Shown here: positions 1 to 64,000 of the stretch, piece after piece
Layout of the letters: the number at the start of each line of letters is the position of its first letter
Numbering within the stretch: the first letter of the stretch is position 1
NCBI GenBank assembly: GCA_025964775.1
Contig: JAOPYE010000040.1
Coordinates: 248,001-312,000, forward strand
From: Marmoricola sp.
Lineage (GTDB): Bacteria > Actinomycetota > Actinomycetes > Propionibacteriales > Nocardioidaceae
DNA length: 64,000 bases
Direction: 5' to 3'
Notes under the pieces: generated by a model
Databases searched by the model: none
The model's input: only the letters and a program-made list of their open reading frames with translations
What the model was told of the DNA's origin: nothing
Program-made: the position numbers and the translations under genes

Positions 1-971
1 CACTCCGCGAGATCGACCAGGTTCGGCGGCGCCTGCAGCCGGACCTTGGGGCCGAGCAGGATGCGGGCCACCGCGATCGCGGCGATGTACTCGTCCAGGG
101 CGAGGTCGTCGGTGTGCCGCATCGCCGTGTCCGGCTTGGCGCGGAAGTTCTGGATGATGACTTCCTGGACGTTGCCGTACTGGCGGGCGATCCGCCGCAG
201 AGCGAGGATCGATTCGGCGCGTTCCTCGAGGGTCTCGCCGATGCCGATGAGCAGTCCGGTGGTGAACGGGATCGAGAGCCGGCCGGCGTCCTCCAGGACC
301 CGCAGCCGTACGTCGGGATCCTTGTCCGGAGAGCCGTAGTGGGCCTCGCCCTTGGTTTCGAAGATCCGGCGGGACGTGGTCTCCAGCATCATCCCCATCG
401 ACGGGGCCACCGGCTTGAGCCGGTTCATCTCCTCCCACGACATCACTCCGGGGTTGAGGTGAGGCAGCAGGCCGGTCTCCTCGAGCACCCGGATCGACAT
501 CGCCCGGACGTAGGCCAGCGTGGAGTCGTAGCCCTGCTCGTCGAGCCACGCCTGCGCCTCGGGCCAACGGTCCTCGGGGCGGTCGCCGAGGGTGAACAGC
601 GCCTCGGTGCAGCCCAGAGCCGCCCCGTCGCGGGCGATCGTCAGGATCTCGTCGGGCGAGAGGAACATCGGTCGCCCGGCCCGCTGCAGCTGGCCCGGGG
701 TCTCCACGAAGGTGCAGTAGTGGCACTTGTCGCGGCACAGCTTGGTGATCGGGATGAACACCTTGGGGGAGTAGGTGATGACTCCCGGGCGGCCGGCGTC
801 CTCCAGCCCCTTGTCGCGGATCCGGGCGGCCACCGCGGTCAACCGCACCAGGTCCTCGCCCCGGGCGTGCAGCAGCGCGGTGGCTTCGTCGTGGTCGAGC
901 GCAGCGCTGCGCTCGGCGCGGGCGAGCGCGCGGCGGACCTGCTGGGGGGTGGCAGAAATTTGCGCGGTCAT
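1..971 (-). CDS. fbiC: FO synthase, CofG-like N-terminal radical SAM part (FbiC), truncated by window edge
   Basis: Reverse-strand translation from ATG at 971: [22 protein letters not shown]...[20 protein letters not shown] (radical SAM CxxxCxxC with CofG-type context)...[28 protein letters not shown]; runs off the window start. Confidence 0.85.
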
Positions 972-1057
972 CGGGGACAGGCTATCGAGCGAGCACAGCA
1001 CACGGTGGCAAGACTCATAGAGTGGTCAACGAGAATGTGGTCACAGTATTCCCACCC

Positions 1058-1096
1058 GGTTTCGAGACGGTTGCTGCGCAACCTCCTCAACCAACG
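1058..1096 (+). repeat. REP-like palindromic repeat, copy A
   Basis: GGTTTCGAGACGGTTGCTGCGCAACCTCCTCAACCAACG; internal stem GGTTGC/GCAACC; matches copy D inside lhr at 38/39 positions. Confidence 0.85.
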
Positions 1097-1103
1097 GGGC
1101 TGG

Positions 1104-2144
1104 TCAGCCGACGATGCCCTTGAGCTCGGCGATCAGGGCGGTAGGGTCGGCGCCGACGGGGGTGACGTTGAGGCTGGTCACGCCGGTCTCCTCGAACGCC
1201 GCGACGCGCTCCTTGATGTACGACGCGGGGCCGACGAAGTTGGCCGCTTCGAGCCACTCGGTCGGAACCACGGCCTCGGCCTCCTTCTTCTTGCCCGACA
1301 GGTAGAGCTCCTGGATCTCGGCCGCTTCCTTCTCGTACCCGTAGGCGCAGGCGAGGTCGTTGTAGAAGTTCTTGCCCTTGGCGCCCATGCCGCCGATGTA
1401 GAGCGCGAAGATCGGGCGGGCGAAGTCGAGCAGCGCCTTCGTCTCGGGGCCTTCGCCGATCGCGAGCATGCCGCCGGCGACGATGTTGAGGCCACCCAGG
1501 GACGGGTCCCGCTTGGCCGTCCCGGCCGCGATCGGGTCACCCATGACCTGGTCGATCTTCTCGGGGAAGTACAGGTGCGGCAACAGGCCGTCGGCGATCT
1601 CGGCAGCCAGTTCGACGTTCTTCGGGCCGAGGGCGGCGATGTAGATCGGGACCTCGGAGCGTTCCGGCCGGGTGAGCAGCTTCAGCGGCTTGCCGAGGCC
1701 GGTCACCGCACCCTGCTCCTTGGTCAGCGGGAGCTGGAACTCACCATCGGCGGTGAGCGGCTCGCGGCGCATGCCGGCACGGATGATCTCGACGATCTCG
1801 CGGGTACGTGCGATCGGCTTCGCGTACGGCACCCCGTGAAAGCCTTCGATGACCTGCGGGCCGGATGCGCCGAGGCCGAGGATCGCGCGACCGCCCGAGA
1901 CGTTGTCCAGGCCGGCCGCGGTCTGCAGCAGCGCGCCCGGGGTCCGCGAGTAGATGTTCAGGATGGCGGAGCCGATCTCGACGGTCTCCGTCTTCGCAGC
2001 CAGGTAGCCCATCAGCGTCGGGGAATCGAAGCCGTACGCCTCGGCGACCCAGACGGTGTCCAGGCCGGCCTTCTCCCAGGAGGTGATCTGGTCGGCCGCG
2101 TTGCGCGGGTTGCCGTCGTACATGAGCATGGTCGAGATCTTCAT
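1104..2144 (-). CDS. LLM class F420-dependent oxidoreductase
   Basis: MKISTMLMYDGNPRNAADQITSWEKAGLDTVWVAEAYGFDSPTLMGYLAAKT...; LLM/F420 family pattern; adjacent to fbiC. Confidence 0.85.
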   Translation of the reverse strand: MKISTMLMYDGNPRNAADQITSWEKAGLDTVWVAEAYGFDSPTLMGYLAAKTETVEIGSAILNIYSRTPGALLQTAAGLDNVSGGRAILGLGASGPQVIEGFHGVPYAKPIARTREIVEIIRAGMRREPLTADGEFQLPLTKEQGAVTGLGKPLKLLTRPERSEVPIYIAALGPKNVELAAEIADGLLPHLYFPEKIDQVMGDPIAAGTAKRDPSLGGLNIVAGGMLAIGEGPETKALLDFARPIFALYIGGMGAKGKNFYNDLACAYGYEKEAAEIQELYLSGKKKEAEAVVPTEWLEAANFVGPASYIKERVAAFEETGVTSLNVTPVGADPTALIAELKGIVG

Positions 2145-2149
2145 GACGA

Positions 2150-2166
2150 TGACAGTAATGCTGTCA
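2150..2166. promoter_or_regulatory. Operator-like inverted repeat TGACAG-taatg-CTGTCA
   Basis: Perfect 6-bp arms, 5-nt spacer, 6 bp upstream of the LLM start codon; near-identical site at 13639-13655. Confidence 0.6.
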
Positions 2167-2239
2167 CGGTCAGGAAGCCAGTGGCCCGGGGTGTGACGTA
2201 TTCCTGGTGCATCGACCAGAACGTCGTCTGGCGTGGTGC

Positions 2240-2308
2240 ATGGCAAGGCGGAGGAGGGAAGGCGGCCTTTGAGCGGAGCGGGCCGTCGACCGACGACAAC
2301 GCGGCCAG
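2240..2308 (+). repeat. Dispersed repeat, about 69 bp, copy 1
   Basis: ATGGCAAGGCGGAGGAGGGAAGGCGGCCTTTGAGCGGAGCGGGCCGTCGACCGACGACAACGCGGCCAG; matches the reverse complement of 40741-40808 with few mismatches. Confidence 0.8.
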
Positions 2309-2326
2309 GTGCCGCGTCAGGCGGCG

Positions 2327-4075
2327 TTATGAGTGCCAGGACGCCCAGAGGTCGGCGTACGAGCCGCCGGACTCGACGAGTTCGTCGTGGGACCCGAACT
2401 CGCTGATCCGCCCGTCCTCGACCACGGCGACCCGGTCCGCATCGTGCGCCGAGAACAGCCGGTGCGCGATCGCGATGACCGTCCGCCCCTCCAGTACGGC
2501 GGCCAGCGACCGCTCGAGGTGCCGGGCTGCCCGGGGATCGATGAGCGAGGTCGCCTCGTCCAGGACCAGCGTGTGCGGGTCGGCCAGCACCAGACGTGCC
2601 AGCGCCACCTGCTGCGCCTGCGCCGGCGTGAGCTCGATGCCGCCCGATCCGACCACCGTCATCAGTCCTGCCGGCAGCGCCCGGACCCAGTCACCCGCGT
2701 CCACGGAATCGAGCGCGTCGTACAGCTGTTCATCGGTGCCGTGCGCGTCGATGGCCAGTGCGAGGTTGTCGCGCAGCGAGCCCACGAACATGTGGTGCTC
2801 CTGGGTGACCAGGGCGACGTGGCCCCGGAGGTCGCCGAGCGGCAGCTCGGTGAGCCCGACGGTGCCCACCGTCACCGAGCCCGTCCGCGGTGGGTGGATG
2901 CCGGCCAGGAGCCGTCCGAGGGTCGACTTCCCGGCACCGGACGGACCGACCATCGCGATCCGTTCGCCGATGCCGACCGAGAGGTCCACGCCGTGCAGGA
3001 CGTCGCGACCCTCGACGTAGCTGAACCGCACGTCGCTCGCTTGGATCTTCTCGTCAACCGGTACCCGGCCGGTGGCGACCCGGTCCTCGGGGACCTGGGC
3101 GACTCCGAGCAGACGGGCGAGCGAGGCGCCGCCGACCTGGAGCTCGTCGAGGATCGAGATCATCCGGTCGACCGGGTCGATCAGGGCCTGGACGTAGAGC
3201 GTCGCGGCGGTGACCTCGCCGAGGTTGGCGTGACCGTGCAGGTACATCCAGCCGCCGAGCAGCAGCGTCGCGACGGTCGGGATCAGGTACGCGGTCTCGA
3301 CGCTGGGGAAGAACAGGGTGCGCAGCGAGAGGGTGTAGCGCTCGGCCCGGTAGGACTCGGCGATGTCCGCGTCGATCCGGGCGATCCGCTCGTCCTGCAG
3401 GCCGAGGGCCTCGACGGTGCGGGCACCCTCGACGGTCTCGGTCAGCGAGGAGTTGATGACCGAGTAGGTCTCGCCCTCCCACAGGTAGCCGTCCTTGGCA
3501 CGGGCCAGGTACCAGCGCAGCGCGATGACGAGCGGCGGCACCCCGAGCAGGCACGGCAGCAGCACCCACCAGCCGACCAGGACGGCGGCGATCAGGGTCA
3601 CGATGGCGGTGACGACCGCGATCAGCCACTCCGGGATCGCCCAGCGCATCGAGTAACCGAGCTGCTCGACGTCGCGCGAGGTCCGGGTGAGCAGGTCGCC
3701 GCTGCCGGCGCTCTCGACCACGCCGATCGGCAGGTCCAGGGCGTTGTCGACGAAGTCCTCACGTAGCTCGGCCAGGACCTGCTCGCCGAGGACCTGCGAG
3801 CGCAGCCGGGCGAACCGGGTGAGCGCGGTCTGGGCGGCCAGGAACCCCGCCAGGACCAGGGCGACCCGGTCGACGTGTCCGACCGTGGTCCCGTCGTGGA
3901 CGGCCTGGACCAGCTCGCCGAGCAGGCGCGGCGCCGCCAGGCCGGCCACCGCCGCGAGCACGTGCAGGGCCAGGGCGGTCAGGACCGGCCGCGGGTGCCG
4001 GCGGAGCAGGTCACGCAGGTAGCGGCGTACGGCGGCCTGGTCGGCGACCGGCAGCGCATCGGTGGTCGCTCTCAT
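2327..4075 (-). CDS. ABC exporter half-transporter (TMD-NBD) with canonical Walker A/B and degenerate signature
   Basis: GPSGAGKST Walker A, TLVLDEATS Walker B, AHRL H-loop, but signature is LTPAQAQQ; TM domain at N-terminus; overlaps upstream partner. Confidence 0.9.
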   Translation of the reverse strand: MRATTDALPVADQAAVRRYLRDLLRRHPRPVLTALALHVLAAVAGLAAPRLLGELVQAVHDGTTVGHVDRVALVLAGFLAAQTALTRFARLRSQVLGEQVLAELREDFVDNALDLPIGVVESAGSGDLLTRTSRDVEQLGYSMRWAIPEWLIAVVTAIVTLIAAVLVGWWVLLPCLLGVPPLVIALRWYLARAKDGYLWEGETYSVINSSLTETVEGARTVEALGLQDERIARIDADIAESYRAERYTLSLRTLFFPSVETAYLIPTVATLLLGGWMYLHGHANLGEVTAATLYVQALIDPVDRMISILDELQVGGASLARLLGVAQVPEDRVATGRVPVDEKIQASDVRFSYVEGRDVLHGVDLSVGIGERIAMVGPSGAGKSTLGRLLAGIHPPRTGSVTVGTVGLTELPLGDLRGHVALVTQEHHMFVGSLRDNLALAIDAHGTDEQLYDALDSVDAGDWVRALPAGLMTVVGSGGIELTPAQAQQVALARLVLADPHTLVLDEATSLIDPRAARHLERSLAAVLEGRTVIAIAHRLFSAHDADRVAVVEDGRISEFGSHDELVESGGSYADLWASWHS

Positions 4076-5799
4076 CGGGCCACCTCCTCGACCTCGTCGC
4101 GCGTGACCACGGCGCGGTAGCGGGGACACGTGGTCAGCAGGTCGCTGTGCGTCCCGCGGGCCAGGATCACGCCGTCCTCCAGGAACGCGACGACGTCGGC
4201 GCGCGCGAGCATCAACGGGCTCGAGGTGGTGATCACGGTCGTGCGCCCGCGCCGGAGCTCGACGAGCCGGTCCGCGATCCGGGCCTCGGTGTGGGCATCG
4301 ACGGCCGAGGTCGGCTCGACCAGCAGCAGGATCTCCGGATCCAGGGTGAGAGCCCGTGCCAGCACCAGGCGCTGGCGCTGGCCACCGGAGAAGGATCGCC
4401 CCTTCTCGGCGACCTCGCTGTCCAGGCCCGCGGGAAGTGCGGCCAGGACATCGGCGGCAGCGGCCGTGTGCAAGGCCTTCGTCAAGACCTCGCTGATGTC
4501 GGCCTGGCCGCGACGGGCTCCGGCGAGCTGGTCGGCCAGCCGCCCGGCGAACAACAGCGATCCGGTGTCCGAGACGACGATGCGCTCGCGGACCAGTGCC
4601 CTCGGCAGCTCCGAGAGGCGTACGGCGCCCCAGAGCACGTCACCCTCGGCGAAACGGCCGAGCCGGTCGACGACCAGCGCAGCGTCTGCGGGAGGCTCCG
4701 AGACCACGGCGGTGAGCAGCCCGGGCTCCACGACCAGCTCGCTCGCGAGGTCGATCAGGTGGCTGCCGACCGGCGGCGCCGCGGCGGCCGTGCCCGGGTC
4801 GTCGATCTCGGGCTCGAGGGCGAGGACCCGCACGATGCGCTGCGCCGAGACGTAGGCCCGGATCCACTTGTTGGCAGCCTCGGTCGCGGTCCGCAGCGGC
4901 ATCACCAGGAACGCGGCGTACCCGTAGAAGGCCACCAGTTCGCCCGGCGAGATGGTGCCCTGGGCCGCGAACCGGGCGCCCAACCAGACCACGATGACGA
5001 CGAAGAGGCCGGGCAGGAAGACCTGGAGTGCGTCCAGCACCGACTGGAGCTTCGCGACGCTCACGCCGGCCATCCGGACCTTCTGCGACTCGGTCCGGTA
5101 GCGCTCGCTGAACACCCGCTCGCCGCCGATCCCGCGCAGGACCCGCAGACCGCCGACGATGTCGGTGGCGATGTTGGCGAGGCGTCCCATCATCTCGCGC
5201 TGCGCGAGGTTGCGGCGCTGCAGCGGGCTCAGCAGCGGACCGAGCAGCAGCAGCAGGAGCGGGACGCCGAGGAGCACCACCAGGCCGAGCGTGACCGACG
5301 TCTGCAGCAGGATCACGGCGACCACGACGAAGGAGACCAGCGCGCCCATCGCCCTCGCCAGGACGTCCATGGCGTTGCCGATGTGCGACAGGTCGTTGGT
5401 CCCGATCGCGACGACCTCGCCGGTGGCGACCCGCTTCGACAGGGTGGCGCCCAGGTGGGTGGCCTGCCGGGCGACGAGCTGGACCACCCGGTACGCCGCC
5501 GTGAGCCAGTTGGTCACGGCGTACCGGTGGCGCACGATCCCGCTGGCCGCCTGGACGACGCCGACCGCGAACAGGATGCCGGCCCACTTCCACAGCTCTC
5601 GCGGGTCGCGCGCTGTGACCCCGGAGTCGATCGCCTTGCCGATGACTGCCGGTACGACGGCCGAGCAGGTCATCCAGATGACGCCGAAGACCATGCCGAG
5701 CGCGATCGTGTGCCACTGCCCCCGGATGATCCACCTCAGGAAGGCCCATCCGTTGCGTGCATCCGCGACACCAGGATGGTCGAGCGGAAGCTTGCGCAC
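4072..5799 (-). CDS. ABC exporter half-transporter (TMD-NBD) with degenerate Walker A/B and intact signature
   Basis: SFSGGQRQRLVLARAL signature intact; Walker A position reads SEPPADAALVV, Walker B ILLLVEPTSAVD, H-loop TTSSPL. Confidence 0.88.
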   Translation of the reverse strand: MRKLPLDHPGVADARNGWAFLRWIIRGQWHTIALGMVFGVIWMTCSAVVPAVIGKAIDSGVTARDPRELWKWAGILFAVGVVQAASGIVRHRYAVTNWLTAAYRVVQLVARQATHLGATLSKRVATGEVVAIGTNDLSHIGNAMDVLARAMGALVSFVVVAVILLQTSVTLGLVVLLGVPLLLLLLGPLLSPLQRRNLAQREMMGRLANIATDIVGGLRVLRGIGGERVFSERYRTESQKVRMAGVSVAKLQSVLDALQVFLPGLFVVIVVWLGARFAAQGTISPGELVAFYGYAAFLVMPLRTATEAANKWIRAYVSAQRIVRVLALEPEIDDPGTAAAAPPVGSHLIDLASELVVEPGLLTAVVSEPPADAALVVDRLGRFAEGDVLWGAVRLSELPRALVRERIVVSDTGSLLFAGRLADQLAGARRGQADISEVLTKALHTAAAADVLAALPAGLDSEVAEKGRSFSGGQRQRLVLARALTLDPEILLLVEPTSAVDAHTEARIADRLVELRRGRTTVITTSSPLMLARADVVAFLEDGVILARGTHSDLLTTCPRYRAVVTRDEVEEVAR

Positions 5800-5887
5800 C
5801 GGACCACGTTACGAAACCGGGCCGTTCCGGGCGAATGGTTTTCGCGCCGCAGGTCCGCCAGGGCGTCGATCCTGCGGTGATCGACCC

Positions 5888-6448
5888 TCAGGTCGCGAGG
5901 TCTTCGGTGACCTCGGCACCTGGCAGGTCGCCCAGCAGCCGTCCGGGCAGGATCAGCTTCGAGCCCCGGATGCCGCTGCCGATCAGCACGAGCGGCGTCG
6001 CCGGCACCCGGGCATCGACGAGCAGGCGCCAGGCCGCCGGTACGCCGACCGGGGTGATGCCGCCGTACGCCATCGCGCTCTCGGCGACGGCACGGTCGCG
6101 GTCGAGGAACGAGCACTTGCGCACATCCAGGATCCGCTTCACCCGGTTGTTCACGTCAGCCCTGGTGTCCCCGCGGACCACGCACGCCGCGATGCGCTCG
6201 GCGCCGTCGCGCTTGCCCATCACGACCACGCAGTTCGCGCCGGCGTCGAGCGGGACGCCGTAGACGTCGACCGTGGCAGCGGTCTCCGAGTTGGCCGGGT
6301 CGATCTCGACCACGCCGACCTCGGCGGCGTCGGCCCAGGACGACAGCAGGGCTGCCACTGGTGGGGCCACCAGGTCGAGCCGTTCCAGGGCGGGGGTGGT
6401 GGTCAACGAACCGAGGGTGTGGACACCGGGCGCAGTGCTGGGGGACAT
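5888..6448 (-). CDS. YbaK/EbsC-family (aminoacyl-tRNA deacylase-like) protein
   Basis: MSPSTAPGVHTLGSLTTTPALERLDLVAPPV...NCVVVMGKRDGAERIAACVVRGDTRADVNNRVKRIL...AYGGITPVGVP. Confidence 0.8.
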   Translation of the reverse strand: MSPSTAPGVHTLGSLTTTPALERLDLVAPPVAALLSSWADAAEVGVVEIDPANSETAATVDVYGVPLDAGANCVVVMGKRDGAERIAACVVRGDTRADVNNRVKRILDVRKCSFLDRDRAVAESAMAYGGITPVGVPAAWRLLVDARVPATPLVLIGSGIRGSKLILPGRLLGDLPGAEVTEDLAT

Positions 6449-6519
6449 GCCATGCACCGTAAAGGGCTCGTTGGGGTGTTCGACACCCGCTGTCCATCCG
6501 TGCTGGCGAGGCTGGCGTC

Positions 6520-7488
6520 ATGGCCCGCCGCTCAGCCCGGAATGCCCACCGTCCGCAGGTGATCGCGCACCGCGGCGCGAGCGGCCACCGGCCCGAGCAC
6601 ACGCTCGCGGCGTACGAGCTGGGGTGGCGCCTGGGCGCGGACTCGGTCGAGCTCGACGTCCTCGCGACCAGCGACGGCGTGGTGGTCTGCCTGCACGACC
6701 TCGAACTCTCCGCGACCACCGACGTGGCGGCGCACCCGGAGTTCGCGCACCTGCGCACCACCCTCGAGGTCGACGGCAAGGTGCAGACCGGCTGGTTCGT
6801 CCACGACTTCACCCTGGCCGAGCTCAAGCAGCTCACCGTGAAGGAGCGCTGGCCGAAGAAGCGCTCCGGGAGTGCGTCGTACGACGGCCGCTTCGCCGTC
6901 CCGACGCTGGCCGAGGTGATCGACCTGCGCGACAACGAGGCCGCCCGTGCTGGTCGGCGGCTCGGGTTGCACATCGAGCTGAAGTCCCCGGCCCACCTGC
7001 GCAGGCAGGACCTGTGGTTGCCCGAGCTGGTCGGTGACCTGGTCGATGATCTGGACGTGCCCGACCTGTCGTGGCTCAGCTTCGACGCAGCTGCGCTGAT
7101 CGACCTGCGCGCCAACCGCTCGATCAGGTTGCTCGACTCGACACCGTCGTCGCGCGACCTGTCCCGCATCGCCGGCTACGCCAGCGCGATCGGGGTGGCA
7201 CGCAAGGTGGTCCTGCCGCGCGACGCCGCCGGCAGGATCGGGGAGGAGTCACCGATCGTGGCGAAGGCCCACCGGCGCGGGCTCGACGTCCTGGTCTGGA
7301 CCCACCGCGTCGAGAACCAGCACCTGCCGACGAACCTGCAGATCGGTGACCGTCCGCACGCGCACGGCGACGGCGTCGGCGAAGCAGCCCGGCTGTTCCA
7401 GGCCGGGATCGACGGCCTGATCAGCGACTTCCCCGAGATCGCGAACGCCGGACTCGCCAGGTTGTCGAGCCTGCCGCTCGCCCGCTAG
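6520..7488 (+). CDS. Glycerophosphodiester phosphodiesterase family protein
   Basis: QVIAHRGASGHRPEHTLAAYELGWRLGADSVELDVLATSDGVVVCLHDLEL: GDPD catalytic motifs. Confidence 0.92.
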   Translation: MARRSARNAHRPQVIAHRGASGHRPEHTLAAYELGWRLGADSVELDVLATSDGVVVCLHDLELSATTDVAAHPEFAHLRTTLEVDGKVQTGWFVHDFTLAELKQLTVKERWPKKRSGSASYDGRFAVPTLAEVIDLRDNEAARAGRRLGLHIELKSPAHLRRQDLWLPELVGDLVDDLDVPDLSWLSFDAAALIDLRANRSIRLLDSTPSSRDLSRIAGYASAIGVARKVVLPRDAAGRIGEESPIVAKAHRRGLDVLVWTHRVENQHLPTNLQIGDRPHAHGDGVGEAARLFQAGIDGLISDFPEIANAGLARLSSLPLAR

Positions 7489-8024
7489 CTCTTGCTGCGG
7501 CCGGTCAGCCCTCCGACAACGCCGCCGCTGATGCCCTTGACCAGCTTGGCGCCGGGGACGGCACCGAGCTGGCTGACGGTGGCGTTGACCAGCGCCTCGA
7601 CCCGCTGGACGGCGTCGCGTGCGATCCGGATGTCCTCCTGGGTCTCCGGGAGTCCCTCGATGACCGGGAGCAGCTTCTTCATGCTCTGTGCGGTCTTGTC
7701 GACCGACGGGATCAACCGGGCCAGCTGGGTCGCTGCCTGATCGAGCCGCGTGCTGACCAGGGCGACCTGGTTGACGGTGGTCTCGGTGATCCGCATCAGC
7801 ACCCGGACGTCGTCGAGCAGCCCGGCATCGACGGCAGTGGCCAGGGCGATCACCAGCGGTCGGGCATCCTGCATGAAGCCGATGGACTCGTCGAGGAACG
7901 TCTCGGCCTTCCCGGTCATCCGGATCGTGTAGCCGAGGCCGTCGGTTCCCAGCGTCACCAGGGCTCCGGCGAACGTCACCATCGCGTGGGTGAGCGGGGG
8001 CTGGTGGTCCCAGTCGTCGGCCAT
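7485..8024 (-). CDS. Hypothetical protein (helical, 180 aa)
   Basis: ORF MADDWDHQPPLTHAMVTFAGALVTLGTDGLGYTIRMTGKAETFLDESIGFM...; good coding frame, no family named. Confidence 0.65.
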   Translation of the reverse strand: MADDWDHQPPLTHAMVTFAGALVTLGTDGLGYTIRMTGKAETFLDESIGFMQDARPLVIALATAVDAGLLDDVRVLMRITETTVNQVALVSTRLDQAATQLARLIPSVDKTAQSMKKLLPVIEGLPETQEDIRIARDAVQRVEALVNATVSQLGAVPGAKLVKGISGGVVGGLTGRSKS

Positions 8025-8047
8025 GAGCCCACGGTAGTGCCGCACGC

Positions 8048-8086
8048 GGTTTCGAGACAGGCCGTGCCGGCCTTCCTCAACCACCG
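8048..8086 (+). repeat. REP-like palindromic repeat, copy B
   Basis: GGTTTCGAGACAGGCCGTGCCGGCCTTCCTCAACCACCG; stem AGGCC/GGCCT. Confidence 0.8.
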
Positions 8087-8093
8087 GACGGGG

Positions 8094-8915
8094 TCACACG
8101 AGCCGCCAGCCACGGCGCATCCGGAACCGCACCTCAGCCAGCTGAAGCGCGATCGGCAGGTTGCGCACCCAGCGCGGCGTCAGCCTTGTGACGAACCTGA
8201 TCCGCGCGATCCAGCGGTCGAATCGACGCTGGTCGCGATCGCTCCAGTCGAGCCGCATCGCGCTTCGGATCTCGGGCGGCAGCAGACCGACGGTGAAGAA
8301 GCGGTTCACCGGTGCGTTGCCCCATCGCAGCGGCCGCGGGAGCATCTCCAGGTCCACGACCTTGAGCAGGTGCTCGCGCACGGGCTCGTCATAGCTGACC
8401 CGGCCCAGACCCACCCGCCAGTACGCCTCGAAGGCGCCGCGATCGGGTGGCCAGGACTCGCGCGGGACCTGCAGCGAGGTGCCCAGTCGGTGGCAGTACT
8501 CGTAGAGGCTGTCTGCGGTGGCCTCGTCCATCGGTCCGAGGAAGAGTGTCCGGGCGTCGCGGAAGCCGACGTACAGGCAGGCGGCGACCCAGAGCTGCAG
8601 CTCGGGATCGAACGCGTTGTACGGCACCGGGCTGTCCGGGCCGGAGTGCACCGGGACGTGGGACCGGTTGACGGCCTGGCGGTAGCGGGCGCGGTCGTCC
8701 TCGGTGCCGAAGAGCGCCACGACCAGGTAGCTGATGGTGGTGCGCAACCGCTTCCACGGATGGAGCAGGACGTTGCCGCTGTCGACCGTGCTCTCCACCA
8801 CGCCGTACCCGACACCGGGGTTGCCCAGTTGCATGATCACGTTCGCGCCCGCGCCGAGCATTCCCGCCGCGCCGGCCATCTGGTCGGCGATGTCGAACTC
8901 GCGCCGGGGACTCAT
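8094..8915 (-). CDS. MpaB-family (DUF2236) oxygenase-like protein
   Basis: MSPRREFDIADQMAGAAGMLGAGANVIMQLGNPGVGYGVVESTVDSGNVLLHPWKRLRTTISYLVVALFGTEDDR... Confidence 0.75.
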   Translation of the reverse strand: MSPRREFDIADQMAGAAGMLGAGANVIMQLGNPGVGYGVVESTVDSGNVLLHPWKRLRTTISYLVVALFGTEDDRARYRQAVNRSHVPVHSGPDSPVPYNAFDPELQLWVAACLYVGFRDARTLFLGPMDEATADSLYEYCHRLGTSLQVPRESWPPDRGAFEAYWRVGLGRVSYDEPVREHLLKVVDLEMLPRPLRWGNAPVNRFFTVGLLPPEIRSAMRLDWSDRDQRRFDRWIARIRFVTRLTPRWVRNLPIALQLAEVRFRMRRGWRLV

Positions 8916-10762
8916 CCGGCGTACAGGGCGTCGATCTCGACTGCGTAGTTGGCGTGGACGACCCGGCGCTTGAGCTTCAGGGTCGGGGTGAGCTCGGCCG
9001 ATTCCGCCGACCACTCCACAGGCAGGAGGGTCCACTTCTTGACCTGCTCGGGTCGCGAGAGCCGTTCGTTGGCTGCGTCGACCGCCTGGCCGACGATGCC
9101 GAGGATCCCCGGGTGGATGGCCAGGTCGGCGAGGGTGGCGCCCTCGATACCGAGCTTGCCGGCGATGATCGGCGCGACGTCGGGGTCCAGCGTCAGGATC
9201 GCGACGACGTAGGGCTTGCCCTCGCCGTAGGCCAGCGCGTGCCCGACGAGCGGGCTCTCCTTGAGGTAGTTCTCGATGTTGGAGGGCGAGATGTTCTTCC
9301 CCTGCGAGGTGATGATCAGTTCCTTCTTGCGGTCCACGACCCGGAAGAACCCGTCCTCGTCGATCACCCCGATGTCGCCGGTGTGCACCCAGCCGTCGGA
9401 GTCGAGGAGCTCGGCGGTCGCCTCGGGGTTCTCGAAGTAGCTGTCGATGGTGACCGGCCCGCGGGCGAGGATCTCGCCATCGTCTGCCAGCCGGACCTCG
9501 ATCCCGGGCTGGGCCCGGCCCACGGTGCCGAGCCGGAAGGCGCCCGGCCCGCACGCGGTGACCGCACCGCTGGTCTCGCTCATCCCGTAGATGTCGTAGA
9601 TCGAGAAGCCGAGCCCGGCGAAGAACTTCGCGGTCTCCAGCGGCATCGGCGCCGAGGCGCTGCCCGCCCACTCGACCCGGTCGAGGCCGAGCATCGCCTT
9701 CATCGGCATCAGGACGGCAGCGTCCGCGGCCTCGAACCTGGCCTGCAGCTCCGGGCTGGTGGTGTTGCCGTACTCACGTGAGGTGACGTACTCCAGGCCG
9801 GTGGCCATCGCGTCGGCAACCGCCTGCTTCTTCGCCTCGTCCGTCTCCATCGCGAGCAGGCCCTGGATGCCGGTCTGGATCTTCTCCCAGACCCGCGGGA
9901 CCCCGAAGAAGCGCGTCGGCCGGACCTGACCGAGGGCGCCGACCAGCAGCTTCGGGTCGGCGATCAGGAACAGGTGCGCCCCGTTGATCTGCGGCAGGTA
10001 GATGCCCAGGACGCGTTCGGCGACGTGCGCGTACGGCAGGTAGGACAGGGCGATGTGCTCGCCCTCGGAGTTGACCGTCTTGTCGGTGCTGGCCGTCTCG
10101 AACATGATGTTGCGGTGCGTGAGCACGACGGCCTTGGGGTTGCCGGTGGTGCCCGAGGTGTACACGAAGGTCACCGGGTCGCCTGCGTCGATCGCGGTCC
10201 ACCGGCGCTCGACCTCTGCTGCGTGCGTGTCCTGGACGGCCCTGCCGCGCGCGACGAGCTCGTCCCAGGTCAGCGCGTCCGAGAACCTGGCCTCGGCGTC
10301 CATGACGACCACGGCCAGCGGCTTGATCTCGCTCAGGGCCTGGGCCCAGCGTTCGACGTGGTCGGCGTTCTCGAGGAACACCACTGTCGGAGCCGAGTGC
10401 CCGGCGACGTACGCGACCTGGGTGGGGGACAGGGTGTTGTAGATCGAGACCGCCACGGCGCCGGCGTGCATCGCGGCGATGTCGGCCAGGATGTGCTCGA
10501 TCCGGTTGGTGGCCATGATCGCGACCCGGTCACCGGGCTCGACGCCGAGGTCGACGAGCGCCGCGGCCAGGCTGAGTCCCTGCTCGCGCAGCTCGTTCCA
10601 GCTCAGCGTGCGCCAGTCGGTGCTGCCCTCAGGCAGGCCGACCTTGTCGGAGTACGCCGGGTTGTGGCCCTGGACACCGACGGTGTCGGCGAACGCGGTG
10701 GCGATGGTGCGTCCGGCGATGGCGCCGTCGATCTCGGCGCGTTCGGCAAGTACGTCGGTCAT
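8912..10762 (-). CDS. AMP-dependent long-chain acyl-CoA synthetase
   Basis: VTFVYTSGTTGNPKAVVLTHRNI, YGMSETSGAVT, DGWVHTGDIGVIDEDGFFRVVDRKKELIITSQGKNISP. Confidence 0.95.
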   Translation of the reverse strand: MTDVLAERAEIDGAIAGRTIATAFADTVGVQGHNPAYSDKVGLPEGSTDWRTLSWNELREQGLSLAAALVDLGVEPGDRVAIMATNRIEHILADIAAMHAGAVAVSIYNTLSPTQVAYVAGHSAPTVVFLENADHVERWAQALSEIKPLAVVVMDAEARFSDALTWDELVARGRAVQDTHAAEVERRWTAIDAGDPVTFVYTSGTTGNPKAVVLTHRNIMFETASTDKTVNSEGEHIALSYLPYAHVAERVLGIYLPQINGAHLFLIADPKLLVGALGQVRPTRFFGVPRVWEKIQTGIQGLLAMETDEAKKQAVADAMATGLEYVTSREYGNTTSPELQARFEAADAAVLMPMKAMLGLDRVEWAGSASAPMPLETAKFFAGLGFSIYDIYGMSETSGAVTACGPGAFRLGTVGRAQPGIEVRLADDGEILARGPVTIDSYFENPEATAELLDSDGWVHTGDIGVIDEDGFFRVVDRKKELIITSQGKNISPSNIENYLKESPLVGHALAYGEGKPYVVAILTLDPDVAPIIAGKLGIEGATLADLAIHPGILGIVGQAVDAANERLSRPEQVKKWTLLPVEWSAESAELTPTLKLKRRVVHANYAVEIDALYAG

Positions 10763-10791
10763 GTGTGCTCCGGGTGAGTTGAACGGGCAGG

Positions 10792-11982
10792 TCAGTAACT
10801 CTTGGGCAAGCCGAGCATCGAGGTCCCGATGTGCGCAAGGACCAGTTGCTCGGACACCGGGATGTTCTTGCCGATCCGGGCATCCCGGAACATCCGCTCG
10901 ACCGGGTACTCCTTGGAGTACGCCATGCCGCCCAGGGTCTGGAACGCCTGGTCGGCCGCCTCCCATGCGACCTGGGCGCCGGTCAGCTTGGCGACGTTGG
11001 CCTCGTTGCCGCACAGCTGTCCGTTGTCGAAGAGCCACGCCGCCTTGTAGGTCATCAACCGGGCCAGCTCGGTCTTGGCCTTGATCTGGGCCAGTGGGAA
11101 CTGGATCGCCTGGTTGGCGCCGATCGGGCGGCCGAAGACGACTCGTTCGCGGGCGTACTTGGCGGCCACGTCCAGTGCCGCGTCCGCGGAGCCGACTCCT
11201 CCGGCGGCAGCCAGGATCCGCTCCGGGTTCAGCACGTCCCAGAGCACGCCGAAGCCCTGGTCCACCTCGCCGAGCACGTTCTCCGCGGGCACGCGCACGT
11301 CGTCGAAGAAGAGCTGGCTGGAGAACAGGATGTTGCTGCCCATCTTGGGGATCGGCGTGTACGACAGCGTGCCGGCGGCCAGCGCTTCCTTGACGTCGAT
11401 GAGGAACAGCGTGAAGCCGTGGGTACGTCCGCCGCCGGCCGAGGCTGCCTCGGCGGCCGGGATCGTCCGGGTGACCGCGACCATCCAGTCGGCGCGTTCG
11501 ACGTTGGAGATCCAGACCTTCTGGCCCTTGATCAGGAAGTCGTCGCCGTCGCGCCGGGCCGCGGTGGTGATCTCGATCGCGTTGCTGCCGGCGTCCGGCT
11601 CGGTCAGCGCGAAGGAGAACTGGATCTTGCCCTCGGCCAGTCCGGGTAGGATCCGCTGCTTCTGCTCGTCGGTCCCGTGGCGTACCAGGGTCATCGCGCC
11701 GAAGCCCGGGGTCGTGACGTAGATGAAGGTGCCCTGGGTGCCGCCCGAGGCGCACAGCGTGTCGTTGGCGACGGCGAGCTCGAGCAGTCCCTGCCCGCCA
11801 CCGCCGTACTCCTCGGGGATGCACAGTCCGAGCCAGCCACCGTCGCCGAGGTCCTTGAAGACCTCGTCGGGGAAGCGGTGCTCCTCTTCGCAGCGCGACC
11901 AGTAGGCGTGGTCGTACTTGGCAGCCACGGCCCCGACGCCCTCACGGACGGCGAGCGCGGATTCGGGCAGGTTGAAGTCCAT
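10792..11982 (-). CDS. Acyl-CoA dehydrogenase
   Basis: FALTEPDAGSNAIEITTAA, VFGRPIGANQAIQFPLAQ, GGMAYSKEYPVERMFRDARI. Confidence 0.93.
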   Translation of the reverse strand: MDFNLPESALAVREGVGAVAAKYDHAYWSRCEEEHRFPDEVFKDLGDGGWLGLCIPEEYGGGGQGLLELAVANDTLCASGGTQGTFIYVTTPGFGAMTLVRHGTDEQKQRILPGLAEGKIQFSFALTEPDAGSNAIEITTAARRDGDDFLIKGQKVWISNVERADWMVAVTRTIPAAEAASAGGGRTHGFTLFLIDVKEALAAGTLSYTPIPKMGSNILFSSQLFFDDVRVPAENVLGEVDQGFGVLWDVLNPERILAAAGGVGSADAALDVAAKYARERVVFGRPIGANQAIQFPLAQIKAKTELARLMTYKAAWLFDNGQLCGNEANVAKLTGAQVAWEAADQAFQTLGGMAYSKEYPVERMFRDARIGKNIPVSEQLVLAHIGTSMLGLPKSY

Positions 11983-12443
11983 CAGGCGCCTTTTCGTGGT
12001 GCGTCGTGGAGGTGCAGGGAGTCGGGAGCGTGGGCGTGCAGCTCGGCGCTCACGTCGCGGGGGCCGAGGTCGGAGATCGTGTAACCGAACGGGTAGGTCC
12101 GGCTGGCGTCGTGCCGGTACGGGTTGTCCTTGATCCCCATCAGCTGCCCGAGCCGACCGGTGACCTTGGTCATCGCCGCGACCTCGTGGGGGTGCATCGG
12201 TCGCCACCCGTACTTCTCGATGAACCGCACCGGACCGACCAGGGTGGTGGCGAGCAGGTAGCGGAACTCGTGGTTGGGGATGCCGTAGTGGCCGTGGATC
12301 TGGTTGAGCCGCCGGATCGAGGCGTGGGCCCGGTCGGAGTCGACGCCCTCGACCGCGTACTCGTAGCCGATCAGGACGGTGTCGTCGTACCGCTTCTGGC
12401 CGTCGTTCGCGAACCGCCTCAGGTTCGCGTACCGGCTCCTCAT
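11982..12443 (-). CDS. Short MpaB/DUF2236-like protein (154 aa)
   Basis: RRLNQIHGHYGIPNHEFRYLLATTLVGPVRFIEKYGWRPMHPHEVAAMTKVTGRLGQLMGIKDNP resembles the core of MpaB-like oxygenases. Confidence 0.6.
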   Translation of the reverse strand: MRSRYANLRRFANDGQKRYDDTVLIGYEYAVEGVDSDRAHASIRRLNQIHGHYGIPNHEFRYLLATTLVGPVRFIEKYGWRPMHPHEVAAMTKVTGRLGQLMGIKDNPYRHDASRTYPFGYTISDLGPRDVSAELHAHAPDSLHLHDAPRKGA

Positions 12444-12457
12444 GACGCGAGCCCTCG

Positions 12458-13597
12458 TCACAGGCCCAGGGAGCGGCCGATGATTTCCTTCTGGATCTCG
12501 GTCGTCCCGCCGTAGATCGTGGAGATCCGGCTGTCCAGGTACGCCCGCGCGATCGGGTACTCCAGCATGTAGCCGTAGCCGCCGTGGATCTGCACGCCCT
12601 GGTTGACCAGCTTGTTCTGCAGCTCGGTCGCCCAGTACTTCGCCATCGAGGCATCGACCGAGTCGAGCTTGCCGTCCAGGTGCTTGCGCAGGCAGTCGTC
12701 GACCAAGACCTGGGTGATCTTCGCCTCGGTGGCCATCTCGGCGATCGTGAACCGGGTGTTCTGGAACTTCCCGATCGGCTTGCCGAAGGCTTCGCGGGTC
12801 TTCGCGTAGTCCAGGCACAGGTCGACGATGTAGGAGCACGCCGCTGCTGCCTGGGCCGCGATGATCAGCCGCTCCTGGGGGAGGTTCTGCATCAGGTAGA
12901 TGAAGCCCTGCCCCTCCTCGCCGAGCAGGTTCTCCTTGGGCACCTCCACGTCGGTGAACGAGAGCTCCGCAGTGTCCTGCGCGTGCAGGCCGATCTTGTC
13001 GAGGTTGCGGCCACGCTCGAACCCCTCCATGCCGCGCTCGACGACCAGCAGGCTGAAGCCGAGGTGACCGGCTTCCGGGTTCGTCTTGGCCACCACGATC
13101 ACCAGGTCGGAGTGGATGCCGTTGGAGATGAACGTCTTGGAGCCGTTGAGGACGTAGTGGTCGCCCTTGTCGACCGCGGTGGTGCGGACACCCTGGAGGT
13201 CGCTGCCGGCGCCGGGCTCGGTCATCGCGATCGCCGTGATGATCTCGCCGCTCACGCAGCCCGGGAGCCAGCGCTGCTTCTGCTCGTCGTTCGCGATGGC
13301 GGACAGGTAGGGAACGATGATGTCGCTGTGCACCGAGAAGCCCGGGCCGTTGGCACCGGCGCGAGCCTGCTCCTCGGAGACGATGACGTTGTAGCGGAAG
13401 TCGTCGACGCCGGCACCGCCGAACTCCTCGGGAACGTCGAAGCAGAGCAGGCCGAGCTCGCCAGCCTTGGTCCAGAGCTCGCGAGGGACGATCCCGTCCT
13501 TCTCCCACTGGTCGTGGAAGGGCGTGACCTCGCGCTCCATGAACGACCTGACGGTCTTCCGGAAGTCCTCGTGTTCGGAAGTGAAGATGTCGCGCAT
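12458..13597 (-). CDS. Acyl-CoA dehydrogenase
   Basis: MRDIFTSEHEDFRKTVRSFMEREVTPFHDQW...AIAMTEPGAGSDLQGVRTTA...IHGGYGYMLEYPIARAYLDSRISTIYGGTTEIQKEIIGRSLGL. Confidence 0.95.
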   Translation of the reverse strand: MRDIFTSEHEDFRKTVRSFMEREVTPFHDQWEKDGIVPRELWTKAGELGLLCFDVPEEFGGAGVDDFRYNVIVSEEQARAGANGPGFSVHSDIIVPYLSAIANDEQKQRWLPGCVSGEIITAIAMTEPGAGSDLQGVRTTAVDKGDHYVLNGSKTFISNGIHSDLVIVVAKTNPEAGHLGFSLLVVERGMEGFERGRNLDKIGLHAQDTAELSFTDVEVPKENLLGEEGQGFIYLMQNLPQERLIIAAQAAAACSYIVDLCLDYAKTREAFGKPIGKFQNTRFTIAEMATEAKITQVLVDDCLRKHLDGKLDSVDASMAKYWATELQNKLVNQGVQIHGGYGYMLEYPIARAYLDSRISTIYGGTTEIQKEIIGRSLGL

Positions 13598-13638
13598 GGG
13601 GCTGGGCGTCCTTTTCTCGGTCGATGACAAGGCAACTG

Positions 13639-13655
13639 TTACAGCAATACTGTCA
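13639..13655. promoter_or_regulatory. Operator-like inverted repeat TTACAG-caata-CTGTCA
   Basis: Between divergent acyl-CoA dehydrogenase and merR genes; 15/17 match to the reverse complement of the site at 2150-2166. Confidence 0.6.
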
Positions 13656-13699
13656 CGATACAAGGGTGCTGTGACGCATCCGACGAAGTTGCCAGTTCT

Positions 13700-13710
13700 A
13701 CTGTTACAGT
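13700..13710. promoter_or_regulatory. Palindrome ACTGT-T-ACAGT immediately upstream of merR
   Basis: Perfect 5-bp arms with 1-nt centre, 6 bp before the GTG start at 13717. Confidence 0.5.
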
Positions 13711-13716
13711 CCAACC

Positions 13717-14451
13717 GTGCCAGTCACTTCCGCGAGCGACCCGACGCCTGTAGACGAGGTCTACACGGTCGACGAGCTCGCCTCGATCACCGGGATGACG
13801 GTCCGTACGACGCGGTACTACGCGGGTCTAGGGCTGCTGCCGCCGCCCTCACGCCGCGGCCGGATGGCCTACTACTCGGCGCAGCACCGCGCCCGGCTCG
13901 AGCTGATCCGCGCGCTCCAGGATCACGGCTTCACGCTGGCCGCGATCGAGAAGTACCTGGCCCGGATCCCGGTCGACGCCTCGGTCGAGGACCTCGCTGT
14001 GCAGCGCGCGATGCTGACGTCGTGGAAGACCGGCGGCCACGAGGTCGTCACCCGGCGGCAGCTCGAGACGCGGGCCGGACGCAAGCTCGACGACGACGCC
14101 ATCGACCGGCTGCTGGCAACGCTCTCGATCGAGCGCCTCGAGGACGGACGCTTCGAGCTGCTCCCGGCCTTCAGCGTCGGCCTGCAGGTCCTGGACCTGC
14201 CGATCCCGGTGGACTCGATGATCGCGGCTGGTGAGGCGATCAACCGGCACATGGTCGAGCTCGCCGACGAGCTCACGGCGGTGCTCAAGGACCGTGTGCT
14301 CGTGCCGTACCTGGAGAGCCCGAAGAGCGAGGCCGACAAGCTCCAGTTCGAGCAGACCATGGCGCGCCTGCGCCAGCTGACCCTCGAAGCGGTGGTCAGC
14401 GGCTTCCAGCGGGCGGCCAACCAGGTGATCACCCGGTCGCTGTCCCGCTAG
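13717..14451 (+). CDS. MerR-family transcriptional regulator
   Basis: YTVDELASITGMTVRTTRYYAGLGLLPPPSRRGRMAYYSAQHRARLELIRALQDHGFTLAAIEKYL. Confidence 0.93.
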   Translation: MPVTSASDPTPVDEVYTVDELASITGMTVRTTRYYAGLGLLPPPSRRGRMAYYSAQHRARLELIRALQDHGFTLAAIEKYLARIPVDASVEDLAVQRAMLTSWKTGGHEVVTRRQLETRAGRKLDDDAIDRLLATLSIERLEDGRFELLPAFSVGLQVLDLPIPVDSMIAAGEAINRHMVELADELTAVLKDRVLVPYLESPKSEADKLQFEQTMARLRQLTLEAVVSGFQRAANQVITRSLSR

Positions 14452-14461
14452 GTCACCCTCG

Positions 14462-14653
14462 TCACGCCTGCGGCATGATCGCCCAGGCGACGAGGTATCC
14501 GATCACCGCTGCGGGGAAGCCGAAGAACAGCGCGATCACGGCAGCGACCCGGACCAGGGTCGGATCGACCGCGAGGTAGCGGGCCAGGCCGCCGCAGACA
14601 CCGGCGATCAGCTGGTCGTCGTTCGAGCGCATCAGGCGCCTGACGTCGTTCAT
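14462..14653 (-). CDS. PspC domain-containing small membrane protein
   Basis: LMRSNDDQLIAGVCGGLARYLAVDPTLVRVAAVIALFFGFPAAVIGYLVAWAIMP. Confidence 0.9.
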   Translation of the reverse strand: MNDVRRLMRSNDDQLIAGVCGGLARYLAVDPTLVRVAAVIALFFGFPAAVIGYLVAWAIMPQA

Positions 14654-14934
14654 CACGCCTCGACCTCCGACTCGCTCGACTCGGACGACTCGGACGACTC
14701 GGGCGACTCGACCGGTTCGGCCACGGTGCGACGCTGGCGCGAGCCTGCGACCGCGGCGACCAGACCGACGATCCCGGCCACGATCAGCACCGCCGGGAAT
14801 CCGACTGCTGTGTGCCCGAGGTCCGCGTTGGTGGCCTGACCGATCGCCCAGACGGCGGAGATGCCGAGGAAGAACAGCCCGAAGACCAGGTGCGGGACGG
14901 ACAGGGGACGTTTGCTGCTGGGTGTGTTGTTCAT
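14653..14934 (-). CDS. Small membrane protein with Ser/Glu-rich tail
   Basis: MNNTPSSKRPLSVPHLVFGLFFLGISAVWAIGQATN...; overlaps neighbours as in an operon. Confidence 0.75.
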   Translation of the reverse strand: MNNTPSSKRPLSVPHLVFGLFFLGISAVWAIGQATNADLGHTAVGFPAVLIVAGIVGLVAAVAGSRQRRTVAEPVESPESSESSESSESEVEA

Positions 14935-16154
14935 CGCTGCTCCACGGTGATCTGTCCGACGTTGGCATGAAGGTCGAGGGTCAAGGGCGCGACGGTCGTC
15001 GCCGAGGTGCCGATCAGGTGGCGCTGGACCGAGTCCTGGACCCCGCCTCCTGAGTAGCCGGGCACCTCGATGCCGCCTGCGAAGCCGAAGTCGGCGTTGA
15101 CGTCGACGTTGATCGTGCGCGGCACGATCACGTCGATCTGGCCGGCGTGCAGGGTCAGGTGCAAGGTGCGGCCCGCCAGACCCGCCGGATCGCTCACCTG
15201 GGTCAGGTCGAGCCGGATCCGGCCGTTGGTCGCCTGGTAGGACGGCTGGACCGCGATCGCCGAGGCCGGCGCCACGTCGACCGAGCGGCCGCTGAGGTTG
15301 AAGCCCCCGACGACGGTCGCCAGCGCGAGAGCGAGGCAGGACACGAACCCGACCAGGATCAAGCCGCCCGGTCGACCGACGTACGAACCGATCAGCAGCA
15401 TCACGCCGGTGATGGCGATCGCGAGGGCGGGGTAGGCGGCTGGTACGACGTGGGTCGACCCGCTGTCGATCAGCCCCAGCGTGCCGAGGCCGATGGCGAT
15501 CAGCGCGAGGGTCGGCCAGAACCAGATGATGCCGGTGCGCTTGGGGTGCGGCGGAATCAGCGGCGGCTGGGCGACCGGCGGTTGCCAGGCCGGGGGTGCG
15601 GGCGGCGCGTCCGTCGTACCGGCAGCCGGGTAGGGCGTGCCGGCCGGGTCGATCACGGTGTCGGTGGCACCCGACATCGCCCACGCCGGGGCCGGCGCAT
15701 CCGCGGGTGCGCCGTCCGTCGGTACCGGGCCGGCGGCCGCCGTACGCCTGTCGTCCCGGCGGTCACGAGCGATCAGCACGACCCCGATCACGACCGCGAC
15801 GCTCGCGATCGGCCAGCCTGCGTTGAAGCCGTTGAAGGCGTCGCCCATGGCGATCGCGAACGCGATGGCAAGGGCAGCGAGGAGCAGGATCTTGCGGGCG
15901 TCACCACGCACGTGGATCACCGCCCGGTCGTGGCCGTCCTCCGGGACGAAGGCCCAGCAGACGGCGTACACGATGACACCGGCGCCGCCGAACAGGGTCA
16001 GGACGGCGAGCAGCACCCGGATGATGGTCGGGTCGATGCCGAAGTGCCGACCGAGGCCGCCGGCGACACCGGCGACGTAGCGGTCGGAGACACTGCGGCG
16101 CAACCGGTCCAGGTCCTGGTGTGCCGGTCGTTGGTCGTACGTCGTCTCGTTCAT
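14931..16154 (-). CDS. PspC domain-containing membrane protein
   Basis: RRSVSDRYVAGVAGGLGRHFGIDPTIIRVLLAVLTLFGGAGVIVYAVCWAFVPED plus further TM segments and a C-terminal adhesin-like beta region. Confidence 0.88.
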   Translation of the reverse strand: MNETTYDQRPAHQDLDRLRRSVSDRYVAGVAGGLGRHFGIDPTIIRVLLAVLTLFGGAGVIVYAVCWAFVPEDGHDRAVIHVRGDARKILLLAALAIAFAIAMGDAFNGFNAGWPIASVAVVIGVVLIARDRRDDRRTAAAGPVPTDGAPADAPAPAWAMSGATDTVIDPAGTPYPAAGTTDAPPAPPAWQPPVAQPPLIPPHPKRTGIIWFWPTLALIAIGLGTLGLIDSGSTHVVPAAYPALAIAITGVMLLIGSYVGRPGGLILVGFVSCLALALATVVGGFNLSGRSVDVAPASAIAVQPSYQATNGRIRLDLTQVSDPAGLAGRTLHLTLHAGQIDVIVPRTINVDVNADFGFAGGIEVPGYSGGGVQDSVQRHLIGTSATTVAPLTLDLHANVGQITVEQR

Positions 16155-16274
16155 GACTCCATCGTGGTCATCGCCGACCGGGACCACCATCGGGGACGCC
16201 CCTGATCCTGGCTGAGATCGCCCTCAGGGTTCGCACCTGATGTCTGGGAGCGGACGGGATGCCACGATGGGCCC

Positions 16275-17534
16275 ATGAGCACCCCCGCGCCCGGCCAGCC
16301 GCCGCGTGCGTTCCGCAATTCCGACGACGGACTGGTCGGGGGTGTGGCCGCCGGTCTGGCCGACCACCTGCACGTGCCGGTCCTCTGGGTCCGGATCGCG
16401 TTCGTCGTCGGCACCGTGATGGGTGGGTTCGGCGTCCTCTTCTACGCAGCGCTGTGGCTGGTGCTGCCGGTACGCCGGCACTTCTCCGACGCAGCGCCCG
16501 GTCTGGCCGCGGCCGACCGTCAGGGCAAGCGACCGCGCCGGATCCTCAAGCTCACCGACTACGGCCCGTTGATCGCGCTCGGCGCCATCGGCCTCGGGTT
16601 CGTCGTGCTGCTGTCCATGCTCACCGGCCACGGCGGGCTGTTCTGGCCGATGGTGCTGGCGGTGGGCGGCGTGGCGGTGCTGTGGCGCCAGGCCGATGAC
16701 GCGCAGCGGGAGCGCTGGGTCGACTCGACCGGGCGGATCAGCGTGATCCGGGTGATCGTCGGCGGTGGCGGGCCGGCGCCGTACCTGCGCCTGGTCTTCG
16801 GTGCCGTCATGGTTGTCACCGCGATCACCGTGCTCTCGGTCGGCGGCGGTGGCTGGGGAGCCGCCCGCGACGTCGGCCTGGCCACCGCGCTCGGCCTGCT
16901 CGGCGTCGCGCTGATCGCAGGCCCGTGGCTGGTCCGGCTCACCTCCGACCTGTCCGAGGAGCGTGCCGAACGCGTGCGCTCGCAGGAGCGTGCCGATGTG
17001 GCCGCCCACCTGCACGACTCGGTGCTGCAGACGTTGACGCTGATCCAGAAGTCGGCCGGTGATCCGGCTGCGGTCGCCCGCCTGGCCCGTGCCCAGGAGC
17101 GAGATCTGCGTTCATGGCTCTTCGACTCGGCAGGCGGCGATGCGACCACCCTCGCCGCGGCCCTGCGGGCGCTCGGCGGCGAGGTCGAGGACACCTACGC
17201 AGTGCCGGTCGAGGTCGTCTGCGTCGGTGACCTGCCGGTGTCCGAGGACCTGCGTCCGCTCGTGCTCGCAACCCGCGAGGCCGTCGTCAACGCTGCGCGG
17301 CACTCGGGTGCGGCCAAGGTCGACGTCTATGCCGAAGCAGGTACCGAGGCCATCGAGATCTTCATCCGCGACCGCGGGACCGGGTTCGACGTCGACGCGA
17401 TGGCAGCTGATCGGCACGGCGTCCGTGACAGCATCGTGGAGCGCATGCGTCGCCACGGCGGCCGGGCCGAGGTCCGCAGTACAGCAGGCTCGGGCACCGA
17501 AGTCCGACTGACCCAACCGACCAAGGGGGAGTGA
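16275..17534 (+). CDS. Sensor histidine kinase with N-terminal PspC domain
   Basis: N-term PspC pattern; HLHDSVLQTLTLIQ (HisKA_3) and ATPase ATREAVVNAARHSGA...DRGTGFDVDA. Confidence 0.92.
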   Translation: MSTPAPGQPPRAFRNSDDGLVGGVAAGLADHLHVPVLWVRIAFVVGTVMGGFGVLFYAALWLVLPVRRHFSDAAPGLAAADRQGKRPRRILKLTDYGPLIALGAIGLGFVVLLSMLTGHGGLFWPMVLAVGGVAVLWRQADDAQRERWVDSTGRISVIRVIVGGGGPAPYLRLVFGAVMVVTAITVLSVGGGGWGAARDVGLATALGLLGVALIAGPWLVRLTSDLSEERAERVRSQERADVAAHLHDSVLQTLTLIQKSAGDPAAVARLARAQERDLRSWLFDSAGGDATTLAAALRALGGEVEDTYAVPVEVVCVGDLPVSEDLRPLVLATREAVVNAARHSGAAKVDVYAEAGTEAIEIFIRDRGTGFDVDAMAADRHGVRDSIVERMRRHGGRAEVRSTAGSGTEVRLTQPTKGE

Positions 17535-18193
17535 TGGCAGGGACCAGGTCCGGAACCAGGCACAGCGTCGTCATCGTCGACGACCACGCGATGTTCCGTG
17601 CCGGGGTGCGTGCCGAGCTCGGCGATGCCGTCGAGGTGCTCGCCGAAGCGGCTGACGTGGACGAGGCGGTGGCCGCGGTCCTGGCCGGTCAGCCGGAGGT
17701 GGTGCTGCTCGACGTGCACCTGCCCGGCGGTGGTGGGGCCGAGGTGATCCGTCGTACGGCGGGCAAGGCGGTGGACACCCGGTTCCTCGCGCTGAGCGTG
17801 TCGGACGCTGCCGAGGACGTGATCGGCACCATCCGGTCAGGTGCCCGCGGGTACGTCACGAAGTCCATCACCGGTGAGGAGCTGATCGACGCGATCGACC
17901 GGGTCGCAGCCGGTGACGCCGTCTTCTCGCCGCGGCTTGCCGGGTTCGTGCTCGACGCCTTCGCCGGCACGATCGAGGTCGCCGCCGTCGACGAGGACCT
18001 GGACCGGCTCACCGAACGCGAGCGCGAGGTGATGCGCCTGATCGCGCGCGGCTACTCCTACAAGGAGGTCGCCGCCGAGCTCTTCATCTCGATCAAGACC
18101 GTCGAGACGCACATGGGTGCCGTGCTGCGGAAGCTGCAGCTGAGCTCGAGGCACGAGCTGACCCGCTGGGCCTCCGAGCGCCGGTTGCTCTAG
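17531..18193 (+). CDS. LuxR-family response regulator
   Basis: VVIVDDHAMFRAGVRAEL...LLDVHLPGGGG...LTEREREVMRLIARGYSYKEVAAELFISIKTVETHMGAVLRKLQ. Confidence 0.95.
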   Translation: MMAGTRSGTRHSVVIVDDHAMFRAGVRAELGDAVEVLAEAADVDEAVAAVLAGQPEVVLLDVHLPGGGGAEVIRRTAGKAVDTRFLALSVSDAAEDVIGTIRSGARGYVTKSITGEELIDAIDRVAAGDAVFSPRLAGFVLDAFAGTIEVAAVDEDLDRLTEREREVMRLIARGYSYKEVAAELFISIKTVETHMGAVLRKLQLSSRHELTRWASERRLL

Positions 18194-18218
18194 TTGCGGG
18201 TCGCTGCCCGTCTCACCA

Positions 18219-18278
18219 GGTTTCGACACGCTCGGTTTCGGCTTCGTCCCTCAGCCGAACTCGCTGCTCAACCACCGA
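18219..18278 (+). repeat. REP-like repeat variant, copy C
   Basis: GGTTTCGACACGCTCGG...CTGCTCAACCACCGA shares the termini of the other copies; lies between convergent genes. Confidence 0.6.
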
Positions 18279-18305
18279 CGATCAAGTCCGCTGGCGCGTC
18301 CTTGA

Positions 18306-19250
18306 TCAGCCGGGCAGCAACGTCGCCCAGGCCGGGCGCCACGCGGCACTGCGCTGCTGCATCTCCCAGCTCAACGCGCGCAGCGTCGGGCCCTTGCCGG
18401 TGTACCAGGGCGGGAGGCTGTCGAAGGCGCGCGCCAGGGTGATCCGGCCCTGGGCGACGCGGACCTGGGCTGCGATCCAGGCTCCCGACTCCTCGCCGGC
18501 CTCGCCGCGGTGCAGCTCGCGCAGGATGTTGGTCAGACTCACCTGGAGTGCGTCGGGGAGCCACGGGGTGTCGCCGAGCGCGACCAGCTCGCCCTCGTCG
18601 ACCAGGACCGTGTGCTCGAAGTTGATCCCGGGCTCGCTGACCCGCAGCCAGCGAGCCAGCAGGGTCGGCCGTTCGGGGAGGCCGCGGTCGCGCTCGACGG
18701 CTTCGCGCATCTGCCGGTGGATCTGCGCCTTCAGCCGGTTGCGGATCGAGCCCTGCGCGGCGACGTGGGCGACGCCGTGGGCGTCGCGCAGCAGGGCTGA
18801 GTCGCAGCCTCCGTTGCGTGCCTCGGTGACCAGGTGCGGATCGGCACGGAGCAGCGGGGCGATCAGGTCGACGACACCGTCGAACATCCCGGTGGTGCTG
18901 GTGTCCCAGCCGTCCCGGGAGTGCCAGGCCAGGAAGCCAGGCTTGGTCGCCCGGATCGACCGGTAGACCGCGTTCGAGCTCGCCCAGTCGGGCGCTCCGT
19001 CGAGGACGTTGAGGTGCTGGCTGATCGCGTCGCGGATCGAGTCGGTCGCCGTGCCCCACAGCACGGCCCGGCCGCCGCCGATCCGCTGCATCGAGGCCCA
19101 CGACGTGCCGTAGGTGTAGGTGAGCACATGCTCCTCGCGGTCGAGGCCGGCCTCGGCCCCCTCGGGCAGGCGATCGGAATCGGCGAGCACTGCCCAGGAC
19201 CACCAGAGGTCGTCGGCAGACGCGAGGTCGTCCGCTTCCATGGTGACCAT
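18306..19250 (-). CDS. Hypothetical protein (315 aa)
   Basis: MVTMEADDLASADDLWWSWAVLADSDRLPEGAEAGLDREEHVLTYTYG...; intact frame, no family named. Confidence 0.65.
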   Translation of the reverse strand: MVTMEADDLASADDLWWSWAVLADSDRLPEGAEAGLDREEHVLTYTYGTSWASMQRIGGGRAVLWGTATDSIRDAISQHLNVLDGAPDWASSNAVYRSIRATKPGFLAWHSRDGWDTSTTGMFDGVVDLIAPLLRADPHLVTEARNGGCDSALLRDAHGVAHVAAQGSIRNRLKAQIHRQMREAVERDRGLPERPTLLARWLRVSEPGINFEHTVLVDEGELVALGDTPWLPDALQVSLTNILRELHRGEAGEESGAWIAAQVRVAQGRITLARAFDSLPPWYTGKGPTLRALSWEMQQRSAAWRPAWATLLPG

Positions 19251-19284
19251 TGTGCCGCGCCCGCACGTGTTCGAGCAGGACCAA

Positions 19285-20073
19285 TCAGCTGGTGGTCCGG
19301 CGCGGCGGCTGGCAGGACGGACACCACCACACGGTCCGTTCCTGTCCTTCGGGCCCGAGCTCGCCGGTCCGGATCGGCGTACCGCACCGCAGGCAGCCGC
19401 CAAGGCGCTGGTAGACCCAGAGCCGACGACCGGGGCGACGGTCTCCTGTGGTGATCCGGCTGTGCCGGTCACGGTGGGCCTCGAGCAGCTGGTGGCAGAT
19501 GCGGATCAACTTGGCCAGATCGGGCACCGCCGAGACCGGGTCGTGCGGATCGACACCGGCCAGGAAGCACGCCTCGGCGCGGTAGATGTTGCCGATGCCG
19601 GCGAGGTTCCTCTGGTCCAGGAGCGCCTCGCCGATCGGCACGTAGGGCAGTCGCTCGAGTCGGCGCAGCGCCTCGGCCGGGTCCCAATCGGGCCCGAGCA
19701 GGTCGGGTCCCAGATGGCCCACCAGGCTCTCCTCGGCGACCGTCGCGACCACGTCGACCAGGACGGCGTACCCGATGGCCTCGGTCTTCTCGGTTCGCAG
19801 CACGACCCGGGCCTCGTGCTCCGGGCGTCGCCACCCGCTTCGGAGTTGCTGCACGTCCCAGCGGCCGTCCATCCGCAGGTGCGAGTGCAAGGTCATCCCG
19901 TCCTCGAGTCGGGTCAGCAGGTGCTTGCCCCGGCTGACGGTCTCGAGCACGGTGCGCCCGCCGAGGTCGACCGTCGCCAGGCTCGGGATCCGGAAGTCCG
20001 AGGACGTGAGGACCTGGCCGGTCAGCACGTCGAGGCGCCGAGCGGTCTGCCAGACCGAATCGCCTTCAGGCAC
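19285..20073 (-). CDS. Fpg/Nei-family DNA glycosylase (Nei2-like)
   Basis: MPEGDSVWQTARRLD N-terminus, DQRNLAGIGNIYRAE, C-terminal zinc finger CLRCGTPIRTGELG...WCPSCQPP. Confidence 0.92.
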   Translation of the reverse strand: MPEGDSVWQTARRLDVLTGQVLTSSDFRIPSLATVDLGGRTVLETVSRGKHLLTRLEDGMTLHSHLRMDGRWDVQQLRSGWRRPEHEARVVLRTEKTEAIGYAVLVDVVATVAEESLVGHLGPDLLGPDWDPAEALRRLERLPYVPIGEALLDQRNLAGIGNIYRAEACFLAGVDPHDPVSAVPDLAKLIRICHQLLEAHRDRHSRITTGDRRPGRRLWVYQRLGGCLRCGTPIRTGELGPEGQERTVWWCPSCQPPRRTTS

Positions 20074-23000
20074 GGAGTCGCAGGCCCTTGCTTGTCGCGA
20101 TGAAACCGGCCGCTTCGAGGGCTGTCCGGATTGCCTCCGAGTTCTGGCTGAGCAGGCTCTCGCCGTCGGCCTTCTCGACCGTCAGGCGTCCGAGGGCTCC
20201 GCGGCGTACGGCGGTCCCGAGGCTGTCGATGGCGGCAGCAGTCACGTCGTTGTCGCTCGAGAAGGTCAGCAGGGTGCGACCACCCCGCTCGACGTACAGG
20301 GCGAGGGCGCCTTCGACCAGGACGACCAGTGCCCCGGCCTTGCGTCCCGGGCGATGGCCGCCCTCGCTGACCGGCCAGGGCAGCGCGGCGCCGTACGGGT
20401 TGGCAGGATCGGTGGCTGCGAGGGTCACGGCTTCGAGCTTCTCGGGCGGGCTGGTCCGGACGTGGGTGCGCAGCCGGTCGATGGCCCCGGCCGTGCCGAA
20501 CTGGGCGGCGCCGAGCCCGTCGATGAAGTACCCGCGGCGGGCGCGTCCGGAGTCCTCGAACGTCGCCAGCACCCGGTATGCCGCAGCGAAGCCGCCCGGG
20601 GTGCGCTCGCTCATCACCGCGCCGCGGGTCACCACGCCGTGGCGATCGAGCAGACCTTCGACGCTCGCGTGTGCACGTCTCGTCGGGTCGGTCTCGCGAT
20701 CGGGCAGCAGGAACCAGCGCCCCGCCATGTCGGCCGGACCGTTGCGGCTCGGCCCTCCAGATCTGCCGAGTGCGGCACGGGTGCGACCGCCTGAGGTGAC
20801 CCGCGCTCGCGGCGGCGTACGCCGGGTGCGGTGGCTGGCGCTCCCGGACCGGGTCAATGCCCGTAGCGGCGCCAGGGTGTCGTTGCCGACCCGGCCGGCC
20901 CAGACGAGTTCCCAGACCAACGCCGCCAGCGCCGCGTCATCGGAAGAGCCCAGCTGCTGTCCGAGCTGGCGGAAGAAGAACGCACCCCCGCCGGCCAGCA
21001 CCTCCAGCACGGCCTGGTGATCGGCACCGACCTCGAATTCGCCAGGATCGGGCAACGTCAGGGGAGCCGAATCGGCCAGGTGCAACGACACCCACCCGTC
21101 GGCCCCGGTGATCGGGCCGTGGCCGGCCCACAGCACCTCGCCGGTAGCGGTCAGCTCGTCGAGGAAGGCCGACTGATAGTCGACCACCCGGCTCGGGAGC
21201 ACCAGCGACTCCAGCGCCGAGGCCGGTACGGCGCAGCCGGCAAGCTGCTCGATCACGGCCACCACACCGTCCGGGCCACGCAGGCCGCGACTGGTGACGT
21301 GCTGCCAGGCAGGCAGGAAACGACCGAGCGCGGCCGGGTCGACCGGCTCCACCTCGTGACGCAGCCGGGCCAGCGAGCGCCGGCGAAGCTTGCGGAGGAC
21401 TTCGGCGTCGCACCATTCACTGCCGGTGCCCGAGGGCCGGAACTCGCCTTCGAGCACGCGCCCCTGGGCACCGAGGCGAAGCAGGGTCTGACGTGCGACG
21501 GCGGCCCCGAGGCCGAGTCGTCCGGCGACGTCGGCGGTGGTGAACGGCCCGTGCGTACGGGCGAACCGGCTGATCAGGTCGCCGAGCGGGTCCTCGACAG
21601 GATCGGTGAACGCGCTGGGCACTCCGGCCGGAACCGGCACCCCGAGCCCGTCGCGCAACCGCGCCACGTCCTCGACCACCGCCCAGCGCTCGTCGCCGGC
21701 GATCCTGACCTCGACGATCCGGCGGGCCTCGCCGAGCAGCGCAACCGCTTCGGCCACATCGCTGGTGCAGCGCTCCACGAGCTCGGACGTCGAGAGTGGG
21801 CCGATCATGCGGATGACGTCGATGAGTCCTTCGGCATCGCGAGCCCGGCGGTCCTCCGCGGTGCGCTGGAGCTCGGCCTCGACCTCGGCCAGGACCTCGG
21901 GATCGAGGAGTTCGCGCAGCTCGGCCCGGCCGAGGAGCTCGGCGAGCAGGCCCTGGTCCAGGGTCAGTGCGGCGGCGCGACGCTCGGCGATCGGGGAGTC
22001 GCCCTCGTACATGAAGGCAGCGACGTACCCGAAGAGCAGTGACTGTGCGAACGGGGACGCCCGGTTGGTGGCGACGTCGATCAGCCGCACCCGGCGCTCG
22101 GCGATCCTGCGGTGCAGGGCGACCAGGGCGGGCACGTCGTACACGTCCTGGAGCACCTCGCGCACGGTCTCGAGCACGATCGGGAACGACGGATAGCGCG
22201 AGGCGACCTCGAGGAGCTGGGCAGAGCGCTGGCGCTGCTGCCACAGCGGCGACCGGCGGCCGGGGTCGCGCCGGGGGAGCAGCAGGGCCCGCGCAGCGCA
22301 TTCGCGGAACCGGGCCGCGAACAGGGCCGAGCCGCCGACCTCGGTGGTCACGATCTGCTCGATCTCGTCGGGCTCGAAGGCGATCAGCTCGGCGCCCGGC
22401 GGGTCCTGGTCGGTTTCCGGGATCCGCAGCACGATCCCGTCGTCAGCGGCCATCGCCTGGGCATCGACGCCGTACCGCTCGCGCAGGCGCGCGTTGATCG
22501 CCAGTGCCCAGGGTGCGTGCACCGGGGTCCCGTACGGCGAGTGCACCACCAGGCGCCAGTCGCCGAGCTCGTCGCGGAACCGCTCGACCACCAGCTGCTG
22601 GTCGTGGGGGACGGCGTTGGTCGCCTCGCGCTGCTCGGCGATCAGCGCGACGAGGTTGCCCGCGGCCCAGTCGTCGAGGCCGGCGGCCTGTGCGCGCGCC
22701 ACGGCATCGGAGGGTGCCAGCAGCGCCATCTCGCGGGTGAAGGCGCCGATCGCCTCGCCGAGCTCCGCCGGACGACCCAGGGTGTCGCCGGTCCAGAACG
22801 GCAGCCGGCCGGGCTGTCCCGGTGCCGGTGAGACCAGGACACGATCGTGGGTGATGTCCTCGATCCGCCAGGTACTGGTGCCGAGGGTGAAGAGGTCGCC
22901 GACCCGGGACTCGTAGACCATCTCCTCGTCGAGCTCACCGACCCGGCTGGCACGCTCCCCGACGAGGAACACGCCGAACATGCCCCGGTCCGGGATCGTG

Positions 23001-24622
23001 CCACCGCTGGTGACGGCAAGTCGCTGCGCGCCCGGGCGCCCGGTCAGCTCACCGGTGAGCCGGTCCCAGACGATCCGCGGTCTCAGCTCGGCGAACTCGT
23101 CGCTCGGGTAGCGGCCGGCGAGCAGGTCGAGGGTCGCCTCGTACGCGCTGCGGGGCAGGCCCGCGAACGAGGCCGTACGCCGGACCAGGTCGAAGAGCTC
23201 GTCGGCGTTCCAGCTCTCGAGCGCCGTGGCCGCGACCACCTGCTGGGCGAGGACGTCGAGGGGGTTGGTCGGGATCCGGAGGGACTCGATGCCGCCGACG
23301 CGCATCCGTTCGACCGTGACGGCGGTGGGGACCAGGTCGCCCCGGTGCTTGGGGAACAGCACGCCGCGGGAGGTCTCTCCCACCTGGTGGCCGGCGCGTC
23401 CGACCCGCTGCAGGGCGCTGGCGACCGAGGGCGGCGACTCGATCTGGATGACCAGGTCGACGGCACCCATGTCGATGCCGAGTTCGAGGCTGCTGGTCGC
23501 GACCACGCAGGGCAGCCGACCGCGTTTGAGGTCGTCCTCGATGACGGCCCGTTGCTCCTTGGAGACCGAGCCGTGGTGCGCGCGTGCGATCACAGCCGGG
23601 GCGCCGGCGGACTGGCTGGACTGCGCCATCATCTGCGCCGGTGTGCGGGTCGAGGGGTTTCGAGACGGTTGCTGCACAACCTCCTCAACCAACGAACTCC
23701 GGTCCGCGGCGATCTCGTTCAGCCGAGCGGTCAGCCGCTCGGCCAGTCGGCGCGAGTTCGCGAAGACGATCGTCGAGGTGTGCTGCTCGATCAGATCGAC
23801 GACCCGCTCCTCGACGTGCGGCCAGAGCGACCCGGAGCGTGGCGAATCGTCACCCGTGTCGAGGGTCGTCATGTCCTCGACGGGGACCACGACCTTGAGG
23901 TCCCAGGTCTTCTCCGACGGCGGCGCGACCACCTCGACGGGCGCGTTGCCGCCGAGGAACCGGGCGACCTCCTCGATCGGCCGCACCGTCGCCGAGAGCC
24001 CGATCCGCTGCGCCGGTTTGTCCAGTAGCGCGTCGAGTCGTTCGAGCGACAGCGCCAGGTGGGCGCCTCGCTTGGTTCCGGCGACCGCGTGCACCTCGTC
24101 GAGGATCACGGTGTCGATGCCCCGCAGGGACTCGCGGGCCTGGGAGGTCAGCATCAGGAACAGCGACTCGGGAGTGGTGATCAGGATGTCGGGCGGTGAG
24201 GTCTGCAGCTTCCGGCGATCCGCCGGGGTGGTGTCTCCCGAGCGCACCCCGACAGTGATCTCGGGCAGCTCGGTGCCTAGACGTTCGGCGGTGTGCCGGA
24301 TGCCGGCCAGCGGTGCCCGGAGGTTGCGCTCGACGTCGACTGCGAGCGCCTTCAGCGGGGAGACATAGAGGACTCGGCAGCGTCGCCGCTTCTGATCCGG
24401 CCCCGCCCCGGCAGGGCGCGGTGCGGTGGCGATCCGGTCCAGAGACCACAGGAAAGCAGCGAGAGTCTTGCCCGAGCCGGTGGGAGCCACGACCAGGGCG
24501 TGCCGCCCGGCGGCGATCGCCTGCCAGGCGCCGGTCTGGGCCGGCGTCGGCGTGGCGAAGGCAGCCCGGAACCAGGTCTGCGTCGGCTCGCTGAACTGCT
24601 CCACCGGGTCATCATCGCCCAC
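20066..24622 (-). CDS. lhr: Lhr-type ATP-dependent helicase
   Basis: VVAPTGSGKTLAAFLWSLDRI, ILDEVHAVAGTKRGAHLALSLERL, VATSSLELGIDMGAVDLVIQIESPPSVASALQRVGRAGH; 1518 aa. Confidence 0.95.
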   Translation of the reverse strand: MGDDDPVEQFSEPTQTWFRAAFATPTPAQTGAWQAIAAGRHALVVAPTGSGKTLAAFLWSLDRIATAPRPAGAGPDQKRRRCRVLYVSPLKALAVDVERNLRAPLAGIRHTAERLGTELPEITVGVRSGDTTPADRRKLQTSPPDILITTPESLFLMLTSQARESLRGIDTVILDEVHAVAGTKRGAHLALSLERLDALLDKPAQRIGLSATVRPIEEVARFLGGNAPVEVVAPPSEKTWDLKVVVPVEDMTTLDTGDDSPRSGSLWPHVEERVVDLIEQHTSTIVFANSRRLAERLTARLNEIAADRSSLVEEVVQQPSRNPSTRTPAQMMAQSSQSAGAPAVIARAHHGSVSKEQRAVIEDDLKRGRLPCVVATSSLELGIDMGAVDLVIQIESPPSVASALQRVGRAGHQVGETSRGVLFPKHRGDLVPTAVTVERMRVGGIESLRIPTNPLDVLAQQVVAATALESWNADELFDLVRRTASFAGLPRSAYEATLDLLAGRYPSDEFAELRPRIVWDRLTGELTGRPGAQRLAVTSGGTIPDRGMFGVFLVGERASRVGELDEEMVYESRVGDLFTLGTSTWRIEDITHDRVLVSPAPGQPGRLPFWTGDTLGRPAELGEAIGAFTREMALLAPSDAVARAQAAGLDDWAAGNLVALIAEQREATNAVPHDQQLVVERFRDELGDWRLVVHSPYGTPVHAPWALAINARLRERYGVDAQAMAADDGIVLRIPETDQDPPGAELIAFEPDEIEQIVTTEVGGSALFAARFRECAARALLLPRRDPGRRSPLWQQRQRSAQLLEVASRYPSFPIVLETVREVLQDVYDVPALVALHRRIAERRVRLIDVATNRASPFAQSLLFGYVAAFMYEGDSPIAERRAAALTLDQGLLAELLGRAELRELLDPEVLAEVEAELQRTAEDRRARDAEGLIDVIRMIGPLSTSELVERCTSDVAEAVALLGEARRIVEVRIAGDERWAVVEDVARLRDGLGVPVPAGVPSAFTDPVEDPLGDLISRFARTHGPFTTADVAGRLGLGAAVARQTLLRLGAQGRVLEGEFRPSGTGSEWCDAEVLRKLRRRSLARLRHEVEPVDPAALGRFLPAWQHVTSRGLRGPDGVVAVIEQLAGCAVPASALESLVLPSRVVDYQSAFLDELTATGEVLWAGHGPITGADGWVSLHLADSAPLTLPDPGEFEVGADHQAVLEVLAGGGAFFFRQLGQQLGSSDDAALAALVWELVWAGRVGNDTLAPLRALTRSGSASHRTRRTPPRARVTSGGRTRAALGRSGGPSRNGPADMAGRWFLLPDRETDPTRRAHASVEGLLDRHGVVTRGAVMSERTPGGFAAAYRVLATFEDSGRARRGYFIDGLGAAQFGTAGAIDRLRTHVRTSPPEKLEAVTLAATDPANPYGAALPWPVSEGGHRPGRKAGALVVLVEGALALYVERGGRTLLTFSSDNDVTAAAIDSLGTAVRRGALGRLTVEKADGESLLSQNSEAIRTALEAAGFIATSKGLRLRA
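23656..23694 (+). repeat. REP-like palindromic repeat, copy D, inside lhr coding sequence
   Basis: GGTTTCGAGACGGTTGCTGCACAACCTCCTCAACCAACG; 39 nt, translates in the lhr frame as LVEEVVQQPSRN. Confidence 0.85.
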
Positions 24623-24720
24623 CGGACCGACAGGGATGCTGACGCGTTGTTCCGGACGCGGATCCAGGCGCTTATATGCTCGGCTGACCGTGCCGGAGCC
24701 GAGCGTCTGAGGAGAGTGGG

Positions 24721-25752
24721 ATGCTTGCCGACCTGCTCGACCGCGAACGTCTGCGCATCGCCGGTATCGTCCTCGGCGGCTTCGTGCTGCTCGAGCTGTG
24801 TGCCTTCGGCATCGCGCAGATCCTGGTGGGCGGCACGCCGTCTCCCGATCCGACGGCCATCGCGTCGCGCCTCGAGCCGATCAACTCCTACGGCGTGGTC
24901 CTGGCTCCGCACGCCGAACCCACCAGGCTCGGTACGCCGCGCGGGATGGGGTCCGCCCACGCGGGGGTGGCGGTGGTCGCACTGTCCGAAGTCGACTACG
25001 TCGACACCAGGGATGGCCCTCGTCGTGCCGCCGAGGGCAGCACGCTGCTCGCCTTCCAGGTCGGGAACTGGGCCTGCGAGAACGCCGGGACGCCGTGCGC
25101 GAGCTGGCGGACGCTTCATCCCGCGGTGGTGATCGACGGCTCCTCCGAGGCCCTGCCCAGCGGTGGCAGCACGTTCGTCGCTGTGCTGCCGCCGGGCACC
25201 AGTGATGTCGAGCTGACGATCGATGCCGACGGCTTTCGACAGTCCGAGTCGCTGCTCGAGAACTTCCCTGCTGAGTCGAACATCCTGATCCTCGGCGCCA
25301 GGGACCGCGAGAAGCAGCTGGTCCTGAACCAGACGTTCCAGCTGACCGAGCACACCAGCATCCCGCTGCAGGCAGCCGACGGGCAGGTCTCCGACGTGAT
25401 GCTGCGCAACTTCACGGTGGCCTACGTCCAGCGCCGCTTCTTCTTCGACGGCGCGACGCCCGGCACTCCGCGCCAGGTCTTCCTGATCGTCAACGCGTTC
25501 TACTCCTATCCGGGCCAGACCCAGCAGTACGTGCCCCTGGACGAGGTCGAGCTCGTGGACGAGAACGGCATCCACTACCGCGCACGGGACCTCGACCCCG
25601 ATCCGTCGGTGGCGCTGCTCGGGTTCCAGGTCCCCGCGGACCTGCGCAAGGCCACCGTGGTCATCGGGGGAGTCACCCACAAGACCTCGACCACCGGGCT
25701 GCCGTACACCTCGACACTGGACGTCAAGAAGATCCCGCTCAGCCTGAGCTGA
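24721..25752 (+). CDS. Hypothetical membrane-anchored extracellular protein (343 aa)
   Basis: Single N-terminal TM IAGIVLGGFVLLELCAFGIAQILV then a long soluble domain. Confidence 0.7.
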   Translation: MLADLLDRERLRIAGIVLGGFVLLELCAFGIAQILVGGTPSPDPTAIASRLEPINSYGVVLAPHAEPTRLGTPRGMGSAHAGVAVVALSEVDYVDTRDGPRRAAEGSTLLAFQVGNWACENAGTPCASWRTLHPAVVIDGSSEALPSGGSTFVAVLPPGTSDVELTIDADGFRQSESLLENFPAESNILILGARDREKQLVLNQTFQLTEHTSIPLQAADGQVSDVMLRNFTVAYVQRRFFFDGATPGTPRQVFLIVNAFYSYPGQTQQYVPLDEVELVDENGIHYRARDLDPDPSVALLGFQVPADLRKATVVIGGVTHKTSTTGLPYTSTLDVKKIPLSLS

Positions 25753-25807
25753 CCTGCCCGTGATCGGCGCGACGGGTGATCTCCACCCCGTCGTGGCCAC
25801 GGTCACA

Positions 25808-25847
25808 TTCACAAGTGAAACACCTAAGTCAATCAATTGTGTATAGT
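25808..25847 (+). promoter_or_regulatory. AT-rich promoter/operator region of Pst-like unit 1
   Basis: TTCAC-AA-GTGAA inverted repeat (25808-25819), TAAGT (25825-25829), TATAGT (25842-25847) in otherwise GC-rich DNA. Confidence 0.45.
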
Positions 25848-25925
25848 TAGAACCCGGACGAGTTCGGGCTGGTCCGCCCTGCGCTGCGATGACCGACGCC
25901 GCGCATCGACCACAAAGGACCATCC

Positions 25926-26969
25926 ATGGCAGGATCGTCGAGCCTTCCGACCCGCACGTCCTTGCGCGTCGTCGACGAGGTCGAGGACGTCCCGCGCAGG
26001 GTCGTGGCGCGCCAGTCGACCCAGGACCTGGCGTTTACCCACGGGGTCCGGTCCGTCGGCTTCCTGACCCTGGTGATCGTCTCGTCGATCGGCATCTTCC
26101 TCGGTGTGCAGGCCAAGCCGACCCTGCAGCACTACGGCTGGTCCTTCTTCACCGAGTACCGCTGGCTGCCCAACCTGGACACCATCGGCATCGCGGCGGC
26201 GTTCGTGGGCACGGTTGAGGTCGCGATCGTGGCGCTGGCCATCGCCTTCCCGCTCTCACTGCTGAGCGCGCTGTTCGTCTCCGACTGGGCACCGGCCTGG
26301 ATGAGGCCGCTGCTGATCCGGCTCATCGACCTGATGGCCGCCGTGCCCGGGATCGTGTTCGGCCTGTGGGTGCTGCTCTTCATCCAGCCACAGGCCACCC
26401 ACGTCGCGCACTGGCTCAGCGAGTACTTCGGCTGGATCCCCCTGTTCAAGGTGCACACCGACGTGCACTACCCGATCTGGGACCAGGCGCCGGGCTTCGC
26501 GTCGTACGAGGGGTCCGCGTTCATCGCAGGCATCGCGGTGTCGATGATGATCTTCCCGATGGCCACCTCGGTGATGCGCGAGGTCTTCTCCGAGGCGCCA
26601 GCCGGCGAGAAGGAGGCCGCGCTAGCACTCGGCGCCACCCGGTGGGCGATGGTCCGGACCGTGGTGCTGCCCTTCGGCCGCAGCGGCATCGTCGGCGGCA
26701 CGATGCTCGCGCTGGGTCGCGCGCTCGGCGAGACGATCTCGGTGCTCCTGATCATCTCCGAGGCGTTCAAGATCAAGTGGAATATCCTCGAGTCGGGCAC
26801 CGCGACCATCTCCGAGGTGATCGCGTCCAAGTACAACGAGGCCACGCCGGCGCAGCTCTCTGCGCTGCTGACCGCGGGGTTCGTGCTCTTCCTGATGACC
26901 CTGGCCGTCAACACGGTCGCTGCCTCGATCGTGGCGCGCAGCCGTAGCGGAGCGGGGACCGAGCTGTGA
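25926..26969 (+). CDS. pstC: Phosphate-type ABC transporter permease PstC
   Basis: GTVEVAIVALAIAFPLSLLSALFVSDWAP...EAALALGATRWAMVRTVVLPFGRSGIVGGTMLALGRALGETISVLLI. Confidence 0.9.
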   Translation: MAGSSSLPTRTSLRVVDEVEDVPRRVVARQSTQDLAFTHGVRSVGFLTLVIVSSIGIFLGVQAKPTLQHYGWSFFTEYRWLPNLDTIGIAAAFVGTVEVAIVALAIAFPLSLLSALFVSDWAPAWMRPLLIRLIDLMAAVPGIVFGLWVLLFIQPQATHVAHWLSEYFGWIPLFKVHTDVHYPIWDQAPGFASYEGSAFIAGIAVSMMIFPMATSVMREVFSEAPAGEKEAALALGATRWAMVRTVVLPFGRSGIVGGTMLALGRALGETISVLLIISEAFKIKWNILESGTATISEVIASKYNEATPAQLSALLTAGFVLFLMTLAVNTVAASIVARSRSGAGTEL

Positions 26970-28078
26970 GCGTGATGACGGCTCCCGAGGTCGTGAGCGA
27001 GGACCCCGAGGACACTCCGGCTGTGCTGGCCGACGAGGTCGAGCACGTCCGCAAGACGCGACCGCGCACCAACGAGGACGACATGACCCTCGTCGGTTCG
27101 GTCCTCGGCGGACTGGCCACGACCTGGCTGCTCTACGAGCGGGTGCTGCCGTTCTCCGGGGCCCTGGGCTTCTTCGTCTCCTGGTACCTGGTGTTCCTTG
27201 CCTTCTACGCCGGCCTGACGGCGGTCAACCGGCCGCGTGCGGTGGTCGTCGACCGGGTGATGACCTCGCTGGTCATCGCCGCCCCGTCGGTGGTCGGGCT
27301 CGCCCTGGCGAGCACCGTGGTGGTGACCCTGTCCCACGGGCTCCCCGCGCTCCTGCACGTGAACTTCTACACCCACGACATGTCCGGGGTCCGGCCGAGC
27401 GACCCGTACACCACCGGCGGTGCGCTCGCTGCGTTGGTCGGCACCCTGATCGAGGTGTCGATCGCGGTCGCGATCGCGTTGCCGCTCGGCGTGATCACCG
27501 CGATCTACATGTCCGAGGTCGGGGGTCGCGGCGCGCGGCTCGTGCGCACCATCATCGAGTCGATGACCGCGTTGCCCTCGATCGTGGCCGGCCTCTTCAT
27601 CTACTCGGTGTTCATCGCCCACTTCCACATGCCGAGGTGCGGGTTCGCCGCCGCGCTGGCGCTGGCAGTGATGGGCCTGCCGATCATGGCCCGGGCCAGC
27701 GACGTGGTGCTCCGGGTCATCCCGGGTGGACTGCGCGAGGCCTCCTACGCCCTGGGTGCCGGCAAGTTCCAGACCGTCTGGCACGTCGTCCTGCCGACCG
27801 CGCGGCCCGGCCTGGCCACCGCGCTGATCCTGGGCATCGCCCGGATGGTCGGGGAGACGTCTCCACTGTTGCTGACCTCGGGTGCCTCGTCGTTCCTGAA
27901 CTGGAATCCGTTGCACAACCCGATGAACTCGCTCCCGCTCTACATCTTCAATGCCGTCAAGTCCGGGGTGCCGCGCAACGAGGTGCGGGGGTACGCCGCA
28001 GCGGTGGTGCTGCTGCTGATCGTGCTCGCCCTGTTCCTGCTCGCCCGACTGGTTGCCCGTGGAAGGAACCGAGGATGA
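26966..28078 (+). CDS. pstA: Phosphate-type ABC transporter permease PstA
   Basis: GTLIEVSIAVAIALPLGVITAIYMSEVGG...REASYALGAGKFQTVWHVVLPTARPGLATALILGIARMVGETSPLLLTSG. Confidence 0.9.
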   Translation: MSVMTAPEVVSEDPEDTPAVLADEVEHVRKTRPRTNEDDMTLVGSVLGGLATTWLLYERVLPFSGALGFFVSWYLVFLAFYAGLTAVNRPRAVVVDRVMTSLVIAAPSVVGLALASTVVVTLSHGLPALLHVNFYTHDMSGVRPSDPYTTGGALAALVGTLIEVSIAVAIALPLGVITAIYMSEVGGRGARLVRTIIESMTALPSIVAGLFIYSVFIAHFHMPRCGFAAALALAVMGLPIMARASDVVLRVIPGGLREASYALGAGKFQTVWHVVLPTARPGLATALILGIARMVGETSPLLLTSGASSFLNWNPLHNPMNSLPLYIFNAVKSGVPRNEVRGYAAAVVLLLIVLALFLLARLVARGRNRG

Positions 28079-29688
28079 CCCGCCTGACCAAGCGAGGCCT
28101 GCTCGCCGTCGTACTCCTGCTGATCGCGCTGATGACCCCTGCGGTCGCGGACGCGAGCTCGAGCCACACCCTGATCCAGGGGTCCGGGTCCAGCTGGGCT
28201 GCCAACGCGATCAACCAGTGGGTCGCCGACGTCGCCAACTCCGGCGAGCAGGTGGTCTTCACCGCGAACGGTGCTGCCCAGGGACGCAAGGACTTCGCCA
28301 ACGAGGCCAACGACTTCGGCGTCTCGGACGTCCCGTTCCTCGGCAAGGACCCGACCACCGGCCAGGCCGACACGTCCGAGGGGCGCGCGTACGCCTACCT
28401 CCCGATCGCCGCCGGCGGTACGTCGTTCCCGTACCACGTCGAGGTCGCCGGCAAGCTGGTGCGCAACATCCGGCTGTCGGGTCAGACGGTGGCGAAGATC
28501 TTCACCAGCGCCATCACGAACTGGGACGACCCGGCGATCACCAAGGACAACAACGGTGTCGCACTTCCCTCGATCCCGATCATCCCGGTGGTGCACTCCG
28601 AAGGTGCCGGTGTCACCAACCAGTTCACCCGCTGGGTGGCCAAGGAGTACCCGTCGATCTGGGCGCCGTGCAACGGCGGGATCGATGCCCAGACGGAGTA
28701 CTTCCCGCTGAACTGCGGAAAGTCCTCGGGCAACGAGAAGGCGCAGTCGGGCTCCGACGGCGTCATGAACTTCATCAAGAGTTCCGGCGCCAACGGCTCG
28801 ATCGGCATGGAGGAGTACTCCTACCCGCTGCTCTCGAACTTCCCGGCCGCCAAGCTGCTCAACAAGGCCGGGTACTACACGCTGCCGACCCAGTACAACG
28901 TCGCCGTCGCCCTGACCCGGGCCGTGATCGACAACAACCCGGCGTCGCCGACGTACCTGACCCAGAACCTGGACAACGTCTACAGGAACCCGGACAAGCG
29001 TGCCTACCCGCTCTCGTCCTACGTCTACGCCATCATCCCGACGTCGGCTACCGACCCGCGGATGACCACGGCCAAGCGTCAGACGGTCGCGGACTTCCTC
29101 TACTACTCGATCTGCCAGGGCCAGGCCGAGATCGGGCCGATCGGCTACTCCTCGCTGCCGATCAACCTGGTCACGGCCGGTTTCTCCCAGATCGCGAAGC
29201 TCAAGGCGGCCGACGCCGGCGTCAACCTGACCAACCGCAACGTGAGCACCTGCCACAACCCGACTTTCATCGCCGGCGAGCCGAAGGTGAACCACCTGGC
29301 CCAGATCGCGCCACAGCCGCCTGCCTGCGACCGGCTCGGCGCTGGTCCCTGCGCTGCCGGTGTCGGCGCCTACAACGGCAGCAAGCCGTCGAACGCTGCC
29401 AACAGCACCGCTACCGGCGGCACCACCACGGGATCCGCCGCCGTCACGCCCAGAACGCCGGCCACGGCCGGCTCGCCGGTCGGAGGAGAGCTCGGCGGGA
29501 CGGGGACGTCCGACGGCACCGCGCTCGCCCAGACCGGTGCGGTGGTCCCGGCAACGCTCGGCGCTGATGCGAATTCCGCACCGTCGACGCTGCTGACCGT
29601 CGTGCTCGTCGGGCTGTTCCTGCTCGTGGTCGCGGTGCCGGCAGGACTCGGTGCCCTGCTCGTACGCCGTCGAGGGCCCATCTCATGA
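28075..29688 (+). CDS. PstS-like substrate-binding protein with LAQTG sorting signal, TM and RRR tail
   Basis: Signal peptide; LSGQTVAKIFTSAITNWDDPAI (PstS-type); C-term LAQTG...STLLTVVLVGLFLLVVAVPAGLGALLVRRRGPIS. Confidence 0.88.
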   Translation: MTRLTKRGLLAVVLLLIALMTPAVADASSSHTLIQGSGSSWAANAINQWVADVANSGEQVVFTANGAAQGRKDFANEANDFGVSDVPFLGKDPTTGQADTSEGRAYAYLPIAAGGTSFPYHVEVAGKLVRNIRLSGQTVAKIFTSAITNWDDPAITKDNNGVALPSIPIIPVVHSEGAGVTNQFTRWVAKEYPSIWAPCNGGIDAQTEYFPLNCGKSSGNEKAQSGSDGVMNFIKSSGANGSIGMEEYSYPLLSNFPAAKLLNKAGYYTLPTQYNVAVALTRAVIDNNPASPTYLTQNLDNVYRNPDKRAYPLSSYVYAIIPTSATDPRMTTAKRQTVADFLYYSICQGQAEIGPIGYSSLPINLVTAGFSQIAKLKAADAGVNLTNRNVSTCHNPTFIAGEPKVNHLAQIAPQPPACDRLGAGPCAAGVGAYNGSKPSNAANSTATGGTTTGSAAVTPRTPATAGSPVGGELGGTGTSDGTALAQTGAVVPATLGADANSAPSTLLTVVLVGLFLLVVAVPAGLGALLVRRRGPIS

Positions 29689-32480
29689 CCCGCCTGCGCC
29701 TCATGACCAGCCTGCGCCGCACCGCCCTCGCCCTGGTCGCGCTGACCCTGGGCCTTGCCGGCGTGGGCATCACCGCGCCCGGCCACGCCGCTGTGCAGCC
29801 GTCCAGCACGGTGGTGAGCAGGTCGGCGTCCGGGACCGGTGCCGTCACCAGGACCGAGACCATCGTGCGCCAGTCTTACGCTGCCGACGGCTCCACCACC
29901 CAGGTGGATCGTCGTACGGTCAGGCTCGGCGTCTCGGCGACCACCAACCTGCGCGGTCGCCAGGAGCTCAACGTCACCTGGACCGGCGCGCACCCGACCG
30001 GGGGACTGGTCAGCGACGTGAACTCCTCGGCCGGGGTCAACGAGGAGTACCCGTTCGTGCTCCTGGAGTGCCGCGGCGTGGACTCGACCAGCGTGCCGGC
30101 GGCCAGGCAGATCAGCCCGGAGACCTGCTGGACCCAGACCTCGGTCGAGCGCTACAACAGCAACCTCAACACCACCTACCCGGCCTGGCGTTCGGACGCG
30201 TTCGAGACCGACGCGAACCGGGCGCGCATCGTCGGTGCGCCGTCGCCGCGTCCGCACGCGTGCCCCAGGGCCGCGGCCGCCGAGCGCTGGATCCCGATGA
30301 TCGCCGCGAACGGCACCGTCTACCAGGGTGGCGACTTCGGCTGCGCGGGACAGGCGCCCGAGGCCTCGAACATCGGCGGGACCGGCCTGCCCAGCAACGC
30401 GACGTACGGAATCACCGGCACCGACGGCGACGGCAGTGCCGAGTTCAGTGCCTGGACCGAGGACGAGGACGCGACGCTGGGCTGCAGCAGCTCGGTGCCG
30501 TGCGCGCTGGTGGCGATCCCGATCATGGGGATCAGCTGCGACGGCTACGGCAGCCAGCTGCCCGCGGCCGACCGGCCCGACTCAGCGACCGGCTCGGACG
30601 CCCAGGCCCAGTGCCAGAGCCCCGACGTCTTCAGTCCCGGTCAGATCGCAGTCCCGGGGACCCAGCCAAACCTGGCCACCTCGGGGGCGCTCTGGTGGTC
30701 GGCGTCGAACTGGCGCAACCGGATCACGGTTCCGCTGCAGTTCGCGGTGTCTTCCAACGTCTGCTCGGTGGTCTCGAAGGAGAAGCCGCTGGCGATCTAC
30801 GGCTCGACGCTCCTCAACGAGCTGACAGCCCAGTGGGAGCCGAAATTCTGCACCGACGAGAAGCTGTTCCCGTTCGTGCACGTCCAGACGGCCGAGGACT
30901 CAGCGAGGACGCTGCTCAACGTCGGCAACGTCGAAGGCGCGTTCGGCAGCCTGATGCCGGACGGTGGGTTCGGAAAGCCCGTGGTGCAGGCGCCGATCGC
31001 GGTGACAGGCTTCGCGATCAGCTACGTCATCGACGACGCGAACGGACGGCCGTACGCCAGGCTGCGCCTGGATCCGCGGTTGCTGGCCAAGCTGCTCAGC
31101 CAGTCCTATCCGGCGAACTCGATCGGCAAGGGCTCGGATCCCGCGATCGCAGCCAACCCGGTCAACATCACCGAGGACCCGGAGTTCCAGGCACTGAACC
31201 CCGGGCTTCCGCACTACACCGCTGTCGAAGCGGCTTCGACGCTGCTGACCCTGTCCTCGGACGCCGACATGGTCTACGCGCTGACCAGCTACCTCAACGA
31301 CGATCCCGATGCGCGGGCGTTCCTGGACGGCAAGGCCGACCCGTGGGGGATGGTCGTCAACCCGGCGTACAAGCATGTCCAGCTGCCGGTCTACTCCTGG
31401 CCGCTGCAGGACAACAACCTCGCGACGAGTGCGTACATCAGCGGTGGGAACAACCCGTGCTACACCCACAGTCCGGGCCCGTACCTGTCGCTGGTCGCGA
31501 ACCCGACCGGCTTCGTGTCCACGATCGTGCTGAACATGCAGTACGCGATCTCCAACGTCGGCATCGCCTGCCCCAACGGCGACCCGAACGACGTGTCCAC
31601 CCTCAAGCTCTCCACCCAGGGTCGGCAGCAGCCGGGGTTCCGGTTCGTCCTCGGGATCGTGCCGCTGAGCTCCATCGCGCGCTACAACCTGACCGCTGCG
31701 TCGTTGCGGTCCGGACCGTCACCGACGACCGCAGGCACCGCGGCGTCACGTGCTGCGGACACGGTCAGCGCCGGGACCTACGTCGCGCCTGACAATGCCG
31801 GGCTCAGGGCCGCAGCTGCCCTGTTCACCGCTGACAAGGCCGACAAGACCTGGAAGGTCGACTACGACGCTCTGCAGACCGCTGCCGCCAGGACCGCTTA
31901 TCCCGGCACGCTTCCGGTGTACGCCGACATCCCGACCCGGGGGCTGACTGCGGCCGATGCGAGCAAGTTCGCGTCGTTCCTCACCTACGCCGCCGGGACC
32001 GGCCAGACACCGGGCCTGCTCAACGGCCAGCTGCCCCCGGGCTACCTGCCGCTGACCAGGGCCAACGGACTTGCCGCCCTCGCCGGGTACACAGCGCGGG
32101 CTGCGCTCGCGGTCAAGGCGCAGAAGGGTTTCGTGCCCTCGCTGGACGCGGCGGACGACGTGACCACGCCGACCAGCCAGGGCGGCACGGGTCCGTCGAG
32201 CCCGAGCGCGCCGGTCCCCGGCGCCACTCCGGGGTCCCCGACCGGTAGCCCGGCGGTCGGCGCCGCGGCCGCGCCGCAGACCTCGGTCGCGTTGTTCAGG
32301 ACGGTCGGTCACGCCAGCCCGCTGGGCCGTCTCGGCCTGCCGCTGATGCTGCTCACGTTCTTCCTGCTCGGTGCGGCCGGGATGCTGCTGCGCTGGTCCG
32401 AGGTCATCGTGCCGGTCGTGGTCTCGGCCGCCCGCGTCGCGAGGCCCCGTACGTCGGGCAAGCGGAAGGGCTCGTCATGA
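29685..32480 (+). CDS. Large (931 aa) exported PstS-like protein with C-terminal TM anchor
   Basis: Signal peptide; FAISYVIDDANGRPYARLRLDPRLLAKLLSQSYP PstS-like segment; C-term GRLGLPLMLLTFFLLGAAGMLL + basic tail; overlaps both neighbours. Confidence 0.8.
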   Translation: MTRLRLMTSLRRTALALVALTLGLAGVGITAPGHAAVQPSSTVVSRSASGTGAVTRTETIVRQSYAADGSTTQVDRRTVRLGVSATTNLRGRQELNVTWTGAHPTGGLVSDVNSSAGVNEEYPFVLLECRGVDSTSVPAARQISPETCWTQTSVERYNSNLNTTYPAWRSDAFETDANRARIVGAPSPRPHACPRAAAAERWIPMIAANGTVYQGGDFGCAGQAPEASNIGGTGLPSNATYGITGTDGDGSAEFSAWTEDEDATLGCSSSVPCALVAIPIMGISCDGYGSQLPAADRPDSATGSDAQAQCQSPDVFSPGQIAVPGTQPNLATSGALWWSASNWRNRITVPLQFAVSSNVCSVVSKEKPLAIYGSTLLNELTAQWEPKFCTDEKLFPFVHVQTAEDSARTLLNVGNVEGAFGSLMPDGGFGKPVVQAPIAVTGFAISYVIDDANGRPYARLRLDPRLLAKLLSQSYPANSIGKGSDPAIAANPVNITEDPEFQALNPGLPHYTAVEAASTLLTLSSDADMVYALTSYLNDDPDARAFLDGKADPWGMVVNPAYKHVQLPVYSWPLQDNNLATSAYISGGNNPCYTHSPGPYLSLVANPTGFVSTIVLNMQYAISNVGIACPNGDPNDVSTLKLSTQGRQQPGFRFVLGIVPLSSIARYNLTAASLRSGPSPTTAGTAASRAADTVSAGTYVAPDNAGLRAAAALFTADKADKTWKVDYDALQTAAARTAYPGTLPVYADIPTRGLTAADASKFASFLTYAAGTGQTPGLLNGQLPPGYLPLTRANGLAALAGYTARAALAVKAQKGFVPSLDAADDVTTPTSQGGTGPSSPSAPVPGATPGSPTGSPAVGAAAAPQTSVALFRTVGHASPLGRLGLPLMLLTFFLLGAAGMLLRWSEVIVPVVVSAARVARPRTSGKRKGSS

Positions 32481-33406
32481 CGATCCTGGTCCCACAAGCC
32501 CCGTCGCCGCGGACCGTCGTACGGACCGAGGCTCCGATCGACGGCAAGCCGCCGGCGCGCCATCCACGTGCCGAGGTGCAGCTGGCGGTGTCGCGGGCGA
32601 TGATCGTGATCGCCCTGTTCGCCGCCTGGATCCTGGTCTACCTGACCGTCTTCAGCGGGTTCGAGCAGAACCACGAGCAGAGCCGGCTCTACGGCCGGAT
32701 GCGAACCGAGCTCGCGCTCGGCGTTGCCCCGACCGGGGCCCCGATCGCGGCCGGTGACCCGGTAGCGGTCCTCTCGATCCCGCGGCTGGGCCTGAAGAAC
32801 GAGGTCGTCGTCGAGGGCACCGCGACGAGCCAGCTGCAGGACGGGCCCGGCCACCTGCGCGGCTCGGTGCTCCCCGGGCAGCACGGCGTCAGCGAGCTGC
32901 TGGGTCGTGCGCTGTCGTTCGGGGCTCCGTTCGGCTCGCTGGACACGCTCCGGGCCGGCGACCCGATCACGGTGACCACCGGTCAGGGCACCTTCACCTA
33001 CCTGGTCTCCGGTGCCCGTCACCAGGGCGACCCGGTACCGACCGCCCCGGCGGCGAACGACGGCCGGCTGACCCTGGTCAGTGCTGTGGGCTCGGGCTTC
33101 CTCGCAGGGCTGGCGCCGTCGGAGACGATCTACGTGGACGCGACGCTGAACGGTAAGGCCGTCGGGGCCGGACCCGTGACCAACCAGCTCTCCGCCGAGC
33201 AGCCGATGAGCACGCACGTCACCAGCGGGACGCTCGCGTTCCTGGCCCTGAACCTCCAGCTGCTGCTGATCGTGCTGCTCGCCACCGCGTGGCTGCGGGC
33301 CCGCTGGTCCTCGCTCGGCGGCTGGGTCGTCGGCACGCCGATGGTGCTGGCGGCGCTCTGGGCCGTCTCGTCCCTGGCCAGCCAACTGCTGCCGAACCTG
33401 GTCTGA
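32477..33406 (+). CDS. Sortase-fold protein lacking catalytic His/Cys/Arg (pseudosortase)
   Basis: VLSIPRLGLKNEVVVEGTATSQLQDGPGHLRGSVLPGQHGVSELLGRALSFGAPFGSLDTLRAGDPITV...LTLVSAVGSGF: sortase scaffold, but GHR and TLxTC motifs substituted. Confidence 0.8.
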   Translation: MTILVPQAPSPRTVVRTEAPIDGKPPARHPRAEVQLAVSRAMIVIALFAAWILVYLTVFSGFEQNHEQSRLYGRMRTELALGVAPTGAPIAAGDPVAVLSIPRLGLKNEVVVEGTATSQLQDGPGHLRGSVLPGQHGVSELLGRALSFGAPFGSLDTLRAGDPITVTTGQGTFTYLVSGARHQGDPVPTAPAANDGRLTLVSAVGSGFLAGLAPSETIYVDATLNGKAVGAGPVTNQLSAEQPMSTHVTSGTLAFLALNLQLLLIVLLATAWLRARWSSLGGWVVGTPMVLAALWAVSSLASQLLPNLV

Positions 33407-33440
33407 GGCGGCATCGGAATGTCCGGTGTGGGCCGCCTCA
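33404..33440 (+). terminator. Inverted repeat/terminator-like hairpin after pseudosortase gene
   Basis: TGAGGCGGC ... GCCGCCTCA perfect 9-bp arms; stop codon is part of the stem; no clear U-tract. Confidence 0.5.
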
Positions 33441-33443
33441 CGT

Positions 33444-33474
33444 TGAACTCATTTAAGTTGACAGGATTTATAAA
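33444..33474 (+). promoter_or_regulatory. AT-rich promoter/operator region of Pst-like unit 2
   Basis: TGAACTCATTTAAGTTGACAGGATTTATAAA shares TGAA-N-TAAGT-N-TATA layout with 25816-25847. Confidence 0.45.
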
Positions 33475-33653
33475 CAATGATGAGATTCGAGCAGATCAGC
33501 GAGCAGGCATGGGGCGGATCGGGCCGCCGCTCGCTGAAGGGGCGCCTCCGGCGTGCCCACGGTTCCGATGCCTGCGCTCGTAGAACCACCCCGACTTCCG
33601 CACCACAGCTCACGCCTGCGTGGGCGCCCACTCTCCAAGGAAAGGCAGAACCC

Positions 33654-34862
33654 ATGTCGAAGAGACGGATCGCCGTTGGCGCCTCGTTGCTCGCCGCCGT
33701 CCTGGCTGGAGGTCTCGCAGCCAGCCAGATCCCTGCGAACGCAGACGGGGCCCCGCAGACCGACGACGTCGTCGGCGTCGGTTCCGACGTCATGCAGACG
33801 TCGCTGAACTTCCTGTCCGACGGCTTCGGCTCGGACCCGGGCTACAACACGGCGGGCAACAAGAACCGGCTCTTCAGCTTCGACGCCAGCGGTGATGCGA
33901 ACGGTCGCAAGACCTTCACCGACCCGGCCCTAGGCACCCCGGGCGTCCTGAACAGCACGATCATCCTGCGCGCCGGCACCAAGCCGGTGCAGCGTCCCAA
34001 CGGCGGCTCGGTCGGGCTCGCGGCGCTGCTCGCCGACGGTGGCGCCAACCGGATCAGCTTTGCCCGGAGCCCCAACCTGCCTACGGCCACGCAGCAGACC
34101 AACGCGCAGAAGACGGTGGCCCAGGGCGGGCTGGGCAGTGCGCTGCACTCGGTCCAGATCGCCACCGACATCGACTACATCGCCACCGCGACGACCACCA
34201 ACGCGCCCGCGCACCTCTCGGGCACCGACCTGGTCAACATCTACAACGGCACCTACACCACCTGGGGCCAGATCCCCGGCTACTCTGGAACGTCCACCCA
34301 GGCCGCCCAGCCGATCAAGGCGCTCATCCCGCAGGTCGGCGCTGGCATGCGGAATGTCTTCCTGAACGGCCTCAAGGCGTTCAACGGTGGCAACGCGGTC
34401 ACCGTGCCGGCCGGCATCACCCAGGTGCAGCAGAACGACCCGACCGCGATCACGAGCCTGTCCTCCACGGACCAGCCCAACGCGATCGTGCCGTTCCCGC
34501 TCGGTCGGTACAACCTGCTGAGCAACGGCTACTTCCTGAACCCGGACACGGCCTACTCGGCCAGCAACCCGGCAGCCCCCCTGACCACGGCGGGCATCAG
34601 CCTGATCACGGACGGCACCACCGGCGCGACTCCGACGGCGTGGTCGGTGACCTTCCCCTACTACGTCATCTTCCGTCAGTCGGACCTCGACAACGACCCG
34701 GCCTGGCAGCCCGGCGGCACCCTGAACTGGGTCCAGACCCTGTTCAGCAATGCCGGCGGTCCGGCGCCGTTTGTCAACACGGCACCCGGCAAGGCCCTGC
34801 TGACCGATGCCGGCGTCACGCCGGCGTACTCGGACCTGGGCTCCACCACCAGCGGTCCGTAG
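33654..34862 (+). CDS. Exported PstS-like substrate-binding protein
   Basis: RBS AAGGAAAGG before ATG 33654; signal peptide MSKRRIAVGASLLAAVLAGGLAAS; VVGVGSDVMQTSLNFLSDGF...GTDLVNIYNGTYTTWGQIPGY. Confidence 0.85.
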   Translation: MSKRRIAVGASLLAAVLAGGLAASQIPANADGAPQTDDVVGVGSDVMQTSLNFLSDGFGSDPGYNTAGNKNRLFSFDASGDANGRKTFTDPALGTPGVLNSTIILRAGTKPVQRPNGGSVGLAALLADGGANRISFARSPNLPTATQQTNAQKTVAQGGLGSALHSVQIATDIDYIATATTTNAPAHLSGTDLVNIYNGTYTTWGQIPGYSGTSTQAAQPIKALIPQVGAGMRNVFLNGLKAFNGGNAVTVPAGITQVQQNDPTAITSLSSTDQPNAIVPFPLGRYNLLSNGYFLNPDTAYSASNPAAPLTTAGISLITDGTTGATPTAWSVTFPYYVIFRQSDLDNDPAWQPGGTLNWVQTLFSNAGGPAPFVNTAPGKALLTDAGVTPAYSDLGSTTSGP

Positions 34863-34939
34863 AACCTGCCCGGGGCGGACCTGCCACCGCCCCGGAGCAG
34901 GCCCGACCGACGTGATCCGATCGATCTGAGGAACCTTCC

Positions 34940-35593
34940 ATGAGTAACGCCACCACCGAGAAGCCCGGCTCCGCGCCGAGTGTCGGGACGCCCGCCTCGC
35001 GCCGGCTCCCGGTCCTCGTCGGTGCCGTCGTCGTGGTGCTGATCGCGACCGTCGTCGCGGTCAGGCTCGTGGGTTCCTCGAACGACAAGGTCCCGTACGT
35101 CGATGCCCGGTCTGCCGGTCCGCTCACGCTGTGCGGCGTTGACGGCAAGCCGGTCACGTCGGGCTCGACGACGCAGAAGCCGTTCGTCTCCCGGGCGGTC
35201 GCCGCGACCGCGGTGCCCGGGCTGGCGGCGGGAACCGGCAGGACGGCCTCGCTGTACGCGTTCCAGCCCCGCAACGGCGCCGAGACCGAGGAGTGGAGCG
35301 GTCAGCTGCTCACGGCGGCGTCGTCGTACACGAACACCCTGCACCCGATGGCTCAGGCCACCGCGGCGGACATCGCGCTCAAGGACTTCCTGATCGCGTT
35401 CCCGCCGCGCTGGAACCACCTGATCCAGCTCCGCCTGTACGTCACGTCACCCGCGTCCGGCATCGCGGCGACCTACGACACCACGACCATCAAGATCGAC
35501 GGCGACTCCTGGAAGGTCGTCGGCGCAGCCGGCACCGCCAGCTGTACCGACGGCAGCGCCACCTCGAACGAAACCTCGGCCCACGTCCAGTGA
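34940..35593 (+). CDS. Membrane-anchored protein with unnamed domain shared with next gene
   Basis: N-terminal TM LPVLVGAVVVVLIATVVAV; ASLYAFQPRNGAETEEWSGQLLTAASSY...IKIDGDSWKVVG aligns with the downstream protein. Confidence 0.8.
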   Translation: MSNATTEKPGSAPSVGTPASRRLPVLVGAVVVVLIATVVAVRLVGSSNDKVPYVDARSAGPLTLCGVDGKPVTSGSTTQKPFVSRAVAATAVPGLAAGTGRTASLYAFQPRNGAETEEWSGQLLTAASSYTNTLHPMAQATAADIALKDFLIAFPPRWNHLIQLRLYVTSPASGIAATYDTTTIKIDGDSWKVVGAAGTASCTDGSATSNETSAHVQ

Positions 35594-35643
35594 CGTCGCC
35601 GTCCCGCCCCCAGCGCACATCGCACGCAGATGAGAGGAACACC

Positions 35644-37131
35644 GTGACCACCACCAGAAGGTTTGGCCGAGCGAGAAGCTTCCGGGTTGCTGCCCTGACC
35701 CTCGTGCTGGCGACCGTGGCCACCACCGGCCCGGTCGTCAGCCAGGGCGCGAACGCCGCCTCCCCGTCATCGCCACCGTGGCAGACCGGGACCGGCACCA
35801 GCTTCCAGCAGACCGACCCGCACGAGGTCGGCACGTTGAAGTTCTACAACGCGGCCGGCACCCAGATCTTCGGGGGCAGCACGACGACTGCTCCGTTCGC
35901 GGCGTACGTGCAGTCCTCGGTCGCGATCCGCGCCGGTGACAACCGCGCCGAGCTCTTCGCCTACCAGCCGAACGCCGGCGACTACCCCGGCAACTGGTCC
36001 GGCTCCCTGCTCACCGCGGCCTCGACGTACCCGGTCGCCACGCCTCCGGGCTCGGTGGACCCTGCCCTGCCCGCAGTCACCGCGACGTCGGGCGACACCA
36101 CGTTGTCCGACTTCCTCACGGCCTACCCGCTGACCGACACCACCTCGGGCTACCAGGGTGTCCTGGAGCTGCGCCTGCGGACGGGCAATGCCGGGACCGA
36201 CGAGACCTCCTCGACCAGCTACGCAGTCGCGGACATCATCGTCACCGGCACGACGTGGGAGGTCTACGGCACCAAGGCCGACTCGAGCACCAACGAGACC
36301 GTGCCCGCCAGCGCGACCTACGGCACCGGCTTCCAGGTGACCGCTTCGGTCGTGGGCGCTGGCGCGACCCCGACCGGGACCGCGACCCTCAAGGACGGCA
36401 CGACGACGGTGGGAACCGCGGTCGGTCTCGACGGCTCCGGTAACGCGACGTTCAACGTCAGCGGCACCGCGCTGGGTGGGGGTGTCCACAACCTGACGGT
36501 GACCTACAGCGGCGACTCGGCGTACAACACCTCGACGTCGTCCGCGAGCCCGATCACCATTGCCAAGGCCGCGACCACCACGACGTCGACTGTGCCGACC
36601 AGGGCGACCTACGGCACGGCGTTCCACGTCACCGCGGCCGTCGGTGGACCCGGGGCTCGCACCGGAAGCGCCACCCTCAAGCAGGGAAGCACCGCGCTGT
36701 ACACGGTGAACCTCGTGTCGGGCACGGCGAGTTTCACCGTCGCCGGCACCAGACTGGCGCCTGGCACGCACCCGCTGACGGTCACCTACAACGGCTCGGT
36801 CTCGCTGCTGACCAGCACCTCGACCTCGAAGTCGGTCGTGATCGGCAAGGCGGTCGGCCACGCGGTCAATACGCTGAACCCGAAGACGATCAGCCACACC
36901 AAGCGGGCGAAGCTGATCGTCAAGGTGACCGCGACCGGCGTCGTGCCCACCGGCACCGTCACGATCTACGACGGCACGAAGGTGATCGGTCACGCGACCC
37001 TGAGCAGGGGCACCGTCACCTTCCTGCTGCCGAGGCTCCGGCGTGGCCTGCACCGGATCCACGTCCGGTACGGCGGCTCCGCGTACGTCAGCGCTGCGAC
37101 GGCAGCAACCGTGACCTTGAAATCCACGTAG
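35644..37131 (+). CDS. Secreted protein: unnamed shared domain plus Ig-like repeats
   Basis: GTG start with GAGAGGA RBS; signal peptide; AELFAYQPNAGDYPGNWSGSLLTAASTY; then repeats of the form TYGTxFxVTAxVxG...TGxATLKxG...GxHxLTVTYxG. Confidence 0.82.
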   Translation: MTTTRRFGRARSFRVAALTLVLATVATTGPVVSQGANAASPSSPPWQTGTGTSFQQTDPHEVGTLKFYNAAGTQIFGGSTTTAPFAAYVQSSVAIRAGDNRAELFAYQPNAGDYPGNWSGSLLTAASTYPVATPPGSVDPALPAVTATSGDTTLSDFLTAYPLTDTTSGYQGVLELRLRTGNAGTDETSSTSYAVADIIVTGTTWEVYGTKADSSTNETVPASATYGTGFQVTASVVGAGATPTGTATLKDGTTTVGTAVGLDGSGNATFNVSGTALGGGVHNLTVTYSGDSAYNTSTSSASPITIAKAATTTTSTVPTRATYGTAFHVTAAVGGPGARTGSATLKQGSTALYTVNLVSGTASFTVAGTRLAPGTHPLTVTYNGSVSLLTSTSTSKSVVIGKAVGHAVNTLNPKTISHTKRAKLIVKVTATGVVPTGTVTIYDGTKVIGHATLSRGTVTFLLPRLRRGLHRIHVRYGGSAYVSAATAATVTLKST

Positions 37132-37162
37132 GACCGACGGCCCCCTTGGCAGGAGGAGACCC

Positions 37163-37984
37163 ATGACCGAAGTTCTCGACCGCACCGCGGTGGTGCCGTC
37201 CGTCGCCGGACCGGCATCGCTGGAGGCACGCCGGGTGTCGGCCTGGTTCGGGCAGCGCAAGGTGCTCGACCGGGTCTCGCTCGAGATGGCCCCTGGGCAG
37301 GTCACTGCGCTGATCGGCCCGTCGGGCTGCGGGAAGTCGACCTTCCTGCGGATCCTCAACCGGATGCACGAGCTGGTGCCGGCGGCCCGGCTCGCCGGTG
37401 CGGTGCACCTCGACGGAGTCGATATCTATGACCCCGAGCGGCGGCTGACCGATGCCCGGCACCAGATCGGGATGGTCTTCCAGAAGCCCAACCCGTTCCC
37501 GGCGATGTCGATCGCGGACAACGTCCTGGCGGGCCTGAAGATCACCGGGAGGACGATCGCGAAGTCGGATCGGGAGGCGTTGATCGAGGACAGCCTGACC
37601 CGGGCCGGTCTGTGGACCGAGGTGCGCGACCGGCTCAAGGCCCCCGGCGCGACGCTCTCGGGTGGACAGCAGCAACGACTGTGCATCGCGCGATCGCTGG
37701 CGGTCCGTCCGCGGGTCCTGCTGATGGACGAGCCGTGCTCGGCGCTCGACCCGACCTCGACCCGGGTCGTCGAGGAGACGATCAGCGAGATCTCGAGAGA
37801 CGTGACGATCGTGATCGTGACCCACAACATGCAGCAGGCGGCACGGGTCTCGGACCAGTGCGCGTTCTTCCTGGCCGAGCACGGCACCCCTGGCGTGATC
37901 GTCGAGCAGGGCCCGACCGATGCGATGTTCGGCGAGCCCCAGGACCGGCGTACGGCTGACTACGTCAACGGCCGCTTCGGCTGA
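37163..37984 (+). CDS. pstB: Phosphate-type ABC transporter ATPase PstB
   Basis: IGPSGCGKSTFLRILNRMHELVP, GMVFQKPNPFPAMSIADNV, LSGGQQQRLCIARSLAVRPRVLLMDEPCSALDPTST. Confidence 0.95.
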   Translation: MTEVLDRTAVVPSVAGPASLEARRVSAWFGQRKVLDRVSLEMAPGQVTALIGPSGCGKSTFLRILNRMHELVPAARLAGAVHLDGVDIYDPERRLTDARHQIGMVFQKPNPFPAMSIADNVLAGLKITGRTIAKSDREALIEDSLTRAGLWTEVRDRLKAPGATLSGGQQQRLCIARSLAVRPRVLLMDEPCSALDPTSTRVVEETISEISRDVTIVIVTHNMQQAARVSDQCAFFLAEHGTPGVIVEQGPTDAMFGEPQDRRTADYVNGRFG

Positions 37985-37998
37985 CCCCACGATCACCT

Positions 37999-38039
37999 CA
38001 CGGCCGGCGGGGGACCTGGTCAAGATCCCGCCGGCCGTG
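37999..38039 (+). terminator. Terminator-like hairpin after pstB
   Basis: CACGGCCGGCGGG ... CCCGCCGGCCGTG perfect 13-bp stem between convergent genes. Confidence 0.65.
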
Positions 38040-38053
38040 GGGGCTGTCCTACC

Positions 38054-38551
38054 TCACAACATCTTCTGGTAGATCCCGACGTCGATCATCCGGTCCTGCT
38101 TGTCGCCGACCTCGCGCATGGTCCCGGCCAGCTCGAAGCCGTGCTGTTCGTGGAGGCGGTTGCTACCCGGGTTCGGCTGGGCGATCAGCGCGACCGCGGT
38201 GTGGAAGCCGCGGGTGCGCAGCTGGCTGAGAAGCTCGGCGTACAGCAGGGTGCCGAAGCCCTCGCGGCGCGCGGCCCGGTGCAGGTAGACCGAGGTCTCC
38301 CGGGTCCGGTGGTACGCCGGCCGGTCGCGGAACGGCGAGGCGTACGCGAACCCGAGCACGCTGCCGTCCTGGACCGCGACGACGAACGGGTCGCCGCTGT
38401 CGAGCTTGTGCTGCCAGTCGGCCAGGGGCCGTTCCGTGGTCTCGAAGGTCGAGTAGGCGTGCAGCGACTCGTGCGTGTAGATCTCCGCGACCGCAGGCAG
38501 ATCCGACGCGATCGCGTTCCGGATCGCCACGGTCCTGGGCTCGGCGCTCAT
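38054..38551 (-). CDS. GNAT-family N-acetyltransferase
   Basis: VAIRNAIASDLPAVAEIYTHESLHAYSTFETTERPLADW...YLHRAARREGFGTLLYAELLSQLRTRGF. Confidence 0.9.
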   Translation of the reverse strand: MSAEPRTVAIRNAIASDLPAVAEIYTHESLHAYSTFETTERPLADWQHKLDSGDPFVVAVQDGSVLGFAYASPFRDRPAYHRTRETSVYLHRAARREGFGTLLYAELLSQLRTRGFHTAVALIAQPNPGSNRLHEQHGFELAGTMREVGDKQDRMIDVGIYQKML

Positions 38552-38602
38552 GGACCGAATAATCCCATCGGAGGAGTTGAGCCGGTACGGCAGACTGCTG
38601 CC

Positions 38603-39133
38603 GTGGCCATCGAACCTGACACCAAGGACTGGACCTGGGTCCTCGAGCAGCCCTGCGGTGAGTGTGGTTTCGACCCGACCACGATCGCCGTCGCGGATCT
38701 CCCGGAGGCGATCCACCGCAACACCCGGGGCTGGTTCGGAGCCCTCGACGGTCCGGACGCGACCGTACGTCCCGACGAGACCACCTGGTCGAGGCTCGAG
38801 TACGCCTGCCACGTGCGCGACGTGCACCGGATCTTCCGCGAGCGCGTCCAGCTGATGCTGGCCGAGAACGACCCGCAGTTCGACAACTGGGACCAGGACG
38901 CCACCGCCGTCGAGGACCGGTACGGCGAGCAGGACCCGAGCATCGTGGTCGTCGAGCTGGTCGAGGCGGCTGCCGACATCGCCGGCACCTATGCCGGTGT
39001 GGCGGGCGAGCAGTGGAACCGGACCGGGCGTCGCAGCAACGGCTCTGGCTTCACGGTCGCCTCGATCGGGCGCTACCACCTGCACGACGTCGTGCATCAC
39101 CTGCACGACATCGGCGTCGCAGGACCTTCGTGA
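38603..39133 (+). CDS. DinB-superfamily protein
   Basis: TWVLEQPCGECGFDPTTIAVADLPEAIHRNTRGWFGAL...ARTI-type DinB pattern with HLHDVVHHLHDI. Confidence 0.75.
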   Translation: MAIEPDTKDWTWVLEQPCGECGFDPTTIAVADLPEAIHRNTRGWFGALDGPDATVRPDETTWSRLEYACHVRDVHRIFRERVQLMLAENDPQFDNWDQDATAVEDRYGEQDPSIVVVELVEAAADIAGTYAGVAGEQWNRTGRRSNGSGFTVASIGRYHLHDVVHHLHDIGVAGPS

Positions 39134-39143
39134 GGAACCCTTC

Positions 39144-39338
39144 TTGAGACACACCGAGTTCTGGGAGCGGCTCGACCACGCCCTCGGGCCCGCGTACTCA
39201 CGATCCTGGGCCCGCCTGTTCGTGATGGCGGACCTGGGCGGACGCACGGCCGACGAGGCGCTGGCCGCCGGCGTGTCGCCCAAGGAGGTCTGGCGCGCGG
39301 TCTGGGCGGCTCTGGAGCTGCCGGCCAGCGACCGATGA
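39144..39338 (+). CDS. DUF3046 family small protein
   Basis: MRHTEFWERLDHALGPAYSRSWARLFVMADLGGRTADEALAAGVSPKEVWRAVWAALELP; TTG start; adjacent to recA. Confidence 0.85.
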   Translation: MRHTEFWERLDHALGPAYSRSWARLFVMADLGGRTADEALAAGVSPKEVWRAVWAALELPASDR

Positions 39339-39406
39339 CGGCCCGCGCCGCCTGAGCGCGCTTCGTACTGGTTTGCGGTAGTCGTCACGCGGGTAGTGGT
39401 GCGGGG

Positions 39407-39447
39407 ACGGGGCGCCCTCTCCCTCCCCTCATACCAGGGCGCCCCGT
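39407..39447 (+). terminator. Terminator-like hairpin upstream of recA
   Basis: ACGGGGCGCCCT ... AGGGCGCCCCGT perfect 12-bp stem followed by CTT. Confidence 0.65.
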
Positions 39448-39504
39448 CTTGGGGTCGTGCCCGCCCTCGTCGGGTCCGCGACACACCGGGCCGAGGTGCT
39501 GTGA

Positions 39505-39520
39505 TCGAACACCTGTTCGT
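39505..39520 (+). promoter_or_regulatory. LexA/SOS box-like site upstream of recA
   Basis: TCGAAC-ACCT-GTTCGT, one mismatch to actinobacterial TCGAAC-N4-GTTCGA. Confidence 0.8.
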
Positions 39521-39665
39521 ACTACGGTTGCGTCCACAGGCAGGGTCGACCAGCCGTTCTCCACCGGTCAGAAACGATCGGGAGCGAGTGTCGGTGGCCG
39601 CACCTAACGTCTGGCGGGACACGGAGCGCACGACAGTGGCAGGACCTCGAGACAGGACGAAGACG

Positions 39666-40718
39666 ATGGCTGGACACGACAAGGACAAGGCGCTCGACGT
39701 AGCGCTCGCAAACATCGAGAAGCAGTACGGCAAGGGCTCGGTGATGCGACTGGGTGACGAGACCCGTGCGCCGCTCGAGGTGATCCCGACCGGTTCCATC
39801 GCGCTCGACATCGCGCTCGGCCTCGGCGGCCTGCCGCGTGGCCGCGTGGTCGAGATCTACGGCCCGGAGTCCTCCGGCAAGACCACGGTGGCCCTGCACG
39901 CGGTCGCCAACGCCCAGGCTGCCGGCGGCATCGTGGCCTTCATCGACGCCGAGCACGCGCTCGACCCCGACTACGCCGCAGCGCTCGGTGTCGACACCGA
40001 CGCCCTGCTGGTCTCGCAGCCCGACTCCGGTGAGCAGGCGCTCGAGATCGCCGACATGCTGATCCGCTCGGGCGCGCTCGACCTGGTCGTCATCGACTCG
40101 GTGGCGGCGCTGGTGCCCCGCGCCGAGATCGAGGGCGAGATGGGTGACAGCCACGTCGGCCTGCAGGCTCGACTGATGAGCCAGGCGCTGCGCAAGATGA
40201 CCGGTGCGCTGAGCAACTCCAACACGACGATGATCTTCATCAACCAGCTGCGCGAGAAGATCGGCGTGATGTTCGGGTCGCCGGAGACCACCACCGGCGG
40301 CAAGGCGCTGAAGTTCTACGCCTCGGTGCGCCTCGACGTCCGCCGGATCGAGACCCTCAAGGACGGCACCGACATGGTCGGCAACCGGACCCGGGTCAAG
40401 GTCGTGAAGAACAAGGTGGCCCCGCCGTTCAAGCAGGCCGAGTTCGACATCATGTACGGCAAGGGCATCTCCCGCGAGGGTGGCCTGATCGACGTCGGTG
40501 TCGACGCGGGCCTCGTCCGCAAGGCCGGCGCCTGGTACACCTACGAGGGCGACCAGCTCGGCCAGGGCAAGGAGAACGCCCGGGCCTTCCTGAAAGACAA
40601 CCCGGACCTGGCCAACGAGCTGGAGAAGCGGATCCTCGAGAAGCTCGGCATCGGCCCGACGGTGGATGCCCCCGCCGCGGTCGAGAAGGTGATCGACCCC
40701 GACGGCATCGACTTCTGA
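39666..40718 (+). CDS. recA: Recombinase RecA
   Basis: [32 protein letters not shown]...[26 protein letters not shown]. Confidence 0.99.
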
Positions 40719-40740
40719 CCAGGACCGTGAAACCACCGCG

Positions 40741-40808
40741 CTGGCTTCGTTGTCGTCGGTCGACGGCCGCTTCGCTTACAGGCCGCCTTCTCTCCTCCGC
40801 CTTGCCAT
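40741..40808 (-). repeat. Dispersed repeat, about 68 bp, copy 2 (reverse orientation)
   Basis: Reverse complement ATGGCAAGGCGGAGGAGAGAAGGCGGCCTGTAAGCGAAGCGGCCGTCGACCGACGACAACGAAGCCAG matches 2240-2308. Confidence 0.8.
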
Positions 40809-40839
40809 CACGGCGGTTTGACGATCCTGGCGATGCCAT

Positions 40840-41418
40840 ATGAGTCGAAACTTCGGGGAGGGCGGGCGTCGGCGGCGCCCGCCCTCTGCCGAACCTCCGT
40901 CGGACGACGCCGACCTGGGCCCCGAGGCCGACCCGGAGTCGGTGGGTCGCAAGATCCTGCTCGACCAGCTGGCCGGTCGGGCTCGCAGCCGGTCCGACCT
41001 CGCGGCCAAGCTCGCCCAGCGCGACGTACCGGACGAGATCGCGACCCGGCTCCTGGACCGGTTCGAAGAAGTCGGCCTCATCGACGACACCGCGTTCGCC
41101 GCTGAGTGGGTCGCCCAGCGCCAGGAGGGCAAGGGCCTCGCGAAACGCGCCCTGGCCCAGGAGCTGCGCCGCAAGGGCATCGACGACGAGGTCGCCCGCG
41201 ACGCCCTCGATTCGGTGAACGAGGAGGACGAGGTCGCCGCCGCACGCGTCCTGGTCCAACGCAAGCTTCGTACGATGCGTGACCTCGACCAGCAGGTGGC
41301 GATCCGTCGCCTTGTCGGCATGCTCGCCCGCAAGGGCTACTCGAGCGGGGTGGCTTTCCGGGTCGTGCGCGAAGAGCTCGACGCGGACATCAACGATCCT
41401 GAGCACATGGGGTTGTAG
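40840..41418 (+). CDS. recX: Regulatory protein RecX
   Basis: LDQLAGRARSRSDLAAKLAQRDVPDEIATRLLDRFEEVGLIDDTAFAAEWVAQRQEGKGLAKRALAQELRRKGI; follows recA. Confidence 0.93.
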   Translation: MSRNFGEGGRRRRPPSAEPPSDDADLGPEADPESVGRKILLDQLAGRARSRSDLAAKLAQRDVPDEIATRLLDRFEEVGLIDDTAFAAEWVAQRQEGKGLAKRALAQELRRKGIDDEVARDALDSVNEEDEVAAARVLVQRKLRTMRDLDQQVAIRRLVGMLARKGYSSGVAFRVVREELDADINDPEHMGL

Positions 41419-41421
41419 GGA

Positions 41422-41585
41422 GTTCCGCCTTCGGCGGAGGTGGTTCCGCCTTCGGCGGGCTTCGGTGGTCCGGTGTGCGGGTCCGCCGTCCAGACCCCCT
41501 TGCGCCATCGGCTTACCGCGTCGCTGCGACTTCTGCGCGGTGCCCGATTTCTGCTTGCAGCGCCGCGCTGCGCTTGATGCTGGCC
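41422..41585 (-). repeat. Three-block repeat element, left copy
   Basis: Blocks GTTCCGCCTTCGGCGG (41443-41458), GCGCCATCGGCTTACCGCGTCG (41502-41523), GCCGCGCTGCGCTTGATGCTGGCC (41562-41585), exact inverse complements of the right copy. Confidence 0.75.
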
Positions 41586-41719
41586 GCAGCGGCGGCCTGC
41601 CCGTCGGCCCCGCGTGTCGGCTCACCTTGGTGAGTGGGTTGGCGTGCGGCCCACCGCAGATCTCCCACCACCTACCGGCTGTGACCGTCCGGCGGGGTGG
41701 GACGGGGAGGGCCCGGAGC

Positions 41720-41877
41720 GGCCAGCATCAAGCGCAGCGCGGCGACACGAAACAGGGCCGGCGGCAGCGAACCAGACAGAGTGTCGACGCGGTAAGCCGA
41801 TGGCGCGAGGCGCCCTCACCGGCACACCCCGCACAGGTGACCACAGCCCGCCGCTGCACCCCCGCCGAAGGCGGAAC
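41720..41877 (+). repeat. Three-block repeat element, right copy
   Basis: GGCCAGCATCAAGCGCAGCGCGGC (41720-41743), CGACGCGGTAAGCCGATGGCGC (41785-41806), CCGCCGAAGGCGGAAC (41862-41877). Confidence 0.75.
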
Positions 41878-42368
41878 TACCCTCCCAACGCCGCCAACAT
41901 CTTCTTGCCGACATCGCTGAGGGTCCCGTGAGCGTCCGCAACCCGACACCACTCACGCGTCATCGCCGCGAACTTCGCCGGGTTGTAGATGTCCTCCTCG
42001 CGGATGAGGTTGCCCTCGTCGTCGAAGGTCAGGATGGTGATGTTCGATTCCTCGTGCACCGAGCCGTCGCCCGGGTCGCGCATGATGTTGCGGACATCGA
42101 GGATGACCCGGTTGGTGGGCGGGTCGAACACGTACCAAGCCGGAGGGAAGCCGATCATCTCGTTGCCCGGGAAGTCCGTCATCGTCTTGACGATCCAGCT
42201 GCGGATCTCCTCGCGACCGTTGAAGTCGCCGTAGACGTGCTCGCAGTACGTGGCGTCCTCGGTGAACAGGTCGGCGAACGCGGACCAGTCGCGGGTCTCG
42301 CAGATCTCCTCGACCTTCGACAGGTAGCGATCGAAGGCGGACTGCAACGTGTTCTCGTTTTGGGTCAC
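41877..42368 (-). CDS. NTF2/SnoaL-like fold protein
   Basis: GTG start; RYLSKVEEICETRDWSAFADLFTEDATYCEHVYGDFNGREEIRSWIVKTMTDFPG. Confidence 0.85.
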   Translation of the reverse strand: MTQNENTLQSAFDRYLSKVEEICETRDWSAFADLFTEDATYCEHVYGDFNGREEIRSWIVKTMTDFPGNEMIGFPPAWYVFDPPTNRVILDVRNIMRDPGDGSVHEESNITILTFDDEGNLIREEDIYNPAKFAAMTREWCRVADAHGTLSDVGKKMLAALGG

Positions 42369-42402
42369 GGCGCCATCAAACCATTCACGGCAGACTGAGG
42401 GA

Positions 42403-43110
42403 ATGCACATCGAGTTTCTGCGCTCGCAGTTGAGCGCGGGGGAGTCCTGGGCCGAGCGGGCCGACCGGTCCCTGACCGGGGTGGGGCCGGTGCTGGCGCT
42501 CGACCTCGCAGGCGACCCGTTGAAGTTCCGGGTCGACGCCGAGCACCGGCTCTCGGTGCGACCGATGACGCCCGGAGACTTCGGCGATGTGACCCGCTGG
42601 GTCAACGAACCGCACGTGGCCCGGTGGTGGGACGAGTACCGGACCCCGGAGAAGGTCGAGGGCTACTACGGGCCGGCGCTGCGCGGTGAGGACCCGACCC
42701 GGCTGTGGATCTTCGAGGTCAACGGTCGTTCGGTCGGGTTCTGCCAGGACTACCGGATCGCCGACCATCCCGAGTGGGCGCTGCTCTGCTCGCGACCGGA
42801 CGCCGTCGGGTTCGACTACGCGATCGGGGAGCCTGCCTGGGTCGGACGCGGCATCGGGACCAGCCTGCTGTGGGTCTTCCTGCGCGACATCGTCTGGCCG
42901 GCGTACCCGGGGGTGCGGGAGTTCTTCGCGGCACCTGACCACCGCAACGCCGCGTCGCTCCGGTTGCTCACCAAGCTGGGCTTCACCCAGGGCGTCTGGT
43001 TCGACGAGCCGAACCCGGACGGCACGGCGGACACGTTGATCGGATGTTCCCTCGATGTGGCGCAGGTCATGGGTCTCGCAGGGTCGACGTCCGCGGTTAC
43101 TCGGGAGTAA
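42403..43110 (+). CDS. GNAT-family acetyltransferase (aminoglycoside/lysine acetyltransferase-like)
   Basis: LSVRPMTPGDFGDVTRWVNEPHVARWWDEYRTPEKVEGYYGPALRGEDPTRLWIFEVNGRSVGFCQDYRI...VGRGIGTSLLWVFLRDI. Confidence 0.85.
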   Translation: MHIEFLRSQLSAGESWAERADRSLTGVGPVLALDLAGDPLKFRVDAEHRLSVRPMTPGDFGDVTRWVNEPHVARWWDEYRTPEKVEGYYGPALRGEDPTRLWIFEVNGRSVGFCQDYRIADHPEWALLCSRPDAVGFDYAIGEPAWVGRGIGTSLLWVFLRDIVWPAYPGVREFFAAPDHRNAASLRLLTKLGFTQGVWFDEPNPDGTADTLIGCSLDVAQVMGLAGSTSAVTRE

Positions 43111-43119
43111 CATCGGGCC

Positions 43120-43593
43120 ATGCCCAACGTTGCTGATCTGTACAAGCTGTCCTCGCAGGTCCCGCTCGTCGGCGAGCGCCTGTTCTCGCTCGCGTTCGCC
43201 CAGAAGGCGCCCTACTTCGCGACGATCCACCCGCGCTTCACCCGGATCGAGCCGAACTACACCTCGCTGGTCATCCCCAAGCGTCGCTCCGTGCAGAACC
43301 ACATCGGCACCGTGCACGCGATCGCGCTGTGCAACGGCCTCGAGGCCGCAATGGGTGCGCTGGCGGAGTCCACGATCCCGAGCAACAAGCGCTGGATCCC
43401 CAAGGGGATGGACATCAGCTACACGGCCAAGGCGACTTCTGACATCACCTGCATCGCCGAGACCGACCCGGAGCAGTGGACCGGCGACAACCCCGACCTG
43501 CACGTGCGGGTCAAGGGCGTTCGCGATGACGGAACCACCGTCATCGAAGGCGTCATCAAGCTCTGGGTGACCGAAAAACCGAACAAGCTGTAA
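43120..43593 (+). CDS. DUF4442/hotdog-like protein
   Basis: PKRRSVQNHIGTVHAIALCNGLEAAMGALAESTIPSNKRWIPKGMDISYTAKATSDITCIAE. Confidence 0.8.
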   Translation: MPNVADLYKLSSQVPLVGERLFSLAFAQKAPYFATIHPRFTRIEPNYTSLVIPKRRSVQNHIGTVHAIALCNGLEAAMGALAESTIPSNKRWIPKGMDISYTAKATSDITCIAETDPEQWTGDNPDLHVRVKGVRDDGTTVIEGVIKLWVTEKPNKL

Positions 43594-43674
43594 GGACGAG
43601 ACAGGCCCCGGTCGTCGAGCTTGCCGAGACGTCGTACGGACCGCGCTGCGTCGCGACGCACCGCAGACTTGAGA

Positions 43675-44298
43675 TCACAGCTGGAAGTCGCCGTGCACGC
43701 TGGAGAAGTTCGACCCGATCCGTCCGACCCTGAGGACCGCCCCGTCCAGCTGGCTCGCGGTCACGTCGAACACCACCTGGAAACGCACGGTGCCACCACG
43801 TCCCGTTGTCGTGGGCCAGTGCGCGTACACCGCCGGCGGTGACGTTCCCGCCGCCGGGATCGCGGCGCCGTGGCGAGGGACGAGCTGCCAGTTGAGGTCG
43901 TTCAGCACATCGGCCGAGCGGTGCGAACCGGTGTAGGTCGCTTCGTAGGTGACGAGGGCGTACCGGTGCTGGGGTGGCGTCACGAACCCGCCGCTTGCCG
44001 CGATGATCGCGTGCGTCGCATCGTCTCGTACGGCGATGAGCTGCACCGTCCAGTCCGGGATCTTGACGATCTCGCCGAGCCGTACCGGGGCTCGCGACGT
44101 CGGCGTGCCTGACGGCCTCGATGGCGTCGGAGTCGGCGTGCTCGTGGGCACAGCAGTAGGGGTCGGGCTCGACGTGGTGGGTGATGGGTTGCTCGCGCTG
44201 GGGGTCGGTGCGAAGCCCGAGGGGGTCGACCCTCCGCAACCGGCTGTCAGGGCGAGCACAGTCGTCAGGGCGAGGGTGCCGGGCAGGCGCTCGATCAA
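43675..44298 (-). CDS. Putative lipoprotein with Pro/Ser/Thr-rich linker
   Basis: LALTAGCGGS lipobox; PTPSASNPSPTTSSPTPTAVPTSTPTPTPSRP linker. Confidence 0.75.
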   Translation of the reverse strand: MIERLPGTLALTTVLALTAGCGGSTPSGFAPTPSASNPSPTTSSPTPTAVPTSTPTPTPSRPSGTPTSRAPVRLGEIVKIPDWTVQLIAVRDDATHAIIAASGGFVTPPQHRYALVTYEATYTGSHRSADVLNDLNWQLVPRHGAAIPAAGTSPPAVYAHWPTTTGRGGTVRFQVVFDVTASQLDGAVLRVGRIGSNFSSVHGDFQL

Positions 44299-44400
44299 CG
44301 GGTCTCCTCGCGGCTGGGTGATCGCTCGCCATTATCGCCGCGACGGTCAATCCGGCGCCGGGATGAACCTCCCGTGGGACCGCCGTACCCTTGACCGGTC

Positions 44401-45882
44401 ATGAGTGAACCGCGCACGTACCAGGTCCGCACCTACGGGTGCCAGATGAACGTCCACGACTCCGAACGCCTGACCGGCCTGCTCGAGAACGCCGGCTACG
44501 TGGCAGCGCCCGAGGACACCCAGGCCGACGTCGTCGTGTTCAACACCTGCGCCGTGCGGGAGAACGCGGACAACAAGCTGTACGGCAACCTCGGTCACCT
44601 GGCCTCGGTCAAGGAGAAGCACCCCGGGATGCAGATCGCGGTGGGCGGATGCCTGGCGCAGAAGGACCGCACCACGATCACGGACCGGGCTCCCTGGGTC
44701 GACGTCGTCTTCGGCACGCACAACATCGGCTCGCTGCCGGTCCTGCTCGAACGTGCGCGCGCCCTGGAGGAGGCCCAGGTCGAGATCCTCGAGTCGCTCG
44801 ACGTCTTCCCCTCGACGCTGCCGACCAAGCGCGAGTCGGCCTACGCCGCCTGGGTGTCGATCTCGGTGGGCTGCAACAACACCTGCACGTTCTGCATCGT
44901 CCCGTCGCTGCGCGGGACCGAGAAGGATCGTCGGCCCGGCGAGATCCTGGCCGAGATCGAGGCACTCGTCGCCGAGGGCGTCACCGAGGTGACCCTGCTG
45001 GGCCAGAACGTGAACACGTACGGCGTCGAGTTCGGGGACAAGCTGGCGTTCGGCAAGCTGCTGCGTGCCTGCGGCCAGATCGAGGGCCTGGAGCGGGTCC
45101 GTTTCACCTCGCCGCACCCGGCCGCGTTCACCGACGACGTCATCGAGGCGATGGCCGAGACCCCGAACGTCATGCACCAGCTGCACATGCCGTTGCAGTC
45201 GGGCTCGGACAAGGTCCTGCGCGACATGCGTCGTTCGTACCGCCAGGAGCGCTACCTCGGCATCATCGAGCGGGTCCGCGCGGCGATGCCCGACGCGGCG
45301 ATCACCACAGACATCATCGTCGGCTTCCCGGGCGAGACCGAGGAAGACTTCCAGGCCACCCTCGACGTGGTCCGCAAGGCCCGGTTCGCGAACGCGTTCA
45401 CGTTCCAGTACTCCAAGCGCCCGGGCACACCGGCTGCCGACCTGCCGGACCAAATCCCACCTGAGGTCGTCACCGACCGCTACCAACGCCTGGCCGAGGT
45501 GGTCAACGAGATCGCGTGGGCCGAGAACCGGAAGCACGAGGACCAGGTCCTCGAGCTGATGGTGGCCGAAGGCGAAGGGCGCAAGGACGCGGAGACGCTC
45601 CGGCTCTCCGGTCGCGCGCGCGACAACCGGCTGGTGCACTTCACCCCCATCGCCCCCGACGGGTCAGCGCTCCGGGTGCGGCCCGGCGACATGGTCGAAG
45701 TCCGGATCACCCACGCGGCTCCCCATCACCTGGTCGCCGACGGTCCGGTGACCTCGGTACGCCGCACCCGTGCGGGTGACGCCTGGGAGAACCGGACTGC
45801 GACGAAGGCAGCTGGCGTCTCGCTGGGCCTGCCCACGGTCGGAGTACCCGCTCCGCTGGCTGACGCCCCTGCCTGCCGTTGA
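44401..45882 (+). CDS. miaB: tRNA-2-methylthio-N6-dimethylallyladenosine synthase MiaB
   Basis: [54 protein letters not shown]-like C-term. Confidence 0.97.
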
Positions 45883-45891
45883 CCTGAACCC

Positions 45892-46134
45892 TCAGGCAGA
45901 CGGTTCGGCGCTCGGATTCTCGACGTTCGCCTCGGAGTCAGGCTTCTCGGGTTGCTGGATCTCGTCGGGGACCTGGTCGTTGGTCATCTGTGCCGACAAC
46001 GGTACGTCGGGCGTGACCGGTGGGGTCACGGTGTCTTCTTCGACAGCGTCAGTGCCGCCGACCTCGTTGCCTGGATCGGGGTCAGCGTCGACCGAGGGGA
46101 TGGGCACGATCGAGGGCACCGGTGTACGAGTCAT
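45892..46134 (-). CDS. Hypothetical small acidic Pro-rich protein
   Basis: 80-aa ORF MTRTPVPSIVPIPSVDADPDPGNEVGGTDAVEEDTVTPP...; low-complexity, weak support. Confidence 0.4.
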   Translation of the reverse strand: MTRTPVPSIVPIPSVDADPDPGNEVGGTDAVEEDTVTPPVTPDVPLSAQMTNDQVPDEIQQPEKPDSEANVENPSAEPSA

Positions 46135-46189
46135 ACCGTGACTATGCCCCTGCCTGTCCGCGCCAACCCCAGTCCACGGTGTGCCCCGA

Positions 46190-47218
46190 TCAGCGCCGGA
46201 CCCGCCACACGCTCGGCGACTCGCCGTACAGGCGCTTGAAGGCGCGGCTGAACGCTTCCTCGGACTCGTAGCCGATCCGCCGCGCGATCGCCACCAGGCC
46301 GAGATCGGTCGAGGTGAGCAGGTCCTGCGCCAGGTGCATCCGCCAGCCGGTGAGGTAACGGATCGGGGGCATGCCGAGCTCGTTGCGGAACCGTTCGTCG
46401 AGCAGCGAGACCGACACGTTCCCGAGCCCGGCCAGCTCTGCGACAGTCCACTTGCGCTCCGGAGACGCGTGGATCAGCGACATCGCGTGCGCCACCACCG
46501 GGTCGTGCAGCGCTCGGACGAAGCCGCGTTCGGCCGACGGAGCACTGGCCAGGTGGATCTTGAGCACCTCGGTCAGGATCAGCTCGGGCAATGTCGTGGG
46601 TACCTGGAACGTCCCGGACTCGTCGCGGGCGACCTGTCCGGCTGCGTAGTCCATGCTGGCCCGCACCCAGCCGGCTGCCGGGTCGGGGGGCCGGACGACG
46701 AACACGGGTGGGAACGCACCCATCTCCGGGTCGAAGAGCGGCGCATCGCAAGCCATGAAGCCGCAGACTATGTTGGTCAGGTCGCCGCCGGCGCCGTGTT
46801 CGACGTACGGGACGTCGGACCACTCGGGCATCGTGATCAGCGGTCCGAGTTCGACGGTGTCAGCGTCCGCGCTGCCGCCCATGGTGTGGGCGTCGCCGTA
46901 GGGCAGGACGATGACGTCGCCGGCCTCGGCCCAGTGCCTTTCCCCGTCACCGACCGCGACCCAGCAACGGCCGTCGGAGACCAGGTGGAAGATCAACACC
47001 CGACGTGCGCCGGGGGCCAGCATCTCGGCCATGTCCTCGCCGGGCGCCGAGCGGAACGCCCATCCCTCCGTGTAGCGACCGTGCAGGAACAGGGCGCTCT
47101 GCAGGTGCAGGCCGCCCAGCGTGTCGATCAAGCCGTCTCTGGGGTTCTGGTCAGGTACGGCGGCGGCACGGTCATGGTCGGGAGGGGCGTTACCCACGAG
47201 GCTGATCCTGACAGACAA
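46190..47218 (-). CDS. AraC-family transcriptional regulator with cupin sensor domain
   Basis: KWTVAELAGLGNVSVSLLDERFRNELGMPPIRYLTGWRMHLAQDLLTSTDLGLVAIARRIGYESEEAFSRAFKRLYGESPSVWR. Confidence 0.93.
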   Translation of the reverse strand: MSVRISLVGNAPPDHDRAAAVPDQNPRDGLIDTLGGLHLQSALFLHGRYTEGWAFRSAPGEDMAEMLAPGARRVLIFHLVSDGRCWVAVGDGERHWAEAGDVIVLPYGDAHTMGGSADADTVELGPLITMPEWSDVPYVEHGAGGDLTNIVCGFMACDAPLFDPEMGAFPPVFVVRPPDPAAGWVRASMDYAAGQVARDESGTFQVPTTLPELILTEVLKIHLASAPSAERGFVRALHDPVVAHAMSLIHASPERKWTVAELAGLGNVSVSLLDERFRNELGMPPIRYLTGWRMHLAQDLLTSTDLGLVAIARRIGYESEEAFSRAFKRLYGESPSVWRVRR

Positions 47219-47238
47219 CCCGCTACGTAGGAGTCACA

Positions 47239-47493
47239 ATGCCTCTCTTCATGGATGTCCACGAAACGATGCCCGAAGGCGCCACCGCTGCTGATGTCGC
47301 GGGTGCGCACGCCGAAGACCTGAAGGTCCAGGACAAGTACGGCGTCAACTACAAGAGCTACTGGGTCGACGAAGCCGCCCGCAAGATCTTCTGCCTGGTG
47401 GAGGCGCCCGACGCCGAAGCCGCCAACACCGTGCACCGCGAGGCCCACGGACTGGTTGCCGACCACATCCACCTGGTGGTCGAAGGCGACTGA
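47239..47493 (+). CDS. DUF4242 (SCO4226-like) small protein
   Basis: MPLFMDVHETMPEGATAADVAGAHAEDLKVQDKYGVNYKSYWVDEAARKIFCLVEAPDAEAANTVHREAHGL. Confidence 0.85.
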   Translation: MPLFMDVHETMPEGATAADVAGAHAEDLKVQDKYGVNYKSYWVDEAARKIFCLVEAPDAEAANTVHREAHGLVADHIHLVVEGD

Positions 47494-47567
47494 CCGCATC
47501 AAGGACGGCGGTAGCGCTGCGGCGGTGCCGCCGTTCGTGCTGTCCGCACGCTTGGCAGACTGCACCC

Positions 47568-48479
47568 ATGTCCACGCCGCCGATCGTCGCCGTCGTCGGC
47601 GCGACCGCCTCAGGCAAGTCCGACCTTGCACTGGACCTGGCCGAGCGGCTCGGCGGCGAGATCGTCAACACCGATGCGATGCAGGTCTACCGCGGCATGG
47701 ACCTCGGTACGGCCAAGCAACCGGTCGCCGAACGCCGGGGGATCCGGCACCACCTGCTGGACCTGATGGACGTCACCGAACCCGCGACGGTCGCCGACTT
47801 CCAGGTGCTCGCGCGCGAGGTGATCACCGACTGCCGGTCGCGCGGCGTCGTCCCGGTGCTGGTCGGGGGGTCGGCGCTGTACACCCGCGCCATCCTGGAT
47901 GTGTTCGAGTTCCCGGCGACCGATCCCGAGGTCCGCGCCGCCCTCGAGGCCGAGCTGGCGGACCTCGGGCCCGAAGCCCTGCACGCGCGGCTGGCGGCGA
48001 TCGACCCGGACGCTGCCGGCGGGATCGGCCCCCAGAACGGTCGACGGATCGTCCGCGCCCTCGAGGTCATCACGCTCACCGGCAGCCCGTTCGGTGCGGG
48101 GCTCCCCGACGCCTCGTACGCCGACCCGGCCTCGCTCCAGATCGGGGTCGACATCGACCGCCCGACCCTCGATGACCGGATCGCGCTCCGGGTGCACCAG
48201 ATGTGGGCCGACGGGCTCCTCGACGAGGTGCGCACGCTGATCGACCGGGGCCTGCGGCACGGCGTCACGGCGTCCCGCGCGATCGGGTACTCCCAAGCGC
48301 TCGCGTGCCTCGACGGCGAGCTCACCGAGGCCGAGGCCCAGGACAGGACGATCTCCGCGACCCGTCGCTTCGCGCGTCGCCAGGACGGCTGGTTCCGCAA
48401 GGACCCGCGGGTGAACTGGGTGGCCTACGACGATCCGGACCGGGTCGAGAAAGCGGTCGACCTGGCCCGACGGGTGTGA
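47568..48479 (+). CDS. miaA: tRNA dimethylallyltransferase MiaA
   Basis: IVAVVGATASGKSDLALDLAERLGGEIVNTDAMQVYRGMDLGTAKQ...ISATRRFARRQDGWFRKDPR. Confidence 0.97.
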   Translation: MSTPPIVAVVGATASGKSDLALDLAERLGGEIVNTDAMQVYRGMDLGTAKQPVAERRGIRHHLLDLMDVTEPATVADFQVLAREVITDCRSRGVVPVLVGGSALYTRAILDVFEFPATDPEVRAALEAELADLGPEALHARLAAIDPDAAGGIGPQNGRRIVRALEVITLTGSPFGAGLPDASYADPASLQIGVDIDRPTLDDRIALRVHQMWADGLLDEVRTLIDRGLRHGVTASRAIGYSQALACLDGELTEAEAQDRTISATRRFARRQDGWFRKDPRVNWVAYDDPDRVEKAVDLARRV

Positions 48480-48502
48480 GGGTCGGCGTGCACAATCGGG
48501 GT

Positions 48503-49510
48503 ATGGAATTCCGATACCTCGGCAACAGTGGCCTGAAGATCTCCGAAATCACCTACGGGAACTGGATCACCCACGGCTCCCAGGTTGAGAACGACGTCGC
48601 CACCCAGTGCGTGCGCGCCGCCCTCGACGCCGGCATCACGACGTTCGACACCGCAGATGTCTATGCGAACACGGCAGCGGAGACGGTCCTGGGCGATGCC
48701 CTCGCCGGCGAGCGCCGTGAATCGCTGGAGATCTTCACCAAGGTCTACTGGCCCACCGGGCCTGGCGGCCCCAACGACAGCGGCCTGTCGCGCAAGCACA
48801 TCTCCGAGTCGATCAACGGCTCGTTGCGGCGCCTGCGCACCGACTACGTCGACCTGTACCAGGCGCACCGGTTCGACACCGAGACGCCGCTGGAGGAGAC
48901 GATGCAGGCCTTCGCCGACGTCGTCCGGGCGGGCAAGGCTCTCTACATCGGCGTCAGCGAGTGGACCGCCGACCAGATCCGGGCCGGTTCGGTGCTTGCG
49001 TCCGACCTCGGCGTCCAGCTCATCTCGAGCCAGCCGCAGTACTCGATGCTGTGGCGCGTGATCGAGGGCGAGGTGGTGCCGACCTGCGAGGAACTCGGCA
49101 TCTCCCAGATCGTCTGGTCCCCGATCGCCCAGGGCGTCCTGACCGGCACGTACCTGCCGGGTCAGCCGCCGCCGGCTGGTTCCCGAGCGACCGATGCGAA
49201 CGGTGCGAACTTCATCAGTCGACTGATGAGGGACGACATCCTGGAAGCCGTTCAGCAGCTGCGCCCGGTGGCCCAGGAAGTCGACCTGACCCTGGCCCAG
49301 CTCGCCGTCGCGTGGGTACTCCAGAACCCGAACGTCGCCTCGGCGCTGGTCGGTGCCTCGCGTCCCGAACAGGTCGAGGAGAACGTCAAGGCCGCTGGGG
49401 TCGTGTTGCCGGCGTCGACGATGAAGCAGATCGACGACGTCTTCGGCGAGCTGGTCGTCCGCGACCCGGCGATCACCGCTCTCGGTGCTCCGGCCGGGCG
49501 CCCGACCTGA
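48503..49510 (+). CDS. Aldo/keto reductase
   Basis: MEFRYLGNSGLKISEITYGNWITHG...TFDTADVYANTAAETVLGDAL...SPIAQGVLTGTYLPG. Confidence 0.94.
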   Translation: MEFRYLGNSGLKISEITYGNWITHGSQVENDVATQCVRAALDAGITTFDTADVYANTAAETVLGDALAGERRESLEIFTKVYWPTGPGGPNDSGLSRKHISESINGSLRRLRTDYVDLYQAHRFDTETPLEETMQAFADVVRAGKALYIGVSEWTADQIRAGSVLASDLGVQLISSQPQYSMLWRVIEGEVVPTCEELGISQIVWSPIAQGVLTGTYLPGQPPPAGSRATDANGANFISRLMRDDILEAVQQLRPVAQEVDLTLAQLAVAWVLQNPNVASALVGASRPEQVEENVKAAGVVLPASTMKQIDDVFGELVVRDPAITALGAPAGRPT

Positions 49511-49525
49511 TCCTGGGCTGATCCC

Positions 49526-50053
49526 GTGCTGACGCAGTACTACACCGCCTCGAGCCTCGACGGCTTCATCGCCGCCGAGCCCGAGGACGGCCTGGCCTGG
49601 TTGCTCAGTCGCGACATCGACAGCCAGGGTCCGCAGTCGTTCGACGAGTTCATCGGCGAGGTCGGCGCGATCGTGATGGGCGCGTCGACGTACGCGTGGA
49701 TCCAGACGCATCATCCCGACGAGTGGTACTACGAGGTGCCGGCCTGGGTGATGACGCACCGGACCTTCGCGCCGCACCCGACCGCTGACATCCGGTTCAC
49801 CTCGGCACCGGTCCCCGAGGTCCACGCCGCGATGGTGGAGGCCGCTGCGGGCAAGAACGTCTGGCTGGCCGGCGGGGGAGACCTCGTCGGCCAGTTCCAC
49901 GACCACGGGCTGCTGGACGAGGTGTGGATCCAGTACGCCCCGGTGACGCTCGGCGCGGGCGCACCACTGCTGCCGCGTCGGATCGAGTTCGAGCAGATCG
50001 CCCTGGACCAGAACCGTGACTTCGCGTGCCGACGGCTGAGGGTCAAGCGCTGA
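49526..50053 (+). CDS. Dihydrofolate reductase family protein (RibD C-terminal-like)
   Basis: LTQYYTASSLDGFIAAEPEDGLAWLL...VWLAGGGDLVGQFHDHGLLDEVWIQYAPVTLGAGAPLLP. Confidence 0.9.
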   Translation: MLTQYYTASSLDGFIAAEPEDGLAWLLSRDIDSQGPQSFDEFIGEVGAIVMGASTYAWIQTHHPDEWYYEVPAWVMTHRTFAPHPTADIRFTSAPVPEVHAAMVEAAAGKNVWLAGGGDLVGQFHDHGLLDEVWIQYAPVTLGAGAPLLPRRIEFEQIALDQNRDFACRRLRVKR

Positions 50054-50065
50054 GCGGAACTGGAC

Positions 50066-50293
50066 TCAGGCTGGCTCGGGGAGGCGGCGCAGGATCTCGG
50101 CGAGTGCCTGGCTGTGTTCGTTGAGGATCCGGGTGTGCTCGGCCAGGATCTGAGTGTGTTCGGTCAGTGTCTGGGTGTGCTCAGACAAGGTGACCCTCAT
50201 TGCCGTGGTCTCGTCCCTGATCAGGTCGTAGATGGCCACCAATTCATTCTCAAGCCGATCCACCCGGCGCGCAAATGATGGATCGGCGGCCAT
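50066..50293 (-). CDS. Small coiled-coil protein with tandem heptads
   Basis: LSEHTQTLTEHTQILAEHTRILNEHSQALAEIL: 7-residue/21-nt repeats. Confidence 0.65.
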   Translation of the reverse strand: MAADPSFARRVDRLENELVAIYDLIRDETTAMRVTLSEHTQTLTEHTQILAEHTRILNEHSQALAEILRRLPEPA

Positions 50294-50386
50294 GTGTTTC
50301 AACGAACGCAGCCGGCGTGGGCGTGTGCCACCGACAGAGCGGCGCCTGTGGAAAGGGCGCGTGTTGGTCAGCCATAGAATGAGCCT

Positions 50387-51211
50387 GTGGATTACTCCTT
50401 CGTCAAGGGACACGGCACCGAGAACGACTTCGTGCTGATCCCCGATGCCAACGGCCGTCATGAGCTCACTGCCGAGCAGGTGGCGCGGTTGTGCGACCGC
50501 CGAGCCGGGATCGGGGCTGATGGCGTGATCCGGGTCGTCCGCACCGACGCGACCGAGGATCCTGCGGCCCTCGCCGCCCGCGGTGAGGCGCGCTGGTTCA
50601 TGGACTACCGCAACAGCGACGGTTCGCTCTCGGAGATGTGCGGCAACGGCATCCGGGTACTGGGCCTCTACCTGGCCACGCACGCCGAGGTGGACACCCG
50701 TCAGCCGCTCCCGATCGCCACGCGAGCAGGCATCAAGGTGCTCACCTTCGACCGGGACCGGGTCACCGTGGACATGGGTACCCCCGAGCTCGTCGGTGAG
50801 GCCAAGGTGACGGTCGGCGATCGCGCGTGGGTCGCAGCCCGGATCTCGATGGGCAACCCGCACGCGGTCGTGTTCGTCGAGGACCTCGACGAAGCCGGTT
50901 CCCTGCTCACTCCTCCGGGACACGACCCGGTTGACTTCCCCGACGGCGTCAACGTCGAGTTCGTCGTACGGCGCGGCGAGCACCACCTGGCGATGCGCGT
51001 GCACGAACGCGGCTCCGGCGAGACCCGGTCGTGTGGCACCGGCGCCTGCGCCGTGATGGTCGCGGCATCACTGGCCGACGGCGCCGAGCGCGGGACGCCG
51101 TACGTCGTGGACCTGCCCGGGGGAACCCTGGAGATCGTCTGGACCGAGGACGACCGGATCCTGATGACCGGCCCAGCCGTCCTGGTCGCCGAAGGCGTCA
51201 CCGACCTGTAG
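50387..51211 (+). CDS. dapF: Diaminopimelate epimerase DapF
   Basis: FVKGHGTENDFVLIPD...RNSDGSLSEMCGNGIRVLGLYL...GETRSCGTGACAVMVAA. Confidence 0.96.
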   Translation: MDYSFVKGHGTENDFVLIPDANGRHELTAEQVARLCDRRAGIGADGVIRVVRTDATEDPAALAARGEARWFMDYRNSDGSLSEMCGNGIRVLGLYLATHAEVDTRQPLPIATRAGIKVLTFDRDRVTVDMGTPELVGEAKVTVGDRAWVAARISMGNPHAVVFVEDLDEAGSLLTPPGHDPVDFPDGVNVEFVVRRGEHHLAMRVHERGSGETRSCGTGACAVMVAASLADGAERGTPYVVDLPGGTLEIVWTEDDRILMTGPAVLVAEGVTDL

Positions 51212-51222
51212 GTCGTCTCGCT

Positions 51223-51325
51223 GGTTGAGGAAGGCGCGCAGCGCCTGGCCCTCCGGTGGTTGACGAAGGCGCGCAGCGCCTGGCCCTCCGGTGGTTGAGG
51301 AGGCGCGCAGCGCCTGTCTCGAACC
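51223..51325 (-). repeat. Tandem REP-like repeat array (copy E, three units, 35-nt period, reverse orientation)
   Basis: GGTTGAGGAAGGCGCGCAGCGCCTGGCCCTCCGGT x2-3 ending GTCTCGAACC; reverse complement matches GGTTTCGAGACAGGCGCTGCGCGCCTCCTCAACCACCGG. Confidence 0.85.
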
Positions 51326-51702
51326 CTTGTCCACACGCAGGGAACCCACGGTCGCGTCTCGGCCCACCGGCCTGCAGCCTGTCCCGCAGGGCCTGGACTT
51401 ACATCCTCGAATGCGCAGACGGTTCTTACTACGTGGGGAGCACCACCCATCTGGAGAGCCGTCTGTGGCAGCACGCGCAAGGCCCCGACGGAGCGGAATA
51501 CACGCGAAAGCGGCGCCCAGTCACGCTGGTGTGGTCGGGCGAGTTCACATCGATTGCAGCCGCCTTCGCATTCGAGAAGCGCGTTCAGGGCTGGAGCCGA
51601 GCGAAGCGGAAGACCTTGATTGAAGGTCGCTATACGGATCTGCCCGGGTTGGCGAGTCGGTCGGACGCTGCGCTACGTGCGAGGTTTCGAGACGGGCGCT
51701 AG
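51256..51702 (+). CDS. GIY-YIG nuclease domain protein (start uncertain)
   Basis: WTYILECADGSYYVGSTTHLESRLWQHAQGPDGAEYTRKRRPVTLVWSGEFTSIAAAFAFEKRVQGWSRAKRKTLIEG; GTG 51256 lies inside the upstream REP array; the stop lies inside the downstream REP. Confidence 0.75.
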   Translation: MVDEGAQRLALRWLRRRAAPVSNPCPHAGNPRSRLGPPACSLSRRAWTYILECADGSYYVGSTTHLESRLWQHAQGPDGAEYTRKRRPVTLVWSGEFTSIAAAFAFEKRVQGWSRAKRKTLIEGRYTDLPGLASRSDAALRARFRDGR

Positions 51703-51723
51703 CGCGCCCTCCTCAACTACCGG
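51683..51723 (+). repeat. REP-like palindromic repeat, copy F (forward orientation)
   Basis: GGTTTCGAGACGGGCGCTAGCGCGCCCTCCTCAACTACCGG; stem GGGCGC/GCGCCC. Confidence 0.82.
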
Positions 51724-52159
51724 AAAGGATCAGGCAGGTCGTCGTGCCGTGGGCGATGAGCTTGCCGCGGGCGTCGTACAGCCTGCCCTCGGCGGTGCTC
51801 TGGGTGCGGCCGCGGTGCATGACGGTGCCCGTGGCCCTGACCGGCCCGGTCCCGGGCTGCATCGCACGCAGGTAGTGCACGTTGAGCTGGGCCGTCGTGT
51901 AGGCCTGGCCGGGAGCGAGCGTGGTGTGCACCGCGCAGCCCATGCAGGAGTCGAGAAGGGTGGCCGCGATCCCGCCGTGCACGGACCCGATCGGATTCAT
52001 CATGCGCTCATCAGGCGTCAACTCGAACGTCGCGCTGCCCTCCGCGACATCGACGACCGTCATCCCGAGCAGCGTCGCGATCGCGGGCGGAGGCAGTTCG
52101 CCGGTGACGATCAGCTGCATCTGCTCGAGGCCGGACAGCGTGTCGAGACCGGTCGTCAT
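51713..52159 (-). CDS. PaaI-type hotdog thioesterase
   Basis: PDERMMNPIGSVHGGIAATLLDSCMGCAVHTTLAPGQAYTTAQLNVHYLRAM. Confidence 0.92.
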   Translation of the reverse strand: MTTGLDTLSGLEQMQLIVTGELPPPAIATLLGMTVVDVAEGSATFELTPDERMMNPIGSVHGGIAATLLDSCMGCAVHTTLAPGQAYTTAQLNVHYLRAMQPGTGPVRATGTVMHRGRTQSTAEGRLYDARGKLIAHGTTTCLILSGS

Positions 52160-53604
52160 GCCACGTCCTCGACGAGCAGGGATCCGATCGGAGCCGGAAC
52201 GAGGTCCACGGTGGGCTCCAGCGCGACGACCCTGGCCTTGCGGGGCAGTGCCATCGCGGCCAGCGAGGTCAGGACCCCGCAGATCACCAACATCCACCAG
52301 ACCCGCTGGAAGTGGTCGAGCGCGTTCAGGGGAGTGACGGTGCCGAGCAGGGCGACGGTCAACGCCACCCCGAACGTTGCGCCAAACTGGCGGATCGCCT
52401 GGTTGACCGCGGACCCCGTTCCGAACGCGTCGGCCGGGAGGCCCTGGACGGCAGCACTGGTCAGGTGCGGGATCACCATCGAGACGCCGAGTCCGGTGAG
52501 CAGGGAGCCGGGCAGCAGGTCGCTCGCGTAGTGCGGGGTGGTGCCGAGCCGGCTCAGCATCCAGATCGCAGCGGACGCGTAGACGAGTCCGCCGGGCACC
52601 AGCAGGGTGCGCTGGCCGAGCTTGCCGGCGAGCCGGCCGAACTGGGGTGCCAGCACCATCACCACGATCGGACCGGGCATCATCGCGAGGCCGGCGCGCA
52701 CGATGCTGTAGCCCCAGACCCCGACGAGGAACTGGATCGAGGCGAAGAAAGTCGCCGTGAAGCCGATCGTGAACGCGGCCGTGGCGATGTTCGCCCACCG
52801 GAAGGACCGGTCGCCGAAGAGGGTCAGGTCGAGCGCGGGGTGCGGGTGCTCCAGGGTCCGTACGACGAACCAGACCAGGACCAGCGACCCTGCCACGAAC
52901 GCGCCGATCGTCCGGACGGAGAGCCAGTGCCACTGGTCGCTCTGCACGATGCCCAGCGCGACCAGCGTCAGTGCGCCGGCCAGGAGGAGCGTGCCGAGCG
53001 GATCGGGGAAGCGCGCCCGGGTGTGTTCCTTCGACTCGGGCAGCAGTCGCCAGCTGAACGCGAACGCGATCGCTCCGACCGGGAGGTTGACCAGGAACAC
53101 CGCACGCCAGTCCCAGTGGTTGACGAGCAGCGCACCGACCGTCGGCCCGACGGCGGCCGCGAGCGCTGCGATCGCACCCCAGATCGCTACCGCGACCGGG
53201 ACCTTGGCGGGCGGGAAGACCGAGAGCAGGATCGCCAGCGACGCCGGGATCAACGCAGCGGCGCCGAGCGCCTGGACCACCCGGAACACGACCAGCAGGC
53301 CCGCGCTGGGCGCGAGCGCGCAGAGTGCTGACGCGAGTGTGAACGAGACCAGCCCGATCATGAAGACCCGCTTGCGGCCGAACCGGTCGGCCATCCGGCC
53401 TGCCGGCACCAGCGCCGCCGCCAGCGCGATCGTGTACGCCGACAGGGTCCACGACATCGTGGCGAAGGAGACCGACGGGAAGCTGGCCCGGATGTCGTTG
53501 AAGGCGACGAAGAGGACCTGGGTGTCGAGGAAGACCATGAACGACGCGAGGCTCGCCACGGTCAGGACGGCCCACGGGCTGACGGTTCGGGTGCTGGGGG
53601 TCAT
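52156..53604 (-). CDS. MFS transporter (DHA2/EmrB-QacA-like)
   Basis: LASFMVFLDTQVLFVAFNDIRASFPSVSFATMSWTLSAYTIALAAALVPAGRMADRFGRKRVFMIGL. Confidence 0.93.
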   Translation of the reverse strand: MTPSTRTVSPWAVLTVASLASFMVFLDTQVLFVAFNDIRASFPSVSFATMSWTLSAYTIALAAALVPAGRMADRFGRKRVFMIGLVSFTLASALCALAPSAGLLVVFRVVQALGAAALIPASLAILLSVFPPAKVPVAVAIWGAIAALAAAVGPTVGALLVNHWDWRAVFLVNLPVGAIAFAFSWRLLPESKEHTRARFPDPLGTLLLAGALTLVALGIVQSDQWHWLSVRTIGAFVAGSLVLVWFVVRTLEHPHPALDLTLFGDRSFRWANIATAAFTIGFTATFFASIQFLVGVWGYSIVRAGLAMMPGPIVVMVLAPQFGRLAGKLGQRTLLVPGGLVYASAAIWMLSRLGTTPHYASDLLPGSLLTGLGVSMVIPHLTSAAVQGLPADAFGTGSAVNQAIRQFGATFGVALTVALLGTVTPLNALDHFQRVWWMLVICGVLTSLAAMALPRKARVVALEPTVDLVPAPIGSLLVEDVA

Positions 53605-53614
53605 GTGGAGGAAC

Positions 53615-53632
53615 CTAAACGCAATGGTTTAG
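53615..53632. promoter_or_regulatory. Inverted repeat CTAAAC-gcaatg-GTTTAG in divergent MFS/HxlR promoter
   Basis: Perfect 6-bp arms in the divergent intergenic region. Confidence 0.55.
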
Positions 53633-53635
53633 AAA

Positions 53636-53649
53636 ATCAAGCACTTGAT
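53636..53649. promoter_or_regulatory. Inverted repeat ATCAAG-ca-CTTGAT in divergent MFS/HxlR promoter
   Basis: Perfect 6-bp arms, adjacent to the previous palindrome. Confidence 0.55.
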
Positions 53650-53679
53650 AAAGAATCACAACTCTTCTAGGCTGACCCC

Positions 53680-54339
53680 GTGTCCACGAAGACCTACGAC
53701 CAGTACTGCGGGATCGCTGCGGCCCTCGACGTGATCGGGGACCGCTGGACGATCCTGATCCTCCGTGAGCTCTCCTTCGGCGAGCAGCGCTTCACCGATC
53801 TGCGCACCGGTCTTCCGGGGATCGCGACGAACCTGCTCTCCGAGCGCCTCCGGTCCCTGGAGGACGCGGGACTGGTCGAGCAGCGCGAGCTGCCCGCTCC
53901 CGCAGCCCGGATGGTCTACGCGCTGACGAGGACCGGTCGGCGGATCAACCCCGTGCTGCGGTCACTGGCCGAGTTCGGACTGCCCTTCCTCGACGAGCCG
54001 CTCGAGGGCCACGTCCGCCCGCGGATGGCGATCTTCGGCGGCCTCGCCTCCCTCCTGGATCCGGCAGCCGCGGTCGGCCTCGACCTGCGGATCCGGTTCG
54101 ACCTCGACGATGAGCAGCACTGGCTCGAGGTGCGCGACGGGAGGCTGGTGCGCGCGGACCAGACCGCGACACCGGACCTGACCTTCACCGGCAGCGCAGC
54201 GGCACTGGTCGAGCTGTGCCGGGGTGCGAGCCCCGAGGCCCTCGGCGAACGACTTCTGATCGAGGGGAGCGCCGAGGCTCGCAAGGCGTTCGCGCGCTGC
54301 TTCCTGGCCAAGGCTTCCCGGATCATGGCCCTGCGCTGA
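53680..54339 (+). CDS. HxlR-family transcriptional regulator
   Basis: YCGIAAALDVIGDRWTILILRELSFGEQRFTDLRTGLPGIATNLLSERLRSLEDAGLVEQ; C-terminal SCP2-like segment. Confidence 0.93.
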   Translation: MSTKTYDQYCGIAAALDVIGDRWTILILRELSFGEQRFTDLRTGLPGIATNLLSERLRSLEDAGLVEQRELPAPAARMVYALTRTGRRINPVLRSLAEFGLPFLDEPLEGHVRPRMAIFGGLASLLDPAAAVGLDLRIRFDLDDEQHWLEVRDGRLVRADQTATPDLTFTGSAAALVELCRGASPEALGERLLIEGSAEARKAFARCFLAKASRIMALR

Positions 54340-54372
54340 GTCCGGGCGACGTCCGCCTCTAGGATCGCGGCC

Positions 54373-55149
54373 ATGGACATCAGTGGAAAGAGTGCAATCG
54401 TCACCGGTGGCGCCTCCGGCATCGGAGCAGCCGCCGCCCGCCAGCTCGCCGCCAAGGGCGCGGTCGTCGTCATCGCGGACCTGAACGCCGAGGCCGGCGA
54501 GGCGCTGGCCAAGGAGATCGGCGGTGCGTTCGTCACCGTCGACGTCACCAACACCGAGCAGATCCAGACCGCGGTCAACACCGCCGTCGAGCTCGCCCCG
54601 CTGTGGGCCCTGGTGAACTCGGCCGGGATCGGCTGGGCCCAGCGCACCATCGGGCGCGACGGCAACCCCGACTCGGCGCACAACCTGGACGCCTTCAAGA
54701 AGGTCATCTCGATCAACCTGATCGGCACCTTCGACGCCGTCCGCCTCGCGGCCACCGCGATGAGCCTGAACGAGCCGAACGAGAGCGGCGAGCGCGGCGC
54801 GATCGTCAACATGGCCTCGGTCGCCGCCTTCGACGGCCAGATCGGCCAGGCGTCGTACTCGGCCTCCAAGGGTGGCGTCGTCGGCATGACCCTTCCGGTC
54901 GCGCGCGACCTGTCGGCCGCCGGCATCCGTCTCAACACGATCGCACCGGGCCTGATCGACACCCCGATCTACGGTGAGGGTCCGGAGTCGGAGGCGTTCA
55001 AGGCCAACCTCGGCCAGAACGTGCTCTTCCCGAAGCGCCTGGGCCAGGCCAGCGAGCTGGCCAGCATGGTCGTCGAGCTGGTCACCAACTCCTACATGAA
55101 CGCCGAGACCGTCCGGGTCGACGGCGGCATCCGGATGCCCCCCAAGTAA
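54373..55149 (+). CDS. SDR-family oxidoreductase (3-hydroxyacyl-CoA dehydrogenase type 2-like)
   Basis: AIVTGGASGIGAAAARQLAAKGAVVVIADLNAEAGEALA; YSASKGGVVGMTLPVARDLSAAGIRLNTIAPGLIDTP. Confidence 0.93.
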   Translation: MDISGKSAIVTGGASGIGAAAARQLAAKGAVVVIADLNAEAGEALAKEIGGAFVTVDVTNTEQIQTAVNTAVELAPLWALVNSAGIGWAQRTIGRDGNPDSAHNLDAFKKVISINLIGTFDAVRLAATAMSLNEPNESGERGAIVNMASVAAFDGQIGQASYSASKGGVVGMTLPVARDLSAAGIRLNTIAPGLIDTPIYGEGPESEAFKANLGQNVLFPKRLGQASELASMVVELVTNSYMNAETVRVDGGIRMPPK

Positions 55150-55153
55150 CCAA

Positions 55154-55224
55154 TCGCGATAGTCCGGCACGTTCTGGCCCCTCGGATCGCCCAATCGGGG
55201 CCAGAACGTGCCGGACTATCGCGA
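55154..55224. terminator. Perfect 28-bp inverted repeat (terminator-like or structural)
   Basis: TCGCGATAGTCCGGCACGTTCTGGCCCC - 15 nt - GGGGCCAGAACGTGCCGGACTATCGCGA; no U-tract. Confidence 0.6.
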
Positions 55225-55402
55225 CCACGAGCGACCGAACGCCCGGCCGACCCTCGTTGCAGTGCGTAACTGCACCAAGGCCTGTCGGGCGTTCGTGGTC
55301 CCCGCCGTCTGCTTGTTCCCTACCCTCGTTGCGCGGGTTTCATGCATCCGCGGGGGCAACTCGTTCGCGCCGGGCGGCCTGCGTCCTTACTCTTGAGGAC
55401 AT

Positions 55403-56869
55403 ATGACGAACGCACCTGAAGACTTCGACCTCGAAGCAGAGCTCGCCGAGACCGCCGGCTGGGATTCCGAGGTCGACCCCGAGGAGCGCCGCGACGAGCG
55501 CACCGACCAGACGACCGGCTCGATGGATCTGGCCGAGCGGCACGCCCTGCGGCGCGTCGTGGGCCTGTCCACCGAGCTCGAGGACATCTCCGAGGTCGAG
55601 TACCGCCAGCTGCGGCTCGAGCGCGTCGTCCTGGTCGGCGTGTGGACCGAGGGCACTGTGGAGGACGCTGAGAACTCCATGGCCGAGCTCGCAGCTCTCG
55701 CCGAGACGGCCGGCTCCCAAGTGCTCGAGAACGTCTACCAACGCCGTGACAAGCCCGACCCGGCCACCTACATCGGCCGCGGCAAGGTCGAGGGCGTCCG
55801 CGAGATCGTCCGGGCCACCGGCGCCGACACCGTGATCATGGACGGCGAGCTCGCGCCGAGCCAGCTGAGGAACCTCGAGGACAAGCTCAAGGTCAAGGTG
55901 GTCGACCGGACCGCGCTGATCCTCGACATCTTCGCCCAGCACGCGAAGTCCAAGGAGGGCCAGGCGCAGGTCGAGCTGGCCCAGCTGTCCTACATGAAGC
56001 AGCGCCTGCGCGGTTGGGGCAGCAGCCTGTCGCGCCAGGCCGGCGGCATCGGCGGACGTGGTCCCGGTGAGACCAAGATCGAGACCGACCGCCGGCGGAT
56101 CAACGACAAGGTCGCCAAGCTGCGCCGTGAGCTCGCGCACATGAAGACCACCCGTCAGACCAAGCGCAACGAACGCCGGCGCAACTCGATCCCGAGCGTC
56201 GCGATCGCCGGGTACACCAACGCGGGCAAGTCCTCGCTGCTCAACCGGCTCACCGATGCGGGCGTTCTGGTCGAGGACTCGCTGTTCGCGACCCTGGACC
56301 CGACCACACGCCGTACGACGACCTCCGACGGCCGCATCTACACGATGAGCGACACCGTCGGCTTCGTGCGGCACCTGCCCCACGACCTGATCGAGGCGTT
56401 CCGCAGCACCCTGGAGGAGGTGGCCGAGGCCGACCTGGTGGTGCATGTCGTCGACGGCTCGCACCCCGACCCCGAAGGCCAGCTCTCGGCCGTCCGGGCG
56501 GTCTTCGCCGACATCGACGCGAGCTCGGTCAAGGAGCTCGTCGTGATCAACAAGGCCGACCTGGCCGACCCGATCACGCTGTCCCGGTTGCGCCAGCGCG
56601 AGCCGCACTCGGTGGTCTGCTCGGCCAAGACGGGCGAGGGCATCGAGGACGTGCTCGCGGCGATCGAGGGCGACCTGCCCCGGCCCGATGTGGACGTGCG
56701 GCTGCTGCTTCCCTACAGCCGCGGCGACCTGGTGAGCCGGATCCACGACCACGGCGAGGTCCTGACCATCGACCACACCGGCGACGGCACGCTGATCCGC
56801 GCCCGGGTCAGCGAAGCGTTCGCCGGCGAGCTGGAGCTCTACACCCTGACCGGTACGCCGGAAGCGTGA
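55403..56869 (+). CDS. hflX: GTPase HflX
   Basis: GWGSSLSRQAGGIGGRGPGETKIETDRRRI; VAIAGYTNAGKSSLLNRLT. Confidence 0.96.
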   Translation: MTNAPEDFDLEAELAETAGWDSEVDPEERRDERTDQTTGSMDLAERHALRRVVGLSTELEDISEVEYRQLRLERVVLVGVWTEGTVEDAENSMAELAALAETAGSQVLENVYQRRDKPDPATYIGRGKVEGVREIVRATGADTVIMDGELAPSQLRNLEDKLKVKVVDRTALILDIFAQHAKSKEGQAQVELAQLSYMKQRLRGWGSSLSRQAGGIGGRGPGETKIETDRRRINDKVAKLRRELAHMKTTRQTKRNERRRNSIPSVAIAGYTNAGKSSLLNRLTDAGVLVEDSLFATLDPTTRRTTTSDGRIYTMSDTVGFVRHLPHDLIEAFRSTLEEVAEADLVVHVVDGSHPDPEGQLSAVRAVFADIDASSVKELVVINKADLADPITLSRLRQREPHSVVCSAKTGEGIEDVLAAIEGDLPRPDVDVRLLLPYSRGDLVSRIHDHGEVLTIDHTGDGTLIRARVSEAFAGELELYTLTGTPEA

Positions 56870-56897
56870 CCGGCTGGCCGTGAATAGGGTCGCGGGC

Positions 56898-57602
56898 ATG
56901 AAGCGACCGGTCACGCTGGTACTCGTCGTCCTGCTGGCCTGCACCGGTCTGCTCTCCGCATCCGCCTGGGCGGCCGCCGACCCCATGACGATCACGGCGT
57001 ACGAGGCCGACTACACGGTGTCGGCGACCGGGGACCTGAGGGTCGCCGAGACGCTGACCGTGAACTTCTCGATGCCCCGGCACGGCATCTTCCGGACGTT
57101 CGATCCCTTCACCCCGGGGCCGGAAGCCGTCACCGTGACCCGTGACGGGAAGCCGGAGCAGTTCTCTGCCGAGCCGCTCGCCGACGGCAGCGCCAACGAG
57201 ATCAAGATCGGCGACCCGAACGTGACGATCACCGGCACCCACGTCTACCGGATCGGCTACCGGTTGAGGTCGGCGGTCGATCCAGGACGATTCTTCTGGT
57301 CCGTCATCCCTGGAGAGTGGGACGCGATGATCGACCGGGCGCACATCGTGGTGCATCTGCCCTATCGTGCCTCCGCGCTGCTGTGCACCATCGGTGTGCC
57401 CGGGGTCCGGCCGTGTCACGCGACCGGTGCGGACACGCCTACGGTCCGGCTCACCACCGGACCCCTTGAGCCGAGGACTGGCGTGACCATCACGACAGTC
57501 GCGGCAGGACTCCTCGCCCCGGCCGCAGGGGGGATCACGTCGAGCAGCACCTGGTCGGCGCGCTTCCTGGTCCTTCTTCGTTCGCTGGGTGTGCGCTTCT
57601 GA
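56898..57602 (+). CDS. Truncated DUF2207-type secreted protein
   Basis: Signal peptide; MTITAYEADYTVSATGDLRVAETLTVNFSMPRHGIFRTFDPF aligns with the next gene but lacks its TM and C-terminal regions. Confidence 0.75.
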   Translation: MKRPVTLVLVVLLACTGLLSASAWAAADPMTITAYEADYTVSATGDLRVAETLTVNFSMPRHGIFRTFDPFTPGPEAVTVTRDGKPEQFSAEPLADGSANEIKIGDPNVTITGTHVYRIGYRLRSAVDPGRFFWSVIPGEWDAMIDRAHIVVHLPYRASALLCTIGVPGVRPCHATGADTPTVRLTTGPLEPRTGVTITTVAAGLLAPAAGGITSSSTWSARFLVLLRSLGVRF

Positions 57603-57620
57603 CCTCGGTAGTGTCATCGC

Positions 57621-59354
57621 ATGAAGAAGATCGTCGGCTGGGTGGCAGGCTTGATCGTCCTGGTCGTCGTGATCCTCATCGGCGGTGTCGATTTCTCCAG
57701 CAGCACCATCACCACGGATACTGCGGAGATCACCGACTACCAGGCCGCGTTCGACGTGGCGGCCGACGGCGAGCTCAAGGTCGTGGAGACCCTGACCGTG
57801 AACTTCCCGGACTACAAGCACGGGATCTTCCGGTTCTTCGACACCCGGTTCCCCGGGCAGCCCAAGGACCGGGTGCTGCCGACGGACATCCAGGTCACGA
57901 TGGACAACCAGGCCGAGCCCTTCTCCCTGCACACCGAGAACCGTGGTCGCTACCAGGTCGCGCAGATCGGGTCGGCCGACACCACGATCACCGGCACTCA
58001 CGTCTACCAGATCAGCTACGACATCAAGGGCGCACTGATCAAGGGCACCACCACGACGACCCAGTTCTACTGGAACCTGATCCCCGGCGGCTGGCGCAAC
58101 ACCATCGACAAGTCCGAGCTGACGGTGCACCTGCCGGCCGCTGCGTCGGACCTGAAATGCGTCGTGGGAGTGGGATCGGGCAGCCCCTGCACCGCGGCCG
58201 GTCAGAGCTCCACCAACCTCAGGGTCGTCACCGGTCAGCTCGCCCCGAACACCCCGGTGACGATCAGCGCCGGCATGAACATCCCGACCCCGGCCGCGAA
58301 CACGCTGCCGTGGAGCAGCAGCCTGGACCCGATCCTCGGGCGGCACCCGGCACTGCTGGTGATCATCTTCGTCCTCGCCGCCCTGCTCGCCCTGGGTGGC
58401 GCGCTCCTGAGCCGCTCGACCAAGGAAGAAGATCCCGCGTTCCCGCTGCTCTACGCCCCACCGGACGGGATCGGGCCCGCCCAGGCGTCGTACATCCTGA
58501 CCGAGACCCTGCACAAGAAGGCGTTCATCGGCACGCTCATGTACGCCGCCGAGCAGGGTGCCATCGACCTCAAGCTGGAGGACCAGAGCTGGACGGTCAC
58601 CGGCGCGGCCGACACGAGCACCTGGACCAAGATCGACGGGGTCACCCAGCAGACGCTGATGAGCCTCGGCATCAACGCACCCGGGGCGAGCTTCACGTCC
58701 TCGCCGACGTCGGTGTCGGCCGGACAGCAGCTGAAAGGCGCGCTGTCCGCCTTCGACTCGAACACGAAGGGATGGGCGAAGATCGACGGCTTCATGGTCG
58801 GCAGCGGCCTGGGTGCCGGCGGCATCGTGGTCTTCGCGCTGACCTGGATCCTGACGATCTACCTCGGTGCCTTCAACCCGCTGCACATGTCGATCATCGC
58901 CGTCGTTCCCGGACTGTTCGGGATCACCTCGATGGGCCTGGCCGCGACGGGTTCCGGCACCAAGCGCACCGCCACCGGTCGCGACCTGTGGTCGCGCGCG
59001 GGCGGGTTCCGGCGGATCCTGTCGACCGAGTCGGCCGAGAACCGTTTCGACTTCTCCGGGCGCAAGGAGCTGTACATCTCGTTCCTGCCGTGGGCGGTCG
59101 CGTTCGACTGCGCGGACACCTGGGCCAGGAAGTACAAGCTGGAGACCAGTGAGGAGCCGCCGACGCCGAACTACTTCCTCGGGTACAGCGCCCTGTACGC
59201 CGGGAGCGCGATCGGCAGCATGGTCGATTCCTTCGATTCCTCGATGTCCTCGGCGGTGTCGGCGTACGACGCCACCCAGAGCTCGTCGTCCGGCGGCGGG
59301 GGCGGGTTCGGCGGCGGAGGAGGCGGCGGAGGCGGCGGCGGAGGCTCGTGGTGA
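57621..59354 (+). CDS. DUF2207 domain membrane protein with Gly-rich C-terminus
   Basis: TAEITDYQAAFDVAADGELKVVETLTVNFPDYKHGIFRFFDTRF...GGGGGFGGGGGGGGGGGGSW. Confidence 0.9.
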   Translation: MKKIVGWVAGLIVLVVVILIGGVDFSSSTITTDTAEITDYQAAFDVAADGELKVVETLTVNFPDYKHGIFRFFDTRFPGQPKDRVLPTDIQVTMDNQAEPFSLHTENRGRYQVAQIGSADTTITGTHVYQISYDIKGALIKGTTTTTQFYWNLIPGGWRNTIDKSELTVHLPAAASDLKCVVGVGSGSPCTAAGQSSTNLRVVTGQLAPNTPVTISAGMNIPTPAANTLPWSSSLDPILGRHPALLVIIFVLAALLALGGALLSRSTKEEDPAFPLLYAPPDGIGPAQASYILTETLHKKAFIGTLMYAAEQGAIDLKLEDQSWTVTGAADTSTWTKIDGVTQQTLMSLGINAPGASFTSSPTSVSAGQQLKGALSAFDSNTKGWAKIDGFMVGSGLGAGGIVVFALTWILTIYLGAFNPLHMSIIAVVPGLFGITSMGLAATGSGTKRTATGRDLWSRAGGFRRILSTESAENRFDFSGRKELYISFLPWAVAFDCADTWARKYKLETSEEPPTPNYFLGYSALYAGSAIGSMVDSFDSSMSSAVSAYDATQSSSSGGGGGFGGGGGGGGGGGGSW

Positions 59355-59410
59355 CCCACGAGTAGTGACCGTCCTGTTCAATAGTCTCGAACCCCGAGAA
59401 AGGGAGTCCC

Positions 59411-60052
59411 ATGATCGTCGCAATTGTCATCGTCGTCATCGTCGTGCTGCTGGTCCTGTTCGGCATCTCCGGCTTCAACAAGCTGCGCAAGGCCGACATC
59501 GGGGCGCAGGAGGCCCTGGGCGGGATCGACGTCCAGCTGACCCGGCGTGCCGACCTGATCCCGAACCTGGTCGAGACCGTCAAGGGGTACGCCGCGCACG
59601 AGTCCGGCGTCTTCGAGGCCGTCACCCAGGCCCGGGCCGGCCTGGCCGCTGCCGCCAAGGGTGACGACGTCCAGGCCAAGGCCGCCGCCGACCAGGCCCT
59701 GAGCCAGGCGCTCGTCCGGGTCAACGCGGTCGCCGAGGCGTACCCGGACCTGAAGGCCAACCAGCAGTTCCTCGACCTGCAGGCGCAGCTGAAGGACACC
59801 GAGGACAAGATCTCGTTCGCGCGGACCTACTACAACGACGCGGTCGCGACGCTCAACAAGATCGTCGTCACCGTGCCCACCATGTTCTTCGCGGGCATGG
59901 CCAGCGTGAAGACGCGCACGTTCTACGAGGCCCCGGCCGGTCAGGACGTCGCCCCGAGCGTCAACTTCGGTACGCCGACCTCGCCGCCGGCTGCTGCTGC
60001 CCCTGCCGCTCCGGCTGCTCCCGAGGCTCCGGCCGCACCGCCGACCGCCTGA
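59411..60052 (+). CDS. LemA family protein
   Basis: FNKLRKADIGAQEALGGIDVQLTRRADLIPNLVETVKGYAAHESGVFEAVTQARA...FARTYYNDAVATLNKIVVTVPT. Confidence 0.95.
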   Translation: MIVAIVIVVIVVLLVLFGISGFNKLRKADIGAQEALGGIDVQLTRRADLIPNLVETVKGYAAHESGVFEAVTQARAGLAAAAKGDDVQAKAAADQALSQALVRVNAVAEAYPDLKANQQFLDLQAQLKDTEDKISFARTYYNDAVATLNKIVVTVPTMFFAGMASVKTRTFYEAPAGQDVAPSVNFGTPTSPPAAAAPAAPAAPEAPAAPPTA

Positions 60053-60069
60053 GGTAACCCAGCCTCGAC

Positions 60070-60873
60070 CTAACCGGCCCCGACCACGTCCGTCTCGCTG
60101 AGGCGCTGCGCGATCCAGATCGGTACGGCGGACAGCACGATCAGCGTGGCTGCGACGACGTTGACGACCGGTGTCTGGTTGGGACGGAAGAGGTTCTGGA
60201 AGATCCAGATCGGCAACGTCTGCTCGTGGCCGCCTGCCGTGAACGTGGTCACGATGATCTCGTCGAACGACAGCGCGAACGACAGCAGGCCTCCGGCGAG
60301 CAGCGCAGAGCGGAGCAGCGGGTAGGTGACCAGCCAGAAGGTCGTCGATGGTCGGGCGCCGAGGTCGGCCGAGGCTTCCTCCAGGCTCGAGGACATCCGG
60401 CGCAGCCGTGCCTGGACGTTGTTGAACACGGTGACGATGCAGAACGTCGCATGGGCGACCACGATCGTGAAGAAGCCGAGCGAGAGCCCGAAGATCGTGG
60501 TGAACGCGTTGTTGAGCGCCAGCCCGGTGACGATCCCGGGCAGCGCGATCGGCAGGATGATCAGCAGCGAGACCGCGTTGCGGCCGAAGAAGTGGGCCCG
60601 CTGCAGCGCCATCGCGGCCATCGTGCCGAGCACCAGGGCGATGGCGGTGGCGAGCAGGCCGACCTCGACGCTGACCAGCAGTGCGTGCCGGGCGCCCGTG
60701 GAGTGCCCGGCCGCGTTCCACCAGCGCAGGGTCAGGCCGCTCGGCGGCCAGGCGAAGGACTTGCTGACGTTGAAGGAGTTCAGCACCACCAGGGCCAGGG
60801 GCACGTACACGATCACCAGCACCAGCACGGTGCAGGCGGCGAGCCCGGCCTTGAGGCGTCCGCTGATCGTCAT
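60070..60873 (-). CDS. Polyamine-type ABC transporter permease (PotC-like)
   Basis: VYVPLALVVLNSFNVSKSFAWPPSGLTLRWW...LEEASADLGARPSTTFWLVTYPLLRSALLAGGLLSFALSFDEIIVTTF. Confidence 0.92.
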   Translation of the reverse strand: MTISGRLKAGLAACTVLVLVIVYVPLALVVLNSFNVSKSFAWPPSGLTLRWWNAAGHSTGARHALLVSVEVGLLATAIALVLGTMAAMALQRAHFFGRNAVSLLIILPIALPGIVTGLALNNAFTTIFGLSLGFFTIVVAHATFCIVTVFNNVQARLRRMSSSLEEASADLGARPSTTFWLVTYPLLRSALLAGGLLSFALSFDEIIVTTFTAGGHEQTLPIWIFQNLFRPNQTPVVNVVAATLIVLSAVPIWIAQRLSETDVVGAG

Positions 60874-60883
60874 CGGCGGCTCC

Positions 60884-61717
60884 TCACAGGTTCTCCAGGG
60901 CGCCGGTACGGCGGACGATGCCGAGGTAGCCGAGCATGACGACCACCGGTACGACCGCATAGGCAGCAGCGAAGGGCAGGTTGTTGGCGACGCCGTAGTT
61001 GTCTGCGACCACGTTCCCGAGCATCTGCGTCGGCCCGCCGACGATCTTCACCGCGATGTAGTCGCCCATCGTCAGCGAGAACGTGAAGATCGACCCGGCC
61101 ACCAGTGCCGGGAAGACCGACGGCAGCACCACCCGACGGAACGTGGCACGTGCCGGGGCGCCGAGGTCACTGCTGGCTTCGAGCAGTGAGTCCGGGAGTT
61201 TCTCCATGCCCGCGAAGACCGGAAGGATCATGTACGGCAGCCACAGGTAGGCGAGCGTGATCACCAGCCCCGTCAGGCCGTAGCCCGGTGAGATTCCCAG
61301 CCAGGACAGCGGGCCGGACGTCGAGAGCATGCCGCGCCACGCGTAGGCCTTGACCAGGTACGAGGCCCACAAGGGCATCAGCACCGCGATCACCAGCAGC
61401 CGTCTCAGCCGGGGGCTGGCGACCTTGGCCATGAAGAACGCGATCGGCAGCGCCAGCACCGCGTCGACGAGCGTGACGAGCACCGCGACGCCGAGGGTGC
61501 GCAGCGTGATCGTGCGGTAGACCGAGGCCTGGAGCAGCTCACGGAAGTTGTCGAGCGTGAACACCCGGACCAGGTCGCCGGTGAACTCGTTGGTCGTCCA
61601 GAACGCCGCGAGGAAGAGCGCGCCCAAGGCCCCGAGGTAGGCAACTCCGAGCCACAGCAGCGGGGGCAGCAGGAGCAGCCCCGTCCTGGGTCCGGGGGGC
61701 CTTGGGCGCGTCGACAT
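60884..61717 (-). CDS. Polyamine-type ABC transporter permease (PotB-like)
   Basis: LLEASSDLGAPARATFRRVVLPSVFPALVAGSIFTFSLTMGDYIAVKIVGG. Confidence 0.92.
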   Translation of the reverse strand: MSTRPRPPGPRTGLLLLPPLLWLGVAYLGALGALFLAAFWTTNEFTGDLVRVFTLDNFRELLQASVYRTITLRTLGVAVLVTLVDAVLALPIAFFMAKVASPRLRRLLVIAVLMPLWASYLVKAYAWRGMLSTSGPLSWLGISPGYGLTGLVITLAYLWLPYMILPVFAGMEKLPDSLLEASSDLGAPARATFRRVVLPSVFPALVAGSIFTFSLTMGDYIAVKIVGGPTQMLGNVVADNYGVANNLPFAAAYAVVPVVVMLGYLGIVRRTGALENL

Positions 61718-61727
61718 CAGTGCTGGC

Positions 61728-62921
61728 TCAGCCCTTGATCGCGGTCCAGGCCTGCGTCCAGTCGGCGTACGTCGTGCACTTCACGTTCGTACGTCCGTCA
61801 AGACACGTCGAGACCGGCGTGGTCCAGTACCAGAGCTTCTTGGCGTAGGCCTCGTCGCCGGCGTGGAACGTCGTGCAGAACGACGAGTCCTTGTCGGTGG
61901 TCGCGATCACGTCGCACGCCTTCGCGTTGGCCGGGGCCTCGCCGAAGTAGTACGCCGAGGCCGCGTTGCCCGCCGGACCGCCGATGTAGTCCAGCCAGGC
62001 GTACGCGCAGTTCGGGTGCTTGGACTTGCTCGCGATCATCCAGGTGTCCGACCAGCCGGTCGAGCCCTCCCTCGGGACGAACGCCTTGATCGGCTTCTTG
62101 TCGGCCGCGATCAGGTTCACGATGAACTGCCACGACGTACCGATCACCGAGTCGCCGTTCTCGAACGCCTGCTGCTGCTTGAGGTAGTCCGACCAGTACT
62201 CCGAGACCTGGTGACGCTGGGTCTTCAGGATCGCCACCGCCGCGGCGAGTTGCGTGGCGTCCAGCGCGTAGGGGTTCTTGATACCGAGGCTAGGCTGGGT
62301 GTTCTTCAGGTACAACGCGGCGTCGGCGATGTAGATGGGGGAGTCGTACGGCGTGATCTTGCCGGCGTACGGAGAGGTCGGCGAGAAGACGCTCGCCCAG
62401 CTCGTCGGCGCGGGCTTGACCACGTTGGGGTTGTAGGTCAGCAGGTTCGCGCCCCAGCCCTGCGGCATCCCGTACATCTGGCCGTTGACCGAGTTGTACG
62501 GCTGGTTCTTCAGGAAGCTGCGGATGTCGCCGTAGTTCTTGAGCAACGAGGTGTTGACCGGTGCCACGTCACCCGCGGCGATCAGGCGCAGCGTGGCGTC
62601 ACCGGACGCCGAGACCACGTCGTAGTCGCCGGTCTTGATCAGGTTGACGGCCTCGTCGGAGGTGCCGAAGTACTTCACCGTCGCCTGGCAGCCCGTCGCC
62701 TTCTCGAACGGTGTCACCCAGTCGGTCTTCGGGTCGTTCGTGCCGTCCTCGGCGTACCCGGGCCATGCCAGGATGCTGACCGCACCCTCGTTGTGCCCGA
62801 GCGACGTGGCCATCGGCACGGCGGGGGCCTTGAACCCGCTCACGGTGCCCGAGTTCCCGCACCCTGTCAGGACGAGTGCACCGACGGTGGCTGCGATGGC
62901 CAGTGTGGTAGCGCGTTTCAT
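61728..62921 (-). CDS. Extracellular substrate-binding protein, spermidine/putrescine type (PotD-like)
   Basis: Lipobox [68 protein letters not shown]. Confidence 0.92.
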
Positions 62922-63976
62922 GCGGACTCCTCGGTTGGTGGTTGCAGTTCGATGACGTGCTCCGGGAGCCAGGCCAGCTGGATCCGGTCCCCGCGACGGC
63001 TCACACCGTCGTCGTTCAGGTTCTGTCGGAGCACGGTCAGGGTCGGGGACGCTCCTGACGCATCGGGCGGGGCGTCGAGGTCGACCACGTAGTGGTTGGC
63101 GGAGCCGAGGTAGACGACGTCGCGAATCGTGCCGGCGGCCGTGCTCGCGCCGTCCGGTACGTCGGTGAGGTGGATCTTCTCGGGCCTGATGCTGAACATG
63201 CCCTCGCGCCCGATCACGGTCCTGGCGGCCGCTCCGCTGAGCAGGTTGGAGGTGCCGACGAAGCCGGCCACGAAGGCGCTCGTCGGGCTCTCGTACAGCT
63301 CGCGCGGTGTCGCGACCTGCTGGATCCGGCCCTCGTTGAAGACCGCGATCCGGTCGCTCATGGTGAGCGCTTCCTCCTGGTCGTGGGTGACGAAGACGAA
63401 GGTGATCCCGACCTCGCGCTGGATCTCCTTGAGCTCGATCTGCATCTCCCGTCGCAGCTTGAGGTCCAGGGCTCCCAGCGGTTCGTCGAGCAGCAGGACC
63501 TTCGGACGGTTGACCAGCGCGCGGGCGAGCGCGACCCGCTGCCGCTGACCGCCGGAGAGCTGGCTGGGACGCCGATCGCCGTGGGCGTCGAGCCGGACCG
63601 TGGCCAGCGCCTCGGTGGCGCGGGACCGACGTTCGGCCTTGGCGACCTTCTTGACCCGCAGGCCGTACTCGACGTTCTCGAGCACGCTCATGTGCGGGAA
63701 CAGGGCGTAGTCCTGGAAGACGGTGTTCACGTCGCGGCGGAACGGTGGCATCGCGGTGACGTCGGTGCCCGCGAGCTCGATCCGCCCGGTCGTCGGCTGC
63801 TCGAACCCGGCGATGATCCGCAGCACGGTGGTCTTGCCCGAGCCCGAGGGGCCGAGCATGGAGAAGAACTCGCCGTCGGCGATGTCCAGGCTGATGCCGT
63901 CCACGGCACGGACGGATCCGAAGGTCTTTGCCACGTTCGTCAACCGAATCGATGGCGAAACTGCATGGTCACGCAT
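62918..63976 (-). CDS. Polyamine-type ABC transporter ATPase (PotA-like)
   Basis: [105 protein letters not shown]. Confidence 0.96.
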
Positions 63977-64000
63977 GAATCAGAAGGTAGTGAAGGTTGT

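Follow-up and report, generated by a model that had tools for sequence, protein, structure and literature searches.

A family of sortase-fold proteins without catalytic residues encoded in Pst-type importer operons of actinobacteria

Sortases are enzymes that fix proteins to the bacterial cell wall. Those of class E, represented by the enzymes from S. coelicolor (SrtE1, 5CUW), S. avermitilis (5GO5/5GO6) and T. fusca, share their fold, an N-terminal transmembrane (TM) helix and the scaffold GxGH...LPGQ...GxxxxxGxPF...LTLxT with the protein described here, which is encoded in a 64,000-nucleotide stretch of Marmoricola sp. DNA (the window) and which we refer to as pSrt, for pseudosortase. Some active relatives also possess a C-terminal TM hairpin, which ends in LLP. 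In class E sortases, a conserved tyrosine in the β3/β4 loop selects the alanine of LAXTG, and an arginine bonds the P3 carbonyl of the LAXTG peptide (PMC5148588). The other closely related system is the phosphate importer PstSCAB, as the operon containing pSrt holds homologues of PstC, PstA, PstB and PstS, the PstS fold being present in two of the partner proteins. Bacterial pseudoenzymes such as pseudokinases resemble pSrt in that a conserved fold, consistent catalytic loss and purifying selection coincide. In the literature searched, mainly papers free of subscription, we found no description of a pseudosortase, of an inactive sortase or of an ABC importer that includes a sortase-like component, and the pSrt family is likely novel. 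All five sortase candidates of an Actinoplanes strain have been deleted, and the words "catalytic" and "phosphate" do not occur in that study (PMC13251363).

Fold and catalytic positions of pSrt

A sequence-only reading of the window had recognized a sortase-like scaffold in the pSrt frame and had proposed a structural comparison with a class E sortase. The scaffold was confirmed by a match to the Pfam family Sortase (PF04203, residues 99–201, E = 1.4e-12, 47.9 bits against a cut-off of 26.6), and an AlphaFold model indeed contains a sortase barrel, residues 90–227 of which align with SrtE (5go6) at a VIA-align Z of 18.0, 2.1 Å and 35% identity. The same structure was matched by phmmer (6.5e-14), and the best agreement with any solved sortase was obtained for 4d70 (Z 19.6). 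The model was built on a shallow alignment of 17 relatives and has a mean pLDDT of 79, with 83–94 for most barrel blocks and lower values near residues 201–220. It leads from a single N-terminal TM helix and its helical stalk through a sortase barrel to a C-terminal hairpin of two TM helices ending in LPNLV. Homology and fold, as judged from the Pfam match and the predicted barrel, place pSrt in the sortase superfamily. It is anchored in the membrane, and we infer that the barrel faces outwards. The frame is intact and overlaps the preceding gene at its 5' end via ATGA, as had been read (Table 1). The first ~30 residues are poorly conserved across the family. Q68, R76 and P306 close to the membrane are invariant, and the length as well as a C-terminal P[N/A/S] ending are conserved in 62/62 proteins.

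Table 1. Coordinates of pSrt, its parts and the neighboring genes of the Pst-type operon (positions in the window)
Feature	Position	Strand	Remarks
pstC-type permease	25926..26969	+	homologues in pSrt operons; matches Pst permease of own genome
pstA-type permease	26966..28078	+	4-nt overlap with pstC; PF00528; TIGR00974 above cut-off
PstS-like binding protein	28075..29688	+	C-terminal TM anchor; LAQTG 16 aa before TM; overlaps pstA by 4 nt
Giant PstS-fold protein, 931 aa	29685..32480	+	signal peptide, beta-rich N-terminal region, PstS fold aa 365–816, C-terminal TM
pSrt ORF	32477..33406	+	ATG start, 309 aa, intact
pSrt TM helix 1	32591..32659	+	aa 39–61; helix continues as stalk to aa 81; hydropathy and model
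pSrt sortase barrel	32744..33157	+	aa 90–227; PF04203 and VIA-align
R144 codon	32906..32908	+	catalytic His column, H to R
A203 codon	33083..33085	+	catalytic Cys column, C to A
T217 codon	33125..33127	+	catalytic Arg column, R to T
pSrt C-terminal TM hairpin	33224..33382	+	aa 250–302; hydropathy and model
PstS-like secreted protein	33654..34862	+	weak TIGR02136 match, E = 0.0012; homologues in many pSrt operons
Membrane-anchored extracellular protein, 217 aa	34940..35593	+	operon member
Secreted Ig-like protein (Big_3_5)	35665..37131	+	start not defined
pstB-type ATPase	37163..37984	+	PF00005; homologues in pSrt operons

The replaced active-site motifs had also been read correctly. Catalytic columns were assigned in an alignment of 84 rows that included 62 pseudosortases and 20 active comparators, and in pSrt they are occupied by R144, A203 and T217. 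The histidine that is present in 20/20 active rows is replaced by arginine in 61 pseudosortases and by lysine in one, and the cysteine, likewise present in 20/20 active rows, by alanine (49), serine (6), glycine (4) or threonine (3). At the arginine position, R in every active row, the pseudosortases mostly have V, T, A, L or another residue. As a basic residue occupies the old histidine position in 62/62 cases, function appears more plausible than mere decay. At column 127, which corresponds to the class E tyrosine according to the alignment rather than to superposition on 5CUW, active rows most often have tyrosine, and R, L, V, Q or E is found in pseudosortases. Residue 202 is T in 47 and S in 13 pseudosortases, and threonine is also found here in most active sortases. 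Newly conserved residues are R144, R181, R197, Q170, D185 and D221; an invariant replacement nucleophile was not found in the pseudosortase alignment.

Three explanations for the missing residues were rejected. A shifted histidine is incompatible with the spacing from G143 to GxPF, which equals that of active enzymes, and a relocated cysteine with the complete absence of cysteines from the window protein. Local mutation or decay is contradicted by an intact copy at locus L009 that is 95% identical to pSrt, by two paralogues in the same genome and by the other relatives, all of which share the loss; the alignment of orthologues that had been suggested as a check shows that none of the 62 pseudosortases keeps the triad.

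According to this alignment, the catalytic His-Cys-Arg triad is lost throughout the family. With its fold kept, its catalytic loss conserved and purifying selection acting on it, pSrt is a pseudoenzyme. Because the triad is missing and the score for NCBIfam class_E_sortase (74.8 bits) lies below the cut-off of 160, we do not file pSrt as an active sortase. This is also a warning for annotation: on a generic Pfam Sortase match these proteins would be called sortases even though they are free of catalytic residues.

Relatives, phylogeny and selection

Relatives of pSrt are encoded in Marmoricola (95%), a Frankiales MAG, Jatrophihabitans, Actinokineospora, a Renibacterium MAG and Kitasatospora. 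Two more full-length copies with ~41% identity, both with GR and LVTA, reside on contig C15 of the same genome. In searches with single sequences, 40 of the 196 genomes from the order to which the window belongs proved to contain pSrt; most relatives come from this one order, and counts of relatives are therefore not independent. A search of a plasmid collection returned one distant, uninformative match.

In a tree calculated for the 84 rows, the pseudosortase state is explained by one change, and 61 pseudosortases are separated from the remaining rows by a branch supported at 100/98. The pSrt family forms a single clade beside active class E sortases. At the base of the pseudosortases, the protein from L054 has exchanged His for Arg and Cys for Ser and has kept the arginine. 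The split was unchanged in a tree that was calculated by a quick method and included two more deep members, L181 and L182 (SH-aLRT 96); both form long branches, the exact placement of which is unsure. The L181 protein, encoded adjacent to pst genes, has R, S and L at the catalytic columns. In the L182 protein (1585–2487 on G516:C199), encoded among PstS-like genes, the cysteine is replaced by serine and histidine and arginine are kept. It is an apparent intermediate that could reveal the order of residue loss. The pattern fits a stepwise loss, with the cysteine going first, inside an operon that would already have been tied to Pst genes, and deep members with serine at the cysteine column, one of them still with histidine, make the loss of the active site traceable.

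For seven pairs of pSrt proteins dN/dS values of 0.08–0.25 were obtained, and the family is under purifying selection. The suggestion that pSrt reflects repurposing rather than decay is thus strongly supported by the loss in 62 relatives that form one clade, by these values and by the conserved synteny described below. The existence of an inactive branch that is widespread and maintained by selection shows a second job for the sortase fold.

A further dead-looking, class E-like lineage was encountered at loci L183 (8879–10333, G124:C178) and L184 (8873–10237, G253:C238), where histidine is changed to tyrosine or phenylalanine and cysteine to threonine. These proteins share the class E-like scaffold with pSrt and differ from it in that the arginine is kept and in that they are encoded outside any Pst operon, next to what we take to be glmU, ksgA and ispE-like genes; they form a separate branch in the tree, and their long tail is rich in proline and terminates with an Asp-rich segment (in L183, GYDDDGDGLIDY).

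Operon context and partner binding proteins

Membership of pSrt in a Pst-type importer operon had not been part of the sequence-only reading. The typical gene order is pstC-pstA-pstS-giant PstS-pseudosortase-pstB, and in the window the first five of these genes are linked by four start/stop overlaps of 4 nt each, as expected for coupled translation. Homologues of pstC, pstA, PstS or giant PstS occur near pSrt in 61/61 loci outside the window, as opposed to 0/38 active-sortase loci, most of which span only ~3.4 kb, with 12 wider ones (5–20 kb) likewise devoid of Pst genes. Among the 196 genomes of the order, giant PstS is present in 39, each of which also contains pSrt, and in the fortieth pSrt genome the operon carries a divergent copy of the giant protein. 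By its linkage to pstC, pstA, pstS and pstB, pSrt is a component of a Pst-type importer operon, and we are highly confident that it represents a conserved actinobacterial family with this operon membership. As a separate canonical pst locus with a lipoprotein-type PstS is located on contig C5 of the same genome, the pSrt module, which is present three times in this genome, is an accessory system. The two further modules are complete and lie side by side on G000:C15 (~9–32 kb, L045 and L046). Directly upstream of pstC in the window, a 343-aa protein without an NCBIfam match is encoded (24721–25752), homologues of which were noted near two other pSrt modules.

The PstS of the window matches PF12849 and reaches 160 bits for TIGR00975, less than the cut-off of 205. 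A C-terminal TM helix containing proline is common to the PstS proteins of pSrt operons (61/61). With regard to the phosphate-binding residues examined (Asp56, Arg135 and Ser-Gly-Thr), the arginine and Ser-Gly are kept in most partners, the Asp56 column holds glutamate in 43/61 copies, and in the window R is changed to H, S to A and T to V, with the Arg and Ser-Gly-Thr site being altered in its clade as well. Because of these alterations the ligand may not be phosphate; phosphate or another oxyanion may be imported. The giant protein did not match any Pfam family. Its AlphaFold model, based on a shallow alignment of 33 sequences, has a pLDDT of 82 and comprises, besides a C-terminal TM helix, a PstS fold that compares with M. 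tuberculosis PstS3 and PstS-1 at Z 31.

The low-complexity tails of the PstS proteins revealed a recurrent motif. DPxTG is present in 35/60 tails, compared with 0.9 expected by shuffling, and its density amounts to 6.5 per 1000 residues in tails versus 0.058 in other proteins of the loci. It is typically situated 29–52 residues (~35) upstream of the C-terminal TM helix and keeps the PxTG of a sorting signal, with aspartate replacing leucine. Other tags are D-E-N-G-N or a cysteine-flanked form, CDPxTGxC (examples of tags are found in L094, L104, L012 and L013), the latter of which suggests a small hairpin. In 25/60 tails, among them that of the window (SPVGG), DPxTG is absent or degenerate; giant-PstS tails do not share it, and it could be an ordinary β-turn.

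Proposed role, alternatives and comparison with known systems

We lean towards the explanation that pSrt belongs to an accessory Pst-type importer as a membrane component without catalytic activity and docks anchored binding proteins; the docking or scaffolding itself has, in our judgment, an even chance of being correct. The extracellular barrel on its helical stalk would grip the juxtamembrane tail of anchored PstS-fold proteins at the place used by a sortase for binding and cleaving its substrate, either in the old groove or on a neighboring surface. As pSrt would leave the tail uncut, the binding proteins would remain docked to the PstC-PstA permease. The handle may be the tail tag DPxTG (or D-E-N-G), in which the PxTG of the sorting signal is retained, and the conserved arginines 144, 181 and 197 could, speculatively, face its aspartate. 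Recognition of DPxTG itself by pSrt is put forward only tentatively, and the same reserve applies to the wider idea that a structural ABC-importer subunit arose from a sortase and holds, instead of cutting, a sorting-signal mimic (DPxTG or variants) on the tails of anchored PstS-fold proteins. If true, this would be a new way of coupling binding proteins to a permease in one-membrane bacteria, and a recognition function would have outlived catalysis.

Several other explanations have to be weighed against docking. A regulator or sensor, the barrel of which senses a ligand-loaded binding protein or an envelope signal and the TM hairpin of which relays it to regulate either PstCA gating or the operon itself, would not tether anything. 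The invariant membrane-near residues and the newly conserved charged ones suit such allostery, as does the fixed place of pSrt in the operon, but a cytoplasmic signaling domain is absent and the N-terminus is short and variable, so that we consider this role unlikely. The sequence-only reading had instead envisaged that pSrt could serve the adjacent LAQTG protein as a chaperone, receptor or tether, and pSrt might then aid or block an active class E sortase as a chaperone, receptor or competitive regulator of LAxTG signals. In keeping with this, the genome also encodes a sortase whose set of motifs is intact (L001: GHR, TTC) and the window PstS does contain LAQTG; yet LAxTG or LPxTG occurs in only 3/61 partner PstS proteins, and 16 residues, several of them polar, separate the window's LAQTG from the TM helix, unlike in a usual sorting signal. 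Together with the loss of the class E tyrosine and of the arginine, this makes recognition of LAXTG improbable as a family role, and LAQTG was rejected as a conserved ligand of the family. The chaperone idea is therefore quite improbable; what survives of the earlier proposal is a tether acting through another feature of the PstS tail, which is now our leading inference.

An enzyme with different chemistry, relying on the serine or threonine beside the old cysteine position or on the new arginine, could be imagined on account of the hydroxyl residue retained at position 202, the deep members with serine in the cysteine column and the histidine and arginine kept in L182. We regard it as very improbable, for the cysteine column is alanine or glycine in 53/62 pseudosortases, Thr202 is a feature of most active sortases as well, the oxyanion arginine is gone and no new invariant nucleophile has taken over. 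Hardly credible is a vestigial gene that persists in the operon but no longer serves a function: the loss of catalytic residues would agree with it, but the low dN/dS values, the conserved length and C-terminal ending, the synteny in all loci and the near-perfect co-occurrence with giant PstS speak against it, and local decay in the window is contradicted by the L009 copy.

Compared with PstSCAB, to return to docking at a Pst-type permease, the pSrt operon stands out by a PstS that is anchored by a C-terminal TM helix and not via a lipobox, by altered ligand-site residues, and by the addition of a giant second PstS and a sortase-fold subunit. The fixed place of pSrt in a Pst-type operon whose binding proteins carry C-terminal anchors points to an importer architecture not described so far and to a way in which these proteins may be kept coupled to the permease. 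Compared with class E sortases, pSrt has neither His, Cys and Arg nor the class E tyrosine, and it is fixed in Pst operons.
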